This document shows positions 1 to 64,000 of a stretch of DNA of 64,000 nt, one piece after another. Numbering within the stretch: position 1 is the stretch's first letter; every line of letters begins with the position of its first letter. The notes under the pieces were generated by a model. It made no database searches, had not been told where the DNA came from, and was given only the letters and a program-made list of their open reading frames with translations. The DNA comes from Desulfomonile tiedjei DSM 6799. Its GTDB lineage: Bacteria; Desulfobacterota; Desulfomonilia; Desulfomonilales; Desulfomonilaceae. The position numbers were made by a program, and so were the translations under genes. The stretch is from the NCBI RefSeq assembly GCF_000266945.1, contig NC_018025.1, positions 3,414,001-3,478,000 on the forward strand, written 5' to 3'.

Positions 1-1
1 G

Positions 2-310
2 TTCGACGGAAAATCGCTGGAATCGGTAAAGACGTTGAAAGTGGTGAAAGAGCCGATACCTTCGGACTATTTCCCCGTACTTGAACCGGAAAAGGCCAAA
101 AAGCAGGGTATCAAACCTGAAGAATTGGCACAGATAAAAGAAAAACATTTGAAGGACGACATCTATGCGTTGACTGGAGCCACCATTTCGAGTCGAGCCG
201 TGACCGAGGGTGTCAAAAACACGGTGAGAAAATTCGTGTACCGCCTCGGAATCCTCACGGATGCGCTGAAGCAGGAAAAGGTTCCGGCAGCTTTTTTAGG
301 GGAGGTTTAA
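2..310 (+). CDS. rnfG: RnfG, C-terminal part (electron transport complex, FMN-binding subunit)
   Basis: This is the 3' end of a gene that begins before the window. RnfG is a membrane-anchored, periplasm-facing subunit of the Rnf complex, which couples ferredoxin:NAD+ electron transfer to ion pumping. The motif LTGATISS near codons at 170-193 is the covalent flavin site of the family; the Thr at 182-184 would carry the phosphoester-linked FMN. The gene is followed after 1 bp by rnfE, and the GGAGG at 301-305 inside its last codons serves as the rnfE ribosome binding site, so translation is probably coupled. The G-E-A-B order matches the usual rnfCDGEAB operon, so rnfC and rnfD are expected just upstream. 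Confidence 0.9.
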   Translation, partial: FDGKSLESVKTLKVVKEPIPSDYFPVLEPEKAKKQGIKPEELAQIKEKHLKDDIYALTGATISSRAVTEGVKNTVRKFVYRLGILTDALKQEKVPAAFLGEV

Positions 311-311
311 G

Positions 312-932
312 GTGAACAGAAATCTGACGCTCTTATGGAATGGGCTCATCCCTGAGAATCCGATTTTTCGTTTGGCCTTGAGCCTGTGTCCCGCAGTCGC
401 TGTTACGACTTCCATAGAAAACGGGCTCCTTCTCGGCATCGCGGTTATTTTCGTTCAGGTGCTCTCAAGCTGCACAGTCGCGATATTCCGCCCGTTCATT
501 CATCCTCGTATCAGGATCCCGGCATACGTCATCGTCATTGCTTTGTGGGTGAGTGTTATCGATATGATCCTGCCGGTGTTTTCTCCTGAAGCGTATAAGA
601 AAGTCGAACTTTTCGTAAAGCTTATCGTGGTCTTCGCGATCATCATTTCTCGATTGGAGCTGTTCGCATCCAAGGAGCCTCTGGTTCCGTCCTTCTTTGA
701 CGGTCTCGGGATGGGTATCGGATTCACCTTCGGACTGTGTCTGACCGGCGCAATTCGGGAATTCTTCGGAGCAGGACAGCTTCTCGGCTATGATATCCTC
801 GGATTCAAGCCATTGCTGGTCATGATATTGCCTGCTGGTGGATTTTTCGTCATTGGCTTCATTATGGCGGCATTCAACTGGATAGAGTACAAGCTCACGG
901 GTAAAATCCCGGCTTCAGGAGGAGGCCACTAA
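312..932 (+). CDS. rnfE: RnfE (electron transport complex integral membrane subunit)
   Basis: 206 residues with about six hydrophobic segments, the normal size of RnfE/RsxE. It opens with NRNLTLLWNGLIPENPIFRL, close to the family opening NP-x-L-V-x-LLGLCP, and contains the SLCPAVAVTTS and GAIREFFGAGQLLG stretches typical of RnfE/NqrD. It is one of the two membrane subunits (with RnfA) of inverted topology in the Rnf core. The start is GTG at 312 with GGAGG 7 bp upstream. The stop is separated from rnfA by one base, and an AGGAGG at 919-924 inside the rnfE end serves rnfA. Confidence 0.93.
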   Translation: MNRNLTLLWNGLIPENPIFRLALSLCPAVAVTTSIENGLLLGIAVIFVQVLSSCTVAIFRPFIHPRIRIPAYVIVIALWVSVIDMILPVFSPEAYKKVELFVKLIVVFAIIISRLELFASKEPLVPSFFDGLGMGIGFTFGLCLTGAIREFFGAGQLLGYDILGFKPLLVMILPAGGFFVIGFIMAAFNWIEYKLTGKIPASGGGH

Positions 933-933
933 T

Positions 934-1887
934 ATGAACTTTTCGCGAAATTTTGTCAGAGCCGCTTTGGTTGCCATAGCCGTATTGATGATGGCCGCCC
1001 CTGTTTTAGCTGAAACCGCTGGATCAGGATCCTTCAAAAGCGATACGGAGATCGAGCTCAATTTCGGTGTGCCCGTCGACGAAAGTTGGGCCAAAAACAC
1101 CAGCAATTACACAGTGTTCGAGAAACAAGATCCTGACATTCGAATCAATGTCGACAGCGTTGTACTCGGACCTCAAAAGGTCACTGCAATTCTGAAGTTC
1201 AAAGACCCCCTGAACCTCTCCAGCCAATTCGTTATCGAAGCGAAAGCTGTGACCGCCGGTGGAAAGGTTATGGGCGATAAGGATTTCTTGATCAAGAAGA
1301 GCCAGATGCAGCTTCTCTTCGGAATCTTTCTCGGCGCAATGCTGATCAATAACTTCGTTTTCACGAAGTATCTCGGACTCTGCATATTTTTCGGCGTTTC
1401 CCAGAAGAAGGAAACAGCCATCGGCATGGGTGTTACGTTCACCGTGGTTATGGTGTTGAGCGCAATTATCAGTTGGTTCTTGTATGCATATGTTTTGCAG
1501 GTCCTTCACTTGAGCTTTCTAAAAATCATCGTGTTCATCGGCACGGTGGCCATTTTTGTTCAGGCGATGGATACCATATTGAGAAAGATCAATCCATACC
1601 TGTTCAAGAAGCTGGGCGTCTATCTCGTGTTGATCACCACGAACTGCATCATCCTTGCAGTACCGTTGATCAATGCGGATAGCCATTACAACGCGTTTGA
1701 GAGCCTTACTCTGGGATTGGGAGCAGGCATTGGATTTGCCTTGGCACTGTTCCTTATGGCATCGGTGAGGGAAAAACTGGAAGTCGCGAGGGTCCCTCCG
1801 ACATACAAGGGACTCCCGATTGCGTTCATAGTGACCGGATTATTTGCTTTGGCATTTCTCGGTTTTTCCGGTCTGTCGATTTTCTAG
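934..1887 (+). CDS. rnfA: RnfA with an exported N-terminal Ig-like extension
   Basis: Residues 125-317 (193 residues, the full normal length of RnfA) are a complete RnfA: INNFVFTKYLGLC, then GVSQKKETAIGMG, LITTNCIIL and the ending LAFLGFSGL. In front lie 124 extra residues: a signal peptide at 1-26 (hydrophobic core, cleavage after VLA) and a beta-rich stretch at about 32-118 with the pattern of bacterial Ig-like/SbsA-type domains (SDTEIELNFGVPVDESWAKN, then a NYTVF strand). The start at 934 is supported by AGGAGG 9 bp upstream and by the one-base gap to rnfE; the internal Met125 at 1306 would leave 370 bp of open frame with a signal peptide unexplained. RnfA is thought to have a periplasmic N-terminus, which fits an exported domain there. 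Confidence 0.9.
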   Translation: MNFSRNFVRAALVAIAVLMMAAPVLAETAGSGSFKSDTEIELNFGVPVDESWAKNTSNYTVFEKQDPDIRINVDSVVLGPQKVTAILKFKDPLNLSSQFVIEAKAVTAGGKVMGDKDFLIKKSQMQLLFGIFLGAMLINNFVFTKYLGLCIFFGVSQKKETAIGMGVTFTVVMVLSAIISWFLYAYVLQVLHLSFLKIIVFIGTVAIFVQAMDTILRKINPYLFKKLGVYLVLITTNCIILAVPLINADSHYNAFESLTLGLGAGIGFALALFLMASVREKLEVARVPPTYKGLPIAFIVTGLFALAFLGFSGLSIF

Positions 1888-2011
1888 CAGCCGATCTCCA
1901 TGCGATTGATTTCTTGAGATCGACGCGTTATGATTGGTTGTTCACAAATAACCTAATCTACAAACAAACATAATTGCAGACCCGTTTCTGCGATATGTGA
2001 GGTGGCTACAC

Positions 2012-2938
2012 ATGGAGAACGTCTGGACTATCGCCTTTTGGGGCATCGCATTCTTTGCAATTTTCGGTATCGTGTGCGGAGGGGCTCTTGCTTACGCGGC
2101 TCAGCGCTTTGCAGTGAAAGTAGATCCCAAGATCGAGGCGGTGAGAGCCTGTTTACCCGGAGCTAACTGCGGCGCCTGTGGATACGCAGGATGCGAATCC
2201 TATGCCGAGGCGGTGGTTACCGATCCCGCTTGTCCGCCGGGCAAATGTGCTCCCGGAAAGCAGGAAGTTGCGGAAAAAGTCGCAGGGATTACCGGTAAGA
2301 GCGCCGGCGCAGCCAGTGCGGTCATTTCGGTGCTTCGTTGCTCCCGAAATGATGGCGAAGTCAAGAAGAAACACGAATATGTGGGATTCGATACCTGCCA
2401 GGCCGCTTCCATAGCGTTTGGCGGCCCATACGAGTGTGATTTCGCTTGCGTGGGCTATGGCGATTGCGAAGCTGCATGTCCGTTCCATGCCATTCACATG
2501 AAAGACGGAATGCCGGTGATCGATCCTGAAGCGTGCACGGGTTGCGGTGTCTGCATCAAGACGTGCCCGAAACAGGTCCTCCAGTTGCTGCCGAAAGACG
2601 CTCCGGCGTACGTGCCCTGCAGCAGCAAGGATTCCGGCAAAGCCGTGAGTAATGTTTGCAAGGCAGGTTGCATCCACTGCGGAGCATGCACTCGTAAGGC
2701 AAAAGATGTGGTCAATATGATCAATGACCGCATAGAAGTGGACTACGAGAAATTCGATGAAGACATGGCCAAAGCATGTGTGTGGTCGTGCAACCGTCAG
2801 TTCATCTTCCGGTACCTCGACCCGCAGCGCCAGGCAAAAGCCGTTGAAGAGATAAAGGCAGAACAGGCCGCGAAGAAAGCTGCTGCTGCTAAGAAAGCCG
2901 CTGCTGCCGAAACTAAAGAGGCGGCTGCCGAAGCTTAA
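2012..2938 (+). CDS. rnfB: RnfB, multi-cluster ferredoxin-like subunit of the Rnf complex
   Basis: RnfB accepts electrons from ferredoxin on the cytoplasmic side. An N-terminal membrane anchor (FWGIAFFAIFGIVCGGALAY) is followed by the Fes-type 4Fe-4S motif PGANCGACGYAGC, then by several CxxCxxC-type cluster motifs, including CTGCGVCIKTCPKQ and CIHCGACTRKAKD, enough for four or more clusters. The C-terminus is a Lys/Ala-rich tail of about 30 residues. I chose ATG at 2012 rather than the in-frame GTG at 1997 because GTGAGGTGG at 1997-2005 looks like the ribosome binding site. A 124-bp gap separates it from rnfA. A strong terminator follows, so this is the operon's last gene. Confidence 0.92.
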   Translation: MENVWTIAFWGIAFFAIFGIVCGGALAYAAQRFAVKVDPKIEAVRACLPGANCGACGYAGCESYAEAVVTDPACPPGKCAPGKQEVAEKVAGITGKSAGAASAVISVLRCSRNDGEVKKKHEYVGFDTCQAASIAFGGPYECDFACVGYGDCEAACPFHAIHMKDGMPVIDPEACTGCGVCIKTCPKQVLQLLPKDAPAYVPCSSKDSGKAVSNVCKAGCIHCGACTRKAKDVVNMINDRIEVDYEKFDEDMAKACVWSCNRQFIFRYLDPQRQAKAVEEIKAEQAAKKAAAAKKAAAAETKEAAAEA

Positions 2939-2973
2939 TTTCTAAGAACCTGTTTAGATATTTCTAGAATGAG

Positions 2974-3020
2974 AATCGGGAAGAGACTCCTTACAAGAAG
3001 TCTCTTCCCGATTTTATTTT
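2974..3020 (+). terminator. Rho-independent terminator of the rnf operon
   Basis: A perfect 15-bp inverted repeat (AATCGGGAAGAGACT, loop of 10 bases, AGTCTCTTCCCGATT) is followed at once by a T-rich tract (ATTTTATTTT). It lies 36 bp after the rnfB stop codon. Confidence 0.9.
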
Positions 3021-3037
3021 ATGCATGTGGATGCAAG

Positions 3038-3314
3038 ATCGTGCCACGATTCTCCATTCCTGCGGGGCAGGCAGCATAGCCACTGTAGGATGCGATGACC
3101 AGCGGGAATAGCATCCGTCGAGGTCTTTCGCGATCGATGCGATTCGCTTCGCTCATCACATCCTACGTGAGCTACAATCACCGCGGGAAGATGATGAAAA
3201 ATACGTGCCACGATCTGGGGTAAATTTCGACTTTTGAGATAGTTTCGGCACCCCGGTCCCTACTAATACCTTCTTTTGGAGCGTGGGATATACGTCAGAA
3301 TTCTTGGCACTCGC
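3038..3314. repeat. Cluster of dispersed intergenic repeats
   Basis: This gene-free stretch carries copies of several short repeats found elsewhere in the window: the palindromic core ATCGTGCCACGAT at 3038-3050 and again as CGTGCCACGATC at 3204-3215; a GCGATTCGCTTCGCTCATCA unit at about 3130-3166; and a CCCCGGTCCCTACTAATACC plus CAGAATTCTTGGCAC unit at about 3247-3314, which runs into the end of the convergent minus-strand gene. No gene was seen. Confidence 0.7.
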
Positions 3315-3315
3315 T

Positions 3316-4191
3316 TTAATCAGAGGATGTCAAAAAGTATCCGTCCTCGCGTTTTTCCAATTGCAGTCCGTACAAGCCCAGAAAATCTGCCAGAGGTCTT
3401 CCGAAGAAGAATTTCATGGTATCTTCGGCCAGCCCAAACCGCTCGGAGATGAATTCACGGACGTGCATATCATATTTCAGCACGTCCAATACGCTGTCTA
3501 CGGTTTGACCTTTGGTGGCACCTAACCGCGCCATTACACGGGCGAACTCCTCATGAGAACACTTTTCTTCGTGACGCTCGATTATTTCCCAAAGCGCTGG
3601 AATGACCGAAAGAAGTGCAGATCGATCCAGCTTCGCGTTGTCCTCAATCGTCGAAATCATCTGAGGATTCCAGCATTCCTGCTTCCGGCATTGTTGAGGT
3701 CGATGCTCGTATATGGAACAGCTCTGATCCAATTTCCGGTAAAACGTGCAGGTCTTTTCTCCAGGTATTTCCCGTACTTTCAGCATTTCCTGCTCTGCCG
3801 TTCCCGGTTTCTCTTCAATACTTGAGTACACGGGTTCGCCCTTTCGGATCGTGACAATTTCCGAAGGCTTCAAAATATCTTTCCGAAAAAGCTCTATATC
3901 TTCGTGCATGAGTGTGGGACTCCCGGTAGTGCAGCAATCTCCACATCGCACACACTGAGGTCTCGTTGCGTATGCCGCCTCAAGGAGCTTCTCACGGATG
4001 GCCGACCAGATTTCCTCATCGGTTCTCGTTTCGCCCTCATCGCGAGGAGCGAGTGCCTGCAGGTCGTTGATAACACTTTTTATTACTATCTCCGGATCGA
4101 CATTCGCGTGTATTTTCCATAGGATCGTCCGGGCCTCCTCTTTCAGGGCAACAAGAAAAAAGTCCGCTTCAGCTTTGTTATATTCGGACAT
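3316..4191 (-). CDS. YkgJ-family cysteine cluster protein
   Basis: 291 residues. The central motif CVRCGDCC (Cys 80, 83, 86, 87) and a later CxFYxxxxxxCxIYEHRPxxCR stretch are the signature of the YkgJ/UPF0153 zinc- or iron-chelating family, whose biochemical role is unknown. The N-terminal 75 residues are helical and charged. It is transcribed divergently from hisD, with the start codons 116 bp apart. Its 3' end runs into the repeat unit at 3247-3314. The family assignment is firm; no function can be given. Confidence 0.8.
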   Translation of the reverse strand: MSEYNKAEADFFLVALKEEARTILWKIHANVDPEIVIKSVINDLQALAPRDEGETRTDEEIWSAIREKLLEAAYATRPQCVRCGDCCTTGSPTLMHEDIELFRKDILKPSEIVTIRKGEPVYSSIEEKPGTAEQEMLKVREIPGEKTCTFYRKLDQSCSIYEHRPQQCRKQECWNPQMISTIEDNAKLDRSALLSVIPALWEIIERHEEKCSHEEFARVMARLGATKGQTVDSVLDVLKYDMHVREFISERFGLAEDTMKFFFGRPLADFLGLYGLQLEKREDGYFLTSSD

Positions 4192-4248
4192 ACGCTATCC
4201 TTTTCGGGGTTATATCCTGATTTGGTGTGCATCGCTCAGGGCAATATG

Positions 4249-4254
4249 TATAAT
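4249..4254 (+). promoter_or_regulatory. Possible -10 box upstream of hisD
   Basis: A perfect TATAAT lies 54 bp before the hisD start in the divergent intergenic region. No good -35 hexamer is seen at 16-18 bp, so this is only a candidate. Confidence 0.35.
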
Positions 4255-4307
4255 ACCGTGCAAAATACACTCTGTCTATGGTCTGTTTGACGCGCTAGAG
4301 GTCGAGT

Positions 4308-5615
4308 ATGAAGGTTAACTTTTTCGAACTGAGTAAGATGAATTCCGGGGAGCGAGCGAAGCTGTGTCGCAGAACGGGTGTGGATCTGAGAGATCTCAAG
4401 ATCAGGGTGACTCCAATTCTGGATGCAGTCCGTGACCGAGGAAATGAGGCCGTCAGGGAATACACTGCTCGGTTCGATGGCGTGGATCTGGAACCAGATC
4501 TGTTCAGGGTTTCTCTTGAAGACATGGACCACGCGAGGGATTCGCTTCCACAGGACCTTAAAGAGGCAATGGAAGTCTCTATTCGCAATATCCGCGTGTT
4601 TCATGAGCGCCAGGTGGAGCCCCCATCATGGGAAATGGAGATAAGTCCGGGAATTATCGCAGGCGAACGCATTGTTCCCATCGCTTCCGTGGGATTGTAC
4701 GTTCCTCGAGGCAAGGGTTCGTTTCCTTCCATGATGATGATGTCCGGAGTTCCTGCCAAAGTCGCGGGAGTACCGAGAATTGTAGTGGTCACTCCCCCGG
4801 ATCGACACGGTAAAGCCGATGCAGCAACCATTGCCGCTGCACGTATGATCGGCATTGACGAAGTGTATGCGCTTGGCGGAGTGCAGGCTGTGGCAGCACT
4901 TGCCTACGGCACGGAAACCATCGAAAAGGTCGATAAAATAGTGGGGCCTGGTTCGGGATATGTTCTCGCAGCAAAGCAGCTCTTGTCTACAGAGGTCGAT
5001 ACGGGCCTTCCGGCAGGCCCCAGTGAGGCGATAGTGCTCGCGGACGATTCTGCCGATCCGCTCATGGTCGTTACCGACCTGCTCATCGAAGCGGAACACG
5101 GACCGGATTCCGCCGCGTATCTCGTGACACACAGCCCTATCCTTGCGTCCAAGGCTCTGGAGCTTATTCCGCAATTGGTTGCAGACCTACCCGAGGGCAG
5201 GCGTTCCTACTGCCAGGAGGTGTTCAGGACCAATGGTGGAGTTGTTCTTGCCGAGGACATGGACGATGCTCTCGATTTTGTAAACAGGTTTGCTCCTGAA
5301 CACCTGCAGATTCTTACTCACAACCCTTCAGCGACATTGGACAAGGTCCAGTACGCGGGTGAAGCGCTGCTGGGCGAATTTACTCCCGGAACACTGGCCA
5401 ACTATTCCATCGGACCGAACGCGATTCTTCCGACGTCCGGGTTTGCACGAACGGCTTCTGCTCTGTCGGTCCGTGACTTCACGCGCCGGATGTCCTACTC
5501 CCAGGTGACTGAAGCGGGTTTTCGGGATCTCGCACCCAAAACTTTGACTCTGGCCAGGTACGAGGGATTCGCTGCACATGCAGCAGCCCTGACACACCGA
5601 ATGCAGAAGAAATGA
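4308..5615 (+). CDS. hisD: Histidinol dehydrogenase
   Basis: 435 residues, the normal family length. HisD catalyses the last two NAD-dependent oxidations of histidine synthesis, from L-histidinol to L-histidine, in the cytoplasm. Family landmarks are present: [46 protein letters not shown], the AEHGPDS zinc/catalytic region near residue 262, and APEHLQI with the terminal [12 protein letters not shown] region. No other his genes are adjacent; moaC follows 31 bp downstream on the same strand, so the two may share a transcript. Confidence 0.95.
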
Positions 5616-5646
5616 ACGCGGTAAACCACCGGATGAAAGTCGAGAT

Positions 5647-6129
5647 ATGGCTGAACTGACCCATTTTGATGAAAAAGGCCAAGCTGTCATGGTAGATGTC
5701 ACCGAAAAAGGCATCACCACACGAGAAGCAATTGCTCGAGGACACGTTCGTATGCGGCCGGAAACACTTGATCTTATCCTGGAAGGGCGAGCGAAAAAAG
5801 GAGACGTCCTCGGCGTGGCGCGGCTTGCAGGTATCATGGCGGCAAAGAAGACACCGGATCTTATTCCCCTCGCTCATCCGCTCCCGCTTTCTTCAGTAAA
5901 GCTGGATTTTTTCCCGGATCGGGAACAGTCACTCATTGGAATACAAGCCACAGTGAAAGTGACCTCGCGCACAGGGGTGGAAATGGAAGCACTCACTGCC
6001 GTAGCTGTCGCGGCCTTGACTGTTTACGATATGTGCAAAGCCGTGGACAGGGAGATGGTTGTCTCGGAAATTCGCCTGATGGAGAAGAGCGGGGGCAGAT
6101 CGGGAGTTTTCAAACGCATAGAGGATTGA
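5647..6129 (+). CDS. moaC: Cyclic pyranopterin monophosphate synthase MoaC
   Basis: 160 residues, the standard MoaC length. With MoaA it converts GTP to cyclic pyranopterin monophosphate, the first step of molybdopterin synthesis. Diagnostic stretches are [18 protein letters not shown] near the N-terminus, [12 protein letters not shown] at about residue 71, [20 protein letters not shown], and MCKAVDRE at about 129-136 with the conserved catalytic Asp and Lys. It sits directly behind hisD on the same strand, a chance rather than pathway neighbour. Confidence 0.95.
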
Positions 6130-6195
6130 CGTTTTTTGTATTCCAAGAGCAGATTGTAACGAATGCCTCCGATTTCCCCATGAATGGGAGATTAT

Positions 6196-6975
6196 ATGAA
6201 CGGAGTCACAATGGCGGATGAAAAGACGAAACCTGTCGATGTAACCGAACTCTCAAAAGATGAACTGCTTCGCTTCATTGGGGTAACTCTCGGGGATGTG
6301 CTTGTACATTACGGCATGTGGTTCACAGAAGCATTGCACCACCAGGGACCTGATCTCGCTCTGGAAATGGAACGGGATGTGCTGAACCGATATGCCCCCC
6401 TGGCCCTGATGAGACTTGCTCCCCATTTCGGGATACAGATGGAAGGCAACGTACCCAAAATCCTGGCCGAGAAATCCAGAGAAGAACTCCTGTTCCTCGC
6501 GGGTGATATTGCCAAGACCTGGCTTACCGGTGACGGACTCTGGTTCCAGGCCGTGGAAGCAGCGCGAGGTATGGCTGAAGCGAAACAGACCAATGATACG
6601 TGCTGGTCGCATTTTGCTAAAATGGAAGCCTTCAAGCTGAAAGGCTTTCTGGGCATCGGCGCCAATGAAGGCTTGGAAGCACTCGAGCGAGCAATAAAGC
6701 TCAGGATCTACACCATTATCAACGCTCATTCTTCTTCCTGGGATCAGGACGGATCACTCATTTTCACGGTAACCGAATGCAGAGTCCAGTCTGCCAGGCG
6801 CAAGAAAGGATTGGATGATTATCCCTGTAAATCTGCGGGCATAATCGAATACTCGGAATTTGCCAGAGCAGTCGATCCGCGCATCGCGACCGAATGCGTG
6901 TGGTGTCCCCCCGATCGAATACCCGATGATGCGTTTTGCAGGTGGCGATTCAGTATTGATACTTCTCAAGGTTGA
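6196..6975 (+). CDS. DUF6125-like cytosolic protein
   Basis: About 259 residues, no signal peptide or membrane segment. It resembles a family annotated DUF6125 or simply 'cytosolic protein' in deltaproteobacteria and clostridia: an all-helical N-terminal half with LVHYGMWF and GDIAKTWLTGDGLWFQAVE, and a C-terminal domain with TVTECRVQSARRKKGLDDYP, CKSAGIIEYSEFA and a final CVWCPPD. The regularly spaced Cys residues (TECRV, PCKS, ECVWC, FCRW) could bind a metal. ATG at 6196 was chosen because GGGAG lies 5-6 bp upstream; ATG codons at 6184 and 6211 are alternatives. Function unknown. Confidence 0.6.
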   Translation: MNGVTMADEKTKPVDVTELSKDELLRFIGVTLGDVLVHYGMWFTEALHHQGPDLALEMERDVLNRYAPLALMRLAPHFGIQMEGNVPKILAEKSREELLFLAGDIAKTWLTGDGLWFQAVEAARGMAEAKQTNDTCWSHFAKMEAFKLKGFLGIGANEGLEALERAIKLRIYTIINAHSSSWDQDGSLIFTVTECRVQSARRKKGLDDYPCKSAGIIEYSEFARAVDPRIATECVWCPPDRIPDDAFCRWRFSIDTSQG

Positions 6976-7035
6976 TCCCAAGATTTACGTGCCATGCGAG
7001 AGACAACTATTTGTGTGGCAGACGGAGACATGTAA

Positions 7036-7830
7036 ATGTTCTGGAATCCGCCGGAATGTCCGTGCGATCCTGCTTCAAAAAAGTGGATAGAGGGACGCCT
7101 GGAATGGCTCTCCTCTCGATTTCCGCGCAACATCTTCACCGATCGACCTCTGGTGTTGCCGACTCAGGAGTTCTTTCCTCTCGAGTTCGAGCCTTCGAAA
7201 GAATGCGCCAAAGCACTCTTTTCCAGAATCTGCGGCTTCATGGGCGTTCCGGAGGACCGCGTCACTCTTAAGTTTTTTCACTCACCCAACAAGAGGACAC
7301 GGTTCGTTGACGGTACAGGTCGGGACGCGCCAGGGCCGGGCTTTGCCGGGTTGTACACACATTCGTATCGAAGCCACATAATCACATTGGATACAGATCA
7401 ACTGTATCATCCGGAGCATTTGATCGCCACCATGGCTCATGAACTGGCTCACGGTCGACTTCTTGGAAAGGTTGGAAGGATGAATCATGATGAAGAGCTT
7501 CTCACCGATCTCACAGCCTGTGTGCTCGGTTTCGCCATCTTTCAGGCCAATTCGCCGCGAGCCTGGGTCAGCCAGTTTACGAAATGGCCCGGAACAGACT
7601 TTAACAAACCTCTCTACATGACATCGCCGATGTTCGGGTACGTTCTCGCGCATCTTGCATGGTTCCAAGACGAGCGCAAACCCCATTGGGCAAAGTACCT
7701 CGCCAGCAACGTAATCAACGATTTCAAGGATGCAACGGGATACTTGTTCAAAACTGAGGGGTCTTCATTCCGACCGAAAGGCAGACAACAATCTCGCGGC
7801 ACCGACTCGAGAAACAAGTCAGGGCAGTGA
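7036..7830 (+). CDS. Putative zinc metallopeptidase-like protein (HELAH motif)
   Basis: 264 residues, not recognised as a named family. The stretch IATMAHELAHGRLLG contains the zinc-protease motif HExxH as HELAH (His135, Glu136, His139). Glu153 and Glu154, 14-15 residues later in NHDEELLTDLTA, are possible third ligands as in gluzincins. There is no signal peptide, so it would act in the cytoplasm. GGAGAC about 10 bp upstream may be the ribosome binding site. It follows the DUF6125-like gene by 60 bp on the same strand and is convergent with the TPR gene. The C-terminal 40 residues are basic and of low complexity. Confidence 0.55.
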   Translation: MFWNPPECPCDPASKKWIEGRLEWLSSRFPRNIFTDRPLVLPTQEFFPLEFEPSKECAKALFSRICGFMGVPEDRVTLKFFHSPNKRTRFVDGTGRDAPGPGFAGLYTHSYRSHIITLDTDQLYHPEHLIATMAHELAHGRLLGKVGRMNHDEELLTDLTACVLGFAIFQANSPRAWVSQFTKWPGTDFNKPLYMTSPMFGYVLAHLAWFQDERKPHWAKYLASNVINDFKDATGYLFKTEGSSFRPKGRQQSRGTDSRNKSGQ

Positions 7831-7849
7831 ATCCGCCACAAACAAAACA

Positions 7850-8719
7850 TTACGATTGTTGTGCACGGATCTGCTCGGCTTTTTCCTTCAATGCCTTGGA
7901 TTCCTCAGGTTTGTCGATCCCTTCATAAAAGTCAGCGAGATTGTCCAATCCTGTTGCCACAATGGGATGATTCGTGCCGAAATTCTTCTCCAGAATATTC
8001 TGAGCACGAACGAGGAGGGTCTCGGCTTCTTCATAATTTCCCATTCCCACCAGAGTCGAAGCCAGATTGTTCAAAGAAGATGCTACGTGCGGATGATACG
8101 GTCCAAATGCATTTTCCGCAATTTGCAGCGCCTGACGATAGAGCGGCTCCGCATCGCGAAATCGCATCTGGGATTCGTACATGCCTGCCAAATTGTTGAG
8201 AGACTCCCCCAGTTGCGGATTGTCCGGACCAAGAGTCTTTTCCTGGATTACTATAGCCCTCTCGTACAGAGGTTTCGCAGCGGGAAGACGTCCCATGGCA
8301 CGGTTCACTGCCGCCCGGTTCAGCAAAGAGGTCGCCACATCGGCATGGTTCGGCCCCAGGGCTTTCTCCAGGATCTCCACTGCTCGTTTTATGAGATTGT
8401 CCGCTTCAACAAGCCTGCCCTGCTCGAAGTACGCGCCCGCAAGATTATTCAGTGAAGTGGCAACATCAGGGTGTATGGGGCCGAGTGCTTTTATGCGTAT
8501 ATCGAGTGCGCGTTTCCATAGCGGCTCCGCGTCTGTATACTGCACTTTAGCTCGATACATTTCAGCGAGATTGTTTAAGGCCCGAGCAACCCGAGGATCT
8601 TCGGGGCCGAAGCTTTTCTCTGCTTCTTCCAGAGCTTGCTTTCCGGCTGCGATTGCTTCCGTGTATTTTCCGTTTTGGAACAACTCTACCGCTTGTCTGT
8701 TAAGATCTTCCCAGGTCAT
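7850..8719 (-). CDS. Tetratricopeptide repeat protein (kinesin-light-chain-like repeats)
   Basis: About 289 residues made almost wholly of six 42-residue TPR units of the TPR_10/TPR_12 kind. Each carries the pattern LGPxHPxVAxSLNNLAxxY followed by EAExLxxRALxI. Such arrays form a superhelical binding surface for partner proteins. No signal peptide or enzyme domain is present. I placed the start at the ATG at 8719 (MTWEDLNR) because GAGGAG lies 6-9 bp upstream; an in-frame GTG at 8725 is less likely. The partner is unknown. Confidence 0.8.
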   Translation of the reverse strand: MTWEDLNRQAVELFQNGKYTEAIAAGKQALEEAEKSFGPEDPRVARALNNLAEMYRAKVQYTDAEPLWKRALDIRIKALGPIHPDVATSLNNLAGAYFEQGRLVEADNLIKRAVEILEKALGPNHADVATSLLNRAAVNRAMGRLPAAKPLYERAIVIQEKTLGPDNPQLGESLNNLAGMYESQMRFRDAEPLYRQALQIAENAFGPYHPHVASSLNNLASTLVGMGNYEEAETLLVRAQNILEKNFGTNHPIVATGLDNLADFYEGIDKPEESKALKEKAEQIRAQQS

Positions 8720-9015
8720 AAGCACTCCTCATACCCCGAGGCCTGATGGTTCTTTCCTCTATAAGTACGGCATTCTGAGGAAATCTGTCAACGCTCTATC
8801 GCTTTCCGGATTACGCAAGGCTCGAAGAAGATTTGTCGGACGTGTTTCACGGAAATGCAAAAAGATTGACCCGCTTTACGAGGTCACGATAAAGTTGGAG
8901 GTCCGGTGTTCGCGGAAACAGGACCTTTAGCGCACTCCACAGTTGTACCAGGACGGTACCAAGACTTTAGCAAGCCTGTTTCTGCCGAGCGGAAATACCC
9001 AGAGAACAATTACAG

Positions 9016-11112
9016 ATGAAATGCTTGTCTATGTTTGATCGATCACGAAGGAAGGAAAACTTTTTCATACTGCTGGTCCTTGTGATCGGTATTTTAGCTT
9101 TTTTTCATCCGATGATTCTTTCCCGGTTCGCTTTGGTACAGACCGATCCCGGAGACACCCGCTTCAACAACTATATTCTGGAACATTCTTATCAATGGAT
9201 AGCGGGAAATCCCCTCCACAAGAGTTTTTGGGATTGTCCCATCTTCTACCCGTGTAGGAATGCGACTGCCTTCTCGGACATGCTCTTGGGGTCTGCTCCG
9301 ATCTACTGGTTTTGGAGAATTCTGAGTTTCTTACCGGACACTTCTTTTCAGCTTTGGATGATTACTGTCGGAATATTGAATTTTCTCGCCAGCTTGCTGT
9401 TTCTTCGACGCGGTTTGGGTCTTTCCTTGATTGCTTCAGCCGGCGGAGCCTACTTGTTTTCATTTGCGTCCATGAGGGGTACGCAGCTCAATTATCCTCA
9501 ACTGCTGCCTCAATTTTTTACCATGATAGCCCTCTTCTGCCTTTGCAGAATGTTTGTGCGTCTTCCAGAGCAAGGAACCTACGCAAATAGACGGAAGTGG
9601 TTTTGGACTGTAGTCTTTGCTGCTGCAGTCGCCTGCCAGGCCCTTGCAGGCATATATCTCGGCTTTTTTCTCTTTCTCGGTCTTATGATTGCCTTAGCAG
9701 TATCTCTTGTGTTCAGAGAACCGAGGAGATCGCTTCTTCTGTTTGCACGGCTTAACTGGCTTCCTTTGGTCGTTTCCGCACTTGTCGTTACGCCCGTTTT
9801 GGCATGGACGGCATATCACTACAATTTGGCCAAGACTCTCGTGGGGACCCGTGCATGGTCGGAGGTGGTCCTCATGATCCCTACCCTTAAGTCGTGGATC
9901 GACATGGGACCGTGGAATTATGCATATCAATGGTCTCGAACGTGTTTGGATTTTGCAGACATTCACAATGAACCGGCACACCGAATAGGAATCGGTCTTG
10001 TCACTATAGCTGTGTCTCTCACTGGTATGATTCGGCTCTTCAGAGTAAGTTGGGGTAAAGTAGTGGTCTGCAGTACCGTTATAATGTTCGCTACAGCACT
10101 TGTGTACTATGGAGATCTGTCTCCTTGGGTACTGGTTTTCAAGTATGTTCCGGCTGCAGATGCTATCAGGGTTGTGACTCGTGCTTCGTTTCTGATTCTG
10201 ATCGGGATCTGCATCGGCGTTGCCTACGCAATAAACGGAATCAGAAGCTCTACTCTCGCTATCGTTTTGCTACTTTTCATCTTCGCAGAGCAATTTCAGA
10301 CTACACTGGCTTACAACAAATACGAGACGAGAGACCGAATTGCGAAAATAGCCCGCGAGATTCCCAAGGATTGTCGTTCTTTCTACTGTGTGTTCAATGT
10401 GAAATCTCTCTCGGGACGCCCTTACTGGGCCTATTCCCAATTGGATGCAATGTGGGTTCAGTTGGCCGTAGACATCCCCACGGTCAACGGGTTCAGCGGC
10501 AACATTCCACCTGGATGGGCTCCACTGGCGGACCAAATATTCTTCGATTCACCCTCGGGCCTATTCCGGTGTAAGATAAACAGCTTTCAATGGGCAGACC
10601 TGAACGGCCTTTCCAGAAACGACATTTCTGTTGTTCCGTTCCCCAGTTGGCCACAGAATCTCAAATTGTCCGAGCTTGCCGGTTTCGATGTCATCCCGGG
10701 GAAAGAGGAATCCAACCACTTTTTCGGACCTGGTTGGGGACAGGATGAATTCGATGGTGATGAAGTCTGGACGTGGGCGATTGCAAGACAAGCCAAGCTC
10801 TTTGTTCCCCTTTTACCAGGGCTGAAATATACAATGTCCATTACGGCAGCGCCCATGGTGGCGGAGCATCTCAAACAGAGGGCTTCGGTAACGCTCAATG
10901 GCAGGTTGGTAGCAACACTGTCATTTGCGGATCGAGTCCAGATTTATGCGGTGACTCTGCCAAAAGAGCTTGTTCATGATTTAAACAAAATCGAGTTCAA
11001 TTTCGATTACGCCATATCCCCGGCACAACTCGGAAAAGCATCAGATACTCGGGATCTGGCTATGGCATTGTTCAAAATACGCTTTGAAGCGGTACACTCA
11101 ACGGACGAGTAG
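9016..11112 (+). CDS. Large polytopic membrane protein with C-terminal soluble domain
   Basis: 698 residues. The first 440 or so hold about ten hydrophobic helices, beginning FFILLVLVIGILAFFHP. The loop after helix 1 carries DPGDTRFNNYILEH, the acidic first-loop position where GT-C glycosyltransferases and YfhO-like proteins keep a catalytic Asp. The last 250 residues are soluble and beta-rich (for example KYTMSITAAPMVA and ASVTLNGRLVATLS), probably periplasmic. A lipid-linked sugar transferase is the best guess but no family is firmly recognised. It stands alone, with about 300 bp of empty sequence before and a repeat-rich region behind. Confidence 0.6.
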   Translation: MKCLSMFDRSRRKENFFILLVLVIGILAFFHPMILSRFALVQTDPGDTRFNNYILEHSYQWIAGNPLHKSFWDCPIFYPCRNATAFSDMLLGSAPIYWFWRILSFLPDTSFQLWMITVGILNFLASLLFLRRGLGLSLIASAGGAYLFSFASMRGTQLNYPQLLPQFFTMIALFCLCRMFVRLPEQGTYANRRKWFWTVVFAAAVACQALAGIYLGFFLFLGLMIALAVSLVFREPRRSLLLFARLNWLPLVVSALVVTPVLAWTAYHYNLAKTLVGTRAWSEVVLMIPTLKSWIDMGPWNYAYQWSRTCLDFADIHNEPAHRIGIGLVTIAVSLTGMIRLFRVSWGKVVVCSTVIMFATALVYYGDLSPWVLVFKYVPAADAIRVVTRASFLILIGICIGVAYAINGIRSSTLAIVLLLFIFAEQFQTTLAYNKYETRDRIAKIAREIPKDCRSFYCVFNVKSLSGRPYWAYSQLDAMWVQLAVDIPTVNGFSGNIPPGWAPLADQIFFDSPSGLFRCKINSFQWADLNGLSRNDISVVPFPSWPQNLKLSELAGFDVIPGKEESNHFFGPGWGQDEFDGDEVWTWAIARQAKLFVPLLPGLKYTMSITAAPMVAEHLKQRASVTLNGRLVATLSFADRVQIYAVTLPKELVHDLNKIEFNFDYAISPAQLGKASDTRDLAMALFKIRFEAVHSTDE

Positions 11113-12180
11113 CTGCAACATCCGATACCCAAGAATAAGGGTAGGCACTAGGCCTCCCCCTACGAAGATGGCGAATCGTGCCACGATTTGTCATGCCTTC
11201 GAGAATTTTGCGACAGTCTCTTCATTGCCGGAAATTCGTGCATCAGCAGCCCTTCCGGGACTCGAACATCATCATATTTTTCTTTGACCGGCAAGGAATC
11301 GCCGACCTGTTGTTCCGGGGCCCGCGGGATTCCTCCGGAACAAACGACCAAGAGCGCGCTAAGTTGGCCCACATGCCCGTCGAATGCTGACCGCTCGGGA
11401 GGCAGGTAAGGCTTCAGTCTCGGGCGGTGTTTGAGAGTATTTTGTCTGAGCAGGGAGGATGCCGGTGAGCGAAGCGAACCGCATCGTCGATGCCAGAGCG
11501 TCTGAATGCCTGTCATTGCGAGCGAAGCGAAGCAATCCCCTGAAGGTGCAGGCAAGTATCAGGAGATTGTCCCGCGAGACGCGGGATCGCTCCGCTCCTC
11601 GCGATGACATGTCTCCTAACGTCGCACCTCCGTGGGTAATTGAAGTAACACTTCACCAGCGCCAACCATTCAGTTAAGCATGGAGAGAGGTTTCTTCAGC
11701 CTCGAAGGGGCTGCCCAACAGTAGCCGTGGGTGCAAGCCCACGGAAGCAGAACGGCAAATCCTTTGTCTTCATGACCCTGAAAGGGTCCACCAATGACAT
11801 TTGGGAATCATTGCCTGTTGGTGGACCCTTTCAGGGTCGTTGAACCGTGCTTATGGACATCGCGCTGTCCACGGGTTGACGAGAATGTCTCAAAAGTCGA
11901 AATTTATCCTAAATCGTGGCACGACTTCCTTCTTCCCGGCAATGAATTACCAGGCTATTATCCTACGTCCCTCTGGGACGTCAGCTTCCTGAGCCGCGAA
12001 GGGGCGGCAGAAAATAGCCCGGGGCTTCAGCCCCGGGTGGTCAGCGTGGCACGATTCTGGGTGTCAGCACAGTTTTGAGACAGTCTCTGACACCCATGGC
12101 TACTATTGGGCCGCCCTTCCAGGGCGCAGAATCCCTAGTGCCTGCTCGTAACTGAACGATTACGAGGCAGGCGAGTTTTT
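11113..12180. repeat. Repeat-rich intergenic region without genes
   Basis: About 1.07 kb with no credible gene on either strand. It contains a palindrome AATCGTGCCACGATT at 11174-11188 and related copies at 11912-11924 and 12045-12056; a GTGAGCGAAGCGAACCGCAT unit at 11456-11486; an inverted pair at 11512-11609 (TGTCATTGCGAGCGAAGCGA against CTCCTCGCGATGACA); a CCGTGGGTGCAAGCCCACGG palindrome near 11725; the large hairpin at 11774-11838; and CCCGGGGCTTCAGCCCCGGG near 12018. Confidence 0.75.
11774..11838. repeat. Perfect 21-bp inverted repeat (hairpin)
   Basis: GACCCTGAAAGGGTCCACCA plus one A (11774-11794) pairs perfectly with the complement at 11818-11838, with a 23-base spacer. The arm itself contains the smaller palindrome GACCCTGAAAGGGTC. 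No T-run follows, so a terminator role is not indicated. Confidence 0.8.
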
Positions 12181-12181
12181 C

Positions 12182-12210
12182 TTGAAAATTATTCAAAAAT
12201 CTGCTATAGA
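12182..12210 (+). promoter_or_regulatory. Sigma-70-type promoter of the Wza-like gene
   Basis: TTGAAA (12182-12187) and TATAGA (12205-12210) are spaced by exactly 17 bp in an AT-rich stretch, 45 bp before the start codon at 12255. Five of six bases match consensus in each hexamer. Confidence 0.65.
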
Positions 12211-12254
12211 CGCTTACAGAAGTTAAGATTTTACTTTAAGTAAATTGATTAAAT

Positions 12255-13346
12255 ATGGATAAATTTAAAAGAATCTTAGCGCGCAGATTCATCGGAGCCG
12301 CCCTCCTCGCCCTTTTGCTGGGAGGATGCATCGGGCTGATTCCCTCTCCCTTCAGACCCTACCCCGGCCCCGCCAAGAATCCGCAACTTCATGATCTCGC
12401 AGAGGCTTTCGACATTGTATGCCGCAACTACCGGCTCGGCCCGGACGATTTGCTCACCGTTAATTTCCAGACTGAATGGACCATTCCCGCGGGGTCATAC
12501 AAACTTGATACTCTGGACGAGATTGAAATCGAATTTATTCTCGATCCTGAATTGAACAGAAGAGTGGTCATTCGTCCTGACGGAATGATAACGTTGCCGG
12601 GCATCGGTGACATTAAAGCCGTCGGTCTTGCGCCTGAGGAGCTTTCAAAGAAGATCGAAGAAAAATTCAGGAGTGCGAATATCTTGCGGAATGGAGACAT
12701 CGACCAGCGCTTTCGGAATTATCGTATGGTTACGGTGTCAGTTAGTCAATTTTATCAGAAAGTTCAGCGGCTCGTGGATTCATTGACCACATTGACCTCC
12801 GGTCAGCAGACACAAGTGACCGTCAAGCCGGACGGCACGATAGATCTGCCCCTCTTGAAAGATCGCATTCTGGCAGCCGGATACACGGTCAGCGATGTGG
12901 AGCGGACCGCCAATAAATTGTACCGTCAAGGCGAGTTGAAACACGTTGTGGCCTCAGTAGCCCTTTCTTCGGCAAAATCAAGAAAAGTTTACATTCTCGG
13001 CGAAGTTAATAATCCTGGCGCTTACGAAATTCGCCAGCCGATCACCGCATTGCAGGCGGTTGCTCTCGCTGGCGGACACCGACAAAATACTGCGGATCTC
13101 ACCAGCGTTATACTCATTTCAAAGAACGTCTACGGCAAACCTATCGGTCGAAGGCTTGATTTGAAACGTATCCTCGACGTCGGAGACATGGCTTCGGCAA
13201 TACTGGTCAAACCCTACGACGTGATTTACGTGCCCAAAACGTACGTCGCAGATCTGCGGGTCTTCATGGAGCAGTATTTCTCCACAGTTGCCGAAGTGGC
13301 CAGTTTCGTGAACACCCTTGCTGACATCGGAGAAAAAACGAACTAG
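12255..13346 (+). CDS. Polysaccharide export lipoprotein, Wza/BexD-like
   Basis: 363 residues. The N-terminus is a lipoprotein signal ending in the lipobox LLGGC (Cys at about residue 25), so it should be anchored to the outer membrane. Then come Poly_export domain sequences (YRLGPDDLLTVNF, RRVVIRPDGMITLPGIGDI) and at least one SLBB domain (KVYILGEVNNPGAYEI, followed by ALQAVALAGG). Proteins of this family form the outer-membrane channel for capsule or exopolysaccharide. A second copy of the VKPDGTIDLP motif near residue 195 shows internal duplication. No chain-length regulator, kinase or glycosyltransferase genes are adjacent, so it is an orphan. Confidence 0.85.
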   Translation: MDKFKRILARRFIGAALLALLLGGCIGLIPSPFRPYPGPAKNPQLHDLAEAFDIVCRNYRLGPDDLLTVNFQTEWTIPAGSYKLDTLDEIEIEFILDPELNRRVVIRPDGMITLPGIGDIKAVGLAPEELSKKIEEKFRSANILRNGDIDQRFRNYRMVTVSVSQFYQKVQRLVDSLTTLTSGQQTQVTVKPDGTIDLPLLKDRILAAGYTVSDVERTANKLYRQGELKHVVASVALSSAKSRKVYILGEVNNPGAYEIRQPITALQAVALAGGHRQNTADLTSVILISKNVYGKPIGRRLDLKRILDVGDMASAILVKPYDVIYVPKTYVADLRVFMEQYFSTVAEVASFVNTLADIGEKTN

Positions 13347-13383
13347 AATAGTAGAGAGTCAATGATGAGTAAGGAGTTTTCTC

Positions 13384-13743
13384 GTGCCAAGAATCTGTCT
13401 CCTCCTGATGCTATTCTTCTTCATCTCCCTGGAGACTGTCGACGCTTTTTCCCTCAGACCGACGATCACCAAGGACAAGGAAGAGTACACGTTTGAGGAG
13501 TGTCCCAGCACATTGCGCCAGGCCCGGCTCAAGGCCAGAAAAGATGCTGCGAAATTCACTGCGATGCATCCAAAAGGTACCTGGAGTAGTTTCTTTGCCA
13601 AAAATGACGTACGAAAGTGCTCGCCTTATATTAAGAAGATCTATTTCGATGCAGCCAAAAGTTCGTTTTCCTACAAATCCCGCAGTCAAAAGCGACTTTC
13701 CCGACTTTCCCCCCACAGATTTCGCACTATGCGAGATCGGTGA
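13384..13743 (+). CDS. Small secreted hypothetical protein, possibly frameshifted
   Basis: 119 residues, not recognised. A signal peptide is clear (PRICLLLMLFFFISLETVDA). The mature part is Lys/Arg rich with two Cys. The start is GTG at 13384 with AAGGAG 8 bp upstream, 37 bp after the Wza-like gene, suggesting co-transcription. From about 13640 onward the frame turns into an implausible Ser/Arg-rich tail, while the overlapping frame up to 13861 reads a more protein-like stretch (FPDFPPTDFALCEIGEVFLG, with ELTCKSIYGLG). A frameshift near 13640-13670 would join them into about 158 residues. Confidence 0.45.
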   Translation: MPRICLLLMLFFFISLETVDAFSLRPTITKDKEEYTFEECPSTLRQARLKARKDAAKFTAMHPKGTWSSFFAKNDVRKCSPYIKKIYFDAAKSSFSYKSRSQKRLSRLSPHRFRTMRDR

Positions 13744-13880
13744 AGTCTTCCTCGGTTCGACGGAGCTAACCTGCAAATCCATATACGGCCTCGGTCACAT
13801 TGAGGACATTGCCTCGCTCCCCTCGCTATGGCATGCCTTCCGCGGGAATTCGCTTTCTTAAAGTAAGTGCCAAACTAATA

Positions 13881-13924
13881 TCCGCGGATATGCGACAGAA
13901 TTTTTAGCACTGACTATAAACCTG
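13881..13924. repeat. Copy of the CAGAATTTTTGGCACT dispersed repeat
   Basis: GGATATGCGACAGAATTTTT followed by AGCACTGACTATAAACC matches copies at about 3274-3314, 30119-30164, 52322-52378 and 58711-58758. It is always intergenic. Confidence 0.6.
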
Positions 13925-14035
13925 ATTTGGGCAGCACGGAGGCCGCCCACTACCGCTTTACGATTGAGTCAGGACAGGACGCGTGATACAGTATCAATTG
14001 TAGTTTGAGTATTGGGTCTATTTTGGGATCCGAAT

Positions 14036-14152
14036 ATGCCTGAGAGGCAGGGGGCATTCACAATGCGTGAAATTTTGAGCTGGATTGCTTATGCACTTTT
14101 TCTCATCGGCGGGATAGTGTTGCTCAGGTGGATAGATGCGCTTTATCGATGA
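14036..14152 (+). CDS. Possible single-helix membrane microprotein
   Basis: A 38-codon frame (29 codons if the ATG at 14063 is used) whose product is almost entirely one hydrophobic helix: REILSWIAYALFLIGGIVLL, then RWIDALYR. A purine-rich GAGGCAGGGGG lies about 9 bp before the second ATG. It sits in an otherwise empty 440-bp gap, 33 bp before a convergent gene. The helix with flanking positive charges is what a real small membrane protein would look like, but there is no comparative support. Confidence 0.3.
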   Translation: MPERQGAFTMREILSWIAYALFLIGGIVLLRWIDALYR

Positions 14153-14184
14153 AGTAGATTGTACTATGATCTCGATGACTCCCA

Positions 14185-15072
14185 TTATCGAAATACGTCG
14201 AAAAGGTTCTTGAGACCTTCCTGAACGTGTGTAAGCCCCCCCTGGATAATCGAAGCCAAGTCGCTTTCTTCATATACCGAATAAGAATCTCCTATCACCA
14301 CTTCAACGGGTTTCTTCAGCCAGTGATACGAACCGCGGTCGTTTTGTTTGAGCGGACCGACTCCGGCAGCCGCGATGATAGCCTTCTTTAACGAGCAAGG
14401 GTCCGGAACCCGTATACACCCTGCGGACACAGCCCCGAACGTTGCCGGTGAAATATGTCGGCCAGGGGGGATTGCCGCGGCCTGAAGTCCATGAATCCCC
14501 AGTTCCCGGTGACGCTGGCACCTCCCCCGTGCATCGCAGACAAGGAGAGGGGCGAAAAATCCGTTGTAAAGACCGGGTATCGGTTGTCCTGAAGCATCAA
14601 AGAACACCACATCGGGATAGCAGTAGACATGGTTTATGAGAAAGCTGCCGTCCGGCGTGGGAGAATGAACATCGCCCAGCGCTATGAAGGTGCGGTAAAT
14701 GTCGTGCACCGTGTTATCGTTCGTTGTGCCTTCCACGAGCAATTCAAAACGGTTTCTGTCTATCAAAATGCGTATGGTCTTGAACTCGAAGCCCCTGTTC
14801 TCCCGACCTTCCTGGGCAAACTCCTGCCAATTTGTATACAGTTGCGGCAAACAGGGGTCATTCGGGGCAGTAAGAGGTGGAGGCACATAGATGGATTCCG
14901 GCTCTTCCGACGGCTTCTCCGGTTCAATTGTATAGGGCACCGGCTGGATTCGTTCGGCCACTGCCGGAGAGGTCTCCCGGGCGTACGAAGAATCCGCCCC
15001 GTATGCAGAGAATGTGGTTATCAGGATGGCACATAACGAACAGATCGGCAGACAATATGGTTTGAGGCCCAA
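14185..15072 (-). CDS. L,D-transpeptidase (YkuD) family protein
   Basis: 295 residues. The N-terminal 25 residues are a signal peptide ending SAYGA. A Pro-rich linker (about 45-75) leads to a YkuD catalytic domain of about 170 residues with the hallmark His194-Gly195 (GIHGLQ) and Ser-Ala-Gly-Cys219-Ile-Arg-Val (AVSAGCIRVPDPC). Such enzymes form 3-3 peptidoglycan cross-links or attach lipoproteins in the periplasm, using the Cys as nucleophile. The DGSFLINHV strand before the catalytic motifs also fits. It appears monocistronic on the minus strand. Confidence 0.85.
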   Translation of the reverse strand: MGLKPYCLPICSLCAILITTFSAYGADSSYARETSPAVAERIQPVPYTIEPEKPSEEPESIYVPPPLTAPNDPCLPQLYTNWQEFAQEGRENRGFEFKTIRILIDRNRFELLVEGTTNDNTVHDIYRTFIALGDVHSPTPDGSFLINHVYCYPDVVFFDASGQPIPGLYNGFFAPLLVCDARGRCQRHRELGIHGLQAAAIPPGRHISPATFGAVSAGCIRVPDPCSLKKAIIAAAGVGPLKQNDRGSYHWLKKPVEVVIGDSYSVYEESDLASIIQGGLTHVQEGLKNLFDVFR

Positions 15073-15191
15073 TTTCGTCGCTCCGTCTAATCTTGACGGT
15101 TGCTGTTCTAGCTGGACTGAATCTGCGTGTCAACAGGTCTGTTACCAATGTGCGTTCAAAGAAGTAATCCCGTCACCGGCGGGAGCAAATG

Positions 15192-15260
15192 CGGTCCCGG
15201 CATGTCTCCGAAGCGAAGTCAGGCGGTGCCGTTCGTAGCGAAGGAGACATGCCGGGACCG
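15192..15260. repeat. 18-bp inverted repeat between two minus-strand genes
   Basis: CGGTCCCGGCATGTCTCC (15192-15209) and its complement (15243-15260) enclose a 33-base loop. It lies after the thpR stop and before the transpeptidase gene on the minus strand. A weak terminator or a mobile palindrome are both possible; no T-run is present. Confidence 0.6.
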
Positions 15261-15315
15261 GTAAATAACAGGTTTCTCAATATTCCCTTTATGAAAGCAC
15301 ATTGGTATGTTTCAT

Positions 15316-15903
15316 TTATTCAGGGCGGAAATCGAACCTGAAGATTTGGGAATATTCTGCTCCTGAAGGCTTTAGCACGCTCCGAAACAGGATTGCGCGA
15401 TCTGCAGTGAATGAAGGCCCTGCAACGTCCGTTCTCTCGCGGATCCCCTCCACAAGGTTTGCGATCCCTTTATTGGATCGAACTCTCCCCAGGGTAAGAT
15501 GGGGTTTGAAAGCTCGTTTCTCTTTGGCAAATCCGAGCGGTGCTAATGCATCCTCAAGCCTGATCGCGAGATTGGACAGATCTGAGGATTCGTCAGAGCA
15601 CCCTGCCCAGATGACTCGAGGACGTCGAAAATCCGGGAACACCCCGATCTTGGACACCTTGTGAACCGATACTGCCTGCTCCCGACAAATCGGCCGAGCT
15701 GCTTGTTCAATCTGCGCCAGCCGATCTGCGGTGATTTCACCGATAAACTTCAGGGTCAGATGCATTCCGGCGGGATTGGTCCATTTGACGTCGCCCCCGC
15801 ATTGTCTTAATTCTTGTGCAACACTCTTGAGAAAAGACTTGACCTTATCGGGCAATTCAACAGCAAAAAAGACTCTCACGATTTGGCTGCTGCTCTCAAA
15901 CAT
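15316..15903 (-). CDS. thpR: RNA 2',3'-cyclic phosphodiesterase (2'-5' RNA ligase family)
   Basis: 195 residues. It carries the two HxTL motifs that define the 2H phosphoesterase family: His48 in MHLTLKFIG and His135 in PHLTLGRV, separated by the usual distance. The N-terminus RVFFAVELPD is typical of ThpR/LigT. These enzymes hydrolyse 2',3'-cyclic phosphates on RNA ends and ligate tRNA halves in vitro; the cellular role is unclear. It lies 60 bp downstream of the M48 protease gene on the same strand. Confidence 0.9.
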   Translation of the reverse strand: MFESSSQIVRVFFAVELPDKVKSFLKSVAQELRQCGGDVKWTNPAGMHLTLKFIGEITADRLAQIEQAARPICREQAVSVHKVSKIGVFPDFRRPRVIWAGCSDESSDLSNLAIRLEDALAPLGFAKEKRAFKPHLTLGRVRSNKGIANLVEGIRERTDVAGPSFTADRAILFRSVLKPSGAEYSQIFRFDFRPE

Positions 15904-15963
15904 TTCGTAGCCTCCTCATGGCAAGCAAAATGGCTGCAGAGCCATCCATCCGATACATTTCTT

Positions 15964-16848
15964 CTACAGCGGCATCCCAAGGCCGTACTTGGCCGGAGCT
16001 TTGGCATAGAACTTTTGTGCTTCAGGAAGGCTTTCATTGAGCTTTCGCACACGCTCTCCATCCGCCGGATGCGTAGAGAGCCATTCCGGAATCGGAGGCT
16101 TGGTAATTTTAGCCATCCTTTCCCAGAGGCGAACGGACTCGGACGGATCGTAGCCGGCGGAAGCCATGTAGATTTGACCTATTCGGTCAGCTTCCGTTTC
16201 ATGAAGACGACTATACGGCAAAATAACCCCGACCGTTCCGCCCATTCCCACAGCAGCTAGAAGAAGGCGCGATTTCCGATCGAGATTCCCGTCTTCTCCT
16301 TTGAGAATCTCACCGCCGACCGTGACTGCTCCTTTCACAGCAAGCTGTTGCGTCAATCTTTCTGCTCCGTGTCTCGCGACGGCATGGGCAACTTCATGTC
16401 CGATTACAGCCGCCAGACCTGCCTCATTCTTCACGTACGGCATGAGGCCAGTGAAAACAACGATCTTTCCGCCCGGAAGACAAAAAGCGTTCGGTGTATC
16501 CTTCTCAATTACTTTGACATCCCACGCGAAACCAGGTTTGTCCACGGATTCAGCGGCTTTGCTTATTCTGTCCGAGACCTGCTTCACGGCTTGGTTGAAC
16601 CGTTCGTCACTACATGCTTTTTCTTTGGACACCACGTCGTTGAAAGCCTTGAGAGCAACACTGTTCAACTGATTATCTGAAATCATATTGAGTTGACGTC
16701 TTCCCGTATGGGGAACGGTCGCGCACGCTGCCAAGACGATTGCAATCAGAGTAAGAATAGCGGCTTTTTTCCGTAAGCGGCCCCAAAGGATCACTTTTTT
16801 GTCCTTGCGGTATAAGACTTGATTTATCAAATAGTTCATGCTAAACAT
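15964..16848 (-). CDS. M48-family zinc metalloprotease, lipoprotein
   Basis: 294 residues. A signal ending in the lipobox VLAAC (Cys42) predicts a lipoprotein, followed by PHTGRRQLNMIS, the usual entry to periplasmic M48 peptidases of the LoiP/YcaL kind. The zinc site is HEVAHAVARH (His151, Glu152, His155), with the downstream glutamate in HETEADRIG near 217-219. The final WLSTHPADGERV is also conserved. Such proteases degrade misfolded envelope proteins. The long basic lead before the hydrophobic core suggests that translation may begin later; Met4 at 16839 is one alternative. Confidence 0.88.
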   Translation of the reverse strand: MFSMNYLINQVLYRKDKKVILWGRLRKKAAILTLIAIVLAACATVPHTGRRQLNMISDNQLNSVALKAFNDVVSKEKACSDERFNQAVKQVSDRISKAAESVDKPGFAWDVKVIEKDTPNAFCLPGGKIVVFTGLMPYVKNEAGLAAVIGHEVAHAVARHGAERLTQQLAVKGAVTVGGEILKGEDGNLDRKSRLLLAAVGMGGTVGVILPYSRLHETEADRIGQIYMASAGYDPSESVRLWERMAKITKPPIPEWLSTHPADGERVRKLNESLPEAQKFYAKAPAKYGLGMPL

Positions 16849-16886
16849 TTGTTGAATGCTTCACTCCGACTCTCTGGAGGTTTGCC

Positions 16887-17138
16887 TTGAAGTGCGAAAA
16901 ATGCGGTTACATAAGCTTTGATTATAACGTGGCCTGTCCTTCTTGCAACAAGGACCTGAACATGATCCGCAGAAAACTCGGTTTGCATTACAAGCCACCT
17001 GAGGTGGATTTCGACGAATATTTCACCGGGTCCTCATCGAGTTACCGGGCAGCCTCTCCAGCGGCCGCGTCGAAACAACAGGAAACCGAACTGGATCTTG
17101 GTTCAGGCGAGGAATTCGAATTCACTTTGGACGACTAG
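16887..17138 (+). CDS. Small zinc-ribbon protein
   Basis: 83 residues. The first 20 hold two Cys pairs, KCEKCGYI and ACPSCNKD, a treble-clef or zinc-ribbon arrangement (CxxC-x11-CxxC). The rest is Ser/Ala-rich and acidic (ELDLGSGEEFEFTLDD), with no predicted fold. The start is TTG at 16887 with a perfect GGAGG 6 bp upstream. It is divergent from the M48 gene and convergent with the next. Similar small proteins are common in deltaproteobacteria; the function is unknown. Confidence 0.7.
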   Translation: MKCEKCGYISFDYNVACPSCNKDLNMIRRKLGLHYKPPEVDFDEYFTGSSSSYRAASPAAASKQQETELDLGSGEEFEFTLDD

Positions 17139-17155
17139 GTTTCCGAATGGATTTG

Positions 17156-17182
17156 TGCTCCGGGATTACATCTCCCGGAGCA
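17156..17182. terminator. Hairpin between convergent genes
   Basis: TGCTCCGGGA, 7-base loop, TCCCGGAGCA: a perfect 10-bp stem between two convergent genes. It may act as a two-way terminator, though T-runs are absent. Confidence 0.5.
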
Positions 17183-17187
17183 GCGAC

Positions 17188-17589
17188 TCAATCCTCTCTC
17201 GGTTCCAGTGGCCAGGCGCCTCGATCCTGGAGAACCTGTCTGAGCACTCTTAAAGCCTGATTTACCACAGGCATTCCGCCATAGATCCCGCACTGAAAAA
17301 TCACCTCAGCAATATCATGAGGACTACAGCCGACGTTTAGGGCCGCATAGATGTGGAGCTTCAGTTCTTCCTCTCTTGAGAGAACAGTCAATGCGGCTAT
17401 GGTTATGAGCTGACGTGTCTGGTGAGGGATCTTCTCGCGGGCGTACACTGTGCCCGTAACAAAGAGTGAAAGGTCTTTGGCCAACTTTTTGTCAAACGAT
17501 CTCCACAGATCGAAAGGACGCTCGTCCGAATAGCCGTCAAAGTAGAGCTTTGCGGTCTTTGCAGTCTTTTCCTTCAGATCATCAGCCAT
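17188..17589 (-). CDS. Carboxymuconolactone decarboxylase (CMD/AhpD-like) family protein
   Basis: About 133 residues. The central region, with TRQLITIAALTVLSREEELK, LHIYAALNVGCSPHDIAEVI and FQCGIYGGMP, matches the CMD fold shared with AhpD. The CxxC of true AhpD peroxidoreductases is missing; single Cys residues stand at GCSP and FQCG, so redox activity is not supported. The start at 17589 (MADDLKEK) was preferred to 17601 because GGAGG lies 7 bp upstream of it. It sits 48 bp downstream of the MBL hydrolase gene on the same strand. Confidence 0.75.
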   Translation of the reverse strand: MADDLKEKTAKTAKLYFDGYSDERPFDLWRSFDKKLAKDLSLFVTGTVYAREKIPHQTRQLITIAALTVLSREEELKLHIYAALNVGCSPHDIAEVIFQCGIYGGMPVVNQALRVLRQVLQDRGAWPLEPRED

Positions 17590-17636
17590 AAATACCTCCA
17601 TAAACTACTATCTGACGCAGCAGATATTCTTCCGGT

Positions 17637-18557
17637 TCAATGGATTACCTTCAGGCCGTCACGGGTTATGAATACCGGGCAAGGCAGCTCATAGTCCTTG
17701 TAGATACGATCGAGCACATTCTGCCATTCATCGCTGCAGGTGGGGACAGGATAAGGAAGATCCGATCCCGGTATGGTTAACGGTGACCGGGGAGGGATTT
17801 TCTTCATGAAATTGTTTCCCGGGTCTCCCGGGACAAGATCCATGTCGGAAATATGGACGAGATACACCGCTTTCCGGGGTTTCCAGCGCTTTATGTAATC
17901 CAATGCGGATTGAAGGCTCATGTGAAAGGGACGATTGAATTCAGGTTCGTGCAGCCAATGGGCTTGAATGACGAGAACATCCGGGTTCTCGAGCAACTGC
18001 GGCTCATCGTCGATACGCATGAAATCGGAAGTATACACCAGTTTGCCATATTGTCCTGCCGTATTGGTTTCAAAAATATAACCCACCGAACCGGCCGCAC
18101 TGGGACCATGAAAGGTCTTGAAAGGAGTCACTCTTGTCTTCAGTCCGTCAAGCATCATCCCGGGGACGGCGATCCTCTTTTCCACCAGAGATCCGAGAAG
18201 GTAGCCGAACCGTACTTCGATGCCTTTCCACGCCGTTTCTGTCGCGTACACAGGGATAGGGTGCCAGGCGTGTGCTGGGATAGATCTGCGAAACACCAGC
18301 AGATCGTCCATACCCAGGAAATGATCTCCGTGCTCGTGAGTTATCAGCACTGCATCAGGTCGCGTGAGGTGATTTGCCTTCATCTGGAGTCTCAAGTCAG
18401 GACCGCAGTCCACGAGAAGAGACTCGTCATTCCTGATAAGGAGTGAAGTTCGCGTCCGCTCTTCTCCCAACGCGTTCATTTTGGAGCATATTGCGCAGGT
18501 GCAAGAGTATTCCGGCGTGCACCACGCTGCTCCTGTCCCCAGAAACAGTATCTCCAT
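17637..18557 (-). CDS. MBL-fold hydrolase (PhnP/RNase Z-like)
   Basis: About 306 residues. The metallo-beta-lactamase signature HEHGDHFLGMDDL is present, preceded by LLVDCGPDLRLQM, which fits the PhnP/Elac group of phosphodiesterases. A Cys pair at EYSCTCAICS near the N-terminus recalls the extra zinc-binding loop of PhnP, which cleaves cyclic phosphodiesters. No phn genes are nearby, so the substrate is open. I started at the ATG at 18557 (MEILFLGTGAAW), where the fold normally begins, with AAGAGGA upstream; the in-frame start at 18584 would add nine residues. Confidence 0.78.
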   Translation of the reverse strand: MEILFLGTGAAWCTPEYSCTCAICSKMNALGEERTRTSLLIRNDESLLVDCGPDLRLQMKANHLTRPDAVLITHEHGDHFLGMDDLLVFRRSIPAHAWHPIPVYATETAWKGIEVRFGYLLGSLVEKRIAVPGMMLDGLKTRVTPFKTFHGPSAAGSVGYIFETNTAGQYGKLVYTSDFMRIDDEPQLLENPDVLVIQAHWLHEPEFNRPFHMSLQSALDYIKRWKPRKAVYLVHISDMDLVPGDPGNNFMKKIPPRSPLTIPGSDLPYPVPTCSDEWQNVLDRIYKDYELPCPVFITRDGLKVIH

Positions 18558-18844
18558 GCCCAATCCTCTTAGAGAAATTTCCAATCAAGCTTAGAAGGAA
18601 TAACCTAAATGCCGCATTTACGCAAGTCTTTGAAGGCATTTCTGAAATGATCGTCTGAAGGACAGGCTTCTCGGACGGAATTATTCGCCGACTGGAGATG
18701 CAAGGCAAAATTCGACATTCGTATTGGCAAAAACAAACACAAGTCCAGCCGAACGCGAACTAATGCTGTGACATAATTTTCAGCGGTTCGGTTTTAGATG
18801 TGGGGAAAGTGAGGAGTAGCCTGGAAGACTTCCTGAAACCAAAC

Positions 18845-19063
18845 TTATTTGCCCCTGTACACTATCAGGCCGTGCGTCAGATCATATGGTGAAAGAGCTA
18901 CAGTCACTCGATCGCCAAGAAGAACCTTGATACGAAAACGGGACATTCTGCCGGACAGCTTCGTACGAATACTCCTTCCGTCATCGGTTTCGACCTGATA
19001 CATGCCACCGGAATGAACCTTCACAACTGTCCCTTCAACTTTAACATTATCGTCTCTGCTCAT
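18845..19063 (-). CDS. infA: Translation initiation factor IF-1 (probable paralogue)
   Basis: 72 residues, the full IF-1 length. The S1/OB-fold features EGTVVKVHSGGMYQVETDDG and GDRVTVALSPYDLTHGLIVY align with IF-1 end to end. Differences from the usual sequence (RTKLSGRMSRFRIKVLLGD in place of the AHISGKMRxxYIRILxGD core) suggest a second, diverged copy rather than the one in a ribosomal protein cluster. It stands alone upstream of lipid-A/Kdo genes. IF-1 binds the 30S A-site during initiation. Confidence 0.82.
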   Translation of the reverse strand: MSRDDNVKVEGTVVKVHSGGMYQVETDDGRSIRTKLSGRMSRFRIKVLLGDRVTVALSPYDLTHGLIVYRGK

Positions 19064-19175
19064 ATTCTTCCTTTCTCCAGGGATCGCTCACGGCGATCGT
19101 TGCACAAAAGACCGCTCTAAACTCAGCCCCCATTTTTCGATTCTGCACGAAATATGCATGCACCATTAAGTTTTG

Positions 19176-19931
19176 TCAAACTATCTTTCTATATGTTTCC
19201 CGGACTCGTTCCAGGTCCTCGGGGGTATCTACCTCGATGGAATCCATATCCGTAATCACCACTTTGATTCGAAACCCGTGTTCCAGTGCACGTAGTTGCT
19301 CCAGCCGCTCCGATTTCTCGAGAATAGTCTGGGGAAGATTTGCGAACACCTGAAGGAAATTGTTCCTGTATGCGTAAATCCCATGATGTTTATAATAAAC
19401 GGGTAGAATGGCAGATCCCTTATAATAGGGAATAGTCGCACGGGAGAAATACAAGGCGAAACCGTGAACGTCCATCACAGTTTTGACGGCATTCGGATGA
19501 TGTATTTCCTCGTCCCTGACGATCCTGTAAATTAATGTACTCATCGGAATGGACGGATCGGTCACAAGCGGAGCGGTCACTTCCTTGATCATAATCGGAT
19601 CGAAAAGGGGCTGGTCTCCCTGAATGTTGACCACTACAGCATTATCCTGCAACTGCAATATTCTTGCAGCTTCGGCGATGCGATCCGACCCGGAAGGATG
19701 CTGATTTGAGGTCAGAACTGCTTTTCCTCCGGATGCTTCAACAGCCGAAACAATATCATGCGAATTCGTGGCCACGTACACGGCGTCCAAAATTCCCGAC
19801 GTCATTGCACGTTCAAGCACGCGAACTATCATCGGTTTGCCCAAGATATCCGCAAGCGGCTTACCGGGAAATCGGCTGGATTCGGCTCGTGCAGGGATGA
19901 ATCCTATTATTTTGTGCAAATCCTTCGACAT
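19176..19931 (-). CDS. kdsB: 3-deoxy-manno-octulosonate cytidylyltransferase (CMP-Kdo or CMP-Kdo8N synthetase)
   Basis: 251 residues, normal length. The N-terminal loop IPARAESSRFPGKPLADILG, together with VVNIQGDQPLFDP and the GIYAYRNNFL stretch, identify KdsB. It activates Kdo with CTP for addition to lipid A. It is the distal gene behind the KdnA-type aminotransferase on the same strand (247-bp gap), so the natural substrate may be 8-amino-8-deoxy-Kdo, as for the KdsB encoded with kdnA in Shewanella (established knowledge). The gap between the two contains a small hairpin at 20059-20078 but no gene. Confidence 0.92.
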   Translation of the reverse strand: MSKDLHKIIGFIPARAESSRFPGKPLADILGKPMIVRVLERAMTSGILDAVYVATNSHDIVSAVEASGGKAVLTSNQHPSGSDRIAEAARILQLQDNAVVVNIQGDQPLFDPIMIKEVTAPLVTDPSIPMSTLIYRIVRDEEIHHPNAVKTVMDVHGFALYFSRATIPYYKGSAILPVYYKHHGIYAYRNNFLQVFANLPQTILEKSERLEQLRALEHGFRIKVVITDMDSIEVDTPEDLERVRETYRKIV

Positions 19932-20178
19932 ATCCCCAGGTCTCGATGAAGTCCAGGTCGCTTTTTCTGAGAGATGTTTCGGTCGTTCGTGAGTTCCAAT
20001 ACTTACGAGGTATATCGAACTTCAGACATTCTTCCGCGTAGCGATAGGTTCTTTTCACGAGCCGGTGCGTACCGGCTCATGATCGGTATCCCATTATTGC
20101 CAACTCGAATTCCGCTGATCTATATCAGGTACTGTTTGGGAACGTCGTCCACAGCCAGAATTTCGAGATAAAACTCTG

Positions 20179-21384
20179 TCACAGAATCTCTTCGGCAGCA
20201 GCCTGTAATTCCACCACCATGCGCCGCAAATGATCTTCGTCCATTTGCAGGAATATGGGCAGCACAACCGTCTTCTCGAGAATTGCCATTGTCTGCGGCA
20301 GCATCTCTTTCGAATAGGTCATTTCGCTTCCGTACAACGCACCACCGAACGGATGAGGACCGGGCCAGGCTGTCTTCCTCTCGAGAAGGTGTTCCCAATT
20401 ATGTATCAGATGCCAGAGGTTGTTCTTGAAGTAGATCGCAGCAATTCCTTTTGAGGCAATATGCTGTTGAAAGGCCTGGGCCTTTTCCGCAGTTGGAAGG
20501 AAGAAGCATACATGGGTGTAGCTGTCCTTTCCTTTCTCCGGAATCTCTCGCATGACAATTCCGTCGCGGCTTTCGAGAGTCTCTCGAATGAGTTCCTGAT
20601 TCTGCTGTTGCCGCTGGATTATGTCCTCCAGCTTGCTGAGCTGAGCCAGCCCCACAGCTCCTTGAAGCTCATTCATACGGTAGTTGAATCCCAGGAAACT
20701 CCGCCCATCCAGAGCCCGCCCCACATTGGGATTGTGCTCATGCCCGTGATCTGCGTATTCCGAAGCGCGCTGATATAGTTCCCGATCGTTCGTGATGACC
20801 ATTCCACCTTCACCTGTGGTAATAGTCTTGTAGAAATCGAACGAGAACGTTCCCATATCACCCCAGGTCCCCAGGCGTTTGCCGCCTACTCCTGCTCCAA
20901 GTGCCTGAGCCGTATCCTCGATCACTTTCAGATTGTGTTTTCTTGAAATATCCAAGATCTCCTGGATCCGAGCGGGCGACCCCAGCATATGGACCGGGAT
21001 CACGGCCTTGGTTCTCGGGGTTATTTTCTTTTCCAAATCTATAGGGTCCAGATTCAGCGTTTGGTCGATCTCAGCCGGCACGGGTACCGCGCCTGCTTCG
21101 ATTATTGCTTCGAATGTAGCGATAAAGGTAAACCCCTGAGTGATGACTTCGTCTCCGGGACCGATACCGAGGGCAGACAACGCTACTTTGAGAGCGGCCG
21201 AACCGGAAGTAACCGCCTGAGCATAAACCGCTCCGGTGAATTGAGCGAATTTATCTTCGAATTCCTTGACCTTATAAATTCCTTTTCGTTCGTTTGGGAA
21301 CTCGTAACGAAAGAGTATTCCTGTTTCCAGAACATCGTTAATATGCTCTTTTTCTGTTTCACCTATCCACTCGTATCCTGGCAT
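20179..21384 (-). CDS. kdnA: DegT/DnrJ/EryC1/StrS aminotransferase, KdnA-like
   Basis: 401 residues from the ATG at 21384, which has a perfect AGGAGGT 6 bp upstream; the longer frame to 21411 is unlikely. It is a PLP-dependent sugar aminotransferase: the Schiff-base Lys186 lies in FDFYKTITTGEGGM, with VIEDTAQALGAG for the PLP-phosphate and stacking region. The opening PGYEWIGETEKEHINDVL and the kdsB neighbour point to KdnA, which transaminates the 8-aldehyde of Kdo to give Kdo8N. The gene name rests on context plus this resemblance; another nucleotide-sugar aminotransferase is possible. Confidence 0.7.
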   Translation of the reverse strand: MPGYEWIGETEKEHINDVLETGILFRYEFPNERKGIYKVKEFEDKFAQFTGAVYAQAVTSGSAALKVALSALGIGPGDEVITQGFTFIATFEAIIEAGAVPVPAEIDQTLNLDPIDLEKKITPRTKAVIPVHMLGSPARIQEILDISRKHNLKVIEDTAQALGAGVGGKRLGTWGDMGTFSFDFYKTITTGEGGMVITNDRELYQRASEYADHGHEHNPNVGRALDGRSFLGFNYRMNELQGAVGLAQLSKLEDIIQRQQQNQELIRETLESRDGIVMREIPEKGKDSYTHVCFFLPTAEKAQAFQQHIASKGIAAIYFKNNLWHLIHNWEHLLERKTAWPGPHPFGGALYGSEMTYSKEMLPQTMAILEKTVVLPIFLQMDEDHLRRMVVELQAAAEEIL

Positions 21385-21459
21385 GAGACCTCCTGACAAA
21401 CACCCGGACATTCAGCCTGAACTATTTGTCAGCACTGATTGCGGGATTCACCACCATAC

Positions 21460-21497
21460 CTGCACGGCTCCCCGGATCCTTCCGTGGAGCCGTGCAG
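21460..21497. terminator. Hairpin between the alcohol dehydrogenase and kdnA-like genes
   Basis: CTGCACGGCTCC (21460-21471) and GGAGCCGTGCAG (21486-21497) form a perfect 12-bp stem with a 14-base loop. It lies just after the stop of the upstream minus-strand gene and before kdnA. A T-run is lacking, so termination may be partial. Confidence 0.5.
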
Positions 21498-21505
21498 GGC
21501 TTATA

Positions 21506-22669
21506 TCAACTAAACGCCATTTCGTAAATAGTTTGAGCTTCTTCTTCTCCGAGTTTCCTCGGATTGTTCTCAACCGGTCGAGTTACCTTCAGAGCAGCTT
21601 CCACCAGCATGGGAATGTCAGATCGGGGAACACCGGCATCAGCCAGGCTTGAGGGAATTCCGATGTCGCTACACAGCATGAACACACTTTCAACTGCCTG
21701 CTCGGCAGCTCGTCGCAAAGGAAGGCCCTCCACGGGTTCACCGATTGCCGAGGCTATCATGGCAAAGTGCTTTTCTGCAGCAGGCAAATTGAATTCCATT
21801 ACATACGGGATCAACATGGCATTTGCCAGACCGTGGGGTATGCGGTAATTGCCCCCCAGCGGGTATGCCAAAGCATGGGCCGCACCAACCCCCGCATCGG
21901 CAAGGGCAAGGCCTCCAAGAAGGCTTCCCATCAGCATCTGTTCCCTGGCATCGATATCATCCCCGTGAAACACCGCACGCCTGAGATTGCCGGATATCAA
22001 CCGAATAGCGGTCAACGCGAGAGCTTCCGTGAAGACCGTGCTGGATAGACTGCTTACGGATTCTATTGCATGGGTCAATGCATCCATACCGGTTGCAGCA
22101 GTAACATGGGGCGGCAAGGGCAATGTGAGTTCAGGATCGAGCAAAGCAACGCCAGGAAAAAGGAACGGGCTGTTTATCCCGCCTTTCGCCCGGGTTTCCC
22201 GATTGGTGAACACTGCAGTAAACGTTACTTCCGCACCTGTTCCCGCTGTAGTGGGAACCATTATGGTGGGAGTGCCCGGCAATTCGACTTTGTTCAGACC
22301 GATATAATCCTCAGCCTTCCCCTCATTCGTGATAAGAACTGCAGCCGCCTTTGCCGTGTCCATGGCGGACCCCCCGCCCAGGCCTACTACGAGATCCGCA
22401 TCTACTGCACGTCCGAGAGCCGCGGCTTCCTCCGCATTATCCATGTACGGTTCGGGTTCTACTGCTTTGTAAACCTCTCCCGTAATTCCGACATCATTCA
22501 GTGCAGAAAGCGCCTTGTCGAGAATTCCGACCTGCTCCAGCGCCGGATCTGCCACAAGAAGATATTTTCCTGCACCCGATTCGCGGGCCAATTGCCCGAG
22601 ATTGGACAACGCCCCTCTTCCGAAGACGACTCTCGTTTTGATCTGGAAATTTCCCAATTTTGGCAGCAT
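21506..22669 (-). CDS. Iron-containing alcohol dehydrogenase (possible Kdo 8-oxidase)
   Basis: 387 residues, the usual size of family III alcohol dehydrogenases. NAD-binding GLGGGSAMDTAKAAAVL and TTAGTGAEVT are present, as are the metal ligands in MDALTHAIES, GAAHALAYPLGG and IPHGLANAMLIPY. Position upstream of the KdnA-like gene on the same strand suggests it could supply the 8-aldehyde of Kdo, the KdnB step. The sequence however looks more like ordinary 1,3-propanediol/lactaldehyde-type enzymes than like what I remember of Shewanella KdnB, and a hairpin separates the two genes. The class is certain, the substrate is not. Start supported by GAGGAG 6 bp upstream. Confidence 0.85.
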   Translation of the reverse strand: MLPKLGNFQIKTRVVFGRGALSNLGQLARESGAGKYLLVADPALEQVGILDKALSALNDVGITGEVYKAVEPEPYMDNAEEAAALGRAVDADLVVGLGGGSAMDTAKAAAVLITNEGKAEDYIGLNKVELPGTPTIMVPTTAGTGAEVTFTAVFTNRETRAKGGINSPFLFPGVALLDPELTLPLPPHVTAATGMDALTHAIESVSSLSSTVFTEALALTAIRLISGNLRRAVFHGDDIDAREQMLMGSLLGGLALADAGVGAAHALAYPLGGNYRIPHGLANAMLIPYVMEFNLPAAEKHFAMIASAIGEPVEGLPLRRAAEQAVESVFMLCSDIGIPSSLADAGVPRSDIPMLVEAALKVTRPVENNPRKLGEEEAQTIYEMAFS

Positions 22670-22933
22670 GCGACTCCTCGTCCCAAGATGGATCTAGAAA
22701 AAGCCTTCAGTTTATATCAGAAAACCCCCGCACCGGCAAGATAGGCGTGCATACAATTCGCTTCAGGAAATGTCTCTCATGTCGATTTCGCTCTCGCGCT
22801 CAATTACCTATTACACAAGTCAAGTTAATCGATTATCCGCACCAAAGCAGTCGTTTGGCTCTCATTCTTTCTTTTCTTTTTATCTAAAAGAAAGTAAACT
22901 GAAAATACCGGACCATCCGGACTGGAGCGGCCC

Positions 22934-24895
22934 ATGAAGAGACTCAGATTCGGAAGATGGGGAAGCGTTCTGGCGGATCACCGGCATGGTGATGAGATCA
23001 CCCGGAGAAAAACCGAATCTCTCCCTCCATTAGCAAGTTTTCCGCCAAACGTAATAGCTTTAATGAGCGGCAAAGGTCTTCTCGTATTTGATAACGAGTT
23101 CAACTTTGTGCCAATGATTCGTGAGTACCTGGCACAGATTCAAGCCAAATATTGTTGTGGGAAGTGCATCACAGGAATAAAAGGTTCCAAGATTGTGTCA
23201 GTGATCCTGGACAAAATGATGCAAGGTGGCTCAGCGGAATCGGATCTCGATGTGCTGTCCAGAATGGCGGACATTCTGAACGATGCTGCCAAATGTTCTG
23301 TCTGTCAGAGTGCAGGGGAACTCCTGAAAGATGGGCTCACTTTCTTCAGGGATGACTTCCTGGATGCTGTGAGGAATGGAATTTCGGAGAACTCTGTTCG
23401 ATATATCGGAAACATTTCCGCCCCTTGTATGAATACGTGTCCCTGCCACATCAATATTCCCGGCTATGTGGAAATGCTGCAAGAGCTTCGTTATGAGGAA
23501 GCACTGCAGATTATCCGTGAAGAAATGCCACTACCCGGAATAACGGGCAGAATTTGTCCTGCTCCATGCGAGAAGGCGTGCAGCGTAGCGAACATGGGAG
23601 ACGTGGCGATACCTATCAAGACGCTGAAAAGGGTCGCTGCCGATTATGAGATGCTTCACGCTATCGAGCCCCCCTTCCAACGAGTCGAACTGAATGGAAA
23701 ACCTATAGCAATTGTGGGCGCAGGACCTGCAGGTTTGGCTGCAGCGTACTATTTGAACCGCTTCGGCCATCCTGTGACTGTCTTTGAAGCACTTCCAATC
23801 CCCGGGGGGATGGTCGGCGTCGGAATTCCGCCCTATCGTCAGCCCCGGGATGTTCTTCAGAAAGAGATTGTTCAAATTCAGCGTCTCGGGGTCGAGTTTC
23901 GATTCAAAGCTCGGCTTGGCAAGGATTTCACCATTCAAGATTTGTTTGACCAGGGATTCAAGTCGGTTTTCCTGGGCGTCGGGGCGCATAAGTCCTCGGC
24001 TTTGGCTCTCAAAGAAGAGAAACAGCGAATCAAGGGTGTTTTTTCCGGAGGGATCGATTTTCTGCGGGACCTCAATCTCGGGAAAAAAATCCAAGTGGGC
24101 GAAAATGCGATCATAGCCGGCGGAGGTAATACCGCCATTGATTGCGCTCGAACCTGCCTCAGGATGGGTGCTTCACAGGTGACCGTCGTTTACAGACGGA
24201 CTGAACGAGAGATGCCGGCGGATCTAGAAGAGGTCGAAGATTCTCGTGAAGAAGGGATCAAATTCCTCTTTCTCACACAGCCCGTTGCCGTACTCTCCGA
24301 GAATGGCAGAATGACTGGGCTCAGATGTATTCGGATGGAGTTGGGGGAGCCGGATCGATCCGGAAGAAGAAGGCCGGTTCCGGTGGAGGGGACAGAATTC
24401 GATCTTGCCGGAGACACGCTTATCCCCGCCATCGGGCAGATTGCAGATCTCGAATGGCTCTCAGGCGACGACAATATACAGTTTTCTCGAAAAGGGGCCA
24501 TAAAGGTGGATCCCGTGACCATGATGACGTCTCGTCCTGGCGTATTCGCTGCAGGCGACGCTGTCAGTGGTCCATTGACTGTGGTTCATGGCCTGGCCGG
24601 TGGAAAACGGGCTGCTCACATGATCCATCAATATGTCACGACAGGTTCATGTAAGGCTACAGAACAACAGTGGATGGATGATTTGATCGCAAATATCGAA
24701 AAGGATTACGGCGTGCTGGTCACCGCACGCAGCCCTCTTCGGGAGGGCGGAAAGGTAGTGAGGAACAAACTGGACGTCCACGATCGAATTGGGCATTTCC
24801 TCGAGGTAGATTCAGGATTCACCCAAAAGGGGTCATTCATCGAGGCCAGCAGATGTCTCAGGTGCTTTCACCTGATACTGGCAGCGGTGAAGTGA
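22934..24895 (+). CDS. SfrB-like NADPH oxidoreductase subunit (NuoF-C plus GltD domains)
   Basis: 653 residues. After about 60 residues comes a domain like the 4Fe-4S region of NuoF (YCCGKCITG at 73-81, CSVCQSAG at about 117) without the NuoF flavin/NADH domain. Then a GltD-like part: Fe-S motifs (CMNTCPCHINIPGY and ICPAPCEKACS), an FAD fingerprint IVGAGPAGLAAAYYLNRFG near 260, and a second dinucleotide site IAGGGNTAIDCART near 395. This layout is that of SfrB, the NADPH-oxidising subunit of the Geobacter soluble Fe(III)/NADPH oxidoreductase SfrAB. The SfrA-like partner follows 140 bp later on the same strand. The physiological acceptor is unknown. Confidence 0.78.
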   Translation: MKRLRFGRWGSVLADHRHGDEITRRKTESLPPLASFPPNVIALMSGKGLLVFDNEFNFVPMIREYLAQIQAKYCCGKCITGIKGSKIVSVILDKMMQGGSAESDLDVLSRMADILNDAAKCSVCQSAGELLKDGLTFFRDDFLDAVRNGISENSVRYIGNISAPCMNTCPCHINIPGYVEMLQELRYEEALQIIREEMPLPGITGRICPAPCEKACSVANMGDVAIPIKTLKRVAADYEMLHAIEPPFQRVELNGKPIAIVGAGPAGLAAAYYLNRFGHPVTVFEALPIPGGMVGVGIPPYRQPRDVLQKEIVQIQRLGVEFRFKARLGKDFTIQDLFDQGFKSVFLGVGAHKSSALALKEEKQRIKGVFSGGIDFLRDLNLGKKIQVGENAIIAGGGNTAIDCARTCLRMGASQVTVVYRRTEREMPADLEEVEDSREEGIKFLFLTQPVAVLSENGRMTGLRCIRMELGEPDRSGRRRPVPVEGTEFDLAGDTLIPAIGQIADLEWLSGDDNIQFSRKGAIKVDPVTMMTSRPGVFAAGDAVSGPLTVVHGLAGGKRAAHMIHQYVTTGSCKATEQQWMDDLIANIEKDYGVLVTARSPLREGGKVVRNKLDVHDRIGHFLEVDSGFTQKGSFIEASRCLRCFHLILAAVK

Positions 24896-25035
24896 ACGCC
24901 GGCCGAGCGTGCTCTACCACGTGATTCTCGTCTATCGTCGAGGCGAGAGGAAAAACTCGATCCTCAAGAACCTCATATAAGCTAAATCCGGCTCCTGCCC
25001 TGACCGCAAGCAGACTCCGTCAGAAGGACCGAAAA

Positions 25036-27807
25036 ATGCCGACCCTTAACATTGACAGAGTGGAAATTACCGTACCTGAAGGAACAACCATTCTTGAAGC
25101 GGCGAACAAGGCTGGTATCTGGATACCTACGCTCTGCTACTATCCGAAGACCAGTCCATCCGACTCATGTCGGATGTGCGTTGTAGAAATCGAGGGCGTT
25201 CGCCGTCCCATGACATCGTGTAATACCATCGCTGCGGAAGGCATGATGGTTCATACCGATTCTCCGAAATTGCGGTCCATCCGGGAAGAGGTTATGGGGC
25301 TCGTGCTAATGGATCATCCATTGGATTGCCCGGTCTGTTCAGCGGCCGGTGAGTGCGAGATACAGAATCTGACCTATCGTCTGGGCATCTACGGAACCGA
25401 ATACCAGATGGAACGTCGCACCCGTGCTGTGGTGAACGATTGGCCGCTGATCAGGTACGATCCGAATTTATGCTTGACTTGCCTTCGCTGCGTCAAAGTC
25501 TGTCATGAAGTTATCGGAGCCAGCGCCCTGAGACTTGCGGATGTCGGTTACGCTGCGCGGATAACCACGCGTGACGGCGGGATTCTTGATTGCGACTTTT
25601 GCGGTGAGTGCGTCCAGGCATGCCCTTCCGGGGCCATGTCAGACAAAGTCTCTTTGTGGGCTCGGCCTTGGGAACTGAGAAAAGTCCCCACCGTTTGCTC
25701 TTTGTGTTCCGCGGGCTGCAGAATGCTGGTGAATGTCAAGGATAACCGAATCTACAGGGTGACAACAGACATTGAAAGCCACAATGGGGGTACTCTGTGC
25801 GTCGGGGGAAGATTCGGGTTTGATTTTGTCCACCACGAGGACAGAATCCTTACTCCCTTGCTGAGAAAGGACGACGAACTCAAACCTGCATCATGGGCTG
25901 ACGCTCTCCAGTTTACCGCCGAGAATCTCGAGAAGATAATCCGCGAGTCAGGTCCCGAGAGCGTTGTCGGATTGGTTTCGCCTCGCCTTACGAATGAAGA
26001 CTGTTACGCCTTCCAAAAATTCTTCCGGACTGTAATAGGCACAAACAATATCGACAGCGAAGCGAGATTCAGCATCTTGAGGGTTCAGAGGGCTCTTGAG
26101 TTGACGTGCGGCGTCGGAGGATCGTCCGGCCGCATTGAAGACTTGTTGGAAACGGATGCCATATTCCTCATCGGGGTAGATCCTCTTGAGGAAACCCCTG
26201 CCATAGGATGGAAAGTCAAGATTGCCGCCAGACGTTACGACAGTAACGTTATAGTCGCGAACTCCCGAAAAACGAGTCTTGACCGGTTTTCCAGAGTCCT
26301 GTTGAGAGTCAGGCCGTACTCGGAGAGCGACCTTGTCTTGGGCCTCATGAAAATCATACTGGATCTCGATTTGTGGGACAAAGAATTCGTGCGGGATCGG
26401 ACTGCGAACTTTCTTCCTATGAAGAACCTGTTGGACAAGATTTCACTTAATGGAATTCTGAAAAGAACGGGAATTGCCAGAGAGGACCTGCAAGAGGCAG
26501 CGCGAATACTGGGCGAGGCGCCAAGAGCCTCCATCGTTTTCGGGGGAGACGTAATACTTCAGGAAAACGGGCTGCAATGCGTTATGAATATAGCGAACCT
26601 GGCGCTCCTGACCGGGAACATCGGACAATCCAATGCAGGGATTTATCCGATATTCGAGAAAGGCAATATGGTCGGACTCTGCGATATGGGAGCCTTACCA
26701 GAATATCTGCCGGGATATCAGCACGCTGCACAAGCTCGCGAGCTTTTTGAAAAGGTCTGGAAAAACGGTATTCCTTATACAAAAGGACGGACCGTGCCGG
26801 AAATGGTGCACGGTCTGGAGAATGGCGATGTACGGGCGGTTTATATTGCAGGCGCTGATCCTCTGACTGACTATCCGCATTCCACACGCCTTGCCAAGGC
26901 TCTCAGGAAAGCCGAACTGCTCGTTGTCCATGAGATTTTTCCCAGTCCAACGGCTTTGATGGCGCATTGCGTATTCCCGGCTTCGTCTTTTGCCGAGAAG
27001 AATGGAACTATTACCAATTTCGAGCATCGTGTACAAAAAATCAATCAAGCCATAGCCCCCCTTGGAGAAAGCATGCCGGACTGGAGCATTCTCGAAGAAG
27101 TTGCGAAAGCTATGGGGAAGTCCATGGGCTTCTCCGGAGTCGAGGACATATTCAGTGAAATGAGCCGGACACTACCCTTTTACGATGGGCTGAACATCTC
27201 GGATCTGGACGGCGATGGCAAGATAGCAATCCCTCTACACCAAGATCATGGGCGATCTAGGAGCGGCAAACCATATTCTTTTGCTCCGGTGAGGACCTGG
27301 GAATGTCCTGAAGGTCCCGAGGCTGAGGCATATCCTTTTGAGATGATAGCAGGACGATCTATGTTTCATTTCGGTTCAACGTCCACAAGATCGAAAAACC
27401 TGCTCACGCTTTGTCCTCGGGGTTATGTGGAAATAAATCCCCAAGATGCCGTCAAACTCAATATTTCAGAGAATCAGCCAATAGAGGTCAGCTCTCCAGT
27501 CAGCTCTTTTTGTGCTACGGCCAGAATCTCGGACAAAGTGAGTCGGGAGATAGTATACGTTCCCTCCAATTTTCCTGACCTGAGAGTCTACAGCCTGTTC
27601 CGGGAGAACACCACGATCTGTAGGGTCAGACTTACCCCTCTGAACGTTGAATCACCATGTGGTGAGGAGACACGCGACGATGTCTCGGAAGCAACTGCTC
27701 GAGTCCTGACCGATACCAATTGCCGTTTCCGTCTCAATATCGAACCACAAGGAGGTTTGCATGAACGCACGAGGAAGACCAAAGGCTTCGGTGCTCGTGG
27801 TCGATGA
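25036..27807 (+). CDS. SfrA-like molybdopterin-fold iron-sulfur subunit (FdhA/NuoG homologue)
   Basis: 923 residues. In order: a 2Fe-2S domain (CYYPKTSPSDSCRMC), a NuoG-type His-Cys3 motif (HPLDCPVCSAAGEC), two 4Fe-4S motifs (CLTCLRCVKVC and CDFCGECVQAC), a CSLCSAGC cluster, and a formate-dehydrogenase-like catalytic domain (NLALLTGNIGQSNAGI and GLCDMGALPEYLPGYQ). At the place where formate dehydrogenases have DHCARL-Sec/Cys-His, this protein reads D340-S-E-A-R-F-S346-I347, so the metal ligand and the proton-relay His are gone. It should therefore be an SfrA-type electron-transfer subunit rather than a formate dehydrogenase. Its last 47 bp overlap the next gene and the last 25 residues look unconserved. 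Confidence 0.78.
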   Translation: MPTLNIDRVEITVPEGTTILEAANKAGIWIPTLCYYPKTSPSDSCRMCVVEIEGVRRPMTSCNTIAAEGMMVHTDSPKLRSIREEVMGLVLMDHPLDCPVCSAAGECEIQNLTYRLGIYGTEYQMERRTRAVVNDWPLIRYDPNLCLTCLRCVKVCHEVIGASALRLADVGYAARITTRDGGILDCDFCGECVQACPSGAMSDKVSLWARPWELRKVPTVCSLCSAGCRMLVNVKDNRIYRVTTDIESHNGGTLCVGGRFGFDFVHHEDRILTPLLRKDDELKPASWADALQFTAENLEKIIRESGPESVVGLVSPRLTNEDCYAFQKFFRTVIGTNNIDSEARFSILRVQRALELTCGVGGSSGRIEDLLETDAIFLIGVDPLEETPAIGWKVKIAARRYDSNVIVANSRKTSLDRFSRVLLRVRPYSESDLVLGLMKIILDLDLWDKEFVRDRTANFLPMKNLLDKISLNGILKRTGIAREDLQEAARILGEAPRASIVFGGDVILQENGLQCVMNIANLALLTGNIGQSNAGIYPIFEKGNMVGLCDMGALPEYLPGYQHAAQARELFEKVWKNGIPYTKGRTVPEMVHGLENGDVRAVYIAGADPLTDYPHSTRLAKALRKAELLVVHEIFPSPTALMAHCVFPASSFAEKNGTITNFEHRVQKINQAIAPLGESMPDWSILEEVAKAMGKSMGFSGVEDIFSEMSRTLPFYDGLNISDLDGDGKIAIPLHQDHGRSRSGKPYSFAPVRTWECPEGPEAEAYPFEMIAGRSMFHFGSTSTRSKNLLTLCPRGYVEINPQDAVKLNISENQPIEVSSPVSSFCATARISDKVSREIVYVPSNFPDLRVYSLFRENTTICRVRLTPLNVESPCGEETRDDVSEATARVLTDTNCRFRLNIEPQGGLHERTRKTKGFGARGR

Positions 27808-28714
27808 TGAGCAAATCGTTCACGAAAGTGTCCGGAGAGTTCTCGAAGAGGGAGGCTTTCGAGTCGCTGGCGCACTGAGAGTCGACCAGGCATTGGGTCA
27901 ACTCGAAAACGAAACCTTCGACCTTACGCTTACTGACCTCATGATGCCCGAGCGGAGCGGAATGGAAGTGGTTGAGGCCATAGCCAAGAAGTATCCCGAT
28001 ACCGGAGTTGTCATGTTCACAGGATATGCCACCGTAGATTCCGCAGTGGAATCCATGAAACTTGGTGCTCTGGATTATCTTCCCAAACCGTTCACTCCAG
28101 AAGAACTCCTCAAAATCACAAACCGCGCCCTGGAGAAAGTTCTCAAGGCACGAAGAGACAGAGAGATAGAAAAAACCTATGCCGAAGCGGAAAGAGCCCT
28201 GAGATCCAGCCTGGATCTCAAGGAAATCCTGAATCTGATCTGTTCCAGTGTCGTCAGGCTCTTCAGAGTAAAAGCAAGTGCGGTCTTTGTATTGCGAAAG
28301 CGAGATCAGGCATTTGTTCTGGCTGCTTCGAATGGGTTGAGTGAGGAGTACGTTCAAAAGGGTCTCGTCGATGCCAGGCGAAGCATATCCGAAGTAATGG
28401 AGTCTGGAAAACCGGTGATCGTAGAAGACGCTGACTTCGACACCAGGCTTCAGTATCCCGCTGAAGCCAGGAGAGAGAACATAAACTCCATAGTATCGGT
28501 ACCCATGAAGCTCGAAGAGAATGTTTTCGGTGTCCTGAGGACATACAATTCTGAAAAGAGGGCCTTCAACGTAGACGAAATGGATCTTCTGCTGAAGTTT
28601 GCCGAGCAAGCAGCCCGTGCTCTGGAGAATGCCATGCGCTACGAGCAGGTTCGTTCGGATATCGAAGGATTGAAAAAATTCATTCTCGGCCCCCAAGATC
28701 AAGACGTCTTTTGA
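27761..28714 (+). CDS. Response regulator with receiver and GAF domains (copy 1)
   Basis: 317 residues. The receiver domain (about 10-125) has the acidic pair D15/D16, the phospho-acceptor D59 in LTLTDLMMP, Thr87 and Lys109 (YLPKPFTP). After a coiled linker (about 126-155) comes a GAF domain (about 156-300; SVPMKLEENVFGVLR is typical). There is no DNA-binding, GGDEF or ATPase output. The start is supported by AAGGAGG 6 bp upstream and overlaps the end of the sfrA-like gene by 47 bp, so it is co-transcribed. A paralogue follows directly. No histidine kinase gene is in the window. Confidence 0.85.
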   Translation: MNARGRPKASVLVVDDEQIVHESVRRVLEEGGFRVAGALRVDQALGQLENETFDLTLTDLMMPERSGMEVVEAIAKKYPDTGVVMFTGYATVDSAVESMKLGALDYLPKPFTPEELLKITNRALEKVLKARRDREIEKTYAEAERALRSSLDLKEILNLICSSVVRLFRVKASAVFVLRKRDQAFVLAASNGLSEEYVQKGLVDARRSISEVMESGKPVIVEDADFDTRLQYPAEARRENINSIVSVPMKLEENVFGVLRTYNSEKRAFNVDEMDLLLKFAEQAARALENAMRYEQVRSDIEGLKKFILGPQDQDVF

Positions 28715-28807
28715 TGATGATTCCGGTATTCGCCGAAAAGTGGCGAAACGGATCGAGGAGCACCTTGATTCAGGCGTCATCACTACTTTTTTCGCCAGGA
28801 GGGTCCA

Positions 28808-29755
28808 ATGGAAAAGCCGAAAGGAAAGATTCTGGTACTGGATGATGAGCGAATCGTCCTGGATAGTGTGAGCCGTATTCTCGACAACCAACACTATGAA
28901 GTGAAGACCGCCCGCAAAGGCGAAGACGCCATCGAAATACTGAAGGAAGGCGGATTCGATATTCTTTTGACCGATTTGAAAATGCCCGGCATTAATGGCC
29001 TTCAAGCTATGGAGTCTCTTTCGGAAATAGACCCGGATCTGTCAATGATCATGTTTACCGCCTACTCCACTATCGATTCTGCAGTAGAAGCATTGAAGCT
29101 GGGCGCTGTGGATTACATAAGAAAGCCCTTCACTCCGGACCAGCTCCTTGACTTGGTTAATAAGACGATGAAGGATCGGAAAGCTCGTTTCGAAAAACGG
29201 TACAGAGAAGACACGTTCGAGGAACTGAAGAAAGCGATCTCATCGACTCTGAACTTGAAAGAGGTGCTGGATCTCATCGTACAGGGTGTGGTGAAGGTAA
29301 TGAAGGTGAGAGGTAGCACTTTGAGCCTCCTGGACAAAAATCGGGAAAATCTCCGGGTGTTCGCTCACAACGGCCTCAGTACGGAATATGTATGCAAAGG
29401 GCCTCTGGATTCCTCCAAAAGTATTGGCGAGACCATTTTGAAGGGTAAACACGCATGGGTTGAGGATGTTGCTACGGATCCAAGAATTCAGTATCCCAAT
29501 GAAGCGATCCGCGAGGGCATCAAATCTATTTTGAGCGTGCCCCTGATCGTCAGAAACAAGGTTCTGGGCGTCTTACGTGTGTATACCGGGGAAGTTCGCG
29601 CTTTTTCCGATGAGGAATTGAAATTTCTCTACGGTTTTGCCGAGCTGGTTGCTTATGCCATAGAAAACGCCCGCTCGTACGAAGACGTCAAGGATGAATG
29701 TGAGGCCCTCCGAGACGACCTCTGGGACTCCTTCGATAAACAGGGCTTGCTTTAA
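28808..29755 (+). CDS. Response regulator with receiver and GAF domains (copy 2)
   Basis: 315 residues, a tandem paralogue of the preceding gene with the same architecture: receiver with D12/D13, phospho-acceptor D56 (ILLTDLKMP), Thr84 and Lys106 (YIRKPFTP), charged linker, then GAF (SVPLIVRNKVLGVLRVYTGE). The duplication is clear along the full length (SSTLNLKEVLDLIVQG against SSLDLKEILNLICSS). GGAGG lies about 7 bp upstream. Placement behind the SfrAB-like genes suggests the pair senses redox state or a ligand linked to that enzyme, but this is inference. Confidence 0.85.
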   Translation: MEKPKGKILVLDDERIVLDSVSRILDNQHYEVKTARKGEDAIEILKEGGFDILLTDLKMPGINGLQAMESLSEIDPDLSMIMFTAYSTIDSAVEALKLGAVDYIRKPFTPDQLLDLVNKTMKDRKARFEKRYREDTFEELKKAISSTLNLKEVLDLIVQGVVKVMKVRGSTLSLLDKNRENLRVFAHNGLSTEYVCKGPLDSSKSIGETILKGKHAWVEDVATDPRIQYPNEAIREGIKSILSVPLIVRNKVLGVLRVYTGEVRAFSDEELKFLYGFAELVAYAIENARSYEDVKDECEALRDDLWDSFDKQGLL

Positions 29756-30500
29756 ATTATCAGGGGATACGAAGAGTCTTTGGAAAGATCCCGCTGCCCC
29801 ATATGCCGGCTCTGAAGAGTATTAGGGGAAATGCACTTTCGTCATCGGAAAAATATCGGCAGCATCCGGCTTCCTCCCGAGATAACCATCTGATTTGTTT
29901 GAATATCATCCGCCGGCACGGAGGCCGGCGGCCACCAAAATCAAGGAATAGCTTTTCCCAATCCGCGATTGCTTTCGAGAACCACTGTAGCAATTGCCAA
30001 AATTAGTGTCGATTGAAAGTAAGAATATTGGTGGGTGCCGTGCCTCCGCGCCGGCACATCTTCAATTGATCAATGATATCAATATAATGGACCGACAGAG
30101 ACGCCGGTCCTACCAGTATCTTGTGTTGGAGCATGGGATAAACTTCGAAATTCTTTAGCAATCGCTATACAGGCGCCAACTCTGCTTTCCAACCTCTTCG
30201 TTTGATAGGAACGAAAAGAAATAGACTGGCGATTCATCGCCGCGAAAGCGAACAAACATACTTCGTCGTCCTGTTGGGACGATTGATGTTGGGTTTTCCA
30301 GGAATCAGCCAGCGTATGATGCGGTGAACCCGCGATCCGCGCGGGTTCACCGCATCTGTCGAGTCGATCGTGAATTTTCCCGATCGATGCGGGTTCGCTT
30401 TCGCTCACCAAATCCTACCAATACTACCCCGCAACTGAAGCTTTACCGGCAAGAAAATAAATCTCTTACATTCAGTCGTGTATTATGCTATTGAAATAAG
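29756..30500. repeat. Gene-free region with composite dispersed repeat
   Basis: About 0.75 kb without a credible gene. At 29992-30122 lies a composite unit (ATTGCCAAAATTAGTG, then GAATATTGG, GTGCCGTGCCTCCG, ATCAATGATATC, ATGGACCGACAGAGACGCCG), followed at 30119-30164 by the GGATAAACTTCGAAATTCTT unit. Parallel copies occur at 50918-51026 and 58191-58286. A CGATGCGGGTTCGCTTTCGC unit lies at 30381-30418. Confidence 0.7.
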
Positions 30501-30535
30501 TTTCAGGATATTGGACCGAATCAGGAGGCGGCTTC

Positions 30536-32068
30536 GTGCTGGAAATACTAACCCGGGGATTCAGAGACGTTCGACAATATCTCCAGGGAGTCCGAACACT
30601 TAATGAAGAGAACCTCTCCGAGGCTCTCGCAATGATCCGCGTTTCGCTTCTGGAAGCAGACGTGGAATTTCAGGTTACACGCTCTTTTCTCGAAAAAGTC
30701 AAAGAACAGGCTCTCGGTGAGATCGTCCATGTCAGCGTAAAGTTCAAGGAAAGAAAACTGAAGGTCTCACCAGGGGATCACTTTATCAAGCTCTGTCATG
30801 ATGAACTGGTCCGACTCATGGGGCCTGAGGATGCCTCGTTAGATCTGCGCAGGAAGCCTGTCAGCGCAATCATGATGGTGGGTCTCCAGGGCTCCGGCAA
30901 GACTACCACAGCAGCAAAGCTCGCGCGATTTCTTCAGAAGAAAGGCAATCGACCCATGCTGGTTGCGGCGGACGTATACAGGCCCGCTGCAGTCGATCAG
31001 ATCCGCAAACTCGGTGCGGACCTCAATGTCCCGGTGTACTCGGATGGAGGAGCGAGACCGCCCGAAATTTGCTCGAAGGCAATGCAGATCGCTTCCGATG
31101 CAAACTGCGATGTAGTCATTTTCGACACTGCAGGCCGCCTCACGATTGACGAACCTCTCATGGAGGAAATTCACCAGATCGAAGAGTTGGCTCATCCGGA
31201 TAACGTGCTCCTGGTCTGTGACGCCATGATCGGGCAAGAATCGGTCAACATTGCCAAAGCTTTTAATGAGCGAATACGTCTCACGGGATTCATACTGACG
31301 AAACTCGACGGTGATGCCCGCGGTGGAGCGGCCATTTCCATAAAAGAGGCTACAGGGGTCCCCATCAAATTCGTCGGTATGGGCGAAGGTATGGACCGGC
31401 TGGAGGAATTCCGTCCGGATGGCCTTGCTTCACGAATTCTCGGATTCGGAGACGTGGTCGGTCTGGTTAAAGACTTCGAGGAGGTCTTGGACGAGAAGAA
31501 AGCCGAAGAAGACGCCATGCGCATGCTGCGCGGCGAATTCGGATTCGGAGATTTTCTCGAACAGATCCGCGCTATCAAGAAAATGGGGCCTCTTCAGGAT
31601 TTGATCGAAAAGCTGCCTTTCTTTCCCGGAGGTCTCCCGTCTTCGGCCAAAGTCGATGATTATGAGCTGGTTCGTATTGAATCAATCATCAACTCAATGA
31701 CTCCCGCCGAGCGAAAACATCCGGACATCATAAATCAGAGCAGGATTGCACGTGTAGCCCGCGGATCCGGACGGGAAGAGAGAGAAGTAAAGGATCTTCT
31801 CACCAAATTCCGGGACATGAGAGACCTCATGTCTGCCATGGGTGGAGGGAAGATCCGTGGCCGCTGGAAAGGGATGAAAGGCCTCCGAAAGATGTTCGGC
31901 GGAGGTTTTTCGGGAATGGGATCTGAAGAACCTGCAATCAGTCCGAATAATCCCTTTGGCCTGCCGGAAATCAAGAAAGGAAACGTGGTCTCGAAAAAGG
32001 CGCTGGAGAAACAGCGCAAGAAAAGCAAACAGGCAAAACAAGCAAGAAAAAAAGCAAGAAAGAAATAG
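30536..32068 (+). CDS. ffh: Signal recognition particle protein Ffh (SRP54)
   Basis: 510 residues. N domain helices (about 1-85), then the SRP GTPase G domain with G1 at about 116 (GLQGSGKTTTAAKLA), DTAGRL, and TKLDGDARGGAA, then the Met-rich M domain (MGPLQDLIEKLPFF to FRDMRDLMSAMGGG) that binds 4.5S RNA and signal peptides. It targets nascent membrane proteins to FtsY at the inner membrane. The C-terminus is an unusually basic Lys-rich tail of about 30 residues (KKALEKQRKKSKQAKQARKK). GTG start at 30536 with AGGAGG 7 bp upstream. It begins after the long repeat region. Confidence 0.96.
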   Translation: MLEILTRGFRDVRQYLQGVRTLNEENLSEALAMIRVSLLEADVEFQVTRSFLEKVKEQALGEIVHVSVKFKERKLKVSPGDHFIKLCHDELVRLMGPEDASLDLRRKPVSAIMMVGLQGSGKTTTAAKLARFLQKKGNRPMLVAADVYRPAAVDQIRKLGADLNVPVYSDGGARPPEICSKAMQIASDANCDVVIFDTAGRLTIDEPLMEEIHQIEELAHPDNVLLVCDAMIGQESVNIAKAFNERIRLTGFILTKLDGDARGGAAISIKEATGVPIKFVGMGEGMDRLEEFRPDGLASRILGFGDVVGLVKDFEEVLDEKKAEEDAMRMLRGEFGFGDFLEQIRAIKKMGPLQDLIEKLPFFPGGLPSSAKVDDYELVRIESIINSMTPAERKHPDIINQSRIARVARGSGREEREVKDLLTKFRDMRDLMSAMGGGKIRGRWKGMKGLRKMFGGGFSGMGSEEPAISPNNPFGLPEIKKGNVVSKKALEKQRKKSKQAKQARKKARKK

Positions 32069-32148
32069 AGGCTTGACCTCGAAAATCCGCTTTTGTTTCA
32101 TTCCGGATGGGGTTTCGATCCGGAACCAATAACCTATGGAGGGCGTCT

Positions 32149-32592
32149 ATGATTTGGAAATTGGTCGCAATGCTTGCTTTGGGGATCCTCAGCGGTCTTC
32201 TTAGTTTTTACAACAAGAACTTTTACGTGCGGGTTTTCAACGATATTCTGGGCAAGGAAGAAGATGAGAACGTAGCGGTCAGAGTTGGCCGAGGTTTCTT
32301 CTACGGGTTCTTTTTTCCCATTTATTTCTCACTACTCTTGACCGGACTCATCGCACTGGTAGTGTTCCTCATTATCGCCGGCATTATTGCGGCCGTTATC
32401 TTCGTCATCGTGTGGGCCACTGAAAAACTGCTCCCGAACGAATGGGTAGGAGAGCTGTTGATCGGTTTATTCGAAAAGGTCGGCATCAAGAGACCCACTC
32501 CTGTCGTTCCGGTAACTCCTGCAATTCCAGTTGCTCCTGCCATTTCGCAACCTGAACAACCGAAAACTCCATCCGAACCTGAATCAAAATAG
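32149..32592 (+). CDS. Small inner-membrane protein, unknown function
   Basis: 147 residues from the ATG at 32149, which has GGAGGG 5-6 bp upstream. Two or three hydrophobic segments: KLVAMLALGILSGLLSFY at the N-terminus and a long GFFFPIYFSLLLTGLIALVV region continuing into IIAGIIAAVIFVIVWATE. The last 40 residues are Pro/Val-rich (PTPVVPVTPAIPVAPAI), a low-complexity cytoplasmic or periplasmic tail. I do not recognise a family. It lies 80 bp after ffh. Confidence 0.65.
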   Translation: MIWKLVAMLALGILSGLLSFYNKNFYVRVFNDILGKEEDENVAVRVGRGFFYGFFFPIYFSLLLTGLIALVVFLIIAGIIAAVIFVIVWATEKLLPNEWVGELLIGLFEKVGIKRPTPVVPVTPAIPVAPAISQPEQPKTPSEPESK

Positions 32593-32605
32593 CTCTATCC
32601 TCACC

Positions 32606-32636
32606 TGCCGAGGCGGAATTCGCCTCGGTAAGGCAG
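32606..32636 (+). terminator. Hairpin after the ffh-linked membrane protein
   Basis: CCGAGGCG, loop GAATT, CGCCTCGG, with outer CTGC/GCAG pairs across a small bulge, 14 bp after the stop codon. No T-run directly follows. Confidence 0.5.
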
Positions 32637-32790
32637 AAAACTCTCGTCTTTTCACAAGCGTGTATTCTCGCAGAGTACGTGGTCTTGCCTTTTTTCCGAA
32701 AAACCGCTAAAAATTGGTCAATCTTTGGGCCGACCTTCCACGGGATCGATTTGTATTACGGCCGTACACATCTGGAGACCAGTTCCTCAA

Positions 32791-33567
32791 ATGCGTAGTA
32801 TCGGGAAAGGTGGAACCTTGATTTCGAGATCGTGGATATTGCTAGTTGCGCTATCTTGTTGTGTTTTCCTGGCTTCATGCGTCCCGAGTATTCTGAGCAA
32901 GAAAAACGAGGCCTCTGCTCAACAACAGACGCCGCAAAAAGGATCTCTTCTCAAACCGCAGATGGCTTCGTCCAGTGTCGAAAAGGAAATAAAGCCGACC
33001 AAAGACGCCAAGGAAGAGAGACTGCCGGAGAAAAGTGCTTCGGATACACAAAATACTCTCATCAAGATGGATAAGCCGGTTCGACAAGAGAGTGAAACAG
33101 GAAAGTCACTGCCACCTCCGAAAGAAAAAGAGAAAGAAAAAGAAGAACCTTCAAATCTGAGCACCGCTTCGAAGAAGCCGTCTTCATCGATACCCGAATC
33201 GCCGAATCCCAAGCCACTTGAAAAACTCGACGAGGATAAGAATGCCGGTTTTGCCCCTCCCCTGAGTAAGTTCGATCACGCAGAATATATAAAACAGGTG
33301 CGGAGTAGAGCCATAGATCTCATCAACAAGGAAAAGAAGTGTTCCCATGCGATTCTCTGCCGTGATTCCCTTACGGATGAATGGTCTGTGACTCTGTTCG
33401 TGATGAAAGACAAGACTTTCACGAGGTCTATCTACGTTTGGGACGATATCGATGAAAAATGGGGTGAAACCTACTCTGACCCACTTCCTGTCAAGGAACT
33501 GAAAGAAGCCCTGGCGATGGCTACCAACGGCAAGAAATGCGAACCATTAAAAGGGAAGCTTCAATAG
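32791..33567 (+). CDS. Lipoprotein of unknown function
   Basis: About 258 residues. A hydrophobic segment ends in the lipobox FLASC, so the protein is probably a lipoprotein. Residues after the Cys form a long low-complexity linker rich in Lys, Glu, Ser and Pro (for example LPPPKEKEKEKEEPSNLS), then a folded C-terminal domain of about 95 residues (EYIKQVRSRAIDLINKEKKC onward) with WSVTLFVMKDKTFTRSIYVW. No family recognised. The start is uncertain: ATG at 32791 or TTG at 32818 (GGAAAGGTGG just upstream of the latter) are both better than the ORF-initial codon at 32725. Confidence 0.6.
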   Translation: MRSIGKGGTLISRSWILLVALSCCVFLASCVPSILSKKNEASAQQQTPQKGSLLKPQMASSSVEKEIKPTKDAKEERLPEKSASDTQNTLIKMDKPVRQESETGKSLPPPKEKEKEKEEPSNLSTASKKPSSSIPESPNPKPLEKLDEDKNAGFAPPLSKFDHAEYIKQVRSRAIDLINKEKKCSHAILCRDSLTDEWSVTLFVMKDKTFTRSIYVWDDIDEKWGETYSDPLPVKELKEALAMATNGKKCEPLKGKLQ

Positions 33568-33651
33568 TTTTGAACCGACTTTATCAGGAACCGTGATTAC
33601 TACGACAGACTGCTGTAACAACGTACGCACGCAAGGAGGTCCCCATAAGCC

Positions 33652-34158
33652 ATGCTGCTGACCAGACCTGTCCTTTCAATTGCCACCCTGATCTTCTTCA
33701 CAGGAATGATTTACATGGCCGATCCGGCATATGCGGACCAGACCCGGGAAGAATGCTACAAATGCTGCGACGATCAGGGACTCGATGAATTTTACCAGGA
33801 ACAGTGCCGTCTCAAGTGTTTCCGTAACAACGAGCACTGTACGGGAAAACGAAAGAAGCCCGCACCCGTGGTATCCGAGCAGGAACCACCTCGTGAGACC
33901 CGCCCTGCCCCTGCTTCGCGTCCTGCTCCTGCACGAAGAGCTTTTCAGTGGCCGAATCCGCTGAATCTCGTTCCCGGGAGGGAATCGGAAGCCGCAGGCC
34001 AGATACTGGCAGCAAACGGAATCCCTCCTCAGCATCCACACTATGCGGCTGCTCAGAAGAGCATCGAACAGGTGCTCGTCGAGTTTGCCAGAGCGAACCC
34101 CGGTGGAGGCAAATTACCGACTGCACAGCTTGAAAGAGTGCTGAATCAGATCAGATGA
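33652..34158 (+). CDS. Secreted Cys-rich hypothetical protein beside the cytochrome
   Basis: 168 residues. Signal peptide with cleavage after AYA (residue 28). The mature N-terminus has six Cys in a compact pattern (EECYKCCDDQG, then EQCRLKCFRNNEHC), probably disulfide-bonded or metal-binding. A Pro/Ala/Arg linker (TRPAPASRPAPARRA) leads to a short helical C-terminus. The start has AAGGAGG 12 bp upstream. Its stop overlaps the start of the multiheme cytochrome gene by 4 bp (ATGA), so the two are translationally coupled and may work together. Function unknown. Confidence 0.65.
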   Translation: MLLTRPVLSIATLIFFTGMIYMADPAYADQTREECYKCCDDQGLDEFYQEQCRLKCFRNNEHCTGKRKKPAPVVSEQEPPRETRPAPASRPAPARRAFQWPNPLNLVPGRESEAAGQILAANGIPPQHPHYAAAQKSIEQVLVEFARANPGGGKLPTAQLERVLNQIR

Positions 34159-36098
34159 GTCGCTCTGCATCGTCTCACCCTGGAGGCCTTTTCGGAATTG
34201 TCCGGAAAGGCCCGCCCATAGCTTTCTTGTCAATCTGCCTGCTCCTGGCCATTCTTTGGGTTTGCTGCTTCGCTGCAGAGAATCAGCCCTATTCCACCAC
34301 TCCGCCTTTAAGCCCAATTCCAGTAGAAAATTCGGGCACATCGGATCTATCTTATCCCCTGTGGTGGGGAGAAGCCCCGAAAGTGGATTCAGGTACTCCC
34401 TGTAAGGAGCCGGGCACCTGCATCACATGTCATACCTCAACGACTACCATGGATGCATCCCACGCGTTCGCCTGTGTTCAATGCCACAAAGGTGATTCAT
34501 CGGCCGTTGAGGAAAAGGACGCTCACCAGGGTTTGATCAAAGATCCCGGTGACCTGAACCATGCTGAGCAAACCTGTGGGAAGTGCCATCCTGAGGAAGT
34601 CAGACGAGTTCGTCATTCTGCAATGGCTCTTGCTCCCCGAACGATCAATCACACGCGCTTCTCTTTCGGCGCTCAGAAAGATGCCTCACCGCAGTACGCT
34701 ACAGTCAAAACAGATGCTCTAAAACAGGTGCCTCACCCTTCGGAATCAGGAAATCTCGGAGACGACCTACTCAGACGTTCATGCCTCCGGTGTCATTTGC
34801 ATACTCCCGGTTCAACGCGGTGGGGAGAACATCGCGGAGTCGGCTGCTCGGCATGTCATGCTGCCTTTCCCAACAGTGCCGATGGGCGACCTCGCGAACA
34901 TGCCATTGTCCGTCAGGCGGGAATGACTGCATGCCTCAAATGCCACAATGCGAATCACGTGGGAGCGGATTACGTAGGGCTGTATGAAAGAGATTTTCAC
35001 CGAGGCTTCAAGTCACCCCTTGTGCAAGGGCGCCTGGCACCGACAATCTACGGAGCTGAACAGCATCGCCTGCTGCCAGATGTTCACTTCCGTGCGGGGA
35101 TGACGTGTATCGATTGCCACACCTTGGACGAGGTGCACGGACCGGGACACCTCCCGCAGAACCAGGGGAACGGGGTTAAGATTACCTGCGAATCCTGCCA
35201 TGTGAATGGGGATCATCCGGCAGTTCTCAAGCAGGAAGACGGAACCATGACCCTTCTGCGTGGTGCAGGACGAACGATTCCCCGCATGAATCCGGAATCG
35301 GTGCCTCATCGGATCGACTCGCATCGAAACAAGGTCAAATGTTCGGCATGTCATGCTGCATGGTCTTTCCAGGACTACGGACTACATTTGATGCTCGAAG
35401 AACGTCCCGATTACTGGAAATGGGCGACAACTGCGGGGCAGAACGATCCGCAGGTGCAGCAACTCTTGAGGGAGACTGTCGGCACGTACGCGGAAATACT
35501 CCCTCCGACCGGGGGAGCGGCTGCGGGAACTCCTGAAGAGCACTGGAAAAATCCGGAGACGTTTGACTGGTTGTCCGGGGAAGTACGTCCCGGCGCATGG
35601 TTCAGAGGATACACCGAACGGAAATGGTCTCGGCCTCCCCTCGGTCTGGATGCTCAAGGCCGTATCTCGGTTATGCGTCCGATATTTCAGTATGTTATAT
35701 CCCATGTGGATTCCGGAGGAAGCGTGCAACGTGACAGATGGATTCCCACAACGGGTTCCGGAACTCCTGCACTCATCATGAACCCTTATGCGCCCCATAC
35801 GATTGGAGCCAAAGGTAGAAGCTGTCAGGATTGTCACGGAGATCTCAAAGCGGCCGGTTTGGGAGAAGGATTGCGCGGCATTGAGAAACCGGGCTTCCAT
35901 AATCTGCTTTTGCCTGAATCACAACTCCCCGAACACCGCATAATCTGGGATAAGCTCGTGGACGAAGACGGCAACCAACTCCAGTACAGCAGCCATGCAG
36001 GTGCACGCCCCCTCGATCAGACCACGCTTAAGAAACTGCTCAATCCGTCGCCGCGGCAGAAGGCCGAGTTCTACAAATATCTCATCCAGCCTGAATAG
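34155..36098 (+). CDS. Ten-heme c-type cytochrome, membrane-anchored or secreted
   Basis: 647 residues with ten CxxCH heme-binding motifs in order: CITCH, CVQCH, CGKCH, CLRCH, CSACH, CLKCH, CIDCH, CESCH, CSACH, CQDCH. Nine fall in the first 400 residues and one near 560. The N-terminus (IAFLSICLLLAILWVCCFA) is an uncleaved anchor or signal sequence, so it acts outside the inner membrane. A region of about 160 residues between hemes 9 and 10 has no hemes. I do not recognise a named enzyme family; a reductase or extracytoplasmic electron-transfer role is likely. Coupled by a 4-bp overlap to the preceding Cys-rich protein gene. Confidence 0.85.
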   Translation: MSRSASSHPGGLFGIVRKGPPIAFLSICLLLAILWVCCFAAENQPYSTTPPLSPIPVENSGTSDLSYPLWWGEAPKVDSGTPCKEPGTCITCHTSTTTMDASHAFACVQCHKGDSSAVEEKDAHQGLIKDPGDLNHAEQTCGKCHPEEVRRVRHSAMALAPRTINHTRFSFGAQKDASPQYATVKTDALKQVPHPSESGNLGDDLLRRSCLRCHLHTPGSTRWGEHRGVGCSACHAAFPNSADGRPREHAIVRQAGMTACLKCHNANHVGADYVGLYERDFHRGFKSPLVQGRLAPTIYGAEQHRLLPDVHFRAGMTCIDCHTLDEVHGPGHLPQNQGNGVKITCESCHVNGDHPAVLKQEDGTMTLLRGAGRTIPRMNPESVPHRIDSHRNKVKCSACHAAWSFQDYGLHLMLEERPDYWKWATTAGQNDPQVQQLLRETVGTYAEILPPTGGAAAGTPEEHWKNPETFDWLSGEVRPGAWFRGYTERKWSRPPLGLDAQGRISVMRPIFQYVISHVDSGGSVQRDRWIPTTGSGTPALIMNPYAPHTIGAKGRSCQDCHGDLKAAGLGEGLRGIEKPGFHNLLLPESQLPEHRIIWDKLVDEDGNQLQYSSHAGARPLDQTTLKKLLNPSPRQKAEFYKYLIQPE

Positions 36099-36815
36099 GC
36101 GAATGTAAGGGAATTTCGTGCCACCCTACGCGTCCAATTCTCCGCAATAATGGGTGCCACTGACTGGTTTCCTGGTCAGTGTTCGTTAATTGCGGTTTGA
36201 TAATTATGGATAAAGCTTTCAGGAGATTGTCGTGCGAGGAGCGGGATCGCTCCGCTCCTCGCACGACAATCACCGAACTTGTTGCTGAATAGTTAACTCC
36301 GCCTGCGCTGTTCCTGCACTCATTCCATTGAACATGGGTCGGCAGGGACGCCGACCTCTACCGGAAAATTAGGAGTAGATGCTCCATGAGCGTTAAAATA
36401 AGCTCGTGGTTGATCAGCTTTTATTGCATGACACCGGCTCGTAAAGACTTACGTAGGATGCTGGTGAGCGAAGCGAACCGCATCGCTCGTGGACGTTTAT
36501 GGTCTCATGCGAGAACACGAAACAATTTTTTCTATTCCGGCAATGGTGTCAGGCGATTGCCACGTCGCTCCGCTCCTCGCAATGACAAGCATTAAGTTCG
36601 TTGCTGAATCGTGGATTCCCCTGCTGCTCGTGCAGATTTTCCATCTTTATGGGGGCAGAGAGCCGCTCCCCACCAGGAAGGTTGAGCTTAGACATCTTTA
36701 TTTGACGCCTATGAATGGATGTCTCTATTTTAGCATCCATGGGAGTTTTACTTCTTTCATTGCCGATCTTGACAGTCGAGAGCGGCCGGAGTATGTGTAC
36801 ACGTTTAATTGAGCG
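36099..36815. repeat. Gene-free region with palindromic GCGAAGC-type repeats
   Basis: About 0.7 kb with no credible gene. It holds a perfect 18-bp hairpin at 36226-36270 (ATTGTCGTGCGAGGAGCG and its complement, 9-base loop), a GTCGGCAGGGACGCCGACC palindrome near 36333-36355, a GTGAGCGAAGCGAACCGCAT unit at 36455-36485, and a half unit CGCTCCGCTCCTCGCAATGA at about 36550-36587. The same unit types recur at 11.4-11.6 kb and after 63.1 kb. Confidence 0.75.
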
Positions 36816-36857
36816 ATGATCACGAGGGAAGCACACCCCCTGAAAGAGATAATGCAC

Positions 36858-37145
36858 ATGAAAATCACACCGGAAGAAGTCGATTATGTAGCCCTTCTGG
36901 GAAGACTGAATATCGGACCGGAAGAAAAGAAGAAGTACCAGGCCCAGTTAGATGACATTCTCAAGTACATGGACATGCTTGCAGAAGTTAACACAGATAA
37001 CGTCGAACCCATGGCCGGCCCGGTCGAACTTCATACTCCCTTGCGGGAAGACGTAGTGCTCCCTTCTCTTCCTATAGAAGACGCCCTCGCAAATGCGCCC
37101 GCAAAGATAGGCAGTTCGTTCAAGGTTCCGAAAGTCATTGAATGA
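36858..37145 (+). CDS. gatC: Asp-tRNA(Asn)/Glu-tRNA(Gln) amidotransferase subunit C
   Basis: 95 residues. KITPEEVDYVALLGRLNI, then the QLDDILKYMDMLAEVNTDNV region and PLREDVV, mark GatC, the small chaperone-like subunit of the amidotransferase that converts misacylated Glu-tRNA(Gln) or Asp-tRNA(Asn). The start at 36858 gives the normal length, with GAAAGAGA 8 bp upstream; ATG at 36852 adds two residues, and the frame back to 36816 is unlikely. gatA follows after 99 bp and gatB after that, so the three form one operon. Confidence 0.93.
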   Translation: MKITPEEVDYVALLGRLNIGPEEKKKYQAQLDDILKYMDMLAEVNTDNVEPMAGPVELHTPLREDVVLPSLPIEDALANAPAKIGSSFKVPKVIE

Positions 37146-37244
37146 AAGATACCGGCGCACTTCCACCGACCGTATCAGTATGACCAGAGATGATGCGCAG
37201 CGACCGATTGTATTCATATCCGCTCACAAACAGAGGATAAAAAA

Positions 37245-38705
37245 GTGCCAGAACTCCATGACATGACCGCTTCCGAATTGGCCCGTGTTTTGATATCCGG
37301 AGAAACGACTTCCGTAGAAATAACCCGCTCGTTGCTCGCTCGGATCGACAAACTGGAAGAATCTATTCACGCGTATGTTACGGTGGACCCGGATTCAGCC
37401 CTGGAAATGGCTGCAGAAGCGGACCGGATGATTGCAGCGGGAAAAGCGGGCCCCCTGACCGGAATCCCCATAGCAGTCAAAGACAACATGTGCATCAAGG
37501 GCCGCAAGACTTCCTGCGGGTCCCGCATTCTCGGGAATTTCAAACCGCCCTACGATGCGACCGTTGTCCGTCGCCTCAAGGATGCAGGCATGGTAATCCT
37601 TGGCAGCGCCAACATGGACGAATTCGCCATGGGCTCTTCCACGGAAACCTCATACTGGGGGCCGACCCGCAACCCATGGAATACGGAAATGATACCCGGC
37701 GGATCGAGCGGAGGTTCCGCTGCTGCCGTTGCGGCCAAGGAAGCTGTCGTATCACTCGGGTCGGACACAGGGGGATCGATACGATTGCCTGCGGCATTCT
37801 GCGGAGTCACGGGCATAAAACCTACGTACGGAGCAGTTTCGCGGTTCGGACTTGTGGCGTATGCATCCAGCCTGGATCAGATCGGTCCCATAGCACGAGA
37901 TGTCAAAGACATAGCACTTTTGTTGAATCTCCTCTGCGGGCACGATCCCATGGATTCTACCTCGGTGCCGCGAGAATATCCCGATTTCACCAGCTTCCTG
38001 GAAAAACCGGTAAAGGGAATGACTCTCGGACTGCCGACGGAATTCTTCTCCAAGCTCGATAATGAAGACGTAAGCCGGGCCGTTGCCGACGCCCGAAAAA
38101 CCTTCGAGGACCTCGGAATAAAGTTCGTGGATCTGTCCCTGCCTCATCTCGATTACGGAATAGCCGCGTACTACATCATCGCGCCGAGCGAGGCATCATC
38201 AAATCTTGCACGTTACGATGGGGTGAAATACGGGCATCGCGCTGAAGAATATTCCGGAATTATCGACATGTACTGCAACACCAGGGCTGAAGGGTTCGGT
38301 CCCGAGGTGAAGCGACGCATCATGCTGGGAACGTATGCGCTGTCGTCCGGCTATTACGATGCATACTATGTGAAGGCTGCGAAAGTGCGGACTCTGATTA
38401 CCAATGATTTCAAGAAAGCCTTCGAAAGTTGTGATGCGATCTTCTGTCCCACAGCGCCTTCCCCCGCGTTCAGAATCGGGGAAAAAATCGACGATCCCAT
38501 GCAGATGTACCTGACGGACGTGTTCACGATTCCCGTCAACATGGCTGGACTCCCGGGAATGGCCATTCCTGCTGGTTTTTCAAGGGACGGACTGCCCATC
38601 GGTCTGCAATTGATAGCTCCCCATTTCAAAGAAGAGGTTCTCGTGCAATTATCCGCAGCGTTCCAGCGGGAGACCGATCATCACCTCAAGACACCGGCAT
38701 TATAG
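37245..38705 (+). CDS. gatA: Asp/Glu-tRNA amidotransferase subunit A
   Basis: 486 residues. Amidase signature enzyme: catalytic Lys in [14 protein letters not shown], the Gly/Ser-rich [15 protein letters not shown] and the cis-Ser/Ser pair in [20 protein letters not shown]. It hydrolyses glutamine and feeds ammonia to the GatB site. GTG start at 37245 with CAGAGGA 8 bp upstream. Its stop lies 3 bp before gatB. Confidence 0.97.
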
Positions 38706-38708
38706 GAT

Positions 38709-40151
38709 ATGACTATGGAATACGAAGCAGTAATCGGACTCGAAGTTCACGCCCAGCTCCTGACGGACTCCAAGGCTTTTTGTTCGTGCACCACGCGTTT
38801 CGGTAACGAGCCTAATACGAATACCTGCCCCATCTGTCAGGGAATGCCCGGTGTGCTGCCGGTCTTGAACCGCAAGGCCCTGGAATTCACAGTCAAAATG
38901 GCCCTGGCATGCAACTGCACCATTAACGAGACCAGCAGATTCGCACGAAAGAATTACTACTACCCGGATCTCCCCAAGAATTACCAGATTTCCCAGTACG
39001 AACTGCCCGTCGCGGAACACGGCTGGCTCGATGTGGAAACCAACGGAGAGATTCGACGCATCGGAATAACAAGAATACATATGGAAGAAGATGCAGGGAA
39101 GCTGATTCACGATGAGAATCGCCCCTTCTCCCATGTGGATTTGAACCGGACTGGTGTGCCCCTCGTGGAAATCGTCTCAGAACCCGAGATGCGGTCACCC
39201 GAAGAGGCTGCGGATTACCTCCGTGCGCTCCGGTCCATTCTCGTATACCTGGAAGTCTGCGACGGCAACATGCAGGAAGGCAGTTTTCGTTGCGATGCCA
39301 ACGTTTCCATAAGACCGAAGGGAACCACAGCGCTCGGTGTCAAAGCGGAAGTGAAGAACATGAACTCCTTCCGAAACGTCCAGCGCGCACTCCATTATGA
39401 AATCGAACGGCAGATCGAAACGTTGAAGGAAGGTGGAAGAATAGTCCAGGAAACCCGGCTTTTCGATCCTTCCACCGGCACCACCGCATCCATGCGAAGC
39501 AAAGAACAGGCCCATGATTACCGGTATTTTCCCGATCCTGATCTTTTGCCGCTTCGCGTGGAACCGGAACTCGTGGAGAGAATGCGCAACCAGCTCCCTG
39601 AACTTCCTGCCGAGAAAAAGGAACGTTTCATTCAGCTCGGTATCCCGGCGTACGATGCGGGCGTGCTTACCGCATCGCGCCCGCTCGCTGACTTCTTCGA
39701 GCGCACAGTAGAGCTGTTTCCGAATCCCAAAGCAGTAAGTAACTGGATGATGACGGAGTTCATGCGGGAACTGAAAGGGGAAGAAGCCGACATAAGCTGC
39801 TGCCCTGTTTCTCCGTCGCAACTGGCGAATCTTCTGAAATCGGTCGAAGACGGCACGATCTCCGGGAAAATAGCCAAAACCGTTTTCGAGGAGATGTTTC
39901 GCACCGGGAAAGAGCCCGAAGAGATCATCCGAGAGAAGGGTCTCGTGCAGGTATCCGATACGGACGAGTTAACTGCCGCGTGTCGTGAAGTACTGGATGC
40001 GAACGCTGGAGAAGTAGCCAAGTATCTTTCGGGTAAGACGAAGATATTCGGTTTTTTCGTCGGTCAGGTAATGAAAAAGACCAAAGGCAAGGCGAATCCC
40101 GGATTGGTCAATTCCATCCTGGAAGAAGAGCTGAAGAAGCGCTCGGAATAG
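38709..40151 (+). CDS. gatB: Asp/Glu-tRNA amidotransferase subunit B
   Basis: 480 residues. [20 protein letters not shown] at the N-terminus, [15 protein letters not shown], the [16 protein letters not shown] motif, and a C-terminal YqeY-like tail domain ([16 protein letters not shown]) identify GatB, which phosphorylates and amidates the misacylated tRNA. Zinc-binding Cys residues at FCSCTTRF and NTCPIC are kept. It starts 3 bp after gatA; Met3 at 38715 is an alternative start. Confidence 0.97.
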
Positions 40152-40279
40152 AATATTGGGGAGGGACTTCTCATAATTCTGCCCTAAACGGGACTCTCCT
40201 CTCCCAAAGGCGCTAATTATTCCAATTGGTTGTCCCAAAGGGACTGAAGAAGGCCGATTCAATTTCACAGGAGCCTGCC

Positions 40280-41932
40280 ATGCTCACGCGAATCGTAATC
40301 GTGCTGGCAACGACAGCCGCCGTGGCAGCGAACCTTTTAGCAGACGCACTCTTGTTCATGGACCCGATCTCCTTCAGCGCAGAAGCAGCCGAATTGCACG
40401 ATACGAAACGGCTTCACCAGAAAGAACTCAGAACTACAGAGAGCGCCAAACCCCTCAAAAATTTCAAACATGCTGAAGTAAAGGCCCAGCAGGCCCTCAC
40501 TGAACAGCTTTCTCACGCGATAGAAGAGGAGAATATTGACGAAGTGAAGGCGCTGCTAGCCAAGGGCGCTGACGTAAATCGTTATGACGGAGAAGGCAAG
40601 CTGCCGCTTGAGAAAGCAGCCGGGAAAGGCTCGATGGCATTGGTCAGGATCCTCTGGCATAGCGGGGCTGACCCGAACATCAGTAACCGCGACGGGCAGA
40701 AGACTCTCAAGGCCGCTTTTATAGAAGCTGTGAGTAATTGCCACCAAGATGTAGCTCGATACTTCCTGAATATCGGCGTGAATGTAAATGCGGCCCGCCC
40801 GAAGGAAGGCACGTTATTTCAGCGTGCAGCAAGATGCTCACGGGAATTTGCGGAGTTCCTTCTTGAGAGGGGCGCAGCGGAGATTGACTTGAAGACAGCC
40901 AGACTTCCTCTGGAAAGGGATGCTAACCTCCGCACCAGGGATGAGAAAGGCTGGACATCTCTGCACGAGGCGGTCTGGGAGGGACATCTCGATAAAGCCG
41001 CTCTCTTGTTGGACAACAAGGCCGAACCTAATGCGGTTGACTCTTTGGGTTGGACCCCCCTGATTCTGGCTGCCTGGAAAGGCCAACCCGAGGCCGTGAA
41101 TCTCCTTATCTCGAGGGGCGCAGACATACGTGTAGAAGATGCCTTCGGTAAGACGGCCTTCGTGAGAGCGGTCGAGATGGGCCATCGTGACGCTGCCTTG
41201 CTGCTCCTCAACAAGGGAGCCGATGTCAATACTGCTGATGTTTCGAGTTGGACCCCTATTATGGCCGCTGTCACGCGGAAGGACCGAGAGATGGTAAAAT
41301 TGCTTCGGGAGCGTGGGGCCAAAATGACAGTCGCTGCCGCTGTCTTGCTGGAGGACGAACGAGAGATGCAGCGGCTTCTTAAAGAGAGTGCAAAGAAGGG
41401 CGTCCAGATTGCGGACGCCTCCATGGCTCTGCTTATTGCCGTGAGGAACCGCAGCGAAAAAGTGGTCAGGCACATCCTGGACAAGTGCCCTGAAATGGAC
41501 ATCAAGGAACCATGCTGCGACACCGCTCTTCTGTTCGCCATCGAGAATAAGTACTCAGGAATCGCCGAAATTCTTTTAGAGAAGGGAGCTAACCCTAACG
41601 CGGCAGACCATTGGCGAAAAACGGCTCTTCATTATGCGGTCTGGAAGGGCGATCTCAGGCTGATCCGCATGCTTCTCGAAAAGGGAGCCCACGTCAATGC
41701 GCAAACGATAGGGTGGGATGGGACCCCTCTCATGGGTGCTGTGGAGAGGGCGAATGTCGAGATAGTGAAGCTGCTGCTACAAAACGGCGCGAGTCTCCGC
41801 GTGGGCCCAAATAGCGATGATCTCTGGATAGCAGCCGAGAAAAGCGGAAACAAAGAAGTCCTGGAAATGCTCAAAGCGCATGCCCTGAAACACCCTGACC
41901 AGCCTCAGCCAACTTCGCGTGAAGGCCAGTGA
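40280..41932 (+). CDS. Exported ankyrin-repeat protein
   Basis: 550 residues from the ATG at 40280 with CAGGAG 6 bp upstream. The N-terminal hydrophobic segment (RIVIVLATTAAVAANLLADA) is a signal peptide or anchor. The rest is about twelve ankyrin repeats of 33 residues; clear units include GWTSLHEAVWEGHLDKAALL, GWTPLILAAWKGQPEAVNLL and KTALHYAVWKGDLRLIRMLL, with degenerate repeats between. No enzymatic domain. Probably a periplasmic protein-binding module. It begins about 130 bp after gatB and is followed 21 bp later by a second exported protein, so the two may form a unit. Confidence 0.85.
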   Translation: MLTRIVIVLATTAAVAANLLADALLFMDPISFSAEAAELHDTKRLHQKELRTTESAKPLKNFKHAEVKAQQALTEQLSHAIEEENIDEVKALLAKGADVNRYDGEGKLPLEKAAGKGSMALVRILWHSGADPNISNRDGQKTLKAAFIEAVSNCHQDVARYFLNIGVNVNAARPKEGTLFQRAARCSREFAEFLLERGAAEIDLKTARLPLERDANLRTRDEKGWTSLHEAVWEGHLDKAALLLDNKAEPNAVDSLGWTPLILAAWKGQPEAVNLLISRGADIRVEDAFGKTAFVRAVEMGHRDAALLLLNKGADVNTADVSSWTPIMAAVTRKDREMVKLLRERGAKMTVAAAVLLEDEREMQRLLKESAKKGVQIADASMALLIAVRNRSEKVVRHILDKCPEMDIKEPCCDTALLFAIENKYSGIAEILLEKGANPNAADHWRKTALHYAVWKGDLRLIRMLLEKGAHVNAQTIGWDGTPLMGAVERANVEIVKLLLQNGASLRVGPNSDDLWIAAEKSGNKEVLEMLKAHALKHPDQPQPTSREGQ

Positions 41933-41953
41933 TCAACTAATGGGAGGTATCCC

Positions 41954-42658
41954 GTGGAGGCCCGCTCCAGATTTCTTCTTGCCTTGCTTGTGACGTGGCT
42001 TGTATGCTCTCCGGCTACGCTCAAAGCGAATCCTGCACCGATTCCGATGGCAGGAGGAAGCGTTGCGGCACAGTCGCCCCATAAGACCGTTCGAATGGAT
42101 GCCGAAGACGTAACGATCCGGCTAGGGAGAGGCGCCTACACAGTGAATGCTGTATATCGCATGGTTAATACCGGAGACGCTACATCGGAATGGGTGGGCT
42201 TTCCGAGAGGGCTGGAAAGAGAACGGTGGAAGGGAACAGAATTTCCAGAGTTTATTCAGTTCCATGTGTGGATTGACGGCAAAAAGATTCGTTTTACGAA
42301 AGAAGGAAAGCAGTGGCTAGCAGCGCGGGTGACCTTCCCTGGGAACGCGACAACCATTATTCGCGTCATGTATGAGGCCCACTATTCGGATCGATACCTA
42401 TGGAAAGGCGTCCGCTACTTGGATTACATTGTGGGCACCGGTTCACTTTGGAAGGACAGCATCGCCAAGGCCGTCTTCACTGTGGATGCTTCCGAAACGG
42501 GCGGGACGAAGGGCTTGTACATCGAACTCAACGCTCCGCAGTGCCGCAAACTGAGTTCTGAACAGGTTGTCAGATTTGATGTAGAGGACTTCAAGCCTGA
42601 CCCATACGCCACCCTCCGCATTGAGTTCGGTAATCGGAGAAAGGTTATTATGAGATAA
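41954..42658 (+). CDS. Secreted DUF4424-like protein
   Basis: 234 residues. Signal peptide (RFLLALLVTWLVCSPATLKA). The mature protein opens with GGSVAAQS and MDAEDVTIRLGRGAYTVNAV and then FVNxGD-like VNTGDATSEWVGFPRG, a pattern resembling the DUF4424 family of periplasmic beta-sandwich proteins. No catalytic motif. GTG start at 41954 with GGGAGGT 5-6 bp upstream, 21 bp after the ankyrin gene, so co-transcribed. Family call tentative. Confidence 0.5.
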   Translation: MEARSRFLLALLVTWLVCSPATLKANPAPIPMAGGSVAAQSPHKTVRMDAEDVTIRLGRGAYTVNAVYRMVNTGDATSEWVGFPRGLERERWKGTEFPEFIQFHVWIDGKKIRFTKEGKQWLAARVTFPGNATTIIRVMYEAHYSDRYLWKGVRYLDYIVGTGSLWKDSIAKAVFTVDASETGGTKGLYIELNAPQCRKLSSEQVVRFDVEDFKPDPYATLRIEFGNRRKVIMR

Positions 42659-43029
42659 ATTGTGGGCCGGGACTCGTCAATCGACGACCTAGCGAGCATT
42701 CCTGTCCAGCAATTCTTCATGGCCTTTTGCCTCACCCCGAAATTCGTCCATTTCTCCCAGATCGATTTCCAGAATCAGCCTTTCTCTTTTCCCGCATCGC
42801 AATCTTGATAAGTTCCTCTCTAATACCTATAATTGAACCAAGCGATAAAACACGACAAAGGCGCTGAACTTTATTCAGCACTACTGAAATAATCTTACAT
42901 TTGTTAGCGAGCCTTATTCATATTCTAATCGTGCACCATATCAACGCTTGAGAAGCTCATTTTTTGTCTACACAACATGTCTGTTTCATTCAGAGGCTCG
43001 CATTTTTTTGCTCTCTGACAAAAAAGTAC

Positions 43030-43058
43030 TTGAAAGAGAAAGCACATTACAGGATAAT
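43030..43058 (+). promoter_or_regulatory. Sigma-70-type promoter of the mvhD-metVF-glt-like operon
   Basis: TTGAAA (43030-43035), exactly 17 bp, then GATAAT (43053-43058): five of six matches in each box. It lies 46 bp before the first start codon. The region upstream (42659-43029) contains no gene. Confidence 0.7.
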
Positions 43059-43104
43059 TTGCAGTTACGGCATTCTTACGGAAAGGGTAAACCCCAACAG
43101 AACA

Positions 43105-43545
43105 ATGGAGAAGAACCCCACTAAAATAGTAGTCTATCACTGTACAAACTTACGACTCTTTCATAATGGGAATCAGAAGAAGTTTGCACGGGAAAGGCCC
43201 GGCATCAATATCGTCGCTGTTCCATGCTCGGGCAAAGTCGAAGCGCATCATCTACTCAAAACACTGGCAAGCGGCGCGCAAGGCGTTATGGTCCTGGCCT
43301 GCGGAGAAAAAGCATGCCGGTACCTGGAGGGTTCCATGCGCTCCAAAAAACGGGTAGAATATGCGAAAGAATGGCTGGTGAAATTAGGAATCGAACCGGA
43401 GAGATTCCGATTCATACATGTCCCGCCGATGGATATTACGGCGCTGGACTCAGCCCTGAAGGAATTTGCCGCTGAATTGCAGTCCTTCGGAAACACACCT
43501 CCCATCGCAAAGAACCAGACTGAGTTGACTACTAATCCCAGATAA
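43105..43545 (+). CDS. MvhD-like hydrogenase/heterodisulfide-reductase iron-sulfur subunit
   Basis: 146 residues, the size of MvhD/FrhD delta subunits, which carry a 2Fe-2S cluster and pass electrons to HdrA. VAVPCSGKVEAHHLLKTLAS, VLACGEKACRYLEG and the KRVEYAKEWLVKLGIEPERF helix match the family. The N-terminal CxWCxY motif of the family is reduced here to a single Cys (VYHCTNLRLF). MetV and MetF follow, as in several acetogens and sulfate reducers where MvhD/HdrA link to MetFV. The ATG at 43105 gives the normal length, although the nearest purine-rich site (GGAAAGGG) is 17 bp upstream; the frame extends back to 42964 through the promoter and is not credible there. Confidence 0.8.
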   Translation: MEKNPTKIVVYHCTNLRLFHNGNQKKFARERPGINIVAVPCSGKVEAHHLLKTLASGAQGVMVLACGEKACRYLEGSMRSKKRVEYAKEWLVKLGIEPERFRFIHVPPMDITALDSALKEFAAELQSFGNTPPIAKNQTELTTNPR

Positions 43546-43611
43546 CGTGGCTCCTGCCTGAACACTCCGGAAAGAGAAAATCGGCCGGTCCAGCCAATAA
43601 GGAGGAAATCC

Positions 43612-44280
43612 GTGATCGTTGCGGAGCTGAAAGAAATACGTGAGATCAGGAACATGGTCGATCGATACGCGTCCATACTCGTTGTGGGATGCGATTCCTG
43701 CGTAGCCGAATGCGCTGCAGGCGGACATCGTGAAACCATGCTGCTGAGTGCAGCTCTCAAGTTGTCTTACAAGAAAGACAACCTGAACCCTGTGATAACA
43801 GAAGCGTGCCTGGATCGGCAGTGCGTGGATGACTTCATCGAAGGAATCGCTCACCTCGTGCCCGAGCATGACGCAATACTCTCTCTCGGGTGTGGCGCAG
43901 GCGTCCAGGCTCTCGCGAGAGTGTACGCCGACAAGCCCATTATCCCTGCCCTGAATACCCTCTTCATCGGTGAAACCGAAATGAGAGGCGTCTGGCAGGA
44001 AAACTGCCTTGGCTGCGGCCAATGCAAGCTCGGCTATTTCGGCGCAGTCTGTCCCGTTACCCGTTGTTCCAAGAAACTCATGAACGGCCCCTGCGGCGGA
44101 TCCAAAGGCGGAAAATGCGAAGTAAATCCTGAAATCCGCTGCGGTTGGGACATGATCATTCGCCGGCTCGAGGCGTTGGGTGAACTCGACAGACTTACCG
44201 AATATGTCCCGCCTCTGGACTGGTCCACATCACATTCCGGAGGGCCGCGCCGTATCGTCAGGGAGGATCAGAAACCGTGA
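43612..44280 (+). CDS. metV: MetV, zinc/iron-sulfur partner of methylene-tetrahydrofolate reductase
   Basis: 222 residues. This family (methylene-THF reductase C-terminal domain protein) forms a complex with MetF in acetogens and deltaproteobacteria and supplies electrons through Fe-S or zinc sites. Cys motifs: VVGCDSCVAEC near residue 25, ACLDRQC, LGCGAG, and CLGCGQCKLG followed by CPVTRC and GPCGGSKGGKCE. GTG start at 43612 with AGGAGG 7 bp upstream. It ends in a 4-bp GTGA overlap with metF, so the two are translationally coupled. Confidence 0.88.
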   Translation: MIVAELKEIREIRNMVDRYASILVVGCDSCVAECAAGGHRETMLLSAALKLSYKKDNLNPVITEACLDRQCVDDFIEGIAHLVPEHDAILSLGCGAGVQALARVYADKPIIPALNTLFIGETEMRGVWQENCLGCGQCKLGYFGAVCPVTRCSKKLMNGPCGGSKGGKCEVNPEIRCGWDMIIRRLEALGELDRLTEYVPPLDWSTSHSGGPRRIVREDQKP

Positions 44281-45200
44281 ACACCGAAAGCCGTTTGGAA
44301 AAAGTTCTCACTTCCGGGAATTTCGCAGTTACTGCAGAATGCGGACCGCCAAAAGGTTCCGATGTTGCCGCTCTGCAGGAGAAAGGCAAACACCTTCTCA
44401 ATTGCGTGGACGCAGTAAACGTTACGGACAACCAGACTGCTATCGTCAGGATGTCTTCCGTAGCTGCTTCTGCCATCCTGAAGAACATGGGACACGAACC
44501 GGTGCTCCAGATGGTAACACGCGATCGAAACCGGATTGCGCTTCAGAGCGATCTCTTCGGAGCATATGCGCTGGGTGTCAGGAATGTCCTGTGTCTCACG
44601 GGCGATCACCACTCTTTCGGTAATCAGAAAGAAACCGTCGGTGTTTTCGATCTCGATTCCATACAGCTCCTGAGAACTGTCCGGGATATGCGCGAACAGG
44701 GAACGATCATCGGAGGAGAAGCAATCCAGGTTCCACCGAAGATGTTTATCGGCGCAGCGGAAAACCCTTTTGCAGACCCGATTTCCTGGCGAGTCGTCCG
44801 CCTTGCAAAGAAAGCGGCAGCAGGAGCGGATTTCATCCAGACCCAATGCATCTTCAATGTGGACCGGTTTGCTGAATTCATGAAGCAAGCCCACGATCGG
44901 GGCATCACCGAGAAATTGTACGTGCTCGCTGGCATTACTCCTCTGAAGACAGTCGGAATGGCCAGGTACATGGCAAACAAGGTTGCCGGAATGGAGATTC
45001 CCGAGGAATTGATTTCCCGTATGGCCGGAGTTCCCAAAGAGAAGCAGGCCGAAGAAGGAATCAAAATTACCGTAGAGACGATTCAGAGAGTCCGCGAAAT
45101 CCCGGGAGTAGCCGGTATCCATCTTATGGCCATTGAATGGGAACACAAGGTCCCGGAAATCCTGAAAGCAGCCGGTCTTGACAAAAGGCCTGCTGCTTAG
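44277..45200 (+). CDS. metF: 5,10-methylene-tetrahydrofolate reductase
   Basis: 307 residues. MetF forms the flavin TIM barrel that reduces methylene-THF to methyl-THF, either for methionine or in the methyl branch of the Wood-Ljungdahl pathway. Recognisable parts: VTAECGPPKGSD with the catalytic Glu, VLCLTGDH, GADFIQTQCIFNV and YVLAGITPL. GTG start inside the metV stop. The coupling to metV and mvhD-like genes argues for the energy-metabolism role rather than only methionine synthesis. Confidence 0.93.
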   Translation: MNTESRLEKVLTSGNFAVTAECGPPKGSDVAALQEKGKHLLNCVDAVNVTDNQTAIVRMSSVAASAILKNMGHEPVLQMVTRDRNRIALQSDLFGAYALGVRNVLCLTGDHHSFGNQKETVGVFDLDSIQLLRTVRDMREQGTIIGGEAIQVPPKMFIGAAENPFADPISWRVVRLAKKAAAGADFIQTQCIFNVDRFAEFMKQAHDRGITEKLYVLAGITPLKTVGMARYMANKVAGMEIPEELISRMAGVPKEKQAEEGIKITVETIQRVREIPGVAGIHLMAIEWEHKVPEILKAAGLDKRPAA

Positions 45201-45229
45201 CTCATCGAGCGCTCCGAAAGAGATCGCAC

Positions 45230-46618
45230 ATGCCCAAAAAGTATCATATACACGTCCATGCCACACCGAATCGATTCCCGGTCGTGGGAAGATCCGGGAT
45301 AGTCGACTGGGGAGAAGGCTGTCTGAAATGTGCCGTCTGTGTGAAGCAGCGGTGCGTTTACGGTGTGTACAAATCCCGAACGTTTTCAACCGACATATTG
45401 TCCGACACCATCGACGAACTGTGCAAGAGCTGTTTTCGATGTGTGCAGGACTGCCCCAGGCGGTTGATTCATAAAACGATCAACCCCGAATGGGAGGCGC
45501 TCGGTGATGACGTTTACACGCCTCAGATAATCGCAGCAACCTGGGAACAGGCGAATACCGGCAAAATACCCGTATCCGGCGCAGGGTATGGGGGTCCCTT
45601 TTCCGGTCCCGGATTCGATTCCATGTGGACGGACATGAGTGAAATCGTCAGGCCCACACGAGACGGAATTCATGGCCGGGAATACATTTCCACGGTTGTG
45701 GACCTGGGAAGAAGACCCGGTTATTTGAAATTCGGCTCTGAAGGGAATCTGTTTGACGAATCACAGCCCTTCATTCGCATTCCCATTCCCCTGATTTTCG
45801 ATGTCCTCCCCTTTGGAGACCTGTCTCCCCAGGTCTGGAAGGCTGTTGGAGCAGCAGCGGTTGAATTGCAGACGCTTGCAATCGTTCCCGAAACAGTGGC
45901 CAGGGATCTGGCGGGCTTTGAGAACAACCTTGTTCCACTGCTTTCCGATGATCGTTTCGATGGAGAATGGGTCAAGAATTTCAGGATGGTCGAAATACCG
46001 GACGGAGATAAGGCGCTGGATCGGAAGGAAGCTCTAAAAGCGATCAAGCCGAACCTGCTCGTTTCCATCCGCATGCAGGCTTTGGCATCGAAAGAACAGG
46101 CGGCTCGTGTGGCCGACTATGCTCGAGCCGGCTTCGATCTCATCCATTTCGTTGCAGACGAGCGCGGGTATGAGCCGGGCGTCGAGGATGGTCTTCACAT
46201 CAAGGATGTCATCAGGTCGTTGCATTCGGCACTTCTCAGCGAGGGAATTCGGGACGAGGTCACGGTCATGAGCTCTGGCGGGGTCGCCATGGCCGAGCAC
46301 GTGATCAAGTCGCTCCTGTGCGGAGCGAACGTTGTCGGCGTAGATATTCCGCTGCTTATAGCGCTTGAATGCCGGGTGTGCCGAAATTGCCGTGAAGGCG
46401 GAGAATGCCCGGTGGATATTTCCGGCATCGATGCTCGCTGGGGCGTTCAGAGAATCATCAATCTCATCGGCGCCTGGCACAATCAGCTACTCGAGATGAT
46501 GGGAGCAATGGGTATTCGCGAGGCGCGGCGGCTGCGAGGCGAACAGGGCCGAGTTCTGTTTATGGAAGATCTCGAACGCGAAACGTTCGGCCGACTCTTT
46601 GCGCGAGATAACTCGTAA
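45230..46618 (+). CDS. Degenerate glutamate-synthase FMN-domain protein with N-terminal ferredoxin motifs
   Basis: 462 residues, related over its length to the next gene product. The N-terminus has Cys groups for two clusters (CLKCAVCVKQRC and CKSCFRCVQDC). The glutamate-synthase barrel follows, but the FMN/substrate loops are altered: PIPLIFDVLPFGDLSPQVW in place of the PxxGGGMSFGSIS loop, and no GSYGGTGAAP segment. The second phosphate-binding stretch (MSSGGVAMAEHVIKSLLCGA) and the Cys-rich loop (CRVCRNCREGGEC) are kept. It looks like a paralogue that has lost synthase activity and may be a scaffold or electron-transfer subunit. It starts 29 bp after metF. Confidence 0.7.
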   Translation: MPKKYHIHVHATPNRFPVVGRSGIVDWGEGCLKCAVCVKQRCVYGVYKSRTFSTDILSDTIDELCKSCFRCVQDCPRRLIHKTINPEWEALGDDVYTPQIIAATWEQANTGKIPVSGAGYGGPFSGPGFDSMWTDMSEIVRPTRDGIHGREYISTVVDLGRRPGYLKFGSEGNLFDESQPFIRIPIPLIFDVLPFGDLSPQVWKAVGAAAVELQTLAIVPETVARDLAGFENNLVPLLSDDRFDGEWVKNFRMVEIPDGDKALDRKEALKAIKPNLLVSIRMQALASKEQAARVADYARAGFDLIHFVADERGYEPGVEDGLHIKDVIRSLHSALLSEGIRDEVTVMSSGGVAMAEHVIKSLLCGANVVGVDIPLLIALECRVCRNCREGGECPVDISGIDARWGVQRIINLIGAWHNQLLEMMGAMGIREARRLRGEQGRVLFMEDLERETFGRLFARDNS

Positions 46619-46633
46619 TAAGGATCTGTTTTC

Positions 46634-48169
46634 ATGCATTACAAGAATATCTGGAGCGAAGTTCCTCCAGCAACGCCGATTCTGACTCCTTCACGATTCG
46701 GACGTGCAATCGGTAAATACACGGTCATGATCAGCGAGGCGTGCAATGACTGCCTCCGGTGCGTTTCGGTGTGCCCCGAAAAGGTGTTTGAAACACAGGG
46801 TGGAAAGATTGTTCCTCCTCACGATCACCGCTGTCTCGGGATCGAGTGTTCCAAAAAATCAAATCGCTGTATTGCGAATTGTCCGGTAAACGCCATCCGG
46901 GTGAACCTGAATCCGAGTGCCGAGGCTCTGGGTGATAAACGCTGGACTCCGGACCTTCTCATGAGCACTTGGCACATGGCGGAAACCGGGGAACTCCCCA
47001 AGAACGACCTGGAGTACAGAACCGGCGATTCAGGCGGAGGGTTCGACAAACTTCGCTTCCTTTTTCCCAAGAAGCTTCCCAGGCGTGATCTGGATAAACG
47101 GAATATCGATACATCCATCGATTTGAACCGCCGCAATGACGGCCGTCTCAAGATCACCATCCCGATTCCCGTGTACGGTGGCGGCATGTCCTTCGGATCT
47201 ATCAGTCAGATCACCATGTTGAGCCGAATTCGAGGATTCGCTGCATGGGGATCTTTCACCTGTACGGGTGAAGGCGGATATCCGGAAGCATTGTATCCTT
47301 TTGACGATCACATTATCACTCAGGTGGCTACGGGCCTTTTCGGCGTCAAAGAAGAGACGATACAGCGGGTAAAGATTGTAGAATTCAAATACGCTCAGGG
47401 CGCAAAGCCCGGTTTGGGCGGTCATTTGCTTGGCGACAAAGTCACCGAGGCCGTGGCTCGTATCCGTGAGACCGTGCCAGGGTCCTCATTGTTCAGCCCG
47501 TTTCCCTTCCATTCCGTGTACTCGGTTGAGGATCATAAGAAACACATTGACTGGATAAAGGCGATAAACAATCGCGGCCTGGTCTCGGTCAAGGTGTCCA
47601 CTCCTTCGGACGTGGACATGGTCGCAGTGGGTTCCTACTACGCAGGGGCTCACATAGTGCATCTGGACGGTTCGTACGGCGGAACCGGAGCAGCTCCGGA
47701 TGTGGCAAAGAAGAACATTGCCATGCCCATCGAGTACGCTATCCCCAAAGTCCACAATTTTCTCGTTACGGAAGGGGTTCGGGATCAGATTACGTTGATC
47801 GTCTCAGGCGGCCTTCGTACTGCGTACGACATTGCCAAAGCAATAGCGCTTGGAGCGGATGGTGTTGTCACAGGGACTTCAGATCTGGTGGCTCTGGAGT
47901 GTATCCGGTGCCATAACTGCGAGAGCGGTAGAGGCTGCGCCAGAGGCATAGCCACAACCGACTCGGAGCTGGTGGGATTGATGGAACTCGCGTGGGGAAC
48001 CCAGAGAATCATCAACATGCTGCATTGCTGGAAAAACCAGCTTCAAGAAATTCTGTTCCGCTTCGGAATGTCCAGCATTAGAGAACTGGTGGGACGCACT
48101 GATTTACTGGCCCATCTTGATTACAACTCGGATGTGCCGGATGACGATATCCGGCAGCCGCTCGCATGA
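46634..48169 (+). CDS. Glutamate-synthase FMN-domain protein with N-terminal ferredoxin motifs
   Basis: 511 residues. N-terminal ferredoxin-like Cys motifs (CNDCLRCVSVCPEKVF, and CLGIECSKKSNRCIANCP), then the complete FMN-binding TIM barrel of glutamate synthase: PVYGGGMSFGSIS, FTCTGEGGYPEALYP, LDGSYGGTGAAP, SGGLRTAYDIAKAIALGADG and the 3Fe-4S-type loop CIRCHNCESGRGC. This is the archaeal/ferredoxin-type GltB core that converts 2-oxoglutarate plus channelled ammonia to glutamate. It lies 15 bp after its degenerate paralogue and its stop overlaps the next start by 4 bp (ATGA), so the genes are translationally coupled. Confidence 0.82.
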   Translation: MHYKNIWSEVPPATPILTPSRFGRAIGKYTVMISEACNDCLRCVSVCPEKVFETQGGKIVPPHDHRCLGIECSKKSNRCIANCPVNAIRVNLNPSAEALGDKRWTPDLLMSTWHMAETGELPKNDLEYRTGDSGGGFDKLRFLFPKKLPRRDLDKRNIDTSIDLNRRNDGRLKITIPIPVYGGGMSFGSISQITMLSRIRGFAAWGSFTCTGEGGYPEALYPFDDHIITQVATGLFGVKEETIQRVKIVEFKYAQGAKPGLGGHLLGDKVTEAVARIRETVPGSSLFSPFPFHSVYSVEDHKKHIDWIKAINNRGLVSVKVSTPSDVDMVAVGSYYAGAHIVHLDGSYGGTGAAPDVAKKNIAMPIEYAIPKVHNFLVTEGVRDQITLIVSGGLRTAYDIAKAIALGADGVVTGTSDLVALECIRCHNCESGRGCARGIATTDSELVGLMELAWGTQRIINMLHCWKNQLQEILFRFGMSSIRELVGRTDLLAHLDYNSDVPDDDIRQPLA

Positions 48170-50835
48170 GGTTTGAGATGAAGTACGACGGGTCTTTTGC
48201 TGAAAAAATACTTGCCACCCGAATACGAGAATTCGGACGAGTCGATTTCTCCACGAATCTCAAGCGTGAGGACGAAGGCGGCTGCGGTGTCACCGGTTTC
48301 GCATGCAATATTCCTGTTGCGGGAAAACATATCTTCGAACCTTCCATACGCATGCACAACCGCGGAAACGGAAAAGGCGGCGGTATAGCCGCTGTCGGTT
48401 TCAGGCCGGAAATGCTCGGTGTTACGCGGGAAGTGCTGGATTCCCATTATATGCTGAATGTTGCACTGCTCGAGCCTAATTGCCTTCCCTTCCTGAAAGA
48501 GCAGTTTGTTACACCGTTTTTCAATGTGGCCAAGGAAGAGGTCATTGATCGTATGGCCGACTGGCGGGATCTTGAAGGCCTCGAGGTAAAACCGCCTGAC
48601 GTCTGGCGAGCTTTCGTACGAGTCAAACCGGAAATCCTGAAGGATTTTGTGCAGAAAAACGGATTCGAGAAGATGCCCGCGCGCTGGGCTGAAGATGAGT
48701 TTGTCAGCCGCAATTCCATTCATCTGAATCGCAGGTTTTACAGCTCGCTTGGAGAAAAGCAGGCGTTCGTGCTTTCCCATGGCAGAAACGTGATGATCCT
48801 CAAGATAGTCGGATACGCGGAAAACGTGGTCCGATACTATAAGCTTGACGATTTTGAGGCTCACGTGTGGATCGCCCATCAGCGCTATCCTACTCGAGGT
48901 CGCGTATGGCACCCCGGCGGCGCTCATCCGTTCACCGGTTTGAATGAAGCGCTGGTACATAACGGGGATTTCGCGAATTATCACGCCACCTGCGATTATC
49001 TGAAGCAACGAGGGCTCGAACCGCAGTTCATGACCGACACGGAAGTCAGTGTTATGCTGTTCGACCTTTGGAACAGAGTATACGGCTACCCTCTCGAAGT
49101 TATAATCGAAGCACTTGCACCTACGGGAGAATTGGACTTCGACCTGCTCTCCCCCGAGAAACAGGCACTTTACGACCAAGTTCAGCAGACCCATATCCAT
49201 GCCTCCCCGGACGGCCCCTGGTTTTTCATTATTGCCCGGAATATCCCGGAGTCCCAGACGTTTCAGTTGCTCGGCATAACGGATACCTCGATGCTGAGGC
49301 CGCAGGTTTTTGCATTGTATGACGGCGAAGTCCAGGTCGGTCTCATCTGTTCCGAAAAACAGGCTATTGACGCGACACTGCGTTCGTTGGCGGAATCCGA
49401 TCCTCGCTTCAGCACGATTGCCGACAAATACTGGAATGCTCGCGGCGGGTCGCGTTCCGACGGTGGAGCCTTCATGTTCAACGTGACGCCTGACGGCAAT
49501 GGAAGCAACCAGCTTTCCTGCTATGACAAATTCGGGCGAAAGGTCGAGATCGAGAGCCGGAAGCCCATGGATGTCACCCTGCCCGTCACCAAGCCCAACG
49601 ACTTCGAGTCCGAAATCCAACCATTGCTGAATGATACGTTTTCGGACAAGACCGGGAGGAAGACATTCGAGCTCTTTCAGGACCGGGCAGTGCACTTGGA
49701 TTACAATACCCTGCGGTACGCGATCAGGAATCTCGGACGAACGGCCCGCAAGCAAAAGCACTTGTTCCAGACCATCATCAATGCATTCACGTTGATGATA
49801 GACCGAAAATTCCCGCTTGGAGACAAGAAACGATCCGCTCTGGTGAGGATGGTCACCGAGGAGTTGAACGACACTTTCAGGTCGCTCCCCATGATCACCG
49901 AACCCATGAGCATCGGGAACTACGTGCTGGTGAACGCGGAAACCGGAAAGAATTTGCGGCCCCCTCTCGCGGTGGAACGTGCTCTGGTCATCGATGCCAA
50001 GGATTTCGAGCCTGAAGGCGACGAATGTGACGCTGTTATGATTGCGGATGCATATCGTCTCGGTTGGAGGAAATTCATCGTTTTCGATCTTCGCGGCCAA
50101 AGGTTCCACGGGTCGGGCTTCGGTTCGACTACCGCAGGCGTGCGGATGGATCTGTATGGAGCATCCGGAGATTACATGGCCAGCGGGATCGATGGCATGG
50201 AAATCCATGTGCACGGGAACGGGCAGGACCAGTTGGGTCAGATCATGAAGAGCGGACAGCTCGTGGTTCACGGCGATGTGGGCCAGTGTTTCATGTATGG
50301 CGCCAAAGGCGGCACCACCTTCGTGTTGGGTAACGCTGCAGGACGTCCTCTGATCAATGCTGCGGGACACCCGAGAGTCGTGATCAACGGGACTGCACTG
50401 GACTTTCTTGCAGAAAGCTTTATGGCTGGAGATCCCTTGAAAGGAGGCGGCTTCGTCATCGTGAACGGTCTTACCATGGATGAAGACGGAAATATCATTT
50501 TCCGGAACAGACCGTATCCGGGATCGAACCTTTTTTCACTCGCTTCCGGCGGTGCACTCTACATGCGGGATCCCAACCGGATGATCGTGGAAGAACAGCT
50601 CAACGGCGGTGCTTTATCGGAGCTTTCCGATGCGGACTGGAACCTGATCTATCCGTACCTGCTGGAAAATGAAAAGCATTTCGGCATCAAGGTGGAAGAA
50701 CTCCTGACTGTCGATGGAGTCGTCAGAAGTCCCAAGGAAGTGTATCGCAAAATCGAAGCAGTGCCTCTGGCGGTCCTCAGTAAGATCCCCAGCACAGACG
50801 ATTCAGTCTGGGCGGCAAATCCTCTCGCACCGTAG
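48166..50835 (+). CDS. Glutaminase (class II GATase) fused to GXGXG domain, without FMN domain
   Basis: 889 residues. Residues from Cys40 (GGCGVTGFACN) form a class II glutamine amidotransferase: MHNRGNGKGGG, HQRYPTRGRVWHPGGAHPF, NEALVHNGDFANY and MTDTEVS. If Cys40 is the nucleophile, a 39-residue propeptide would have to be removed, as in E. coli GltB. About 640-800 is the GXGXG helix domain of glutamate synthase (GSGFGSTTAGV, DGMEIHVHGNGQDQLGQI, MYGAKGGTTFVLGNAAGRP). The central and FMN domains that normally lie between are absent and are encoded by the two preceding genes. Start at 48166 overlaps the previous stop; Met5 is an alternative. Confidence 0.8.
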   Translation: MRFEMKYDGSFAEKILATRIREFGRVDFSTNLKREDEGGCGVTGFACNIPVAGKHIFEPSIRMHNRGNGKGGGIAAVGFRPEMLGVTREVLDSHYMLNVALLEPNCLPFLKEQFVTPFFNVAKEEVIDRMADWRDLEGLEVKPPDVWRAFVRVKPEILKDFVQKNGFEKMPARWAEDEFVSRNSIHLNRRFYSSLGEKQAFVLSHGRNVMILKIVGYAENVVRYYKLDDFEAHVWIAHQRYPTRGRVWHPGGAHPFTGLNEALVHNGDFANYHATCDYLKQRGLEPQFMTDTEVSVMLFDLWNRVYGYPLEVIIEALAPTGELDFDLLSPEKQALYDQVQQTHIHASPDGPWFFIIARNIPESQTFQLLGITDTSMLRPQVFALYDGEVQVGLICSEKQAIDATLRSLAESDPRFSTIADKYWNARGGSRSDGGAFMFNVTPDGNGSNQLSCYDKFGRKVEIESRKPMDVTLPVTKPNDFESEIQPLLNDTFSDKTGRKTFELFQDRAVHLDYNTLRYAIRNLGRTARKQKHLFQTIINAFTLMIDRKFPLGDKKRSALVRMVTEELNDTFRSLPMITEPMSIGNYVLVNAETGKNLRPPLAVERALVIDAKDFEPEGDECDAVMIADAYRLGWRKFIVFDLRGQRFHGSGFGSTTAGVRMDLYGASGDYMASGIDGMEIHVHGNGQDQLGQIMKSGQLVVHGDVGQCFMYGAKGGTTFVLGNAAGRPLINAAGHPRVVINGTALDFLAESFMAGDPLKGGGFVIVNGLTMDEDGNIIFRNRPYPGSNLFSLASGGALYMRDPNRMIVEEQLNGGALSELSDADWNLIYPYLLENEKHFGIKVEELLTVDGVVRSPKEVYRKIEAVPLAVLSKIPSTDDSVWAANPLAP

Positions 50836-50851
50836 ATAAGCTATCAAGAAG

Positions 50852-50895
50852 GGCCAAGGGAAACGTTTCTTGTACGAAGTCGTTTCCCCTTGGCC
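50852..50895 (+). terminator. Hairpin closing the glutamate-synthase-like operon
   Basis: GGCCAAGGGAAACG and CGTTTCCCCTTGGCC pair over 14 bp with a one-base bulge and a 15-base loop, 17 bp after the stop codon. No long T-run follows. Confidence 0.55.
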
Positions 50896-50917
50896 TGCCT
50901 TAAGTCTCTATATATCA

Positions 50918-51026
50918 GTTGCCAAAATTAGTGACCGATTGAAGATTAGGAATATTGGTAGGTGCCGTGCCTCCGTGCCGGCACATCTTCAATATGATCA
51001 ATGATATCGATAGAATGGACCGGCAG
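50918..51026. repeat. Composite dispersed repeat, left part
   Basis: TTGCCAAAATTAGTGACCGA, then GAATATTGGTAGGTGCCGTG, CTCCGTGCCGGCACATCTTC, AATGATATCGATAGAATGGA and CCGGCAG. It is nearly identical to 29992-30105 and 58191-58286. The continuation seen at 30.1 kb reappears only at about 52300, on the other side of the IS110 element. Confidence 0.75.
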
Positions 51027-51052
51027 CGACTGTGTTTCTTGTCAAGGAAAAA

Positions 51053-51991
51053 CTACCTGGAAAGGCTGTTTTTCTTGAGCATTGCGTTTAGGATGACGAT
51101 CATCTTACGCATACAAGCCGTGATGGCAACCTTGAAAGGTTTTCCAGCCTCAATGAGGCGTTGATAGAAAGGCTTGATGACTACATTGGACGTTATGGCC
51201 GCGACTGCAGCCATATACAGGGTTGAGCGTACATCCGCCCGTCCACCCGAAATCTCGCGCTTGCCTTTCTTCTTTCCGCTGTCTTTGTTGAGAGGCGCCA
51301 GGCCGACGAGGCGACTGATTTCATGACGGCTGACATGTCCCAGTTCGGGCAGTTTTGCCATGAGCACTCTGGCAGTTATGGGGCCCACGCCTTTGAAGGT
51401 TCGGAGGAGTTCCTCTGTTTCACGCCACAGAGGCGATTTCCTGATAAGGTCATCGACATCTTTATCGATGTCTTCGATTTCCTTATCTAGGGCTGCTATG
51501 ACCGTTTGAATGCTGCGCTGCACGCGATTGGAACGGGCTCGATGGAGGCGATTCTTTTCTGATGCACGCAAATCAACAAGCTGCTTTCGACGTGTTACGA
51601 GTTCCTTGATTTGCTTTTCGTCCTCCGTTGGCAGCGGCTTCGGTATGGGCCTAACCGTTTGGGCAAAGCGTGCCAGCACATAAGCATCGATGGCGTCTGT
51701 CTTGGCGAGTTTTCCGATGCCTTTAGCAAAGTCCCGCACCTGACCAGGGTTGACGACAGCGATCGGCAGGCCGGCGAGACCTAACTGGGCCGCAACGGTT
51801 ATCTCGTAGCCTCCGGTGGCTTCCATCACGATTACCATGGGGGTCTCTGCGTGGAGGATCTCAATCAGCGAGTCGATGCCTTGAGTGTCATTCTTGACGG
51901 TGGTGTGCATGCCTTTTGGCAGCACATGCGCATCCAACTGATCTTTAGAGATATCTATGCCAACAAAAACTTCTTCATGCATGTGTAACAT
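51053..51991 (-). CDS. IS110-family transposase (DEDD recombinase)
   Basis: 312 residues, apparently intact. The N-terminal RuvC-like DEDD domain has Asp13 (VGIDISKD), Glu57 (VMEATGG), Asp99 and Asp102 (KTDAIDA). The C-terminal Transposase_20 domain has TFKGVGPITARVLMAKLPEL, RLVGLAPLNKDSGKKKGKRE and GRADVRSTLYMAA, which contains the conserved Ser. Family members act with a bridge RNA transcribed from the element's own non-coding end. Start may be Met1 at 51991 or Met4 at 51982 (GGGTGGG about 9 bp before the latter). Confidence 0.93.
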   Translation of the reverse strand: MLHMHEEVFVGIDISKDQLDAHVLPKGMHTTVKNDTQGIDSLIEILHAETPMVIVMEATGGYEITVAAQLGLAGLPIAVVNPGQVRDFAKGIGKLAKTDAIDAYVLARFAQTVRPIPKPLPTEDEKQIKELVTRRKQLVDLRASEKNRLHRARSNRVQRSIQTVIAALDKEIEDIDKDVDDLIRKSPLWRETEELLRTFKGVGPITARVLMAKLPELGHVSRHEISRLVGLAPLNKDSGKKKGKREISGGRADVRSTLYMAAVAAITSNVVIKPFYQRLIEAGKPFKVAITACMRKMIVILNAMLKKNSLSR

Positions 51992-52200
51992 CCCACCCTT
52001 GTGGATACGGACTTCTCAACGAGTCCAGGCGACTGTTCGGGCTTTTTACACGAAGGCCTCCGGTGATCCAGCTGCCGGGCAGTCTCAGAGGACCAAGGGA
52101 CGAACGATCTACCGGTGCCTCTGCCCGACTCCTGCAGAGAGTCTGACAGACGTGCATCCCCCTCTATCAGGACTCTTATATCTTGGCAACCAAGAGTCCT
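51992..52200 (-). ncRNA. Candidate bridge RNA region of the IS110 element
   Basis: This is the long non-coding end upstream of the transposase, where IS110-group elements encode the bridge RNA. Possible stems: CGGGCAG (52077-52083) with CTGCCCG (52121-52127), enclosing GTCTCAGAGGACC; and AGGACTCTT (52169-52177) with AAGAGTCCT (52192-52200). The target- and donor-binding loops cannot be fixed by eye. The call rests on position and family knowledge. Confidence 0.35.
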
Positions 52201-52207
52201 ATTTTTT
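52169..52207 (+). terminator. Terminator-like hairpin at the outer end of the IS
   Basis: AGGACTCTT, 14-base loop, AAGAGTCCT, then ATTTTTT: a perfect 9-bp stem with a T-run on the plus strand. It could stop transcription entering or leaving the element. Confidence 0.5.
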
Positions 52208-52299
52208 GAAGTACCTCGTATCATTGATCCAGTATCAGCCCCTCCCCTCAGCTCGGTACCGGTTCCAGAGATTCAGTACTTCATGGACAGAAACATACA

Positions 52300-52378
52300 A
52301 GGGACGCCGATCCCTACCAATATCCTGTAATTCACACGAGGGATAAACGACAGAATTTTTGGCACTGACTATAGACCT
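52300..52378. repeat. Composite dispersed repeat, right part
   Basis: AGGGACGCCGATCCCTACCA, then ATATCCTGTAA, GGGATAAACGACAGAATTTT and TGGCACTGACTATAGACC. It matches the segment that directly follows the left part in the uninterrupted copy at 30.1 kb and units at 3.27, 13.88 and 58.71 kb. Confidence 0.7.
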
Positions 52379-52548
52379 ATTCGTTTCAATTTGCTTGCTA
52401 GATTGGATGAGTGTAATCGGAAGACGTCTGCGCAGCTCTGGTAGCACCGGTGAGGCTGTCTCAAAACTTCCTAATCGCTTGGATGTGGGTAAGCAGAAAA
52501 GGCCGACACCAGAACTACTCGAGAGTGACCAAGGGCGCTCATGGTGAA

Positions 52549-52583
52549 TTTGGTGAACCTTCTTGCATAAGAGGTTCACCAAA
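52549..52583. terminator. Hairpin downstream of the beta-oxidation operon
   Basis: TTTGGTGAACCT (52549-52560) and AGGTTCACCAAA (52572-52583), perfect 12-bp stem, 11-base loop, 21 bp after the stop of the minus-strand fusion gene. The T-run is weak. Confidence 0.55.
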
Positions 52584-52603
52584 TATTGTGATATAAGGCG
52601 GGA

Positions 52604-54655
52604 TTAGAAAGTAAAGAACACTTTCTGGAGCACCTTCGGCGTATAGCCTACAACGTCGAGATACAGGGTGATTCCGCCATTGAAGAAGGGCCATCCTGCG
52701 CCCATGATCATCGCGGTATCGATGTCTTTGGGATCGGACACGACCTTTTCCTTGAGGATCATGTCTATTTCCATGGTCAGATTGGTGAGAAGCCGGTCCA
52801 GGATCTCCTCTTTCACGAACTCCTTGTCACCTCTGTCAGCCCAGATTTCCGCAGCTTTCGGATCGATCTGTCTACCCGGCCCCATGCCGCGGAAGACTGC
52901 GGGCAATTTTGCATTTACCAGGTTTTTCAAGTGCTCGTTAACGGGAAATCTCTCGGGCCAGGACTTGTGGCAGGTTTCCAGAACATGACAAGCAACTGCC
53001 GGGCCGACCAGTCCGAGAAGGTCGAATGGAGCCATGGGTAAACCGAGAGACAGGGCCGCTTCATCTACCTGATCGAAAGTAGCGCCTTCATCCACCATCT
53101 CGAAACAGTCACTCATGAGCTTTGTCAGCAGACGGTTCACGAGGAAAGCCGGTGAATCCTTCACGAGGATAGCGGTCTTCCCTATTTTCTTGGCGCACTC
53201 GAAAGCTGTTGCCAATGTCACGTCATCAGTTTTCTCGCCTTTGATAATTTCCAAAAGCGGCAATATCGCCACGGGATTGAAGAAATGGAATCCTACGACT
53301 CGTTCCGGGTGCTCCAGTTTGGATGCCATCTCGGTCAGAGAAAGGCTGGAAGTATTCGTCGCAAGGATGCAGGTGGGAGATATCACTGCCTCAGCCTGCG
53401 CAAATACGTCCTGTTTGATGTTCATTTCCTCGAACACTGCCTCGATGACGAAGTCACAGTCCGCAAACTGATCCCAGTCGAGGGTTCCGATAAGAATATG
53501 AAAGAGATGATCCGCTTTGGCCTGGGTGAGTTTGCCTTTGCTCACAAGCGCCTGAAGCTCGCCTTTGACGTACCCGAGCCCTTTGTCCAGGAATTCCTGT
53601 TTAATATCCTTCATGACAACCGGCACACCGTAGCGACGCAGGAACAGAAGCGCCAACTGAGATGCCATGAGACCAGCGCCTATGACGCCGATCTTCTTTA
53701 TGGGCCTGGCTTTCACATCTGCGGGTTTTCCTGCTGGTTTTTTGGCTCGACGCTGCACCAGATCGAAGCTGTAAACGCCTGCCTTACATTGGCGTGACTT
53801 GATCAAATCTCCCAGGGCTTTGTCTTCTTCCGCGAAGCATTCGTCGATGCTCCTGGACAGATCGCATGCCTGCTGAATCAACTGAAGTGCGCGATATGGA
53901 GCAGGGGCCGCTCCATGAACTTTGAAGTCCAGGAAGTTCTTGGCCGAATCGATGTGAGTCTGCAGCCTGGAGAAATCCGGCTGCACTCTTTCCACTTTCT
54001 CTTTCCCATCTATGAGGTTCTCGAGAAACGCGAGAGATTCATCGAAGAACTCGACCGACTCGAACAGCCTGTCCGCAAGCCCCATCTGAAAAGCTTTTGA
54101 ACCATCAATCATGCGGTTCTGGTTCATGGGATTGTACACAATCAGTTCAAGCGCCTTTTCCGGGCCGATCAGCCGTGGAACCAGGCTCGATCCACCCCAT
54201 CCGGGAATGAGGCCGAGAAAACATTCCGGAAATGCTATTGCGGGCACTGCCTTCGAGACAGTCCGGTAATCACAATAGAGCGATATTTCCAGACCGCCGC
54301 CCAACGCTGCCCCGTTGATTGCCGCAAGAGTCGGGATCTTGAGATCCATGATCCGTTTCATTGCAGCATGTCCCGCTGCGCCGATCTGGCGCCCCTGCTC
54401 GAACGTGTTGATGAACGGTACCTGCATGAGATCTGCACCGGCGGCAAAAATATAATGCTTACCGCAGAGCATCATGCCTTTGTATTCTTTGTCTGCTTCA
54501 ATCTTACTAACCGCCTCATGTAACGAGGCGAGGGCTTTTTCATCGAAAGTATTGGGCTTTTTATAGTCTTCGCCGTTGTCCATAGTGACAATGGCGATTT
54601 TCCCCACACGGGAATTATATGCCGTCACATAAAACAAAGTCGGTGCCTCAGCCAT
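52604..54655 (-). CDS. Enoyl-CoA hydratase / 3-hydroxyacyl-CoA dehydrogenase fusion (FadB/FadJ-like)
   Basis: 683 residues. N-terminal crotonase domain (about 1-300): IFAAGADLMQ for the oxyanion hole, and both catalytic Glu positions in GGGLEISLYCDYR and AFPECFLGLIPGWGG. C-terminal NAD-dependent dehydrogenase domain from about 320: IGVIGAGLMASQLA, DFVIEAVFEEM, TNTSSLSLTEMA and the catalytic-His motif VGFHFFNPV. It carries out the hydration and second oxidation of beta-oxidation. Last gene of a minus-strand operon with the thiolase and acyl-CoA dehydrogenase upstream. Start supported by AAGGAAAGGA upstream. FadB or FadJ type cannot be told apart by eye. Confidence 0.92.
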   Translation of the reverse strand: MAEAPTLFYVTAYNSRVGKIAIVTMDNGEDYKKPNTFDEKALASLHEAVSKIEADKEYKGMMLCGKHYIFAAGADLMQVPFINTFEQGRQIGAAGHAAMKRIMDLKIPTLAAINGAALGGGLEISLYCDYRTVSKAVPAIAFPECFLGLIPGWGGSSLVPRLIGPEKALELIVYNPMNQNRMIDGSKAFQMGLADRLFESVEFFDESLAFLENLIDGKEKVERVQPDFSRLQTHIDSAKNFLDFKVHGAAPAPYRALQLIQQACDLSRSIDECFAEEDKALGDLIKSRQCKAGVYSFDLVQRRAKKPAGKPADVKARPIKKIGVIGAGLMASQLALLFLRRYGVPVVMKDIKQEFLDKGLGYVKGELQALVSKGKLTQAKADHLFHILIGTLDWDQFADCDFVIEAVFEEMNIKQDVFAQAEAVISPTCILATNTSSLSLTEMASKLEHPERVVGFHFFNPVAILPLLEIIKGEKTDDVTLATAFECAKKIGKTAILVKDSPAFLVNRLLTKLMSDCFEMVDEGATFDQVDEAALSLGLPMAPFDLLGLVGPAVACHVLETCHKSWPERFPVNEHLKNLVNAKLPAVFRGMGPGRQIDPKAAEIWADRGDKEFVKEEILDRLLTNLTMEIDMILKEKVVSDPKDIDTAMIMGAGWPFFNGGITLYLDVVGYTPKVLQKVFFTF

Positions 54656-54763
54656 GACGATTCCTTTCCTTGAACGTAAGTGCCACTGGTAAATGGCATC
54701 GGTATCTGATGATGCGGCGTGTTCCGGCCGGTTCAGCCCGACGGAACAAGAATTCCACGGACA

Positions 54764-56032
54764 TCAGTCTTTTTTCTTCTTTTTCTCTTTTTCTTTGGGT
54801 TCCTCTTTGTCGTGGTCCTTATGTTCGTGTTCTTCCTTGTCTTTGCCATTACGTTGCAGGTTCTTCCAAATAACCGTTCCGCCCTGGCCAAGACCGACGC
54901 ACATCGTGGTGAGGCCGTACTTCGCTTCGGGATGCTCGGCAAACCCGTGCATCAGGTGACAAGCAAGCCGGACTCCCGAAGAAGCCAGAGGATGGCCGAA
55001 TGCTATCGCTCCACCATAAATATTGAGCTTCGGATCTTCAGGGAACTGCAATCCGAATTCTTTCATGAATGCCACCGCTTGGACAGCGAAGGCTTCGTTC
55101 AGTTCGATAAGACCGATGTCGTCGATGGTAAGACCGGCGACCTTCAGCGCCTTGTGCGTCGCAGGAATCGGACCGATACCCATGATCTCCGGCTTTACAC
55201 CGGCATATGCGAAGGCTTTGAGCTCCATCTTCGGCTCGATTCCGAGCTCTTCCGCCTTTTCCTTCGCCATAAGGATACATCCCGCGGCACCGTCATTCAG
55301 GCCGGAAGAATTGCCGGCAGTTACCTTGCCCATCACTCGGAAAGGAGTCTTCAGTTTGGCGAGTCCTTCTATAGTCGTTTCCGGTCTCGGCTGCTCGTCT
55401 TTGTCTGCAACTGTCCAGCCGGATTTCGTATAAACGGTCATGGGAACGATCATTTCACCGATTTTGCCTGACTGGATCGCCCTATTCGCCCGTGCCTGGC
55501 AATGGAGGGAGTACTCATCGGCCATTTCCTTGGTAATTTCAGGGAACATGTCATGCAGGTTTTCTGCGGTTTCTCCCATGCTCATGGCGCTTTGGTCAAC
55601 GAGTTTATCCGTGAGGAACCGGGGATTGGGATCGGCAGTTGCTCCCATGGGATGATGTCCCATGTGTTCGACTCCGCCTGCAATGACCACGTCCGCCGCT
55701 CCGAGAGCAACAGCGGATGCCGCTGTAGTGATGGCGCTCATACCGCCTGCACACATTCGGTCAATAGAGTAACCGGCTGTAGTGACCGGCAATCCCGCAA
55801 GGATGACCGAGGTACGACCAAGAGTAAGGCCCTGATCTTTTTCCTGGCAGAATACGCCCCATGCATTTTCATCAATCATTTCAGGGTCGATTGTGGGATT
55901 TCGGCGCATCAACTCCCGTATGACCTTGACCACCATGTCATCGGCCCGGGTGTTCCAGAACACACCTTTTTCTCCAGCGCGGCCGAAAGCCGTTCTTATT
56001 GCATCAACCAAGACTACTTTTCTTGCTTTCAT
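54764..56032 (-). CDS. Acetyl-CoA acyltransferase (thiolase, FadA/FadI-like) with charged C-terminal tail
   Basis: 422 residues. Thiolase fold with nucleophile Cys94 (DRMCAGGMSA), GGVEHMGHHPMG, NSSGLNDGAAG, the catalytic His of GGAIAFGHPLASSG and the second Cys in TTMCVGLGQGG, close to where thiolases end. It cleaves 3-ketoacyl-CoA in beta-oxidation. After that point there are about 35 more residues, ending in a string made only of Lys, Asp, Glu, His and Pro (KDKEEHEHKDHDKEEPKEKE continuing to KKKKKD), which is not part of the enzyme fold. It lies 18 bp after the acyl-CoA dehydrogenase and 108 bp before the fusion gene. Confidence 0.92.
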   Translation of the reverse strand: MKARKVVLVDAIRTAFGRAGEKGVFWNTRADDMVVKVIRELMRRNPTIDPEMIDENAWGVFCQEKDQGLTLGRTSVILAGLPVTTAGYSIDRMCAGGMSAITTAASAVALGAADVVIAGGVEHMGHHPMGATADPNPRFLTDKLVDQSAMSMGETAENLHDMFPEITKEMADEYSLHCQARANRAIQSGKIGEMIVPMTVYTKSGWTVADKDEQPRPETTIEGLAKLKTPFRVMGKVTAGNSSGLNDGAAGCILMAKEKAEELGIEPKMELKAFAYAGVKPEIMGIGPIPATHKALKVAGLTIDDIGLIELNEAFAVQAVAFMKEFGLQFPEDPKLNIYGGAIAFGHPLASSGVRLACHLMHGFAEHPEAKYGLTTMCVGLGQGGTVIWKNLQRNGKDKEEHEHKDHDKEEPKEKEKKKKKD

Positions 56033-56050
56033 ATTTGAACTCCGTTCAGC

Positions 56051-57910
56051 CTAAAATAGAGCAAAAGATTCTTCCGGAAGATCGATCGCGGAGCGCTCGC
56101 CACTCATAATCGAGCGCGCCTTACCCGGTGCCAAAGGCAGAATAGTATTCGCAAAGAACTGGGCAGAGGCTAATTTACCGCGATAAAAGGCGGCGCTCCT
56201 GTTGGTTTTCACCAGTTCTGCTTTCTTCTCGGGCGTGTCGGCCTTTGCATCGTCATACAGTTCCTGGAGGCGACGATCTGCTATTACCGCCTGCCAAAGG
56301 AGCATGAAGCCGATAGCTACGTCACCGAACAATTCGAGGTACGGGGTAGCATAGAGTATCGGAGTCATGAAGTCTTCGGTAATGCTCTTCAGGCCGAAGT
56401 AACGGGTAACCTCGATGAGATGCTTGCGGGCAACATCAAACGGCTCGACAATATCCTTGAGGCGATAGTTCTTTTTAGCGCTTTTCAGGAGAATACCGGT
56501 CTCCTGAACGATGTTCTTGAACAGTATTCCCTGCTTGTAGGAAAGCTTCCGGCCGACCAGATCCAATGCCTGAATCCCGTTGGTGCCTTCATAGATAGAA
56601 GCGATCTTCACATCGCGCATATTTTGCTCGACCGGATATTCCCGGCAGTAACCGTACCCGCCGTGAACCTGGACGGCCAGTTCCGTTACCCTGAAGCCCA
56701 TATCCGAGCTCCACGCCTTGCAGATAGGAATGAGAATGTCCAGGAACCCCTGATACTTGGCAGCCTCTTCAAGGGTAGGCGCACATTTGACTCTGTCTTC
56801 GCAGTACCCTGCGTAATACAGGAGTGCTCGCATTCCTTCGGTCACACTCTTCATCCACAGAAGCATCCTGCGAACGTCAGGATGATCGAAAATCGGCACT
56901 TTCGGAGCATTCGGATCTTTCATGGTGGAAATCTCAGGTCCCTGCTGCCTGTCTTTGGCATAACGCAGAGCCTGCATATACGCGGCACTGGCCTGGGACA
57001 AACCCTGCATACCGACGGCAAGACGGGCTTCATTCATCATGTTGAACATGATCTTCATGCCCTCGTTTTCCTGGCCGAGCAGATAACCGATGCAACTCTC
57101 TTTTTCTCCGAAACTGAGCGCGCAGGTTGAAGACCCGTGTATGCCCATCTTTTTTTCTACGGCCGTGCAGGCAACATCGTTCGGCACAAATTCGCCATTC
57201 TCAATTCGATATTTGGGAACGATGAAGATGCTGATTCCTTTTGTTCCCGGAGGTGCGCCTTCGACCCGAGCAAGGACCATGTGAATGATATTCTCGGAAA
57301 GATCGTGATCTCCTGCAGAGATGAAAATCTTGTTGCCAACAATGGAGTATGATCCGTCAGGTCTTTTCGTTGCACGCGTCCGTAAGGCTCCCACGTCGCT
57401 GCCTGCTTGGGGCTCGGTCAAGCACATGGTTCCGCACCATTCCATGGTGTACATCTTGTCCATGTATTCCCGTTGCTGTTCTTCGGTTCCGTAGTGTTCA
57501 ATGAGGCGCGCCGCCCCGATGGTGAGGCCGGGATACATCGAGAATGCCTGGTTGGCTGCAGCGAAGAGTTCCATAGTGGCGCAGTATAAAGCGCTGGGGA
57601 AGCCCTGTCCGCCCATTTCCTGATCGATAGGGAGGGATGCCCAACCGCCTTCACAATAATACCGGTATGCCTGGTGAAAAGATTCCGGAACCCTTACCTG
57701 TCCGCCTTCAAGAGAAACGCCCTTAACGTCGCCGTCCTGATTTGTGGGGGCAAGTTCTTTTTCCGCGAGTTTCTGAGCTGCTTCCAGGACCATGTCGAAC
57801 ATCTCACGCGAGAACTCTCCGTATTTCGCGTATTGACAGAGTTCGTCAATCTTGAGTTGTTCGTACAGCACGAATTTTTGATCGCGCTCGTCAACGAGAA
57901 GATTAGGCAT
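56051..57910 (-). CDS. Acyl-CoA dehydrogenase (about 600-residue type)
   Basis: About 619 residues, the long form with an extra C-terminal helical domain. FAD/substrate stretches: EWCGTMCLTEPQAGSDVGAL, YSIVGNKIFISAGDHDLSEN, and the catalytic Glu in IYEGTNGIQALDLVGRKL. VHGGYGYCREYPVEQNMRD is the FAD-proximal helix. It performs the first oxidation of acyl-CoA, passing electrons to ETF. First gene of the beta-oxidation operon. I chose the ATG at 57910 because GGAGG at 57921-57925 is 10 bp upstream; the GTG at 57919 is only one base from it. Confidence 0.92.
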   Translation of the reverse strand: MPNLLVDERDQKFVLYEQLKIDELCQYAKYGEFSREMFDMVLEAAQKLAEKELAPTNQDGDVKGVSLEGGQVRVPESFHQAYRYYCEGGWASLPIDQEMGGQGFPSALYCATMELFAAANQAFSMYPGLTIGAARLIEHYGTEEQQREYMDKMYTMEWCGTMCLTEPQAGSDVGALRTRATKRPDGSYSIVGNKIFISAGDHDLSENIIHMVLARVEGAPPGTKGISIFIVPKYRIENGEFVPNDVACTAVEKKMGIHGSSTCALSFGEKESCIGYLLGQENEGMKIMFNMMNEARLAVGMQGLSQASAAYMQALRYAKDRQQGPEISTMKDPNAPKVPIFDHPDVRRMLLWMKSVTEGMRALLYYAGYCEDRVKCAPTLEEAAKYQGFLDILIPICKAWSSDMGFRVTELAVQVHGGYGYCREYPVEQNMRDVKIASIYEGTNGIQALDLVGRKLSYKQGILFKNIVQETGILLKSAKKNYRLKDIVEPFDVARKHLIEVTRYFGLKSITEDFMTPILYATPYLELFGDVAIGFMLLWQAVIADRRLQELYDDAKADTPEKKAELVKTNRSAAFYRGKLASAQFFANTILPLAPGKARSIMSGERSAIDLPEESFALF

Positions 57911-57975
57911 AAGATTCACTCCTCCTTGTCATTTTAGGGCAACGTATTTTTGGTCATTACTTTATAAACTGATGC

Positions 57976-57993
57976 TTCCAACGATTGTTGGAA
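57976..57993. promoter_or_regulatory. Palindromic operator candidate upstream of the beta-oxidation operon
   Basis: TTCCAACGATTGTTGGAA: two perfect 7-bp arms with a 4-bp spacer, 66 bp before the acyl-CoA dehydrogenase start. The size and symmetry suit a dimeric repressor. The regulator is not in the window. Confidence 0.45.
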
Positions 57994-57999
57994 ACTTAA

Positions 58000-59020
58000 A
58001 AATGCAAACCCCAATATTTACCCAGGGGGCCTCCTTTTTTTATAACCGATTTTATCTGTCACATCCACTTTTTTTTCAGAGTTGGTCAATATTTCTGTCG
58101 CACATGTAATACAGCCGAATTTATGTGGTCTCAGAGCAGATTCATCGGTTTCTTGGAACGCACCGTTTGGTTATAGCAACGTCTATGGCTGTCCGATTGA
58201 AAATGGGGAATATTGGTGGGTGCCGTGCCTCCGTGCCGGTACATCTTCAATATGATCAATGATATCGATAGAATGGACCGGCAGGGAGAGACTGTCTCAA
58301 AAGTCGAAATTTATCCCAGATCGTGGCACGACATTCTCATCATCTTCACGGTCTGATTGTAGGGGCGCCCCTCGTGAGTGCTCGGTAGTGACCGGCCTCC
58401 GTGCCGGTCATTGCGGGAGGGCAGGCACGAGGCCTGCCCCTACAAAGATGTCGAATCGTGGCACGATTTTTTGTACATTCGAGAATTTTGAGACACTTTC
58501 GGGACGCCGGTCCCCACCATTCTATACCGATTCTCGAAAGTAATCACGGATTGTGAAGAGCAGTTCCCAGCAATTGGTAGCGCCGGCCTCCGTGCTGGCG
58601 AACAATTCACCAAACAAAGCAATAAGTTATCGCCGGCAGGGACGCCGGCGCTACTGATTCTTCCCATTGCAGGCATTGGATTCCGTCAAGACTTTCGATA
58701 ACAGCTATAGTATCCTGTACCGGGGGATAAACTCAGAATTTTTGGCAATTGCCATACGTGTCCTTCATGGTCAAAATGCCGGTTCTATACGTCTGACAGA
58801 CTTTGTTCCTTTTCGAGGGGGGCTTTGTCGGGTCAAGTGAATCTCCTGGTGTTAGGAAGGAGAAGGAATGTAAAGGAATGCGGAAGGCTGTGGCCTACGA
58901 GATATTGGGGTGCCACTGACCTGGTTTCCAGGTCAGCGTGTTTTTCATTCCAGGGTAAATCTGTCACGCAATTCTTCGACAGATTGCGTGGTCCAACAAA
59001 TCACCCGATAAAGGTCTGAA
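58000..59020. repeat. Gene-free region rich in dispersed repeats
   Basis: About 1 kb with no credible gene. It has a composite unit at 58191-58286 (third copy of the 50918 repeat), palindromic cores at 58320-58331 and AATCGTGGCACGATT at 58454-58468, GGGACGCCGGTCCCCACC at about 58500, CGCCGGCAGGGACGCCGGCG at about 58633, a CAGAATTTTTGGCAATTGCC unit at 58711-58758, and CTGACCTGGTTTCCAGGTCAG at about 58917-58937, similar to a unit near 36160. Confidence 0.7.
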
Positions 59021-59023
59021 GGA

Positions 59024-59653
59024 TCAGATGAACATATTCTCCCGTTTTTCCCGTGCAATGGTGGAAGTCGGCGTAGCACCATAATGATGTCCGGGAAGAA
59101 CAATCGTATCCTCTGGGAGTTTGAACAGTATGTTTCGGATCGAATTCTGCAGCACCTCAAAAGAGCCGCCTGGAAGATCGGTCCGCCCTACCCCGCTCAC
59201 GAACAGGGTATCGCCGGTAATCACGTATCCCGGCCAGTACAGGCAAATCCCGCCTACCGTGTGACCGGGAGTATGGATGACCTTTACCGATTCATTTCCG
59301 AAGGTAATAGCATCGCCGTCTTTCAGAAGCACCGTAGCCTTGGGCGACGCTTTTGCATTGAACATAACCAGCATTGCCTGGTTCGGATTGGCCAGGGCAT
59401 TTGCTTCCAATTCGTGGATCGCAATAGGAGCGCCCGTTGCGTCCTGCATCTCTTTATTTCCGGTAACATGATCCACATGGCTGTGGGTGTTGACGATAAG
59501 TTTTATTTTAGTGATTCCGCGAGCTTTTGCCCGCGCCAGAATCATGTCTGCCCGCCCGCCGGGATCGACAACGATCCCTTCACCGGTTTCAGCATCTCCC
59601 AGCACGTAACAAAAGATCTCGAATCCACTGATCTGAATCTGCTCGATAACCAT
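59024..59653 (-). CDS. MBL-fold metallohydrolase (glyoxalase II-like)
   Basis: 209 residues, the length of short glyoxalase-II-like hydrolases. Zinc motif NTHSHVDHVTGN, then HTPGHTVGGICLY, ITGDTLFVSGVGRTDLPGG and the terminal LPGHHYGATPT, all the metal ligands expected. Substrate is probably a thioester such as a glutathione-like or CoA thiol adduct, but this cannot be decided. GGAGGA 6-8 bp upstream supports the start. It is 88 bp downstream of ahbD on the same strand and may share its transcript. Confidence 0.85.
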   Translation of the reverse strand: MVIEQIQISGFEIFCYVLGDAETGEGIVVDPGGRADMILARAKARGITKIKLIVNTHSHVDHVTGNKEMQDATGAPIAIHELEANALANPNQAMLVMFNAKASPKATVLLKDGDAITFGNESVKVIHTPGHTVGGICLYWPGYVITGDTLFVSGVGRTDLPGGSFEVLQNSIRNILFKLPEDTIVLPGHHYGATPTSTIAREKRENMFI

Positions 59654-59741
59654 CCTATTCCTCCAACAAAAACCACATATCTGTAGCTACATACTATATA
59701 TGCACTTCGCCCGGTTCTGTCATCGATAGCCGAGTTGTCTC

Positions 59742-60806
59742 TTAGCCTTCATGTGCCCGGACTGAGGGCGGGACGTGCGCACAATACGGTTCTTCGGACA
59801 TGTACCGTCCGGTGTGCTCGTACGCTCTTGCTCGGCAGCCGCCACAAAATCGTAAATAATCGCATTTCCCGCATTTGCCTTCGAGAAGACTGAATTTACG
59901 GAGGTTCTTAAATATCTCGGCATTCTCCCACAGGTCTTTAAAGCTTGATTTCCTGATGCTTCCCGCCTGCACATCAAAATAACCGCAGGGCTGCAGTTCA
60001 CCTTTGTGAGATACAAATACGAACGAGAGCCCACCGAGGCATCCGCGGGTACGCGCGTTCAATCCGAAGGTCTGGTCTGAAACCTCGATCCCCTCAGCTT
60101 TTGCCTGCTGCCTCAGGATACGATAATACTGAGGTGCGCAGGTCGCTTTGGTTTCAAGCCGTGAAGATCTGCTCAGGTTGTAGAATTCCACGAGCGTTTC
60201 CTCATACTCCTCCGGGCCCATTTCCTCACCGGCCATGTCTTTCGCTCTGCCTGTGGGAACAAGAAGAAATACGTGGAAAGCCTCTGCTCCGATGGACTCG
60301 GCCATGTTCATGATATCGGCAAGCCGGTCGCGATTACGCCGCGTTATGGTGGTGTTGATCTGCACCCCAACTCCAGCGGATTTCAGATTCGCGATTCCTT
60401 TGAGGGAGGCATCGAACGCTCCGGGAACTTTCCTGAATGCATCGTGTGATTCCGCGGTGGGACCATCAATGCTGATGCTGACTCTGGGGATGCCTACGGC
60501 AGCGATGTCCCGTGCCACTTCCGGAGTCACCAGCACGCCATTGGTGGCAAGTACCGCTCGCAATCCGGCTTTGATAGCGTACCGTGCCAGATCGAAAAAA
60601 TCGGGGCGGATCAGAGGTTCGCCACCGGTCATGATGAGGATCGGCTTGCCCACCTGGGCTATTCCATCGATAAGAGCGCGACCCTCGTCAAAGCTCAGTT
60701 GTTCGGGATCGGGGTCGGCGCATGCGCCCGCACGACAATGTACGCAGGCAAGATTACACGCCCGGGTCATCTCCCAGGCTACGAGTCTCAATTCAAAACG
60801 ATTCAC
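59742..60806 (-). CDS. ahbD: AhbD-like heme b synthase (radical SAM, SPASM)
   Basis: 354 residues. Radical SAM motif CNLACVHC (Cys17, 21, 24), MTGGEPL, and a C-terminal SPASM-type Cys set ([34 protein letters not shown]). The sequence matches what I know of AhbD, which converts iron-coproporphyrin III to heme in the siroheme-dependent pathway of sulfate reducers and methanogens. LEAxE-type features such as [14 protein letters not shown] are typical of that group. It overlaps the hemB stop by 4 bp, so both enzymes of tetrapyrrole synthesis are coupled. AhbC is the main alternative. Confidence 0.85.
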
Positions 60807-61801
60807 TTCTTCCTCGAAGCCTTGGTGCCGTCCTGCAGGATGCGGGCAGCTTCAAGGGCATGGTACGAAATTATCAGATCCGCTCCTGCTCTTCTGATGG
60901 ACGTGAGCGCTTCCATCATGCAGCGATCTCCATCGATCCAGCCATTTTGGGCGGCTGCTTTTATCATGGCAAATTCACCACTCACGTTGTAGGCGACGAG
61001 CGGCAGATCGAAAGCATTACGAACCCGCCAGATAACATCGAGGTACGGGAGCGCGGGTTTCACCATGATGAGATCTGCGCCTTCTTCAACATCCATAGAC
61101 ACTTCCCGAAGCGCTTCGTCCGTGTTGGCAGGGTCCATTTGATACGAGCGGCGGTCACCGAATTGGGGGGCGGATTGGGCTGCCTCTCTAAAGGGTCCGT
61201 AGAATCCGGATGCATATTTTGCGGAATACGCCATGATGGGGAGCCATTCAAATCCGCTTTCGTCCAGTGATTCTCTGATTGCGGCAACCCTCCCGTCCAT
61301 CATATCGCTGGGAGCGACAATATCCGCTCCGGCATATGCGTGTGATAGAGCTGTTTTCGCCAGAAGATCCAACGTGGGGTCGTTGTCCACGTCATTGTTG
61401 CGGATTACGCCACAATGTCCATGGTCAGTGTACTCGCACAGGCACACATCCGTGATCACCACAAGGTCGGGGTACGCATCTTTTATCCTTCGGATTGCCT
61501 GTTGTACGACACCGTTTTTTGCGTGCGCACCGGATGCTGCAGAATCCTTTGTTTCCGGAATTCCGAACAACAGCACTGCAGGAATGCCCCGGTCCACCGG
61601 TTCGCGCAATTCTTTTACGAGCAACTCAGCGGAGAGTTGAAAATGGCCGGGCATGCTGGGAAGCGGAGTCTTGATACCCTTCCCGTGATGCACGAAATAG
61701 GGCAGGATGAAATCCTGTACGTTCAGGTGAACTTCCCGCACCATACTGCGCAAAGTTTCCGTACGTCTGAGCCTTCTGGCTCTGTATTCAGGGAAGTGCA
61801 T
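60803..61801 (-). CDS. hemB: Delta-aminolevulinic acid dehydratase (porphobilinogen synthase)
   Basis: 332 residues, normal length. Condenses two ALA to porphobilinogen, the common tetrapyrrole precursor. Zinc-dependent type: the Cys-rich metal loop [15 protein letters not shown] is complete. The Schiff-base Lys regions ([22 protein letters not shown]) and the N-terminal [17 protein letters not shown] are typical. AGGAGAT 4-5 bp upstream supports the start. ahbD follows with a 4-bp overlap. Confidence 0.96.
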
Positions 61802-61875
61802 GGGATCTCCTGTGGTTTTTTGTGGCGTGATGAAGCTCTTTTTCTTATAATCTTACATGGAGGCTCTGTCAACGA

Positions 61876-62190
61876 ATGAGCGTCATGTATTGCCACCGAT
61901 GCGGTTGCCTGTTGCCGGAAGGATGTACAAAGTATCACGTAGCGGTACGTATCCGCTCAATATTCGATGAAGTACTGCCCGAACGTGAACCGGTCAGTCC
62001 GGAACATGAACTGGAACAGATCATGGCGGAAATTGAAACGTCGTCGGATGAGGAATTGAAACGTCAGGTTTACGAAGACGATGTATTTATTTTGTGTCTA
62101 TCCTGCAAAGAGGCATTCCTTGATGACATCTACTCACATCACCAGCCGACGGCAACCCCCGAGAGCGGCAGACTGCACCTGATACATTGA
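61876..62190 (+). CDS. Small protein with two CxxC pairs
   Basis: 104 residues, not recognised. Cys pairs at the N-terminus (MYCHRCGCLLPEGC) and near residue 75 (ILCLSCKEAF) would form a zinc-ribbon-like site. Between them lies an acidic helical stretch (EHELEQIMAEIETSSDEELK). Divergent from hemB; GGAGG at 61859-61863 lies about 12 bp before the first ATG, and ATG at 61885 is an alternative start. A TATAAT at 61846-61851 may be its -10 box. It overlaps the possible early start of the next gene. Confidence 0.55.
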   Translation: MSVMYCHRCGCLLPEGCTKYHVAVRIRSIFDEVLPEREPVSPEHELEQIMAEIETSSDEELKRQVYEDDVFILCLSCKEAFLDDIYSHHQPTATPESGRLHLIH

Positions 62191-62258
62191 TACGAACTCT
62201 TCTTTTCATTATTCTTTTGTGCACAAGCAACACGTTTGCCCATGGGACAGGAGTAGCA

Positions 62259-63056
62259 ATGAGCAACATGAATACTCCTATGGAGTTGAATGCGTCAAAG
62301 ACGTATCTATTCACATTTGCGCATCCGGATGATGACGTGGGAATCGCAGGCACAATGAGAATGCTCGTACGCAAAGGGGCAAATGTCCATTGTGTATGGG
62401 CCACTTCAGGAGATTACTTCGGTCAAGGCAAAAAAAGAGAAGCAGAGGTCCACCACGCCATGGATATCCTTGGCCTGGACCAATCCCACGTGCACTTCTT
62501 GCATTTTTCCGATCTCTCCCTGGTTTCCAAATTGTCTGAAGCAACCGCAGCTATGACTGAACTCATGCGAACAATCAAGCCGGATGTGGTGTTTTCGATT
62601 GCCTACGAAGGAGGGCATCCGGATCACGATTCAGTGAATTTTCTGGCTGTCGAAGGTGCAGCTCGCGCAGGTCTTAAACCGGACTTATTTGAATATCCTT
62701 TATATAACAGCTCTGGTTTCTTCTATACCTTCGGATGGCGGATCAATGCGTTTCCCGATAGCAATATTCCCGTGCTCCACATGAAACTGGACAAGGATGC
62801 AGCGGACCGGAAACATCGTATGATGATGGTAGCGTATTCCAGTCAATGGATGTACATGGTCCCGGCACGACTGGCTACACCGAAGCATTTCCTTTTTACT
62901 ACGGGTGAGCCGTACAGACGTATCCCAAAGGATCGCGATCATACTATCCCGCCTCATTCCGGGACAATCGGTTACGAGCGATTCTTTAACTCTTTTATGC
63001 GAACCTCATTCGCTGATTTTCGAGCCGCAGTTCTCAAAGCCCGGACGAATAGATAA
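62259..63056 (+). CDS. PIG-L family deacetylase
   Basis: About 265 residues. The PIG-L/LmbE zinc motif AHPDDD is at residues 21-26, and the later HPDHDS supplies the third ligand. Family members remove N-acetyl groups from GlcNAc-containing lipids, bacillithiol or mycothiol precursors, and other amides; the substrate here is unknown. The ATG at 62259 has CAGGAGT 6 bp upstream. The frame continues back to a TTG at 62187 that overlaps the previous stop (TTGA) and would add a signal-peptide-like stretch (RTLLFIILLCTSNTFAHG), so an exported form cannot be excluded. Confidence 0.8.
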   Translation: MSNMNTPMELNASKTYLFTFAHPDDDVGIAGTMRMLVRKGANVHCVWATSGDYFGQGKKREAEVHHAMDILGLDQSHVHFLHFSDLSLVSKLSEATAAMTELMRTIKPDVVFSIAYEGGHPDHDSVNFLAVEGAARAGLKPDLFEYPLYNSSGFFYTFGWRINAFPDSNIPVLHMKLDKDAADRKHRMMMVAYSSQWMYMVPARLATPKHFLFTTGEPYRRIPKDRDHTIPPHSGTIGYERFFNSFMRTSFADFRAAVLKARTNR

Positions 63057-63103
63057 TTGACAGTGTTTTTCAGAGGTCAAACGACGAAACTGGGGGCGGA
63101 GCC

Positions 63104-63878
63104 TGTGGCAATCTCCTGATCCATGGCTACGAATCGATGATTTCCGCACATTCATTCTAATACGTCATGCAAAGACAATATTGCATCTACATCTTAACTA
63201 ACCGATACAACACTGTTTTGTATACAGGAATAACGCGTGACCTGAAAAAGCGCGTCCACCAACACCGTGAGAAGCTATCAAAAGGATTCACGAAACTGTA
63301 CAACATCGAAAAACTAGTCTTCTACGAATTCACTGATGACGTCCGGGCGGCAATTGCACGAGAGAAACAAATTAAGGCAGGTCCTCGGCAGAAAAAGATT
63401 GATCTCATAGAAGACATGAATCCTGACTGGCTGGATTTGTATGAGGAGCTCTAACAGGCAGTCCCACTTGAGCCTTGCAGCCGAGCTATCTCTTCGTTCT
63501 GGTCAGGAGATTGCCACGTCGCTCCGCTCCTCGCAATGACAATCGTTAGTTTGTTCAATGAAATTAGATTCCGTTGAGGGAGCGAAGTGACGAAACGTCT
63601 GGAAAACTTCTTTCTTGTATCGGTTCTCGCCCGGGCTGATTCTTAGGTCAGCGAACAAGACTTGATGGCTGTCATTGCGAGGGCGAAGCTCGTGGCAATC
63701 TCCTGACGTTTGGCTGTAAGTCAAATGCTGGCCACAAATCCTTGAAGAAGATCCCACCAGGTCCATCCGATGGATGGTCAAACTCTGAAGTCGGTACAAA
63801 GGAGCCCGACAACCGAGCGATCTCGACTATGATGGTCAGGAGATTGCTTCGTTGCTCCGCTCCTCGCAATGACAATCG
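63104..63878. repeat. GCGAAGC-type palindromic repeat units around and after the GIY-YIG gene
   Basis: Units at about 63104-63119 (TGTGGCAATCTCCTGA), 63504-63541 (CAGGAGATTGCCACGTCGCT ... CGCAATGACA), 63670-63706 (TGTCATTGCGAGGGCGAAGC and onward) and 63837-63874 (CAGGAGATTGCTTCGTTGCT ... CGCAATGACA). They alternate in orientation. The GIY-YIG gene lies between the first two; from 63455 to the window end I see no gene. Confidence 0.7.
63167..63454 (+). CDS. GIY-YIG nuclease-superfamily protein (UPF0213-like)
   Basis: 95 residues. CIYILTNRYNTVLYTGITRD gives the GIY-YIG core (here YIL ... YTG), followed by the conserved Arg in DLKKRVHQHR, FTKLYNIEKLVFYE, and the Glu region AIAREKQIKAGPRQKKIDLI. 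These stand-alone single-domain proteins are widespread; some are structure-selective nucleases, most are uncharacterised. It is 110 bp behind the PIG-L gene, with repeat fragments on both sides. Confidence 0.88.
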   Translation: MQRQYCIYILTNRYNTVLYTGITRDLKKRVHQHREKLSKGFTKLYNIEKLVFYEFTDDVRAAIAREKQIKAGPRQKKIDLIEDMNPDWLDLYEEL

Positions 63879-64000
63879 TTATGTTTTGTTCACTGGGATG
63901 AGATGCGATTCAGCAGAGAGGCGTCGCAGTGCGTCATACCTGTACCGATCACGTATCCGTGACTCAGGCCAGTAAATTCCCTTACATAACCGGATAATTA

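Follow-up and report, generated by a model that had tools for sequence, protein, structure and literature searches.

A predicted Ig-like domain exported ahead of RnfA is paired with an enlarged RnfG in what looks like a distinct Rnf subtype of Desulfobacterota

The window, by which we mean the whole stretch of 64,000 nucleotides of Desulfomonile tiedjei DSM 6799 that was analysed, opens within an rnf operon (Table 1). RnfC, RnfD and most of RnfG are encoded just upstream of it. The genes run rnfC-D-G-E-A-B, as they do in the named loci described below. A single base separates the stop codon of rnfE from the rnfA ATG at 934, and a ribosome site (AGGAGGAGG) lies upstream of this ATG at 917-925. 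(Note that the C-terminal tail of RnfB, encoded at 2870-2938 of the window, is rich in Ala, Lys and Glu and of low complexity.)

Table 1 Features of the rnf operon in the window
Feature	Position	Strand	Details
rnfG (enlarged), 3' end	1..310	+	305 aa; start upstream of the window, L062:8393-9310
rnfE	312..932	+	206 aa
rnfA with N-terminal extension	934..1887	+	317 aa and stop; ATG 934, TAG 1885-1887
Signal sequence, residues 1-26	934..1011	+	V-L-A↓E cleavage-like site; equivalent sites in relatives; putative cleavage
Ig-like domain, residues ~30-121	1021..1296	+	motif PVDESWAKNTSNYTVFEKQDPDI; alignment, AlphaFold model, SbsC match, Big_5 in relatives
RnfA core, residues 128-314	1315..1875	+	cluster cysteines C150 and C238; alignment, structure-chain and Pfam matches
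rnfB	2012..2938	+	308 aa; NF005503 318 bits, over cut-off

Residues 125-317 of the rnfA product make up the full-length RnfA core of 193 residues that a preliminary description of this DNA had placed behind an in-frame extension. Residues 128-314 align near end-to-end with solved RnfA chains (7zc6_A, E 9.5e-50; 9eri_A, E 3.5e-49), and Pfam Rnf-Nqr (PF02508) matches residues 129-314 with 177.1 bits, over its curated cut-off of 23.8. C150 and C238 are invariant in an alignment of 48 sequences; the two conserved cysteines of RnfA are ligands of the RnfA/E metal centre (PMC9588780). NCBIfam TIGR01943 is the top-scoring family for the protein, yet the score of 209.7 bits lies below the cut-off of 229.3, which argues that this is a divergent RnfA-type subunit rather than a standard member. 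Moreover, at 317 residues and with an exported domain, the protein departs from the usual definition of RnfA (~190 residues, no extra domains).

The signal sequence of 26 residues proposed in the preliminary description is supported by its relatives. In the Desulfomonilaceae the N-terminus is hydrophobic, and the sites at its end (VLA↓E, VIA↓E and VHA↓A among them) resemble those of signal peptidase I; in 30 of 32 loci outside this family a lipobox Cys is found 12-14 residues ahead of the first Phe that is conserved in the domain. To judge from the sequence, the extended RnfA outside the Desulfomonilaceae is thus mostly a predicted lipoprotein. The window protein has no lipobox with a +1 Cys, and two members of the Desulfomonilaceae have a Cys nearby that is ambiguous. 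The presence of two different processing signals at one place argues for selection on both export and cleavage. In the core itself the loops that follow helices 1, 3 and 5 are positive, a charge pattern that fits the outward-facing N-terminus suggested earlier.

Residues 27-124 are beta-rich, and structure prediction agreed with the expectation of an Ig-like domain at the N-terminus: an AlphaFold model based on a 48-sequence alignment has eight strands across residues 30-120 (pLDDT ~72-81). (Note that the RnfA core was modelled poorly because the alignment is shallow.) When the model was aligned structurally with the Ig-like domain of the S-layer protein SbsC, the match extended over 90 residues with a Z of 15.1 and an rmsd of 1.2 Å; the domain model also matches Sap and SbsB and, more weakly, CopC. 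Pfam Big_5 (PF13205) was found in 7 of 21 relatives with E values no higher than 0.01, the best being 1.7e-6; the window sequence gave no match. These findings point to a predicted Ig-like fold of the SbsC/Big_5 kind. Within the domain alignment PVDExWAxNxxNYxVxEKxDPDI is strongly conserved, and the linker from the domain to TM1 has a conserved Lys-Lys. The domain alignment contains no conserved His, Met or Cys and no haem or metal ligand motif, and CopC-like copper binding was ruled out on account of the missing His/Met/Cys ligands. A profile search of the genome returned no further copy of the Ig domain at an E of 1 or better.

The extension is fused to RnfA, with an open frame, in all 17 of the other family genomes searched, and identity of the domain among family members is 49-63%. 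A motif scan of ~85,000 species with an extension-only profile returned 48 named loci, assigned to Desulfomonile, Desulfobacterales, Desulfonema magnum, other deltaproteobacterial genomes and one 'Proteobacteria', and in 48 of 48 the extension is fused to RnfA. Stops or frameshifts over 934-1305, which the preliminary description had named as one of two findings that would undo its claim, were absent from both sets of relatives. In nine close pairs dN/dS was 0.05-0.25 for the domain as compared to 0.01-0.07 for the core, values from which the extension is judged to be under purifying selection. Whether the extension follows one clade, a question raised at the outset, could be answered: the extended RnfA cores form a single clade with a support of 100 on a stem of ~1.8 changes per column. 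In a tree with reference chains this clade lies among the RnfAs and not beside NqrE, with a rooting that is uncertain because of the long branches.

The most divergent extended RnfAs are those of L144 (G183) and L143 (G301), in which SSPDI replaces DPDI and the signals are signal-peptidase-I-like; a pattern search indicated that the RnfG of G183 has lost the usual [ST]GAT pattern. Separately, three Desulfomonilaceae genomes, G003 (L138), G007 (L139) and G009 (L140), hold a second operon with D, G, E and A genes, which is maybe a partial Nqr; its RnfA/NqrE-like protein is without the Ig domain and branches near NqrE.

The extension of RnfA is matched by an enlargement of RnfG, which is 293-304 aa in all 45 complete extended operons. 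Two parts are added, a lobe at the N-terminus (~residues 58-130) and a lengthened segment ahead of the FMN site, and FMN_bind spans 115 residues in the enlarged RnfG for a 77-position profile. Against the extended-type profile, 30 of 31 ordinary RnfG ORFs match the last ~55 of 304 positions only, the exception being the ordinary RnfG of L138, which matches a middle stretch only; the lobe was matched by none of the 31. RnfC, RnfD and RnfE of ordinary operons align near full length and have no such added domain, so that within the set A, C, D, E and G the gain of a domain is confined to RnfA and RnfG. Separate searches of 395 Desulfobacterota genomes with the RnfA-domain and RnfG-lobe profiles returned the same 13 genomes, from five families, and never one profile without the other (in the window's genome the lobe match is at G000:C1:3413564-3413788). 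Like RnfA, RnfG falls below its NCBI subfamily cut-off (79.6 bits against 102), with Rnf still the top-scoring name. This enlargement, and the predicted-lipoprotein form of most homologues outside the Desulfomonilaceae, had been missed in the preliminary description.

The sharing of both domains by 13 of 395 genomes, together with the single clade on a very long stem, suggests that Desulfobacterota have a distinct subtype of Rnf, in which RnfA and RnfG alone bear additional mass on the periplasmic side. Note that because all extended members belong to one clade, the perfect pairing of RnfA and RnfG may stem from one ancestral event and not from a functional requirement; in a mirror-tree comparison of the Ig domain with its partners, RnfD scored at least as high as RnfG.

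Solved structures show RnfG near the N-terminal helix of RnfA (PMC9588780), which fits the earlier proposal that the domain sits beside RnfG. RnfG is described as a mobile flavin domain that shuttles between RnfA/E and RnfD, coupled to the inward/outward switch, and ion access is gated by TM1a and TM4a of RnfA (PMC11889175). An Ig domain attached to TM1 would sit in the path of RnfG, and this, taken with the strict pairing, makes a guide or clamp our best guess. We envisage that the signal sequence takes the Ig domain across the membrane and would then be cut, by signal peptidase I here, while most Desulfobacterales would lipidate the protein and use signal peptidase II. The Ig domain would be left in the periplasm, tied via the Lys-Lys linker to TM1, a gate helix of RnfA, and would pack onto the extra N-terminal lobe of RnfG. 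In this position it could restrict and orient the flavin domain of RnfG as this swings between RnfD and the RnfA/E cluster, and docking of RnfG would thereby be coupled to opening of the RnfA/E gate. We favour this reading, an RnfA of a distinct subtype whose exported Ig domain guides or clamps the swinging RnfG, but hold it tentatively, with a confidence that stops somewhat short of even.

A less probable reading, albeit one to be taken seriously, is that the Ig domain serves assembly or anchoring: together with the signal sequence and the lipid anchor it would help to insert an N-out RnfA and hold the complex together, with no role in the pump cycle. The export signal with which the extension begins would suit such a role, as would the lipobox Cys of most loci outside the Desulfomonilaceae (30 of 32) and the fact that Ig domains of this kind are often passive spacers or contacts in S-layer proteins; however, other RnfA proteins insert without an extension, and the strong conservation of WxxNxxNYxVxEKxDPDI and the strict pairing with the RnfG lobe suggest a specific contact. 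We consider it rather unlikely that, in a separate Rnf lineage, the Ig domain on the RnfA gate helix and the matched RnfG lobe form a built-in periplasmic clamp, often lipid-anchored, which gates RnfG movement and alters the coupling or direction of the pump, for example so that sulfate reducers short of energy would let ions drive the reduction of ferredoxin in a reverse mode.

Sulfate reducers are rich in periplasmic cytochromes, and the hosts of extended RnfA are mostly relatives of sulfate reducers. The preliminary description had proposed that the domain docks a periplasmic cytochrome; more broadly, the Ig domain, alone or along with the RnfG lobe, might dock a cytochrome or other redox protein and provide an exit or entry for electrons on the outside. 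A conserved motif on an exported domain is compatible with this, as is the exposed RnfG flavin of solved complexes (PMC9588780). However, the domain is without a haem or metal ligand motif, and multihaem ORFs were no more frequent in the neighbourhood (4 of 52 extended as against 3 of 37 ordinary loci, a weak test that covers nearby genes only), and we regard docking as improbable. Strongly disfavoured, and to our minds scarcely credible, is the notion that the extension is never made, with translation from Met125 and 934-1305 non-coding or an annotation artefact: an ATG does occur at residue 125, preceded by a weak purine stretch, but a Met125-equivalent start codon is present in only 5 of 48 homologues, which makes a shorter product unlikely, and this count, the dN/dS of the extension, the frames open in every family genome and named locus, and the strong SD at 934 led us to rule out an internal start.

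A separate observation concerns RnfB. In 25 extended-type operons an in-frame TGA, and never TAA or TAG, occupies the position of the first Cys of the first Fe-S motif of RnfB (LAGAQ-U-GGCGF), with a predicted hairpin after it (L079, L082-L093, L096-L102, L104, L106, L107, L109 and L110; for example L082:4964 and L097:7290); the equivalent in the window is the TGC of RnfB Cys53 at 2168-2170. The TGA-type RnfB is likely a selenocysteine protein at the cluster feeding RnfA/E, and most of the genomes that encode it have SelB-like genes over cut-off. Selenoprotein lists include an 'Fe-S cluster domain-containing protein PRK07118, UxxC', not tied to Rnf there (PMC9312934), which is probably this TGA-type RnfB. 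Two full-length SelB-like genes, with 404 and 291 bits, exceed the curated cut-off in the window's genome too (G000:C1:5619382-5621259, minus strand, and G000:C1:3562952-3564838, plus strand), though its RnfB uses Cys.

The extended version of Rnf is apparently undescribed so far. A literature search returned no paper with both 'RnfA' and 'N-terminal extension', and the extension is unmentioned in a 2025 review of RNF and NQR; because subscription papers lay outside the search, the novelty is provisional. What is new here, at the level of sequence, is the occurrence of the RnfA domain and the RnfG lobe in exactly the same genomes. The way in which Rnf links the flow of electrons with the pumping of ions is a matter of debate, and a central step is that RnfG moves between RnfA/E and RnfD; a natural subtype with matched domains on these two outward-facing elements offers a handle on that step. 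The hosts belong to one lineage of mostly sulfate-reducing bacteria, and the extension provides a sequence marker by which to recognise a distinct Rnf clade of sulfate reducers, one in which both RnfA and RnfG fall below current subfamily cut-offs. In many species, moreover, a core polytopic subunit has been turned into a predicted lipoprotein.

The predicted fold of residues 30-121 is that of the Ig-like domain of S-layer SbsC (PDB 4uic, 2ra1; the Big_5 kind), at an identity of ~20%. SbsC, however, is a secreted wall protein with the domain as one of its repeats, whereas a polytopic membrane subunit bears it here, in one copy. The periplasmic copper proteins CopC and PcoC have a related beta-sandwich (Z up to 8.8) and differ in that the RnfA domain is without their His, Met or Cys ligands. 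The RnfA proteins of Acetobacterium woodii and Clostridium tetanomorphum (9eri_A, 7zc6_A) share the core of 190 residues, the six helices and both cluster cysteines, and their operons have the same partners C, D, G, E and B; however, they are without a signal sequence and Ig domain, and their RnfG is ~190-207 aa as compared to 293-304 in the extended type. NqrE and NqrC of the Vibrio cholerae Na+-NQR (7xk3_E, 7xk3_C) are of the same membrane family, and NqrC (~250 aa) likewise exceeds ordinary RnfG in size, its match to the RnfG model being as good as that of RnfG chains (Z 12-14). NqrE, in contrast, is without the extension, and the extended core scores higher against RnfA (175 bits) than against NqrE (122 bits); furthermore, unlike Na+-NQR, the extended operon has RnfB and RnfC.

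Follow-up and report, generated by a model that had tools for sequence, protein, structure and literature searches.

Layout of the operon

Why should genes of a methylene-tetrahydrofolate (methylene-THF) reductase share an operon with a glutamate synthase? The question is raised by a 64,000-nucleotide stretch of the sulfate-reducing bacterium Desulfomonile tiedjei DSM 6799 (NC_018025.1, positions 3,414,001 to 3,478,000), here called the window, in whose own numbering all coordinates of this locus are given. Six genes on the plus strand were confirmed in the order mvhD, metV, metF, gs2x, gltB2 and gltB1/3, followed by a hairpin:

mvhD, 43105-43545, +, FlpD/MvhD-type Fe-S electron-transfer subunit (PF02662, 7e-27)
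metV, 43612-44280, +, GTG start, zinc/Fe-S partner of MetF (MTHFR C-terminal, PF12225, 2e-35)
metF, 44277-45200, +, GTG start, methylene-THF reductase paralog (MTHFR, PF02219, 1.5e-41)
gs2x, 45230-46618, +, degenerate glutamate-synthase FMN barrel, proposed electron adaptor (Glu_synthase, PF01645, 1.5e-13)
gltB2, 46634-48169, +, ferredoxin head and catalytic glutamate-synthase FMN/[3Fe-4S] domain (PF01645, 1.5e-89)
gltB1/3, 48166-50835, +, class-II glutaminase fused to a GXGXG domain (GATase_6 PF13522 and PF01493)
strong hairpin, 50852-50902, +, operon end, without a T-run (fold of 50836-50930)

From mvhD to gltB1/3 the genes are spaced by 66 bp, a 4-bp overlap, 29 bp, 15 bp and a 4-bp overlap, as the initial annotation had described. 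The terminator-like hairpin which it had placed at the operon end was real and stable (50836-50930, -31 kcal/mol, z -4.3; 0 of 200 shuffles equally stable), but with no T-run behind it, it falls short of a textbook intrinsic terminator. The single strong promoter claimed for the operon was not borne out, because the search returned 8 sites against 9.0 ± 3.6 expected, i.e. no excess over chance. The best matches near the operon were located at 43030-43058 (10/12) and 42805-42833 (11/12). No promoter was demonstrated inside the operon, where the 29-bp gap between metF and gs2x leaves scant space. Directly behind the operon lies a 312-aa ORF on the minus strand (51053-51991), a putative IS110-type transposase. 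Upstream are an ankyrin-repeat protein (40226-41932) and an ORF with a weak DUF4424-like match (41954-42658).

Distribution of the gene cluster

Gene-order conservation in other Desulfobacterota had been proposed as a check of the linkage, which turned out to reach far past close relatives. The order mvhD-metV-metF-gs2x-gltB2-gltB1/3 was kept in 14/14 Desulfomonilaceae loci, as far as the contigs extend, and the same six-gene order occurred in about 16 further families of the phylum as well as on contigs assigned to other phyla. Of 395 genomes sampled from the phylum, 109 had gs2x, and at least 558 stretches with the gene were found in a species-level collection. Among the matches listed were bins labelled Omnitrophota, Armatimonadota, Hydrogenedentota, Chloroflexota, Spirochaetota, Nitrospirota, Poribacteria and Latescibacterota; as the matches are mostly metagenome bins, individual phylum labels are tentative. 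One-contig genomes also carry gs2x, e.g. G313, G359, G248 and G078. The loci compared comprised 63 with a complete mvhD-metV-metF-gs2x, mvhD being first, and 33 without metF or without both metV and metF (10 mvhD-metV-gs2x and 23 mvhD-gs2x). Seven had an FAD protein, and the remainder were variants or contig ends. Thus, gene content and conserved order uphold an operon in which MvhD-MetV-MetF is combined with a rearranged glutamate synthase.

The MvhD-MetV-MetF half

The metF product of the window retains Glu21, Asp110 and Gln190, catalytic residues whose roles we take to be those of E. coli MTHFR. With MetV and MetF side by side and the folate-site Glu, Asp and Gln in place the pair has the features of a MetVF-type methylene-THF reductase. 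The three residues were retained in 81/84 linked MetV-bearing MetFs and in 44/44 unlinked ones. Thus, the notion that linked MetF is a mere NADH flavoprotein was ruled out for the main type; it may still apply to MetV-less copies and two f39 genomes. Nearly all MetV-less linked MetFs are without the folate Asp, so not all of the cluster family carries out folate chemistry. In the near-complete f39 genomes (L123, L127) the catalytic residues of the linked MetF are lost and CdhC is also missing. A requirement for CODH/ACS was rejected, because the association was only weak (p 0.03) and CdhC was absent from 7 of the 37 genomes with linked MetVF.

In a phylogenetic tree 78 linked MetFs formed one clade (SH-aLRT 92), with the smaller linked groups (f17/f90/Abyssobacteria, f39 and the MetV-less types) outside it. 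Cluster-bearing genomes usually hold additional MetF copies; the unlinked MetFs sampled were mostly of the Moorella type, HdrA-MvhD-MetV-MetF, and in the tree the HdrA-linked copies of these genomes stood apart from the main linked clade. By sequence and phylogeny, then, the linked metF is a dedicated methylene-THF reductase paralog. The operon of the window contains no hdr genes and in this respect does not encode an Hdr-type (Moorella) MTHFR complex. A second MvhD-MetV-MetF set of the same genome (L139, C1:6445899-6446810) has no hdr genes beside it either.

Linked MvhDs mostly have C-x-x-(L/S) at the position of the CxxC in the free copy of the D. tiedjei genome. Among the free mvhD copies L223-L262, many reading frames lack the expected CxxC upstream of the CSGR motif, and an in-frame UGA (selenocysteine) is a possible explanation.

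The synthase core

Residues 184-504 of the gltB2 product aligned with the synthase domain of A. brasilense GltS (1ea0 857-1180). The loops AQGAKPG and YS(I/V)ED were kept, all three positions of the [3Fe-4S] cysteines (1ea0 1102/1108/1113) were filled, and the synthase motifs were conserved in 121 sequences. gltB2 thus contains the FMN synthase domain with [3Fe-4S] cysteines that defines a glutamate synthase (GOGAT), while gltB1/3 contains the class-II glutaminase with its catalytic Cys and glutamine-site motifs: GGCGV, HQR(Y/F)PT, HNGD and TDTE were conserved in nearly all of 98 sequences. The catalytic Cys lies at about residue 40, so a leader would probably need to be removed. The initial annotation had read the products of gs2x, gltB2 and gltB1/3 as a ferredoxin-type amidotransferase-like complex. 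Ferredoxin heads were indeed found on the products starting at 45230 and 46634; yet both are synthase-type FMN barrels, one of them degenerate, and the product starting at 48166 is an intact glutaminase carrier with conserved class-II motifs.

The operon has no GltD-like gene and is in this respect not an NADPH-dependent GltBD. Searching the own genome (one 6.50-Mb contig and a 27-kb contig) with gltB2 gave, besides gltB2 itself, only gs2x and no other synthase FMN domain; nor was a canonical GltB found there at E<=1e-150. Elsewhere in the genome is a gene of the glutamate dehydrogenase family, so glutamate may also be made without GOGAT. In the phylum, canonical GltB was detected in 67/395 genomes, and only 9 genomes had it together with gs2x where 18.5 would be expected (p 0.004).

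Recurrent neighbours of the cluster were GlnA, PII, Amt, GlnD, a sigma-54 activator with a GAF domain, and CarAB. GlnA, PII, Amt or GlnD lay within 5 kb of 47 of 114 non-Desulfomonilaceae cluster loci, but of none of 42 unlinked metF loci and none of the 14 Desulfomonilaceae clusters. Sigma-54-like sites were found upstream of 27/112 clusters compared with 96/2240 (4.3%) random stretches; none was found upstream of the window's mvhD. From this genome context elsewhere, the amination reaction proposed earlier can be narrowed to ammonia assimilation by GOGAT.

gs2x, a second barrel

gs2x matched the synthase family in its second half only, and inspection of the alignment by eye revealed neither the glutamine nor the 2-oxoglutarate loops. 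On this alignment the protein is another, duplicated synthase barrel whose substrate half has been lost. Its AlphaFold model (mean pLDDT 84, low at 116-148) had glutamate synthases as the nearest of the solved folds compared (Z 25, rmsd 3.2-3.6, 311-316 residues). The protein carries two 4-Cys ferredoxin motifs, C31-C42 and C65-C75, whose 8 cysteines were all invariant in the aligned homologues, and a third, C-terminal group at C381/384/387/393. A 24-residue motif, MWTDMSEIVRPTRDGIHGREYIST, was nearly invariant across phyla.

The C-terminal CCCC was kept in 128/129 loci that have MvhD upstream, and 6/7 loci where a GlcD/GlcF-like protein (FAD_binding_4 and Fer4) replaces MvhD lack it; both are raw counts that ignore kinship. 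Of the sequence evidence, this covariation argues most strongly that the C-terminal cluster of gs2x takes electrons from the MvhD side. At four loci (L110, L112, L114 and L132) gs2x and gltB2 were fused in frame, and in one family a single 2528-aa ORF (L133) combines GlcD/F-like, gs2x, gltB2 and gltB1/3 parts. Apparent fusions of MetF with gs2x and of MetV with MetF, suggested by long ORFs, were discarded since the reading frames differ. In a minority of clusters, from Syntrophorhabdaceae-type, Omnitrophota, Armatimonadota, Dehalococcoidia and Hydrogenedentota loci, HdrC-HdrB-HdrA flank the genes; the HdrA adjoining the cluster at L086 has a GltD-like domain of NAD(P)H type.

Proposed electron path and alternatives

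The conserved operon suggests a new route for electron flow linking one-carbon metabolism with nitrogen assimilation. We consider it probable, with some reserve, that the cluster encodes a modular glutamate synthase in which gs2x is the electron adaptor and MvhD-MetVF one of several input modules. GltB1/3 would hydrolyse glutamine and hand ammonia to GltB2, whose FMN would reduce 2-iminoglutarate to glutamate. With Fe-S sites at both ends, gs2x would collect electrons from the exchangeable input module, and in the window they would run from methyl-THF via the MetF flavin, MetV, MvhD and gs2x to GltB2 and glutamate. Methyl-THF oxidation would thereby pay for ammonia assimilation. We infer that MvhD-MetVF and the synthase form a physical complex with such an electron path. 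That methyl-THF is the donor is a tentative proposal, to which we give somewhat less than even credence; electrons might also flow the opposite way, or come from a donor shared with an Hdr complex or ferredoxin. With similar caution we put forward a folate-driven GOGAT having methyl-THF as direct donor, in a family whose inputs are swapped at gs2x between MvhD-MetVF, MvhD/Hdr and a 2-hydroxyacid-dehydrogenase-like FAD protein.

The 2-oxoglutarate/glutamate couple lies near -120 mV. For the methylene/methyl-THF couple -200 mV has been reported (PMC8760232), which makes the overall passage of electrons from methyl-THF to 2-iminoglutarate downhill. Single steps may be slightly uphill, as the FMN (about -240 mV) and the [3Fe-4S] cluster (-280 mV) of A. 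brasilense GltS (PMC8097209) are slightly below the methyl-THF potential. The GlcD-like input, if lactate-oxidising, would donate at roughly the methyl-THF potential. Purified MetVF oxidised methyl-THF with viologen and showed no NAD(P)H oxidation, and MetVF, MvhD and Hdr proteins interacted in pulldowns (PMC9430772).

These data bear on a rather unlikely alternative, close to the initial proposal that methyl-THF formation and the synthase share low-potential electrons: a ferredoxin or an HdrA-type complex would feed MvhD/gs2x, which serves both methylene-THF reduction by MetVF and the synthase, possibly with bifurcation. The Hdr genes at some clusters, the HdrA with its GltD-like domain and the MvhD-HdrA interaction in known systems (PMC9430772) agree with such a hub, whereas neither HdrA nor a ferredoxin reductase is encoded near most linked loci, among them that of the window. 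Given a couple of about -200 mV and no oxidation of NADH by MetVF, a low-potential donor common to both is no better an explanation than feeding of the synthase by methyl-THF.

It is improbable that one transcript merely co-regulates methyl and glutamate supply with no exchange of electrons. No in-frame fusion of metF to the glt genes was found among the loci compared, as this explanation would have it; against it stand the dedicated MetF clade, the dependence of the gs2x Cys cluster on MvhD and the alternative dehydrogenase fused at the equivalent place. Hardly credible is a product other than glutamate, e.g. from an N-methylglutamate-synthase-like or another amidotransferase reaction, for which the split and rearranged domains, the folate neighbour and scores under the curated glutamate-synthase cut-offs might speak. 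The synthase loops and [3Fe-4S] cysteines are intact, though, the GlnA/PII/Amt/GlnD context points to nitrogen assimilation, no other synthase FMN domain was found in the own genome, and the cluster is partly complementary to canonical GltB.

Relation to known systems

Glutamate synthase is an entry point for nitrogen into biomass; NAD(P)H, ferredoxin and perhaps F420 are the donors known for it. If the folate-driven modular synthase is real, folate one-carbon chemistry would be a new class of donor for a widespread glutamate synthase of anaerobes. It would explain ammonia assimilation in organisms without canonical GltBD, and methyl-THF oxidation would gain an outlet independent of NAD reduction. 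Genomes can be screened for the system with the gs2x adaptor as a marker.

The initial annotation knew of no described system with this gene set, and likewise we found no MetVF- or MvhD-linked glutamate synthase in the open-licence literature. Common to GltBD/Fd-GltS and the operon are the glutaminase, the FMN synthase domain with its [3Fe-4S] site and the GXGXG domain, and the catalytic motifs align. In the operon, however, the domains are split and reordered over two genes, the synthase gene has a ferredoxin head, the degenerate barrel gs2x is added, GltD is lacking and MvhD-MetVF lies upstream. The order MvhD-MetV-MetF is shared with the HdrBCA-MvhD-MetVF of Moorella/Sporomusa, but gs2x and the synthase genes replace the Hdr genes and MetF belongs to a separate clade. 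Going by their description, the F420-dependent glutamate synthase clusters of ANME (FrhB10; PMC9012536) likewise have a non-canonical electron-input subunit and differ in using FrhB/F420 instead of MvhD-MetVF. For HdrL of Desulfobacterium autotrophicum, an Hdr/glutamate-synthase-like fusion, the sections of the report available to us mention no MetVF or synthase core alongside (PMC2702500); as described there it resembles the GltD-like plus HdrA protein at L086. A further Glu_synthase-family protein of about 525 aa occurs near the cluster at L078:13677-15251 and at eight other loci from several families.

Follow-up and report, generated by a model that had tools for sequence, protein, structure and literature searches.

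What does a second glutamate-synthase-like protein do directly beside a glutamate synthase subunit when it has lost the motifs of the catalytic site? The question is raised by the gene at 45230..46618, here called X, in a 64,000-nucleotide stretch of the Desulfomonile tiedjei DSM 6799 genome (the window, G000:C1:3414001-3478000; the genome comprises 6,527,027 bases on two contigs, and contig 1 has 6,500,104 bases). X lies in a run of six genes on one strand that are separated by gaps of 15 to 66 nt or overlap by 4 nt, and the run from mvhD to gatGX looks like a single operon:

43105..43545, + strand: mvhD (FlpD, PF02662, E 9.3e-27), with a presumed ATG start at 43105
43612..44280, + strand: metV (DUF5981, PF12225, E 2.3e-35), methylene-THF reductase C-terminal / Fe-S partner
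44277..45200, + strand: metF, methylene-tetrahydrofolate reductase (PF02219, E 1.5e-41)
45230..46618, + strand: X, Fe-S paralogue of glutamate synthase with a degenerate catalytic site, proposed to act in electron relay and docking (ATG start, 462 aa)
46634..48169, + strand: gltB, ferredoxin plus FMN/2-oxoglutarate glutamate-synthase subunit, the partner of X (PF01645, E 1.5e-89)
48166..50835, + strand: gatGX, glutamine amidotransferase (Cys40, EGGCGV) plus GXGXG domain (GATase_6 and GXGXG matches)

The metF gene overlaps metV by 4 nt and ends 29 nt ahead of X. MvhD is a small [2Fe-2S]-type electron carrier and likely the donor to X. Cys40 of GatGX, which we take to be the nucleophile, falls in the conservation class of at least 95% (54 rows). 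No hdr gene was seen beside X among the window ORFs, six of which were scanned with Pfam. Elsewhere the genome encodes a further two MTHFR-family and nine FlpD/MvhD proteins; 3 of the 10 FlpD/MvhD genes have an in-frame TGA within the match (G000:C1:4955006, 4959962 and 2304945, all outside the window), which may encode selenocysteine. The genome also has a third PF01645 protein (L003, L109; G000:C1:4880792-4881151), a 568-aa frame without an N-terminal ferredoxin that is distant from X and from GltB alike. Judged by eye, the operon is flanked on its 5' side by a gene for a 568-aa ankyrin-repeat-like protein (40226-41932) and just 3' of gatGX by an IS110-type transposase-like ORF on the minus strand (51053-51991).

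Alignment of the X and GltB products, which the initial annotation had called for, indicates that they are full-length paralogues with X homologous to GltB across its entire length. BLASTP gives 28% identity over 480 columns (E 4e-36) and profile-profile comparison a probability of 100 over 415 columns (E 1.9e-65). The elements said to be common to both, namely the ferredoxin motifs, the NPxxEALGD...TW segment (NPEWEALGDDVYTPQIIAATW versus NPSAEALGDKRWTPDLLMSTW) and the C-terminal Cys loop, are all present. An alignment of 72 X sequences, consisting of the window X and 71 relatives (nine of 80 loci were excluded because the sequence was truncated, disrupted or too long or had not been called), delimits the following features:

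45314..45469, + strand: ferredoxin domain, residues 29-80, with C31/34/37/42 and C65/68/71/75 invariant in 72/72
45566..45694, + strand: most conserved segment of the alignment, residues 113-155 (PVSGAGYGGPFSGPGFDSMWTDMSEIVRPTRDGIHGREYIST)
45770..46369, + strand: TIM-barrel region without catalytic loops, residues 181-380, from fold prediction and motif counts
46274..46282, + strand: retained Gly-Gly loop (SGG), residues 349-351, with G350 and G351 in 72/72
46343..46345, + strand: Asp372 in place of the invariant G414-T415 of GltB in the last phosphate loop; D in 63/72 X
46370..46408, + strand: C-terminal four-Cys loop CxxCxxCx5C, residues 381-393 (C381/384/387/393), invariant in 72/72
46499..46552, + strand: residues 424-441 (MGAMGIREARRLRGEQGR), a GxMG[RN]-type signature found in 71/72 X

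Altogether 12 cysteines in three sets of four are invariant across the 72 X proteins, which would leave room for three Fe-S clusters. Note that the nearest ferredoxin Pfam model, PF13237, scores slightly under its cut-off on X (23.1 vs 25.5). The most conserved part of the protein, residues 113-155, was overlooked in the earlier reading of the sequence; much of this stretch is invariant, and its consensus, PVSGaGYxGpFsGxGFDsmWTDMSEIVRPTRDGIHGREYI, contains many invariant charged residues. The least conserved part is formed by the barrel loop regions, at about residues 190-330.

What X has lost is the catalytic equipment. The motifs TGEGG, GAKPGxGGHL, SPxPxHxxYSxED, GGTGAAP and GADxxxxGT occur in none of the 72 X sequences vs all 61 partner GltBs, and the reported lack of GGGMSFGSIS and GGTGAAP in the window X is borne out. 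The broader claim that the FMN and substrate loops are gone holds for these five motifs but not for the Gly-Gly pair G350-G351, which every X keeps. Since the catalytic loops are lost and Asp372 replaces Gly-Thr, X probably does not hold FMN in the usual way. Altered flavin binding may nevertheless occur, given the invariant Gly-Gly loop and a basic residue, R281, near the position of GltB K320 (R or K at that site in 69/72 X). PF01645 scores 51.2 bits on X (curated cut-off 20.4) while covering only model positions 253-368 of 369. The window X is named by no NCBIfam model at cut-off, and the commonest NCBIfam match over the 72 X proteins is a weak partial one to the glutamate synthase large subunit (42/72).

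The AlphaFold2 model of X alone is a barrel with all TIM-barrel strands predicted (mean pLDDT 84.7). The only listed stretch with pLDDT below 50 in this isolated model is residues 116-147, within the conserved segment 113-155, and the model of GltB alone falls below 50 at residues 1-5 and at the conserved catalytic loops. Low pLDDT in an invariant stretch may mark a site awaiting a cofactor or partner, or may simply reflect too little alignment variation. The best structural matches of X are glutamate synthases in their FMN-domain region, with the model superposing on 6s6s_A 781-1179 with Z 23.6 and an rmsd of 3.3 Å over 297 residues. Hydroxyacid oxidases and IMPDH are the other top Foldseek matches, and we discount them as a guide to function because the FMN-barrel fold is common to them. 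We also considered that X might be the detached, non-catalytic central domain of a classical glutamate synthase; this seems less likely, since PF04898, the model for that domain, has no match to X up to E 1 and the best structural match lies at residues 781-1179 of 6s6s_A.

X is tightly tied to GltB. A contig scan found 296 X-encoding stretches, the best 80 of which were retained, and gene order around these was scored by tblastn because the greedy ORF caller placed some spurious opposite-strand ORFs over real genes (for example in L084, L092 and L093). Counting only loci with enough DNA, gltB lies directly downstream of X in 73/73 and gatGX downstream in 64/65. Where at least 2.5 kb is available upstream, an mvhD-like gene is present in 53/53 loci, metF in 48/53 and metV in 31/53, and where at least 7.5 kb is available downstream, hdr genes are found in 19/45. 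The order mvhD-(metV)-metF-X-gltB-GATase/GXGXG is therefore nearly fixed. A survey of 297 genomes of the phylum, a set that overlaps the 80 loci in some records so that the two counts are not independent, shows X (E <= 1e-40) in 86 genomes, 77 of them strong (E <= 1.1e-99) and 9 weak, and a partner-type GltB (E <= 1e-100) in 76. One of the latter, G022 (342 bits), is of a different, X-less type; all 75 genomes with a strong GltB (above 600 bits) also have X. In 71 of these 75 the two genes are same-strand neighbours (median gap 26 nt); in the other 4 they are found on different contigs. Only two genomes (G003 and G041) have X without this GltB, and in both the contig breaks off close to X on the side where gltB would lie.

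In some genomes the two proteins are joined. Eight genomes encode an X-GltB fusion in one uninterrupted frame (975-1099 aa), the domain order being confirmed by BLASTP in three (L085, L086 and L087), and a ninth record (L094) ends within such a fusion. The nine weak X matches of the genome survey are X-like stretches within open frames of 1,518-2,567 aa. Four giant proteins were examined, with Pfam run on L088, L090 and L091, and these carry an FAD-oxidase, an Fe-S domain (Fer4_8), X, GltB and GATase/GXGXG in that order. Three are single chains of about 2,530 aa, and L090 is divided between two ORFs:

L088:3966-11552: giant, single chain
L089:324-7910: giant, single chain
L091:4691-12346: giant, single chain

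From their domain content, the four giants would each seem to be a complete glutamate synthase that carries its own electron source. In all four, the 8 ferredoxin cysteines persist in the X module, while the GltB module lacks any ferredoxin-type set of cysteines and retains just a three-Cys loop behind its barrel. Along such a chain nothing but the X clusters would stand between the clusters of the oxidase and the FMN domain. No other single observation speaks as strongly for an electron-relay role of X, with the limitation that these modules are remote homologues with 25-28% identity. The GltB module of the giants retains TGEGG, SPFPFH and GGTGAAP, and segment 113-155 is present in neither module. 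The C-terminal Cys set of X is missing both in the giants and in one X-GltB fusion (L086); this set is thus not always needed.

A GltB that occurs without X gives a view of what each partner has kept. Thirty such loci of the same phylum, 61-100% identical to L098 and forming one clade, encode a GltB that has the catalytic loops, a pre-barrel segment homologous to X 113-155 by direct profile alignment, and the C-terminal GxMG; a few of the genomes with an X-less GltB also have an X-type cluster elsewhere. The pre-barrel segment is found in 72/72 X, 0/61 partner GltBs and, in its own form, 30/30 X-less GltBs, and the GxMG[RN]-type signature in 71/72, 0/61 and 29/30, respectively. These motifs were picked after viewing the alignment, so the counts are a description rather than a blind test. 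The pattern suggests that the duplicate copies shared out ancestral features between X and GltB.

The duplication itself is old. A 42-row tree, built from 16 of the 72 X, 13 of the 61 GltBs, one X-less GltB and the separated X and GltB parts of three giants and three fusions, places X and the X modules of the giants in one clade (100/99), separate from all GltBs including the X-less outgroup. Since this clade includes the giants' modules, the duplication predates the split of the giants from the ordinary clusters. The initial annotation had seen X as a tandem duplicate, which fits its position but not a recent origin. The best 80 of the 296 stretches, nearly all from MAGs with taxon labels as binned, are labelled as Deltaproteobacteria/Desulfobacterota relatives, Planctomycetota, Chloroflexi/Dehalococcoidia, Omnitrophota and Armatimonadota, and further as Hydrogenedentota, Kiritimatiellota, Latescibacterota, Spirochaetia and others; the closest relative of X among these 80 comes from a MAG labelled Desulfomonile tiedjei (79%). 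X is also under purifying selection. Most of the 21 pairs compared per gene are saturated at synonymous sites, and only three X pairs have dS below 1; the two most informative give dN/dS ratios of 0.081 (L010-L018) and 0.058 (L010-L009), and the third, L018-L009 with 97% identity, gives 0.159. Taken together, the dN/dS values, tree and distribution rule out X as a decaying copy or a recent tandem duplicate.

The genes upstream of X are more variable than those downstream. Five loci chosen for their lower X scores (L096, L099, L100, L101 and L103) have a separate FAD-oxidase/Fe-S gene directly before X and no mvhD or metF near; Pfam was run on the protein from L096, and the other four are 35-88% identical to it. 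Two loci (L106 and L107) have mvhD-metV-X without metF, and clusters in other genomes contain HdrCBA with NuoF-like or GltD-fused partners. This swapping between genomes indicates that X-GltB-GatGX is the core and that the donors are variable. The five X proteins with an FAD-oxidase neighbour keep segment 113-155, which weakens the idea that this segment is a docking site specific for MvhD/MetF. In one locus (L095:5655-9201) mvhD flanks metV-metF on both sides before X, with an HdrC-like gene upstream. Finally, a search of 109 loci places glnA (at least 54% identity) in the neighbourhood of seven separate clusters, counting L023/L108 and L045/L105 once each as identical contigs, and immediately ahead of all 4 giants, which fits glutamate synthesis as the output.

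We consider it probable that X, GltB and GATase/GXGXG form a heteromeric glutamate synthase with interchangeable donors, in which X is an obligate, flavin-free Fe-S subunit for electron relay and docking. The proposal draws on the loss of the catalytic motifs, the 12 cysteines, the linkage and co-occurrence with GltB, the natural fusions and the exchange of donor genes, all read from sequence. The lost loops, the cysteines, the pairing and fusion with GltB and the position of the X module in the giants lend good support to one suggestion of the initial annotation, a non-catalytic subunit with an electron-transfer or structural role. In the proposed course of events, a whole ferredoxin-FMN GltB would have been duplicated long ago and the two copies would then have specialised: GltB would have retained the FMN/2-oxoglutarate chemistry, and X would have retained the Fe-S sites and the pre-barrel and C-terminal segments and become the electron entry point. 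Electrons would pass from a donor module to the X clusters, on to the GltB clusters and from there to the GltB FMN. At this site 2-oxoglutarate and glutamine-derived ammonia would give iminoglutarate, which the electrons would reduce to glutamate. The donor module would be MvhD with MetV/MetF in D. tiedjei, presumably in physical contact with X, and elsewhere either HdrCBA with NuoF-like or GltD-fused partners or an FAD-linked oxidase with its own clusters, encoded by a separate gene or fused in a chain of about 2,500 aa. The potential of the methylene-/methyl-THF couple is about -200 mV and that of 2-oxoglutarate plus ammonia/glutamate about -120 mV. These potentials would permit methyl-THF as a donor, the direction of flow itself being an assumption of the proposal. 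Note that the GltB of the window still has a ferredoxin of its own, and X is therefore not the sole possible electron entry to GltB, and that the operon linkage of X to metF and mvhD may reflect co-regulation rather than contact.

As an alternative, X could be mainly architectural, supplying its partner GltB in trans with the pre-barrel and C-terminal segments that GltB has lost and using its Fe-S clusters as structural elements, which we regard as unlikely. The reciprocal split, with the segment in X and not in the partner GltB and the catalytic loops the reverse, speaks for this explanation, as do the homology of the segment to the X-less GltB and the fact that the segment holds the only low-pLDDT stretch of X, much as the catalytic loops do in GltB modelled alone. 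However, that low pLDDT may stem from little alignment variation, and in the giants both modules lack the segment yet GltB keeps its catalytic motifs, which argues that the segment is dispensable for catalysis. Their retained X ferredoxin and dropped GltB ferredoxin would also go unexplained. A strict form of complementation, with X 113-155 completing the GltB active site, is weakened by the same lack of the segment from both giant modules.

The initial annotation had also raised the possibility of a barrel enzyme with some other substrate; such an enzyme might or might not use a different cofactor and would draw electrons from its own clusters. Every TIM-barrel strand is indeed predicted, the SGG loop is invariant and many charged residues in segment 113-155 never vary; nevertheless conservation in X is lowest in the loop regions of the barrel (about 190-330), an Asp stands where the GT of the phosphate loop should be, and X occurs without this GltB in just two of the 297 genomes, both times at contig ends. 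We therefore judge an independent enzyme to be very improbable. Practically no weight at all can be given to X being a functionless, decaying duplicate retained by chance: the loss of all tested catalytic motifs is what such decay would produce, but dN/dS ratios of 0.06-0.08 in the unsaturated pairs, occurrence in many phyla, 12 invariant cysteines and 75/75 co-occurrence with GltB refute it. The relay/docking role can, on the other side, be extended to the claim that MvhD-MetVF (plus HdrABC where present) and glutamate synthase are one machine that shares an electron circuit via X. This we put forward tentatively and with low expectation. If true, methyl-/methylene-THF redox chemistry or a bifurcating HdrA would drive, or be driven by, 2-oxoglutarate amination, and the shared circuit would amount to a glutamate synthase that bifurcates electrons or is driven by methyl-THF.

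Compared with known systems, X has the same fold and C-terminal Cys loop as the FMN/Fe-S domain of the glutamate synthase large subunit (PF01645; 6s6s, 1ea0, 1ofd), but lacks the tested flavin/substrate loop motifs save Gly-Gly, has an extra N-terminal 8-Cys ferredoxin and is a separate subunit. The X-less ferredoxin-FMN GltB (for example L098, with separate GATase and GXGXG genes) has the architecture of X, consisting of ferredoxin, pre-barrel segment, barrel, Cys loop and GxMG, and differs in having its own catalytic loops, which X has lost, and no X alongside. The X clusters share mvhD, metV and metF, and in 19/45 loci hdr genes, with HdrABC-MvhD-MetVF clusters, which in the available portions of their published descriptions are without X or GltB genes (PMC5736913, PMC7325909, PMC7483475). 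Likewise, an hdrA-GltD fusion downstream of X in L065 matches type III HdrA with an inserted GltD domain / HdrL (PMC12054007, PMC2702500), which the available portions of the same two papers describe without a link to GltB or X. As far as the accessible part of the open-licence PMC literature extends, no description of X or of a MetF-glutamate-synthase cluster was recognised. X thus appears to be a previously unnamed non-catalytic paralogue subunit of glutamate synthase.

X and GltB offer a clean case of a catalytic subunit that has split in two, one copy remaining catalytic and the other probably serving to carry electrons, each with its share of the motifs. To our knowledge, the electron supply to glutamate synthase in anaerobes has mostly been assumed to be NADPH via GltD or free ferredoxin. 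The X family, present in 77/297 genomes of one phylum and in records from many other phyla, appears to be a socket for differing electron sources, with methylene-THF reductase/MvhD/Hdr apparently plugged into X in most clusters and an FAD-linked oxidase in others. The X clusters suggest a direct tie of one-carbon redox chemistry to nitrogen assimilation.
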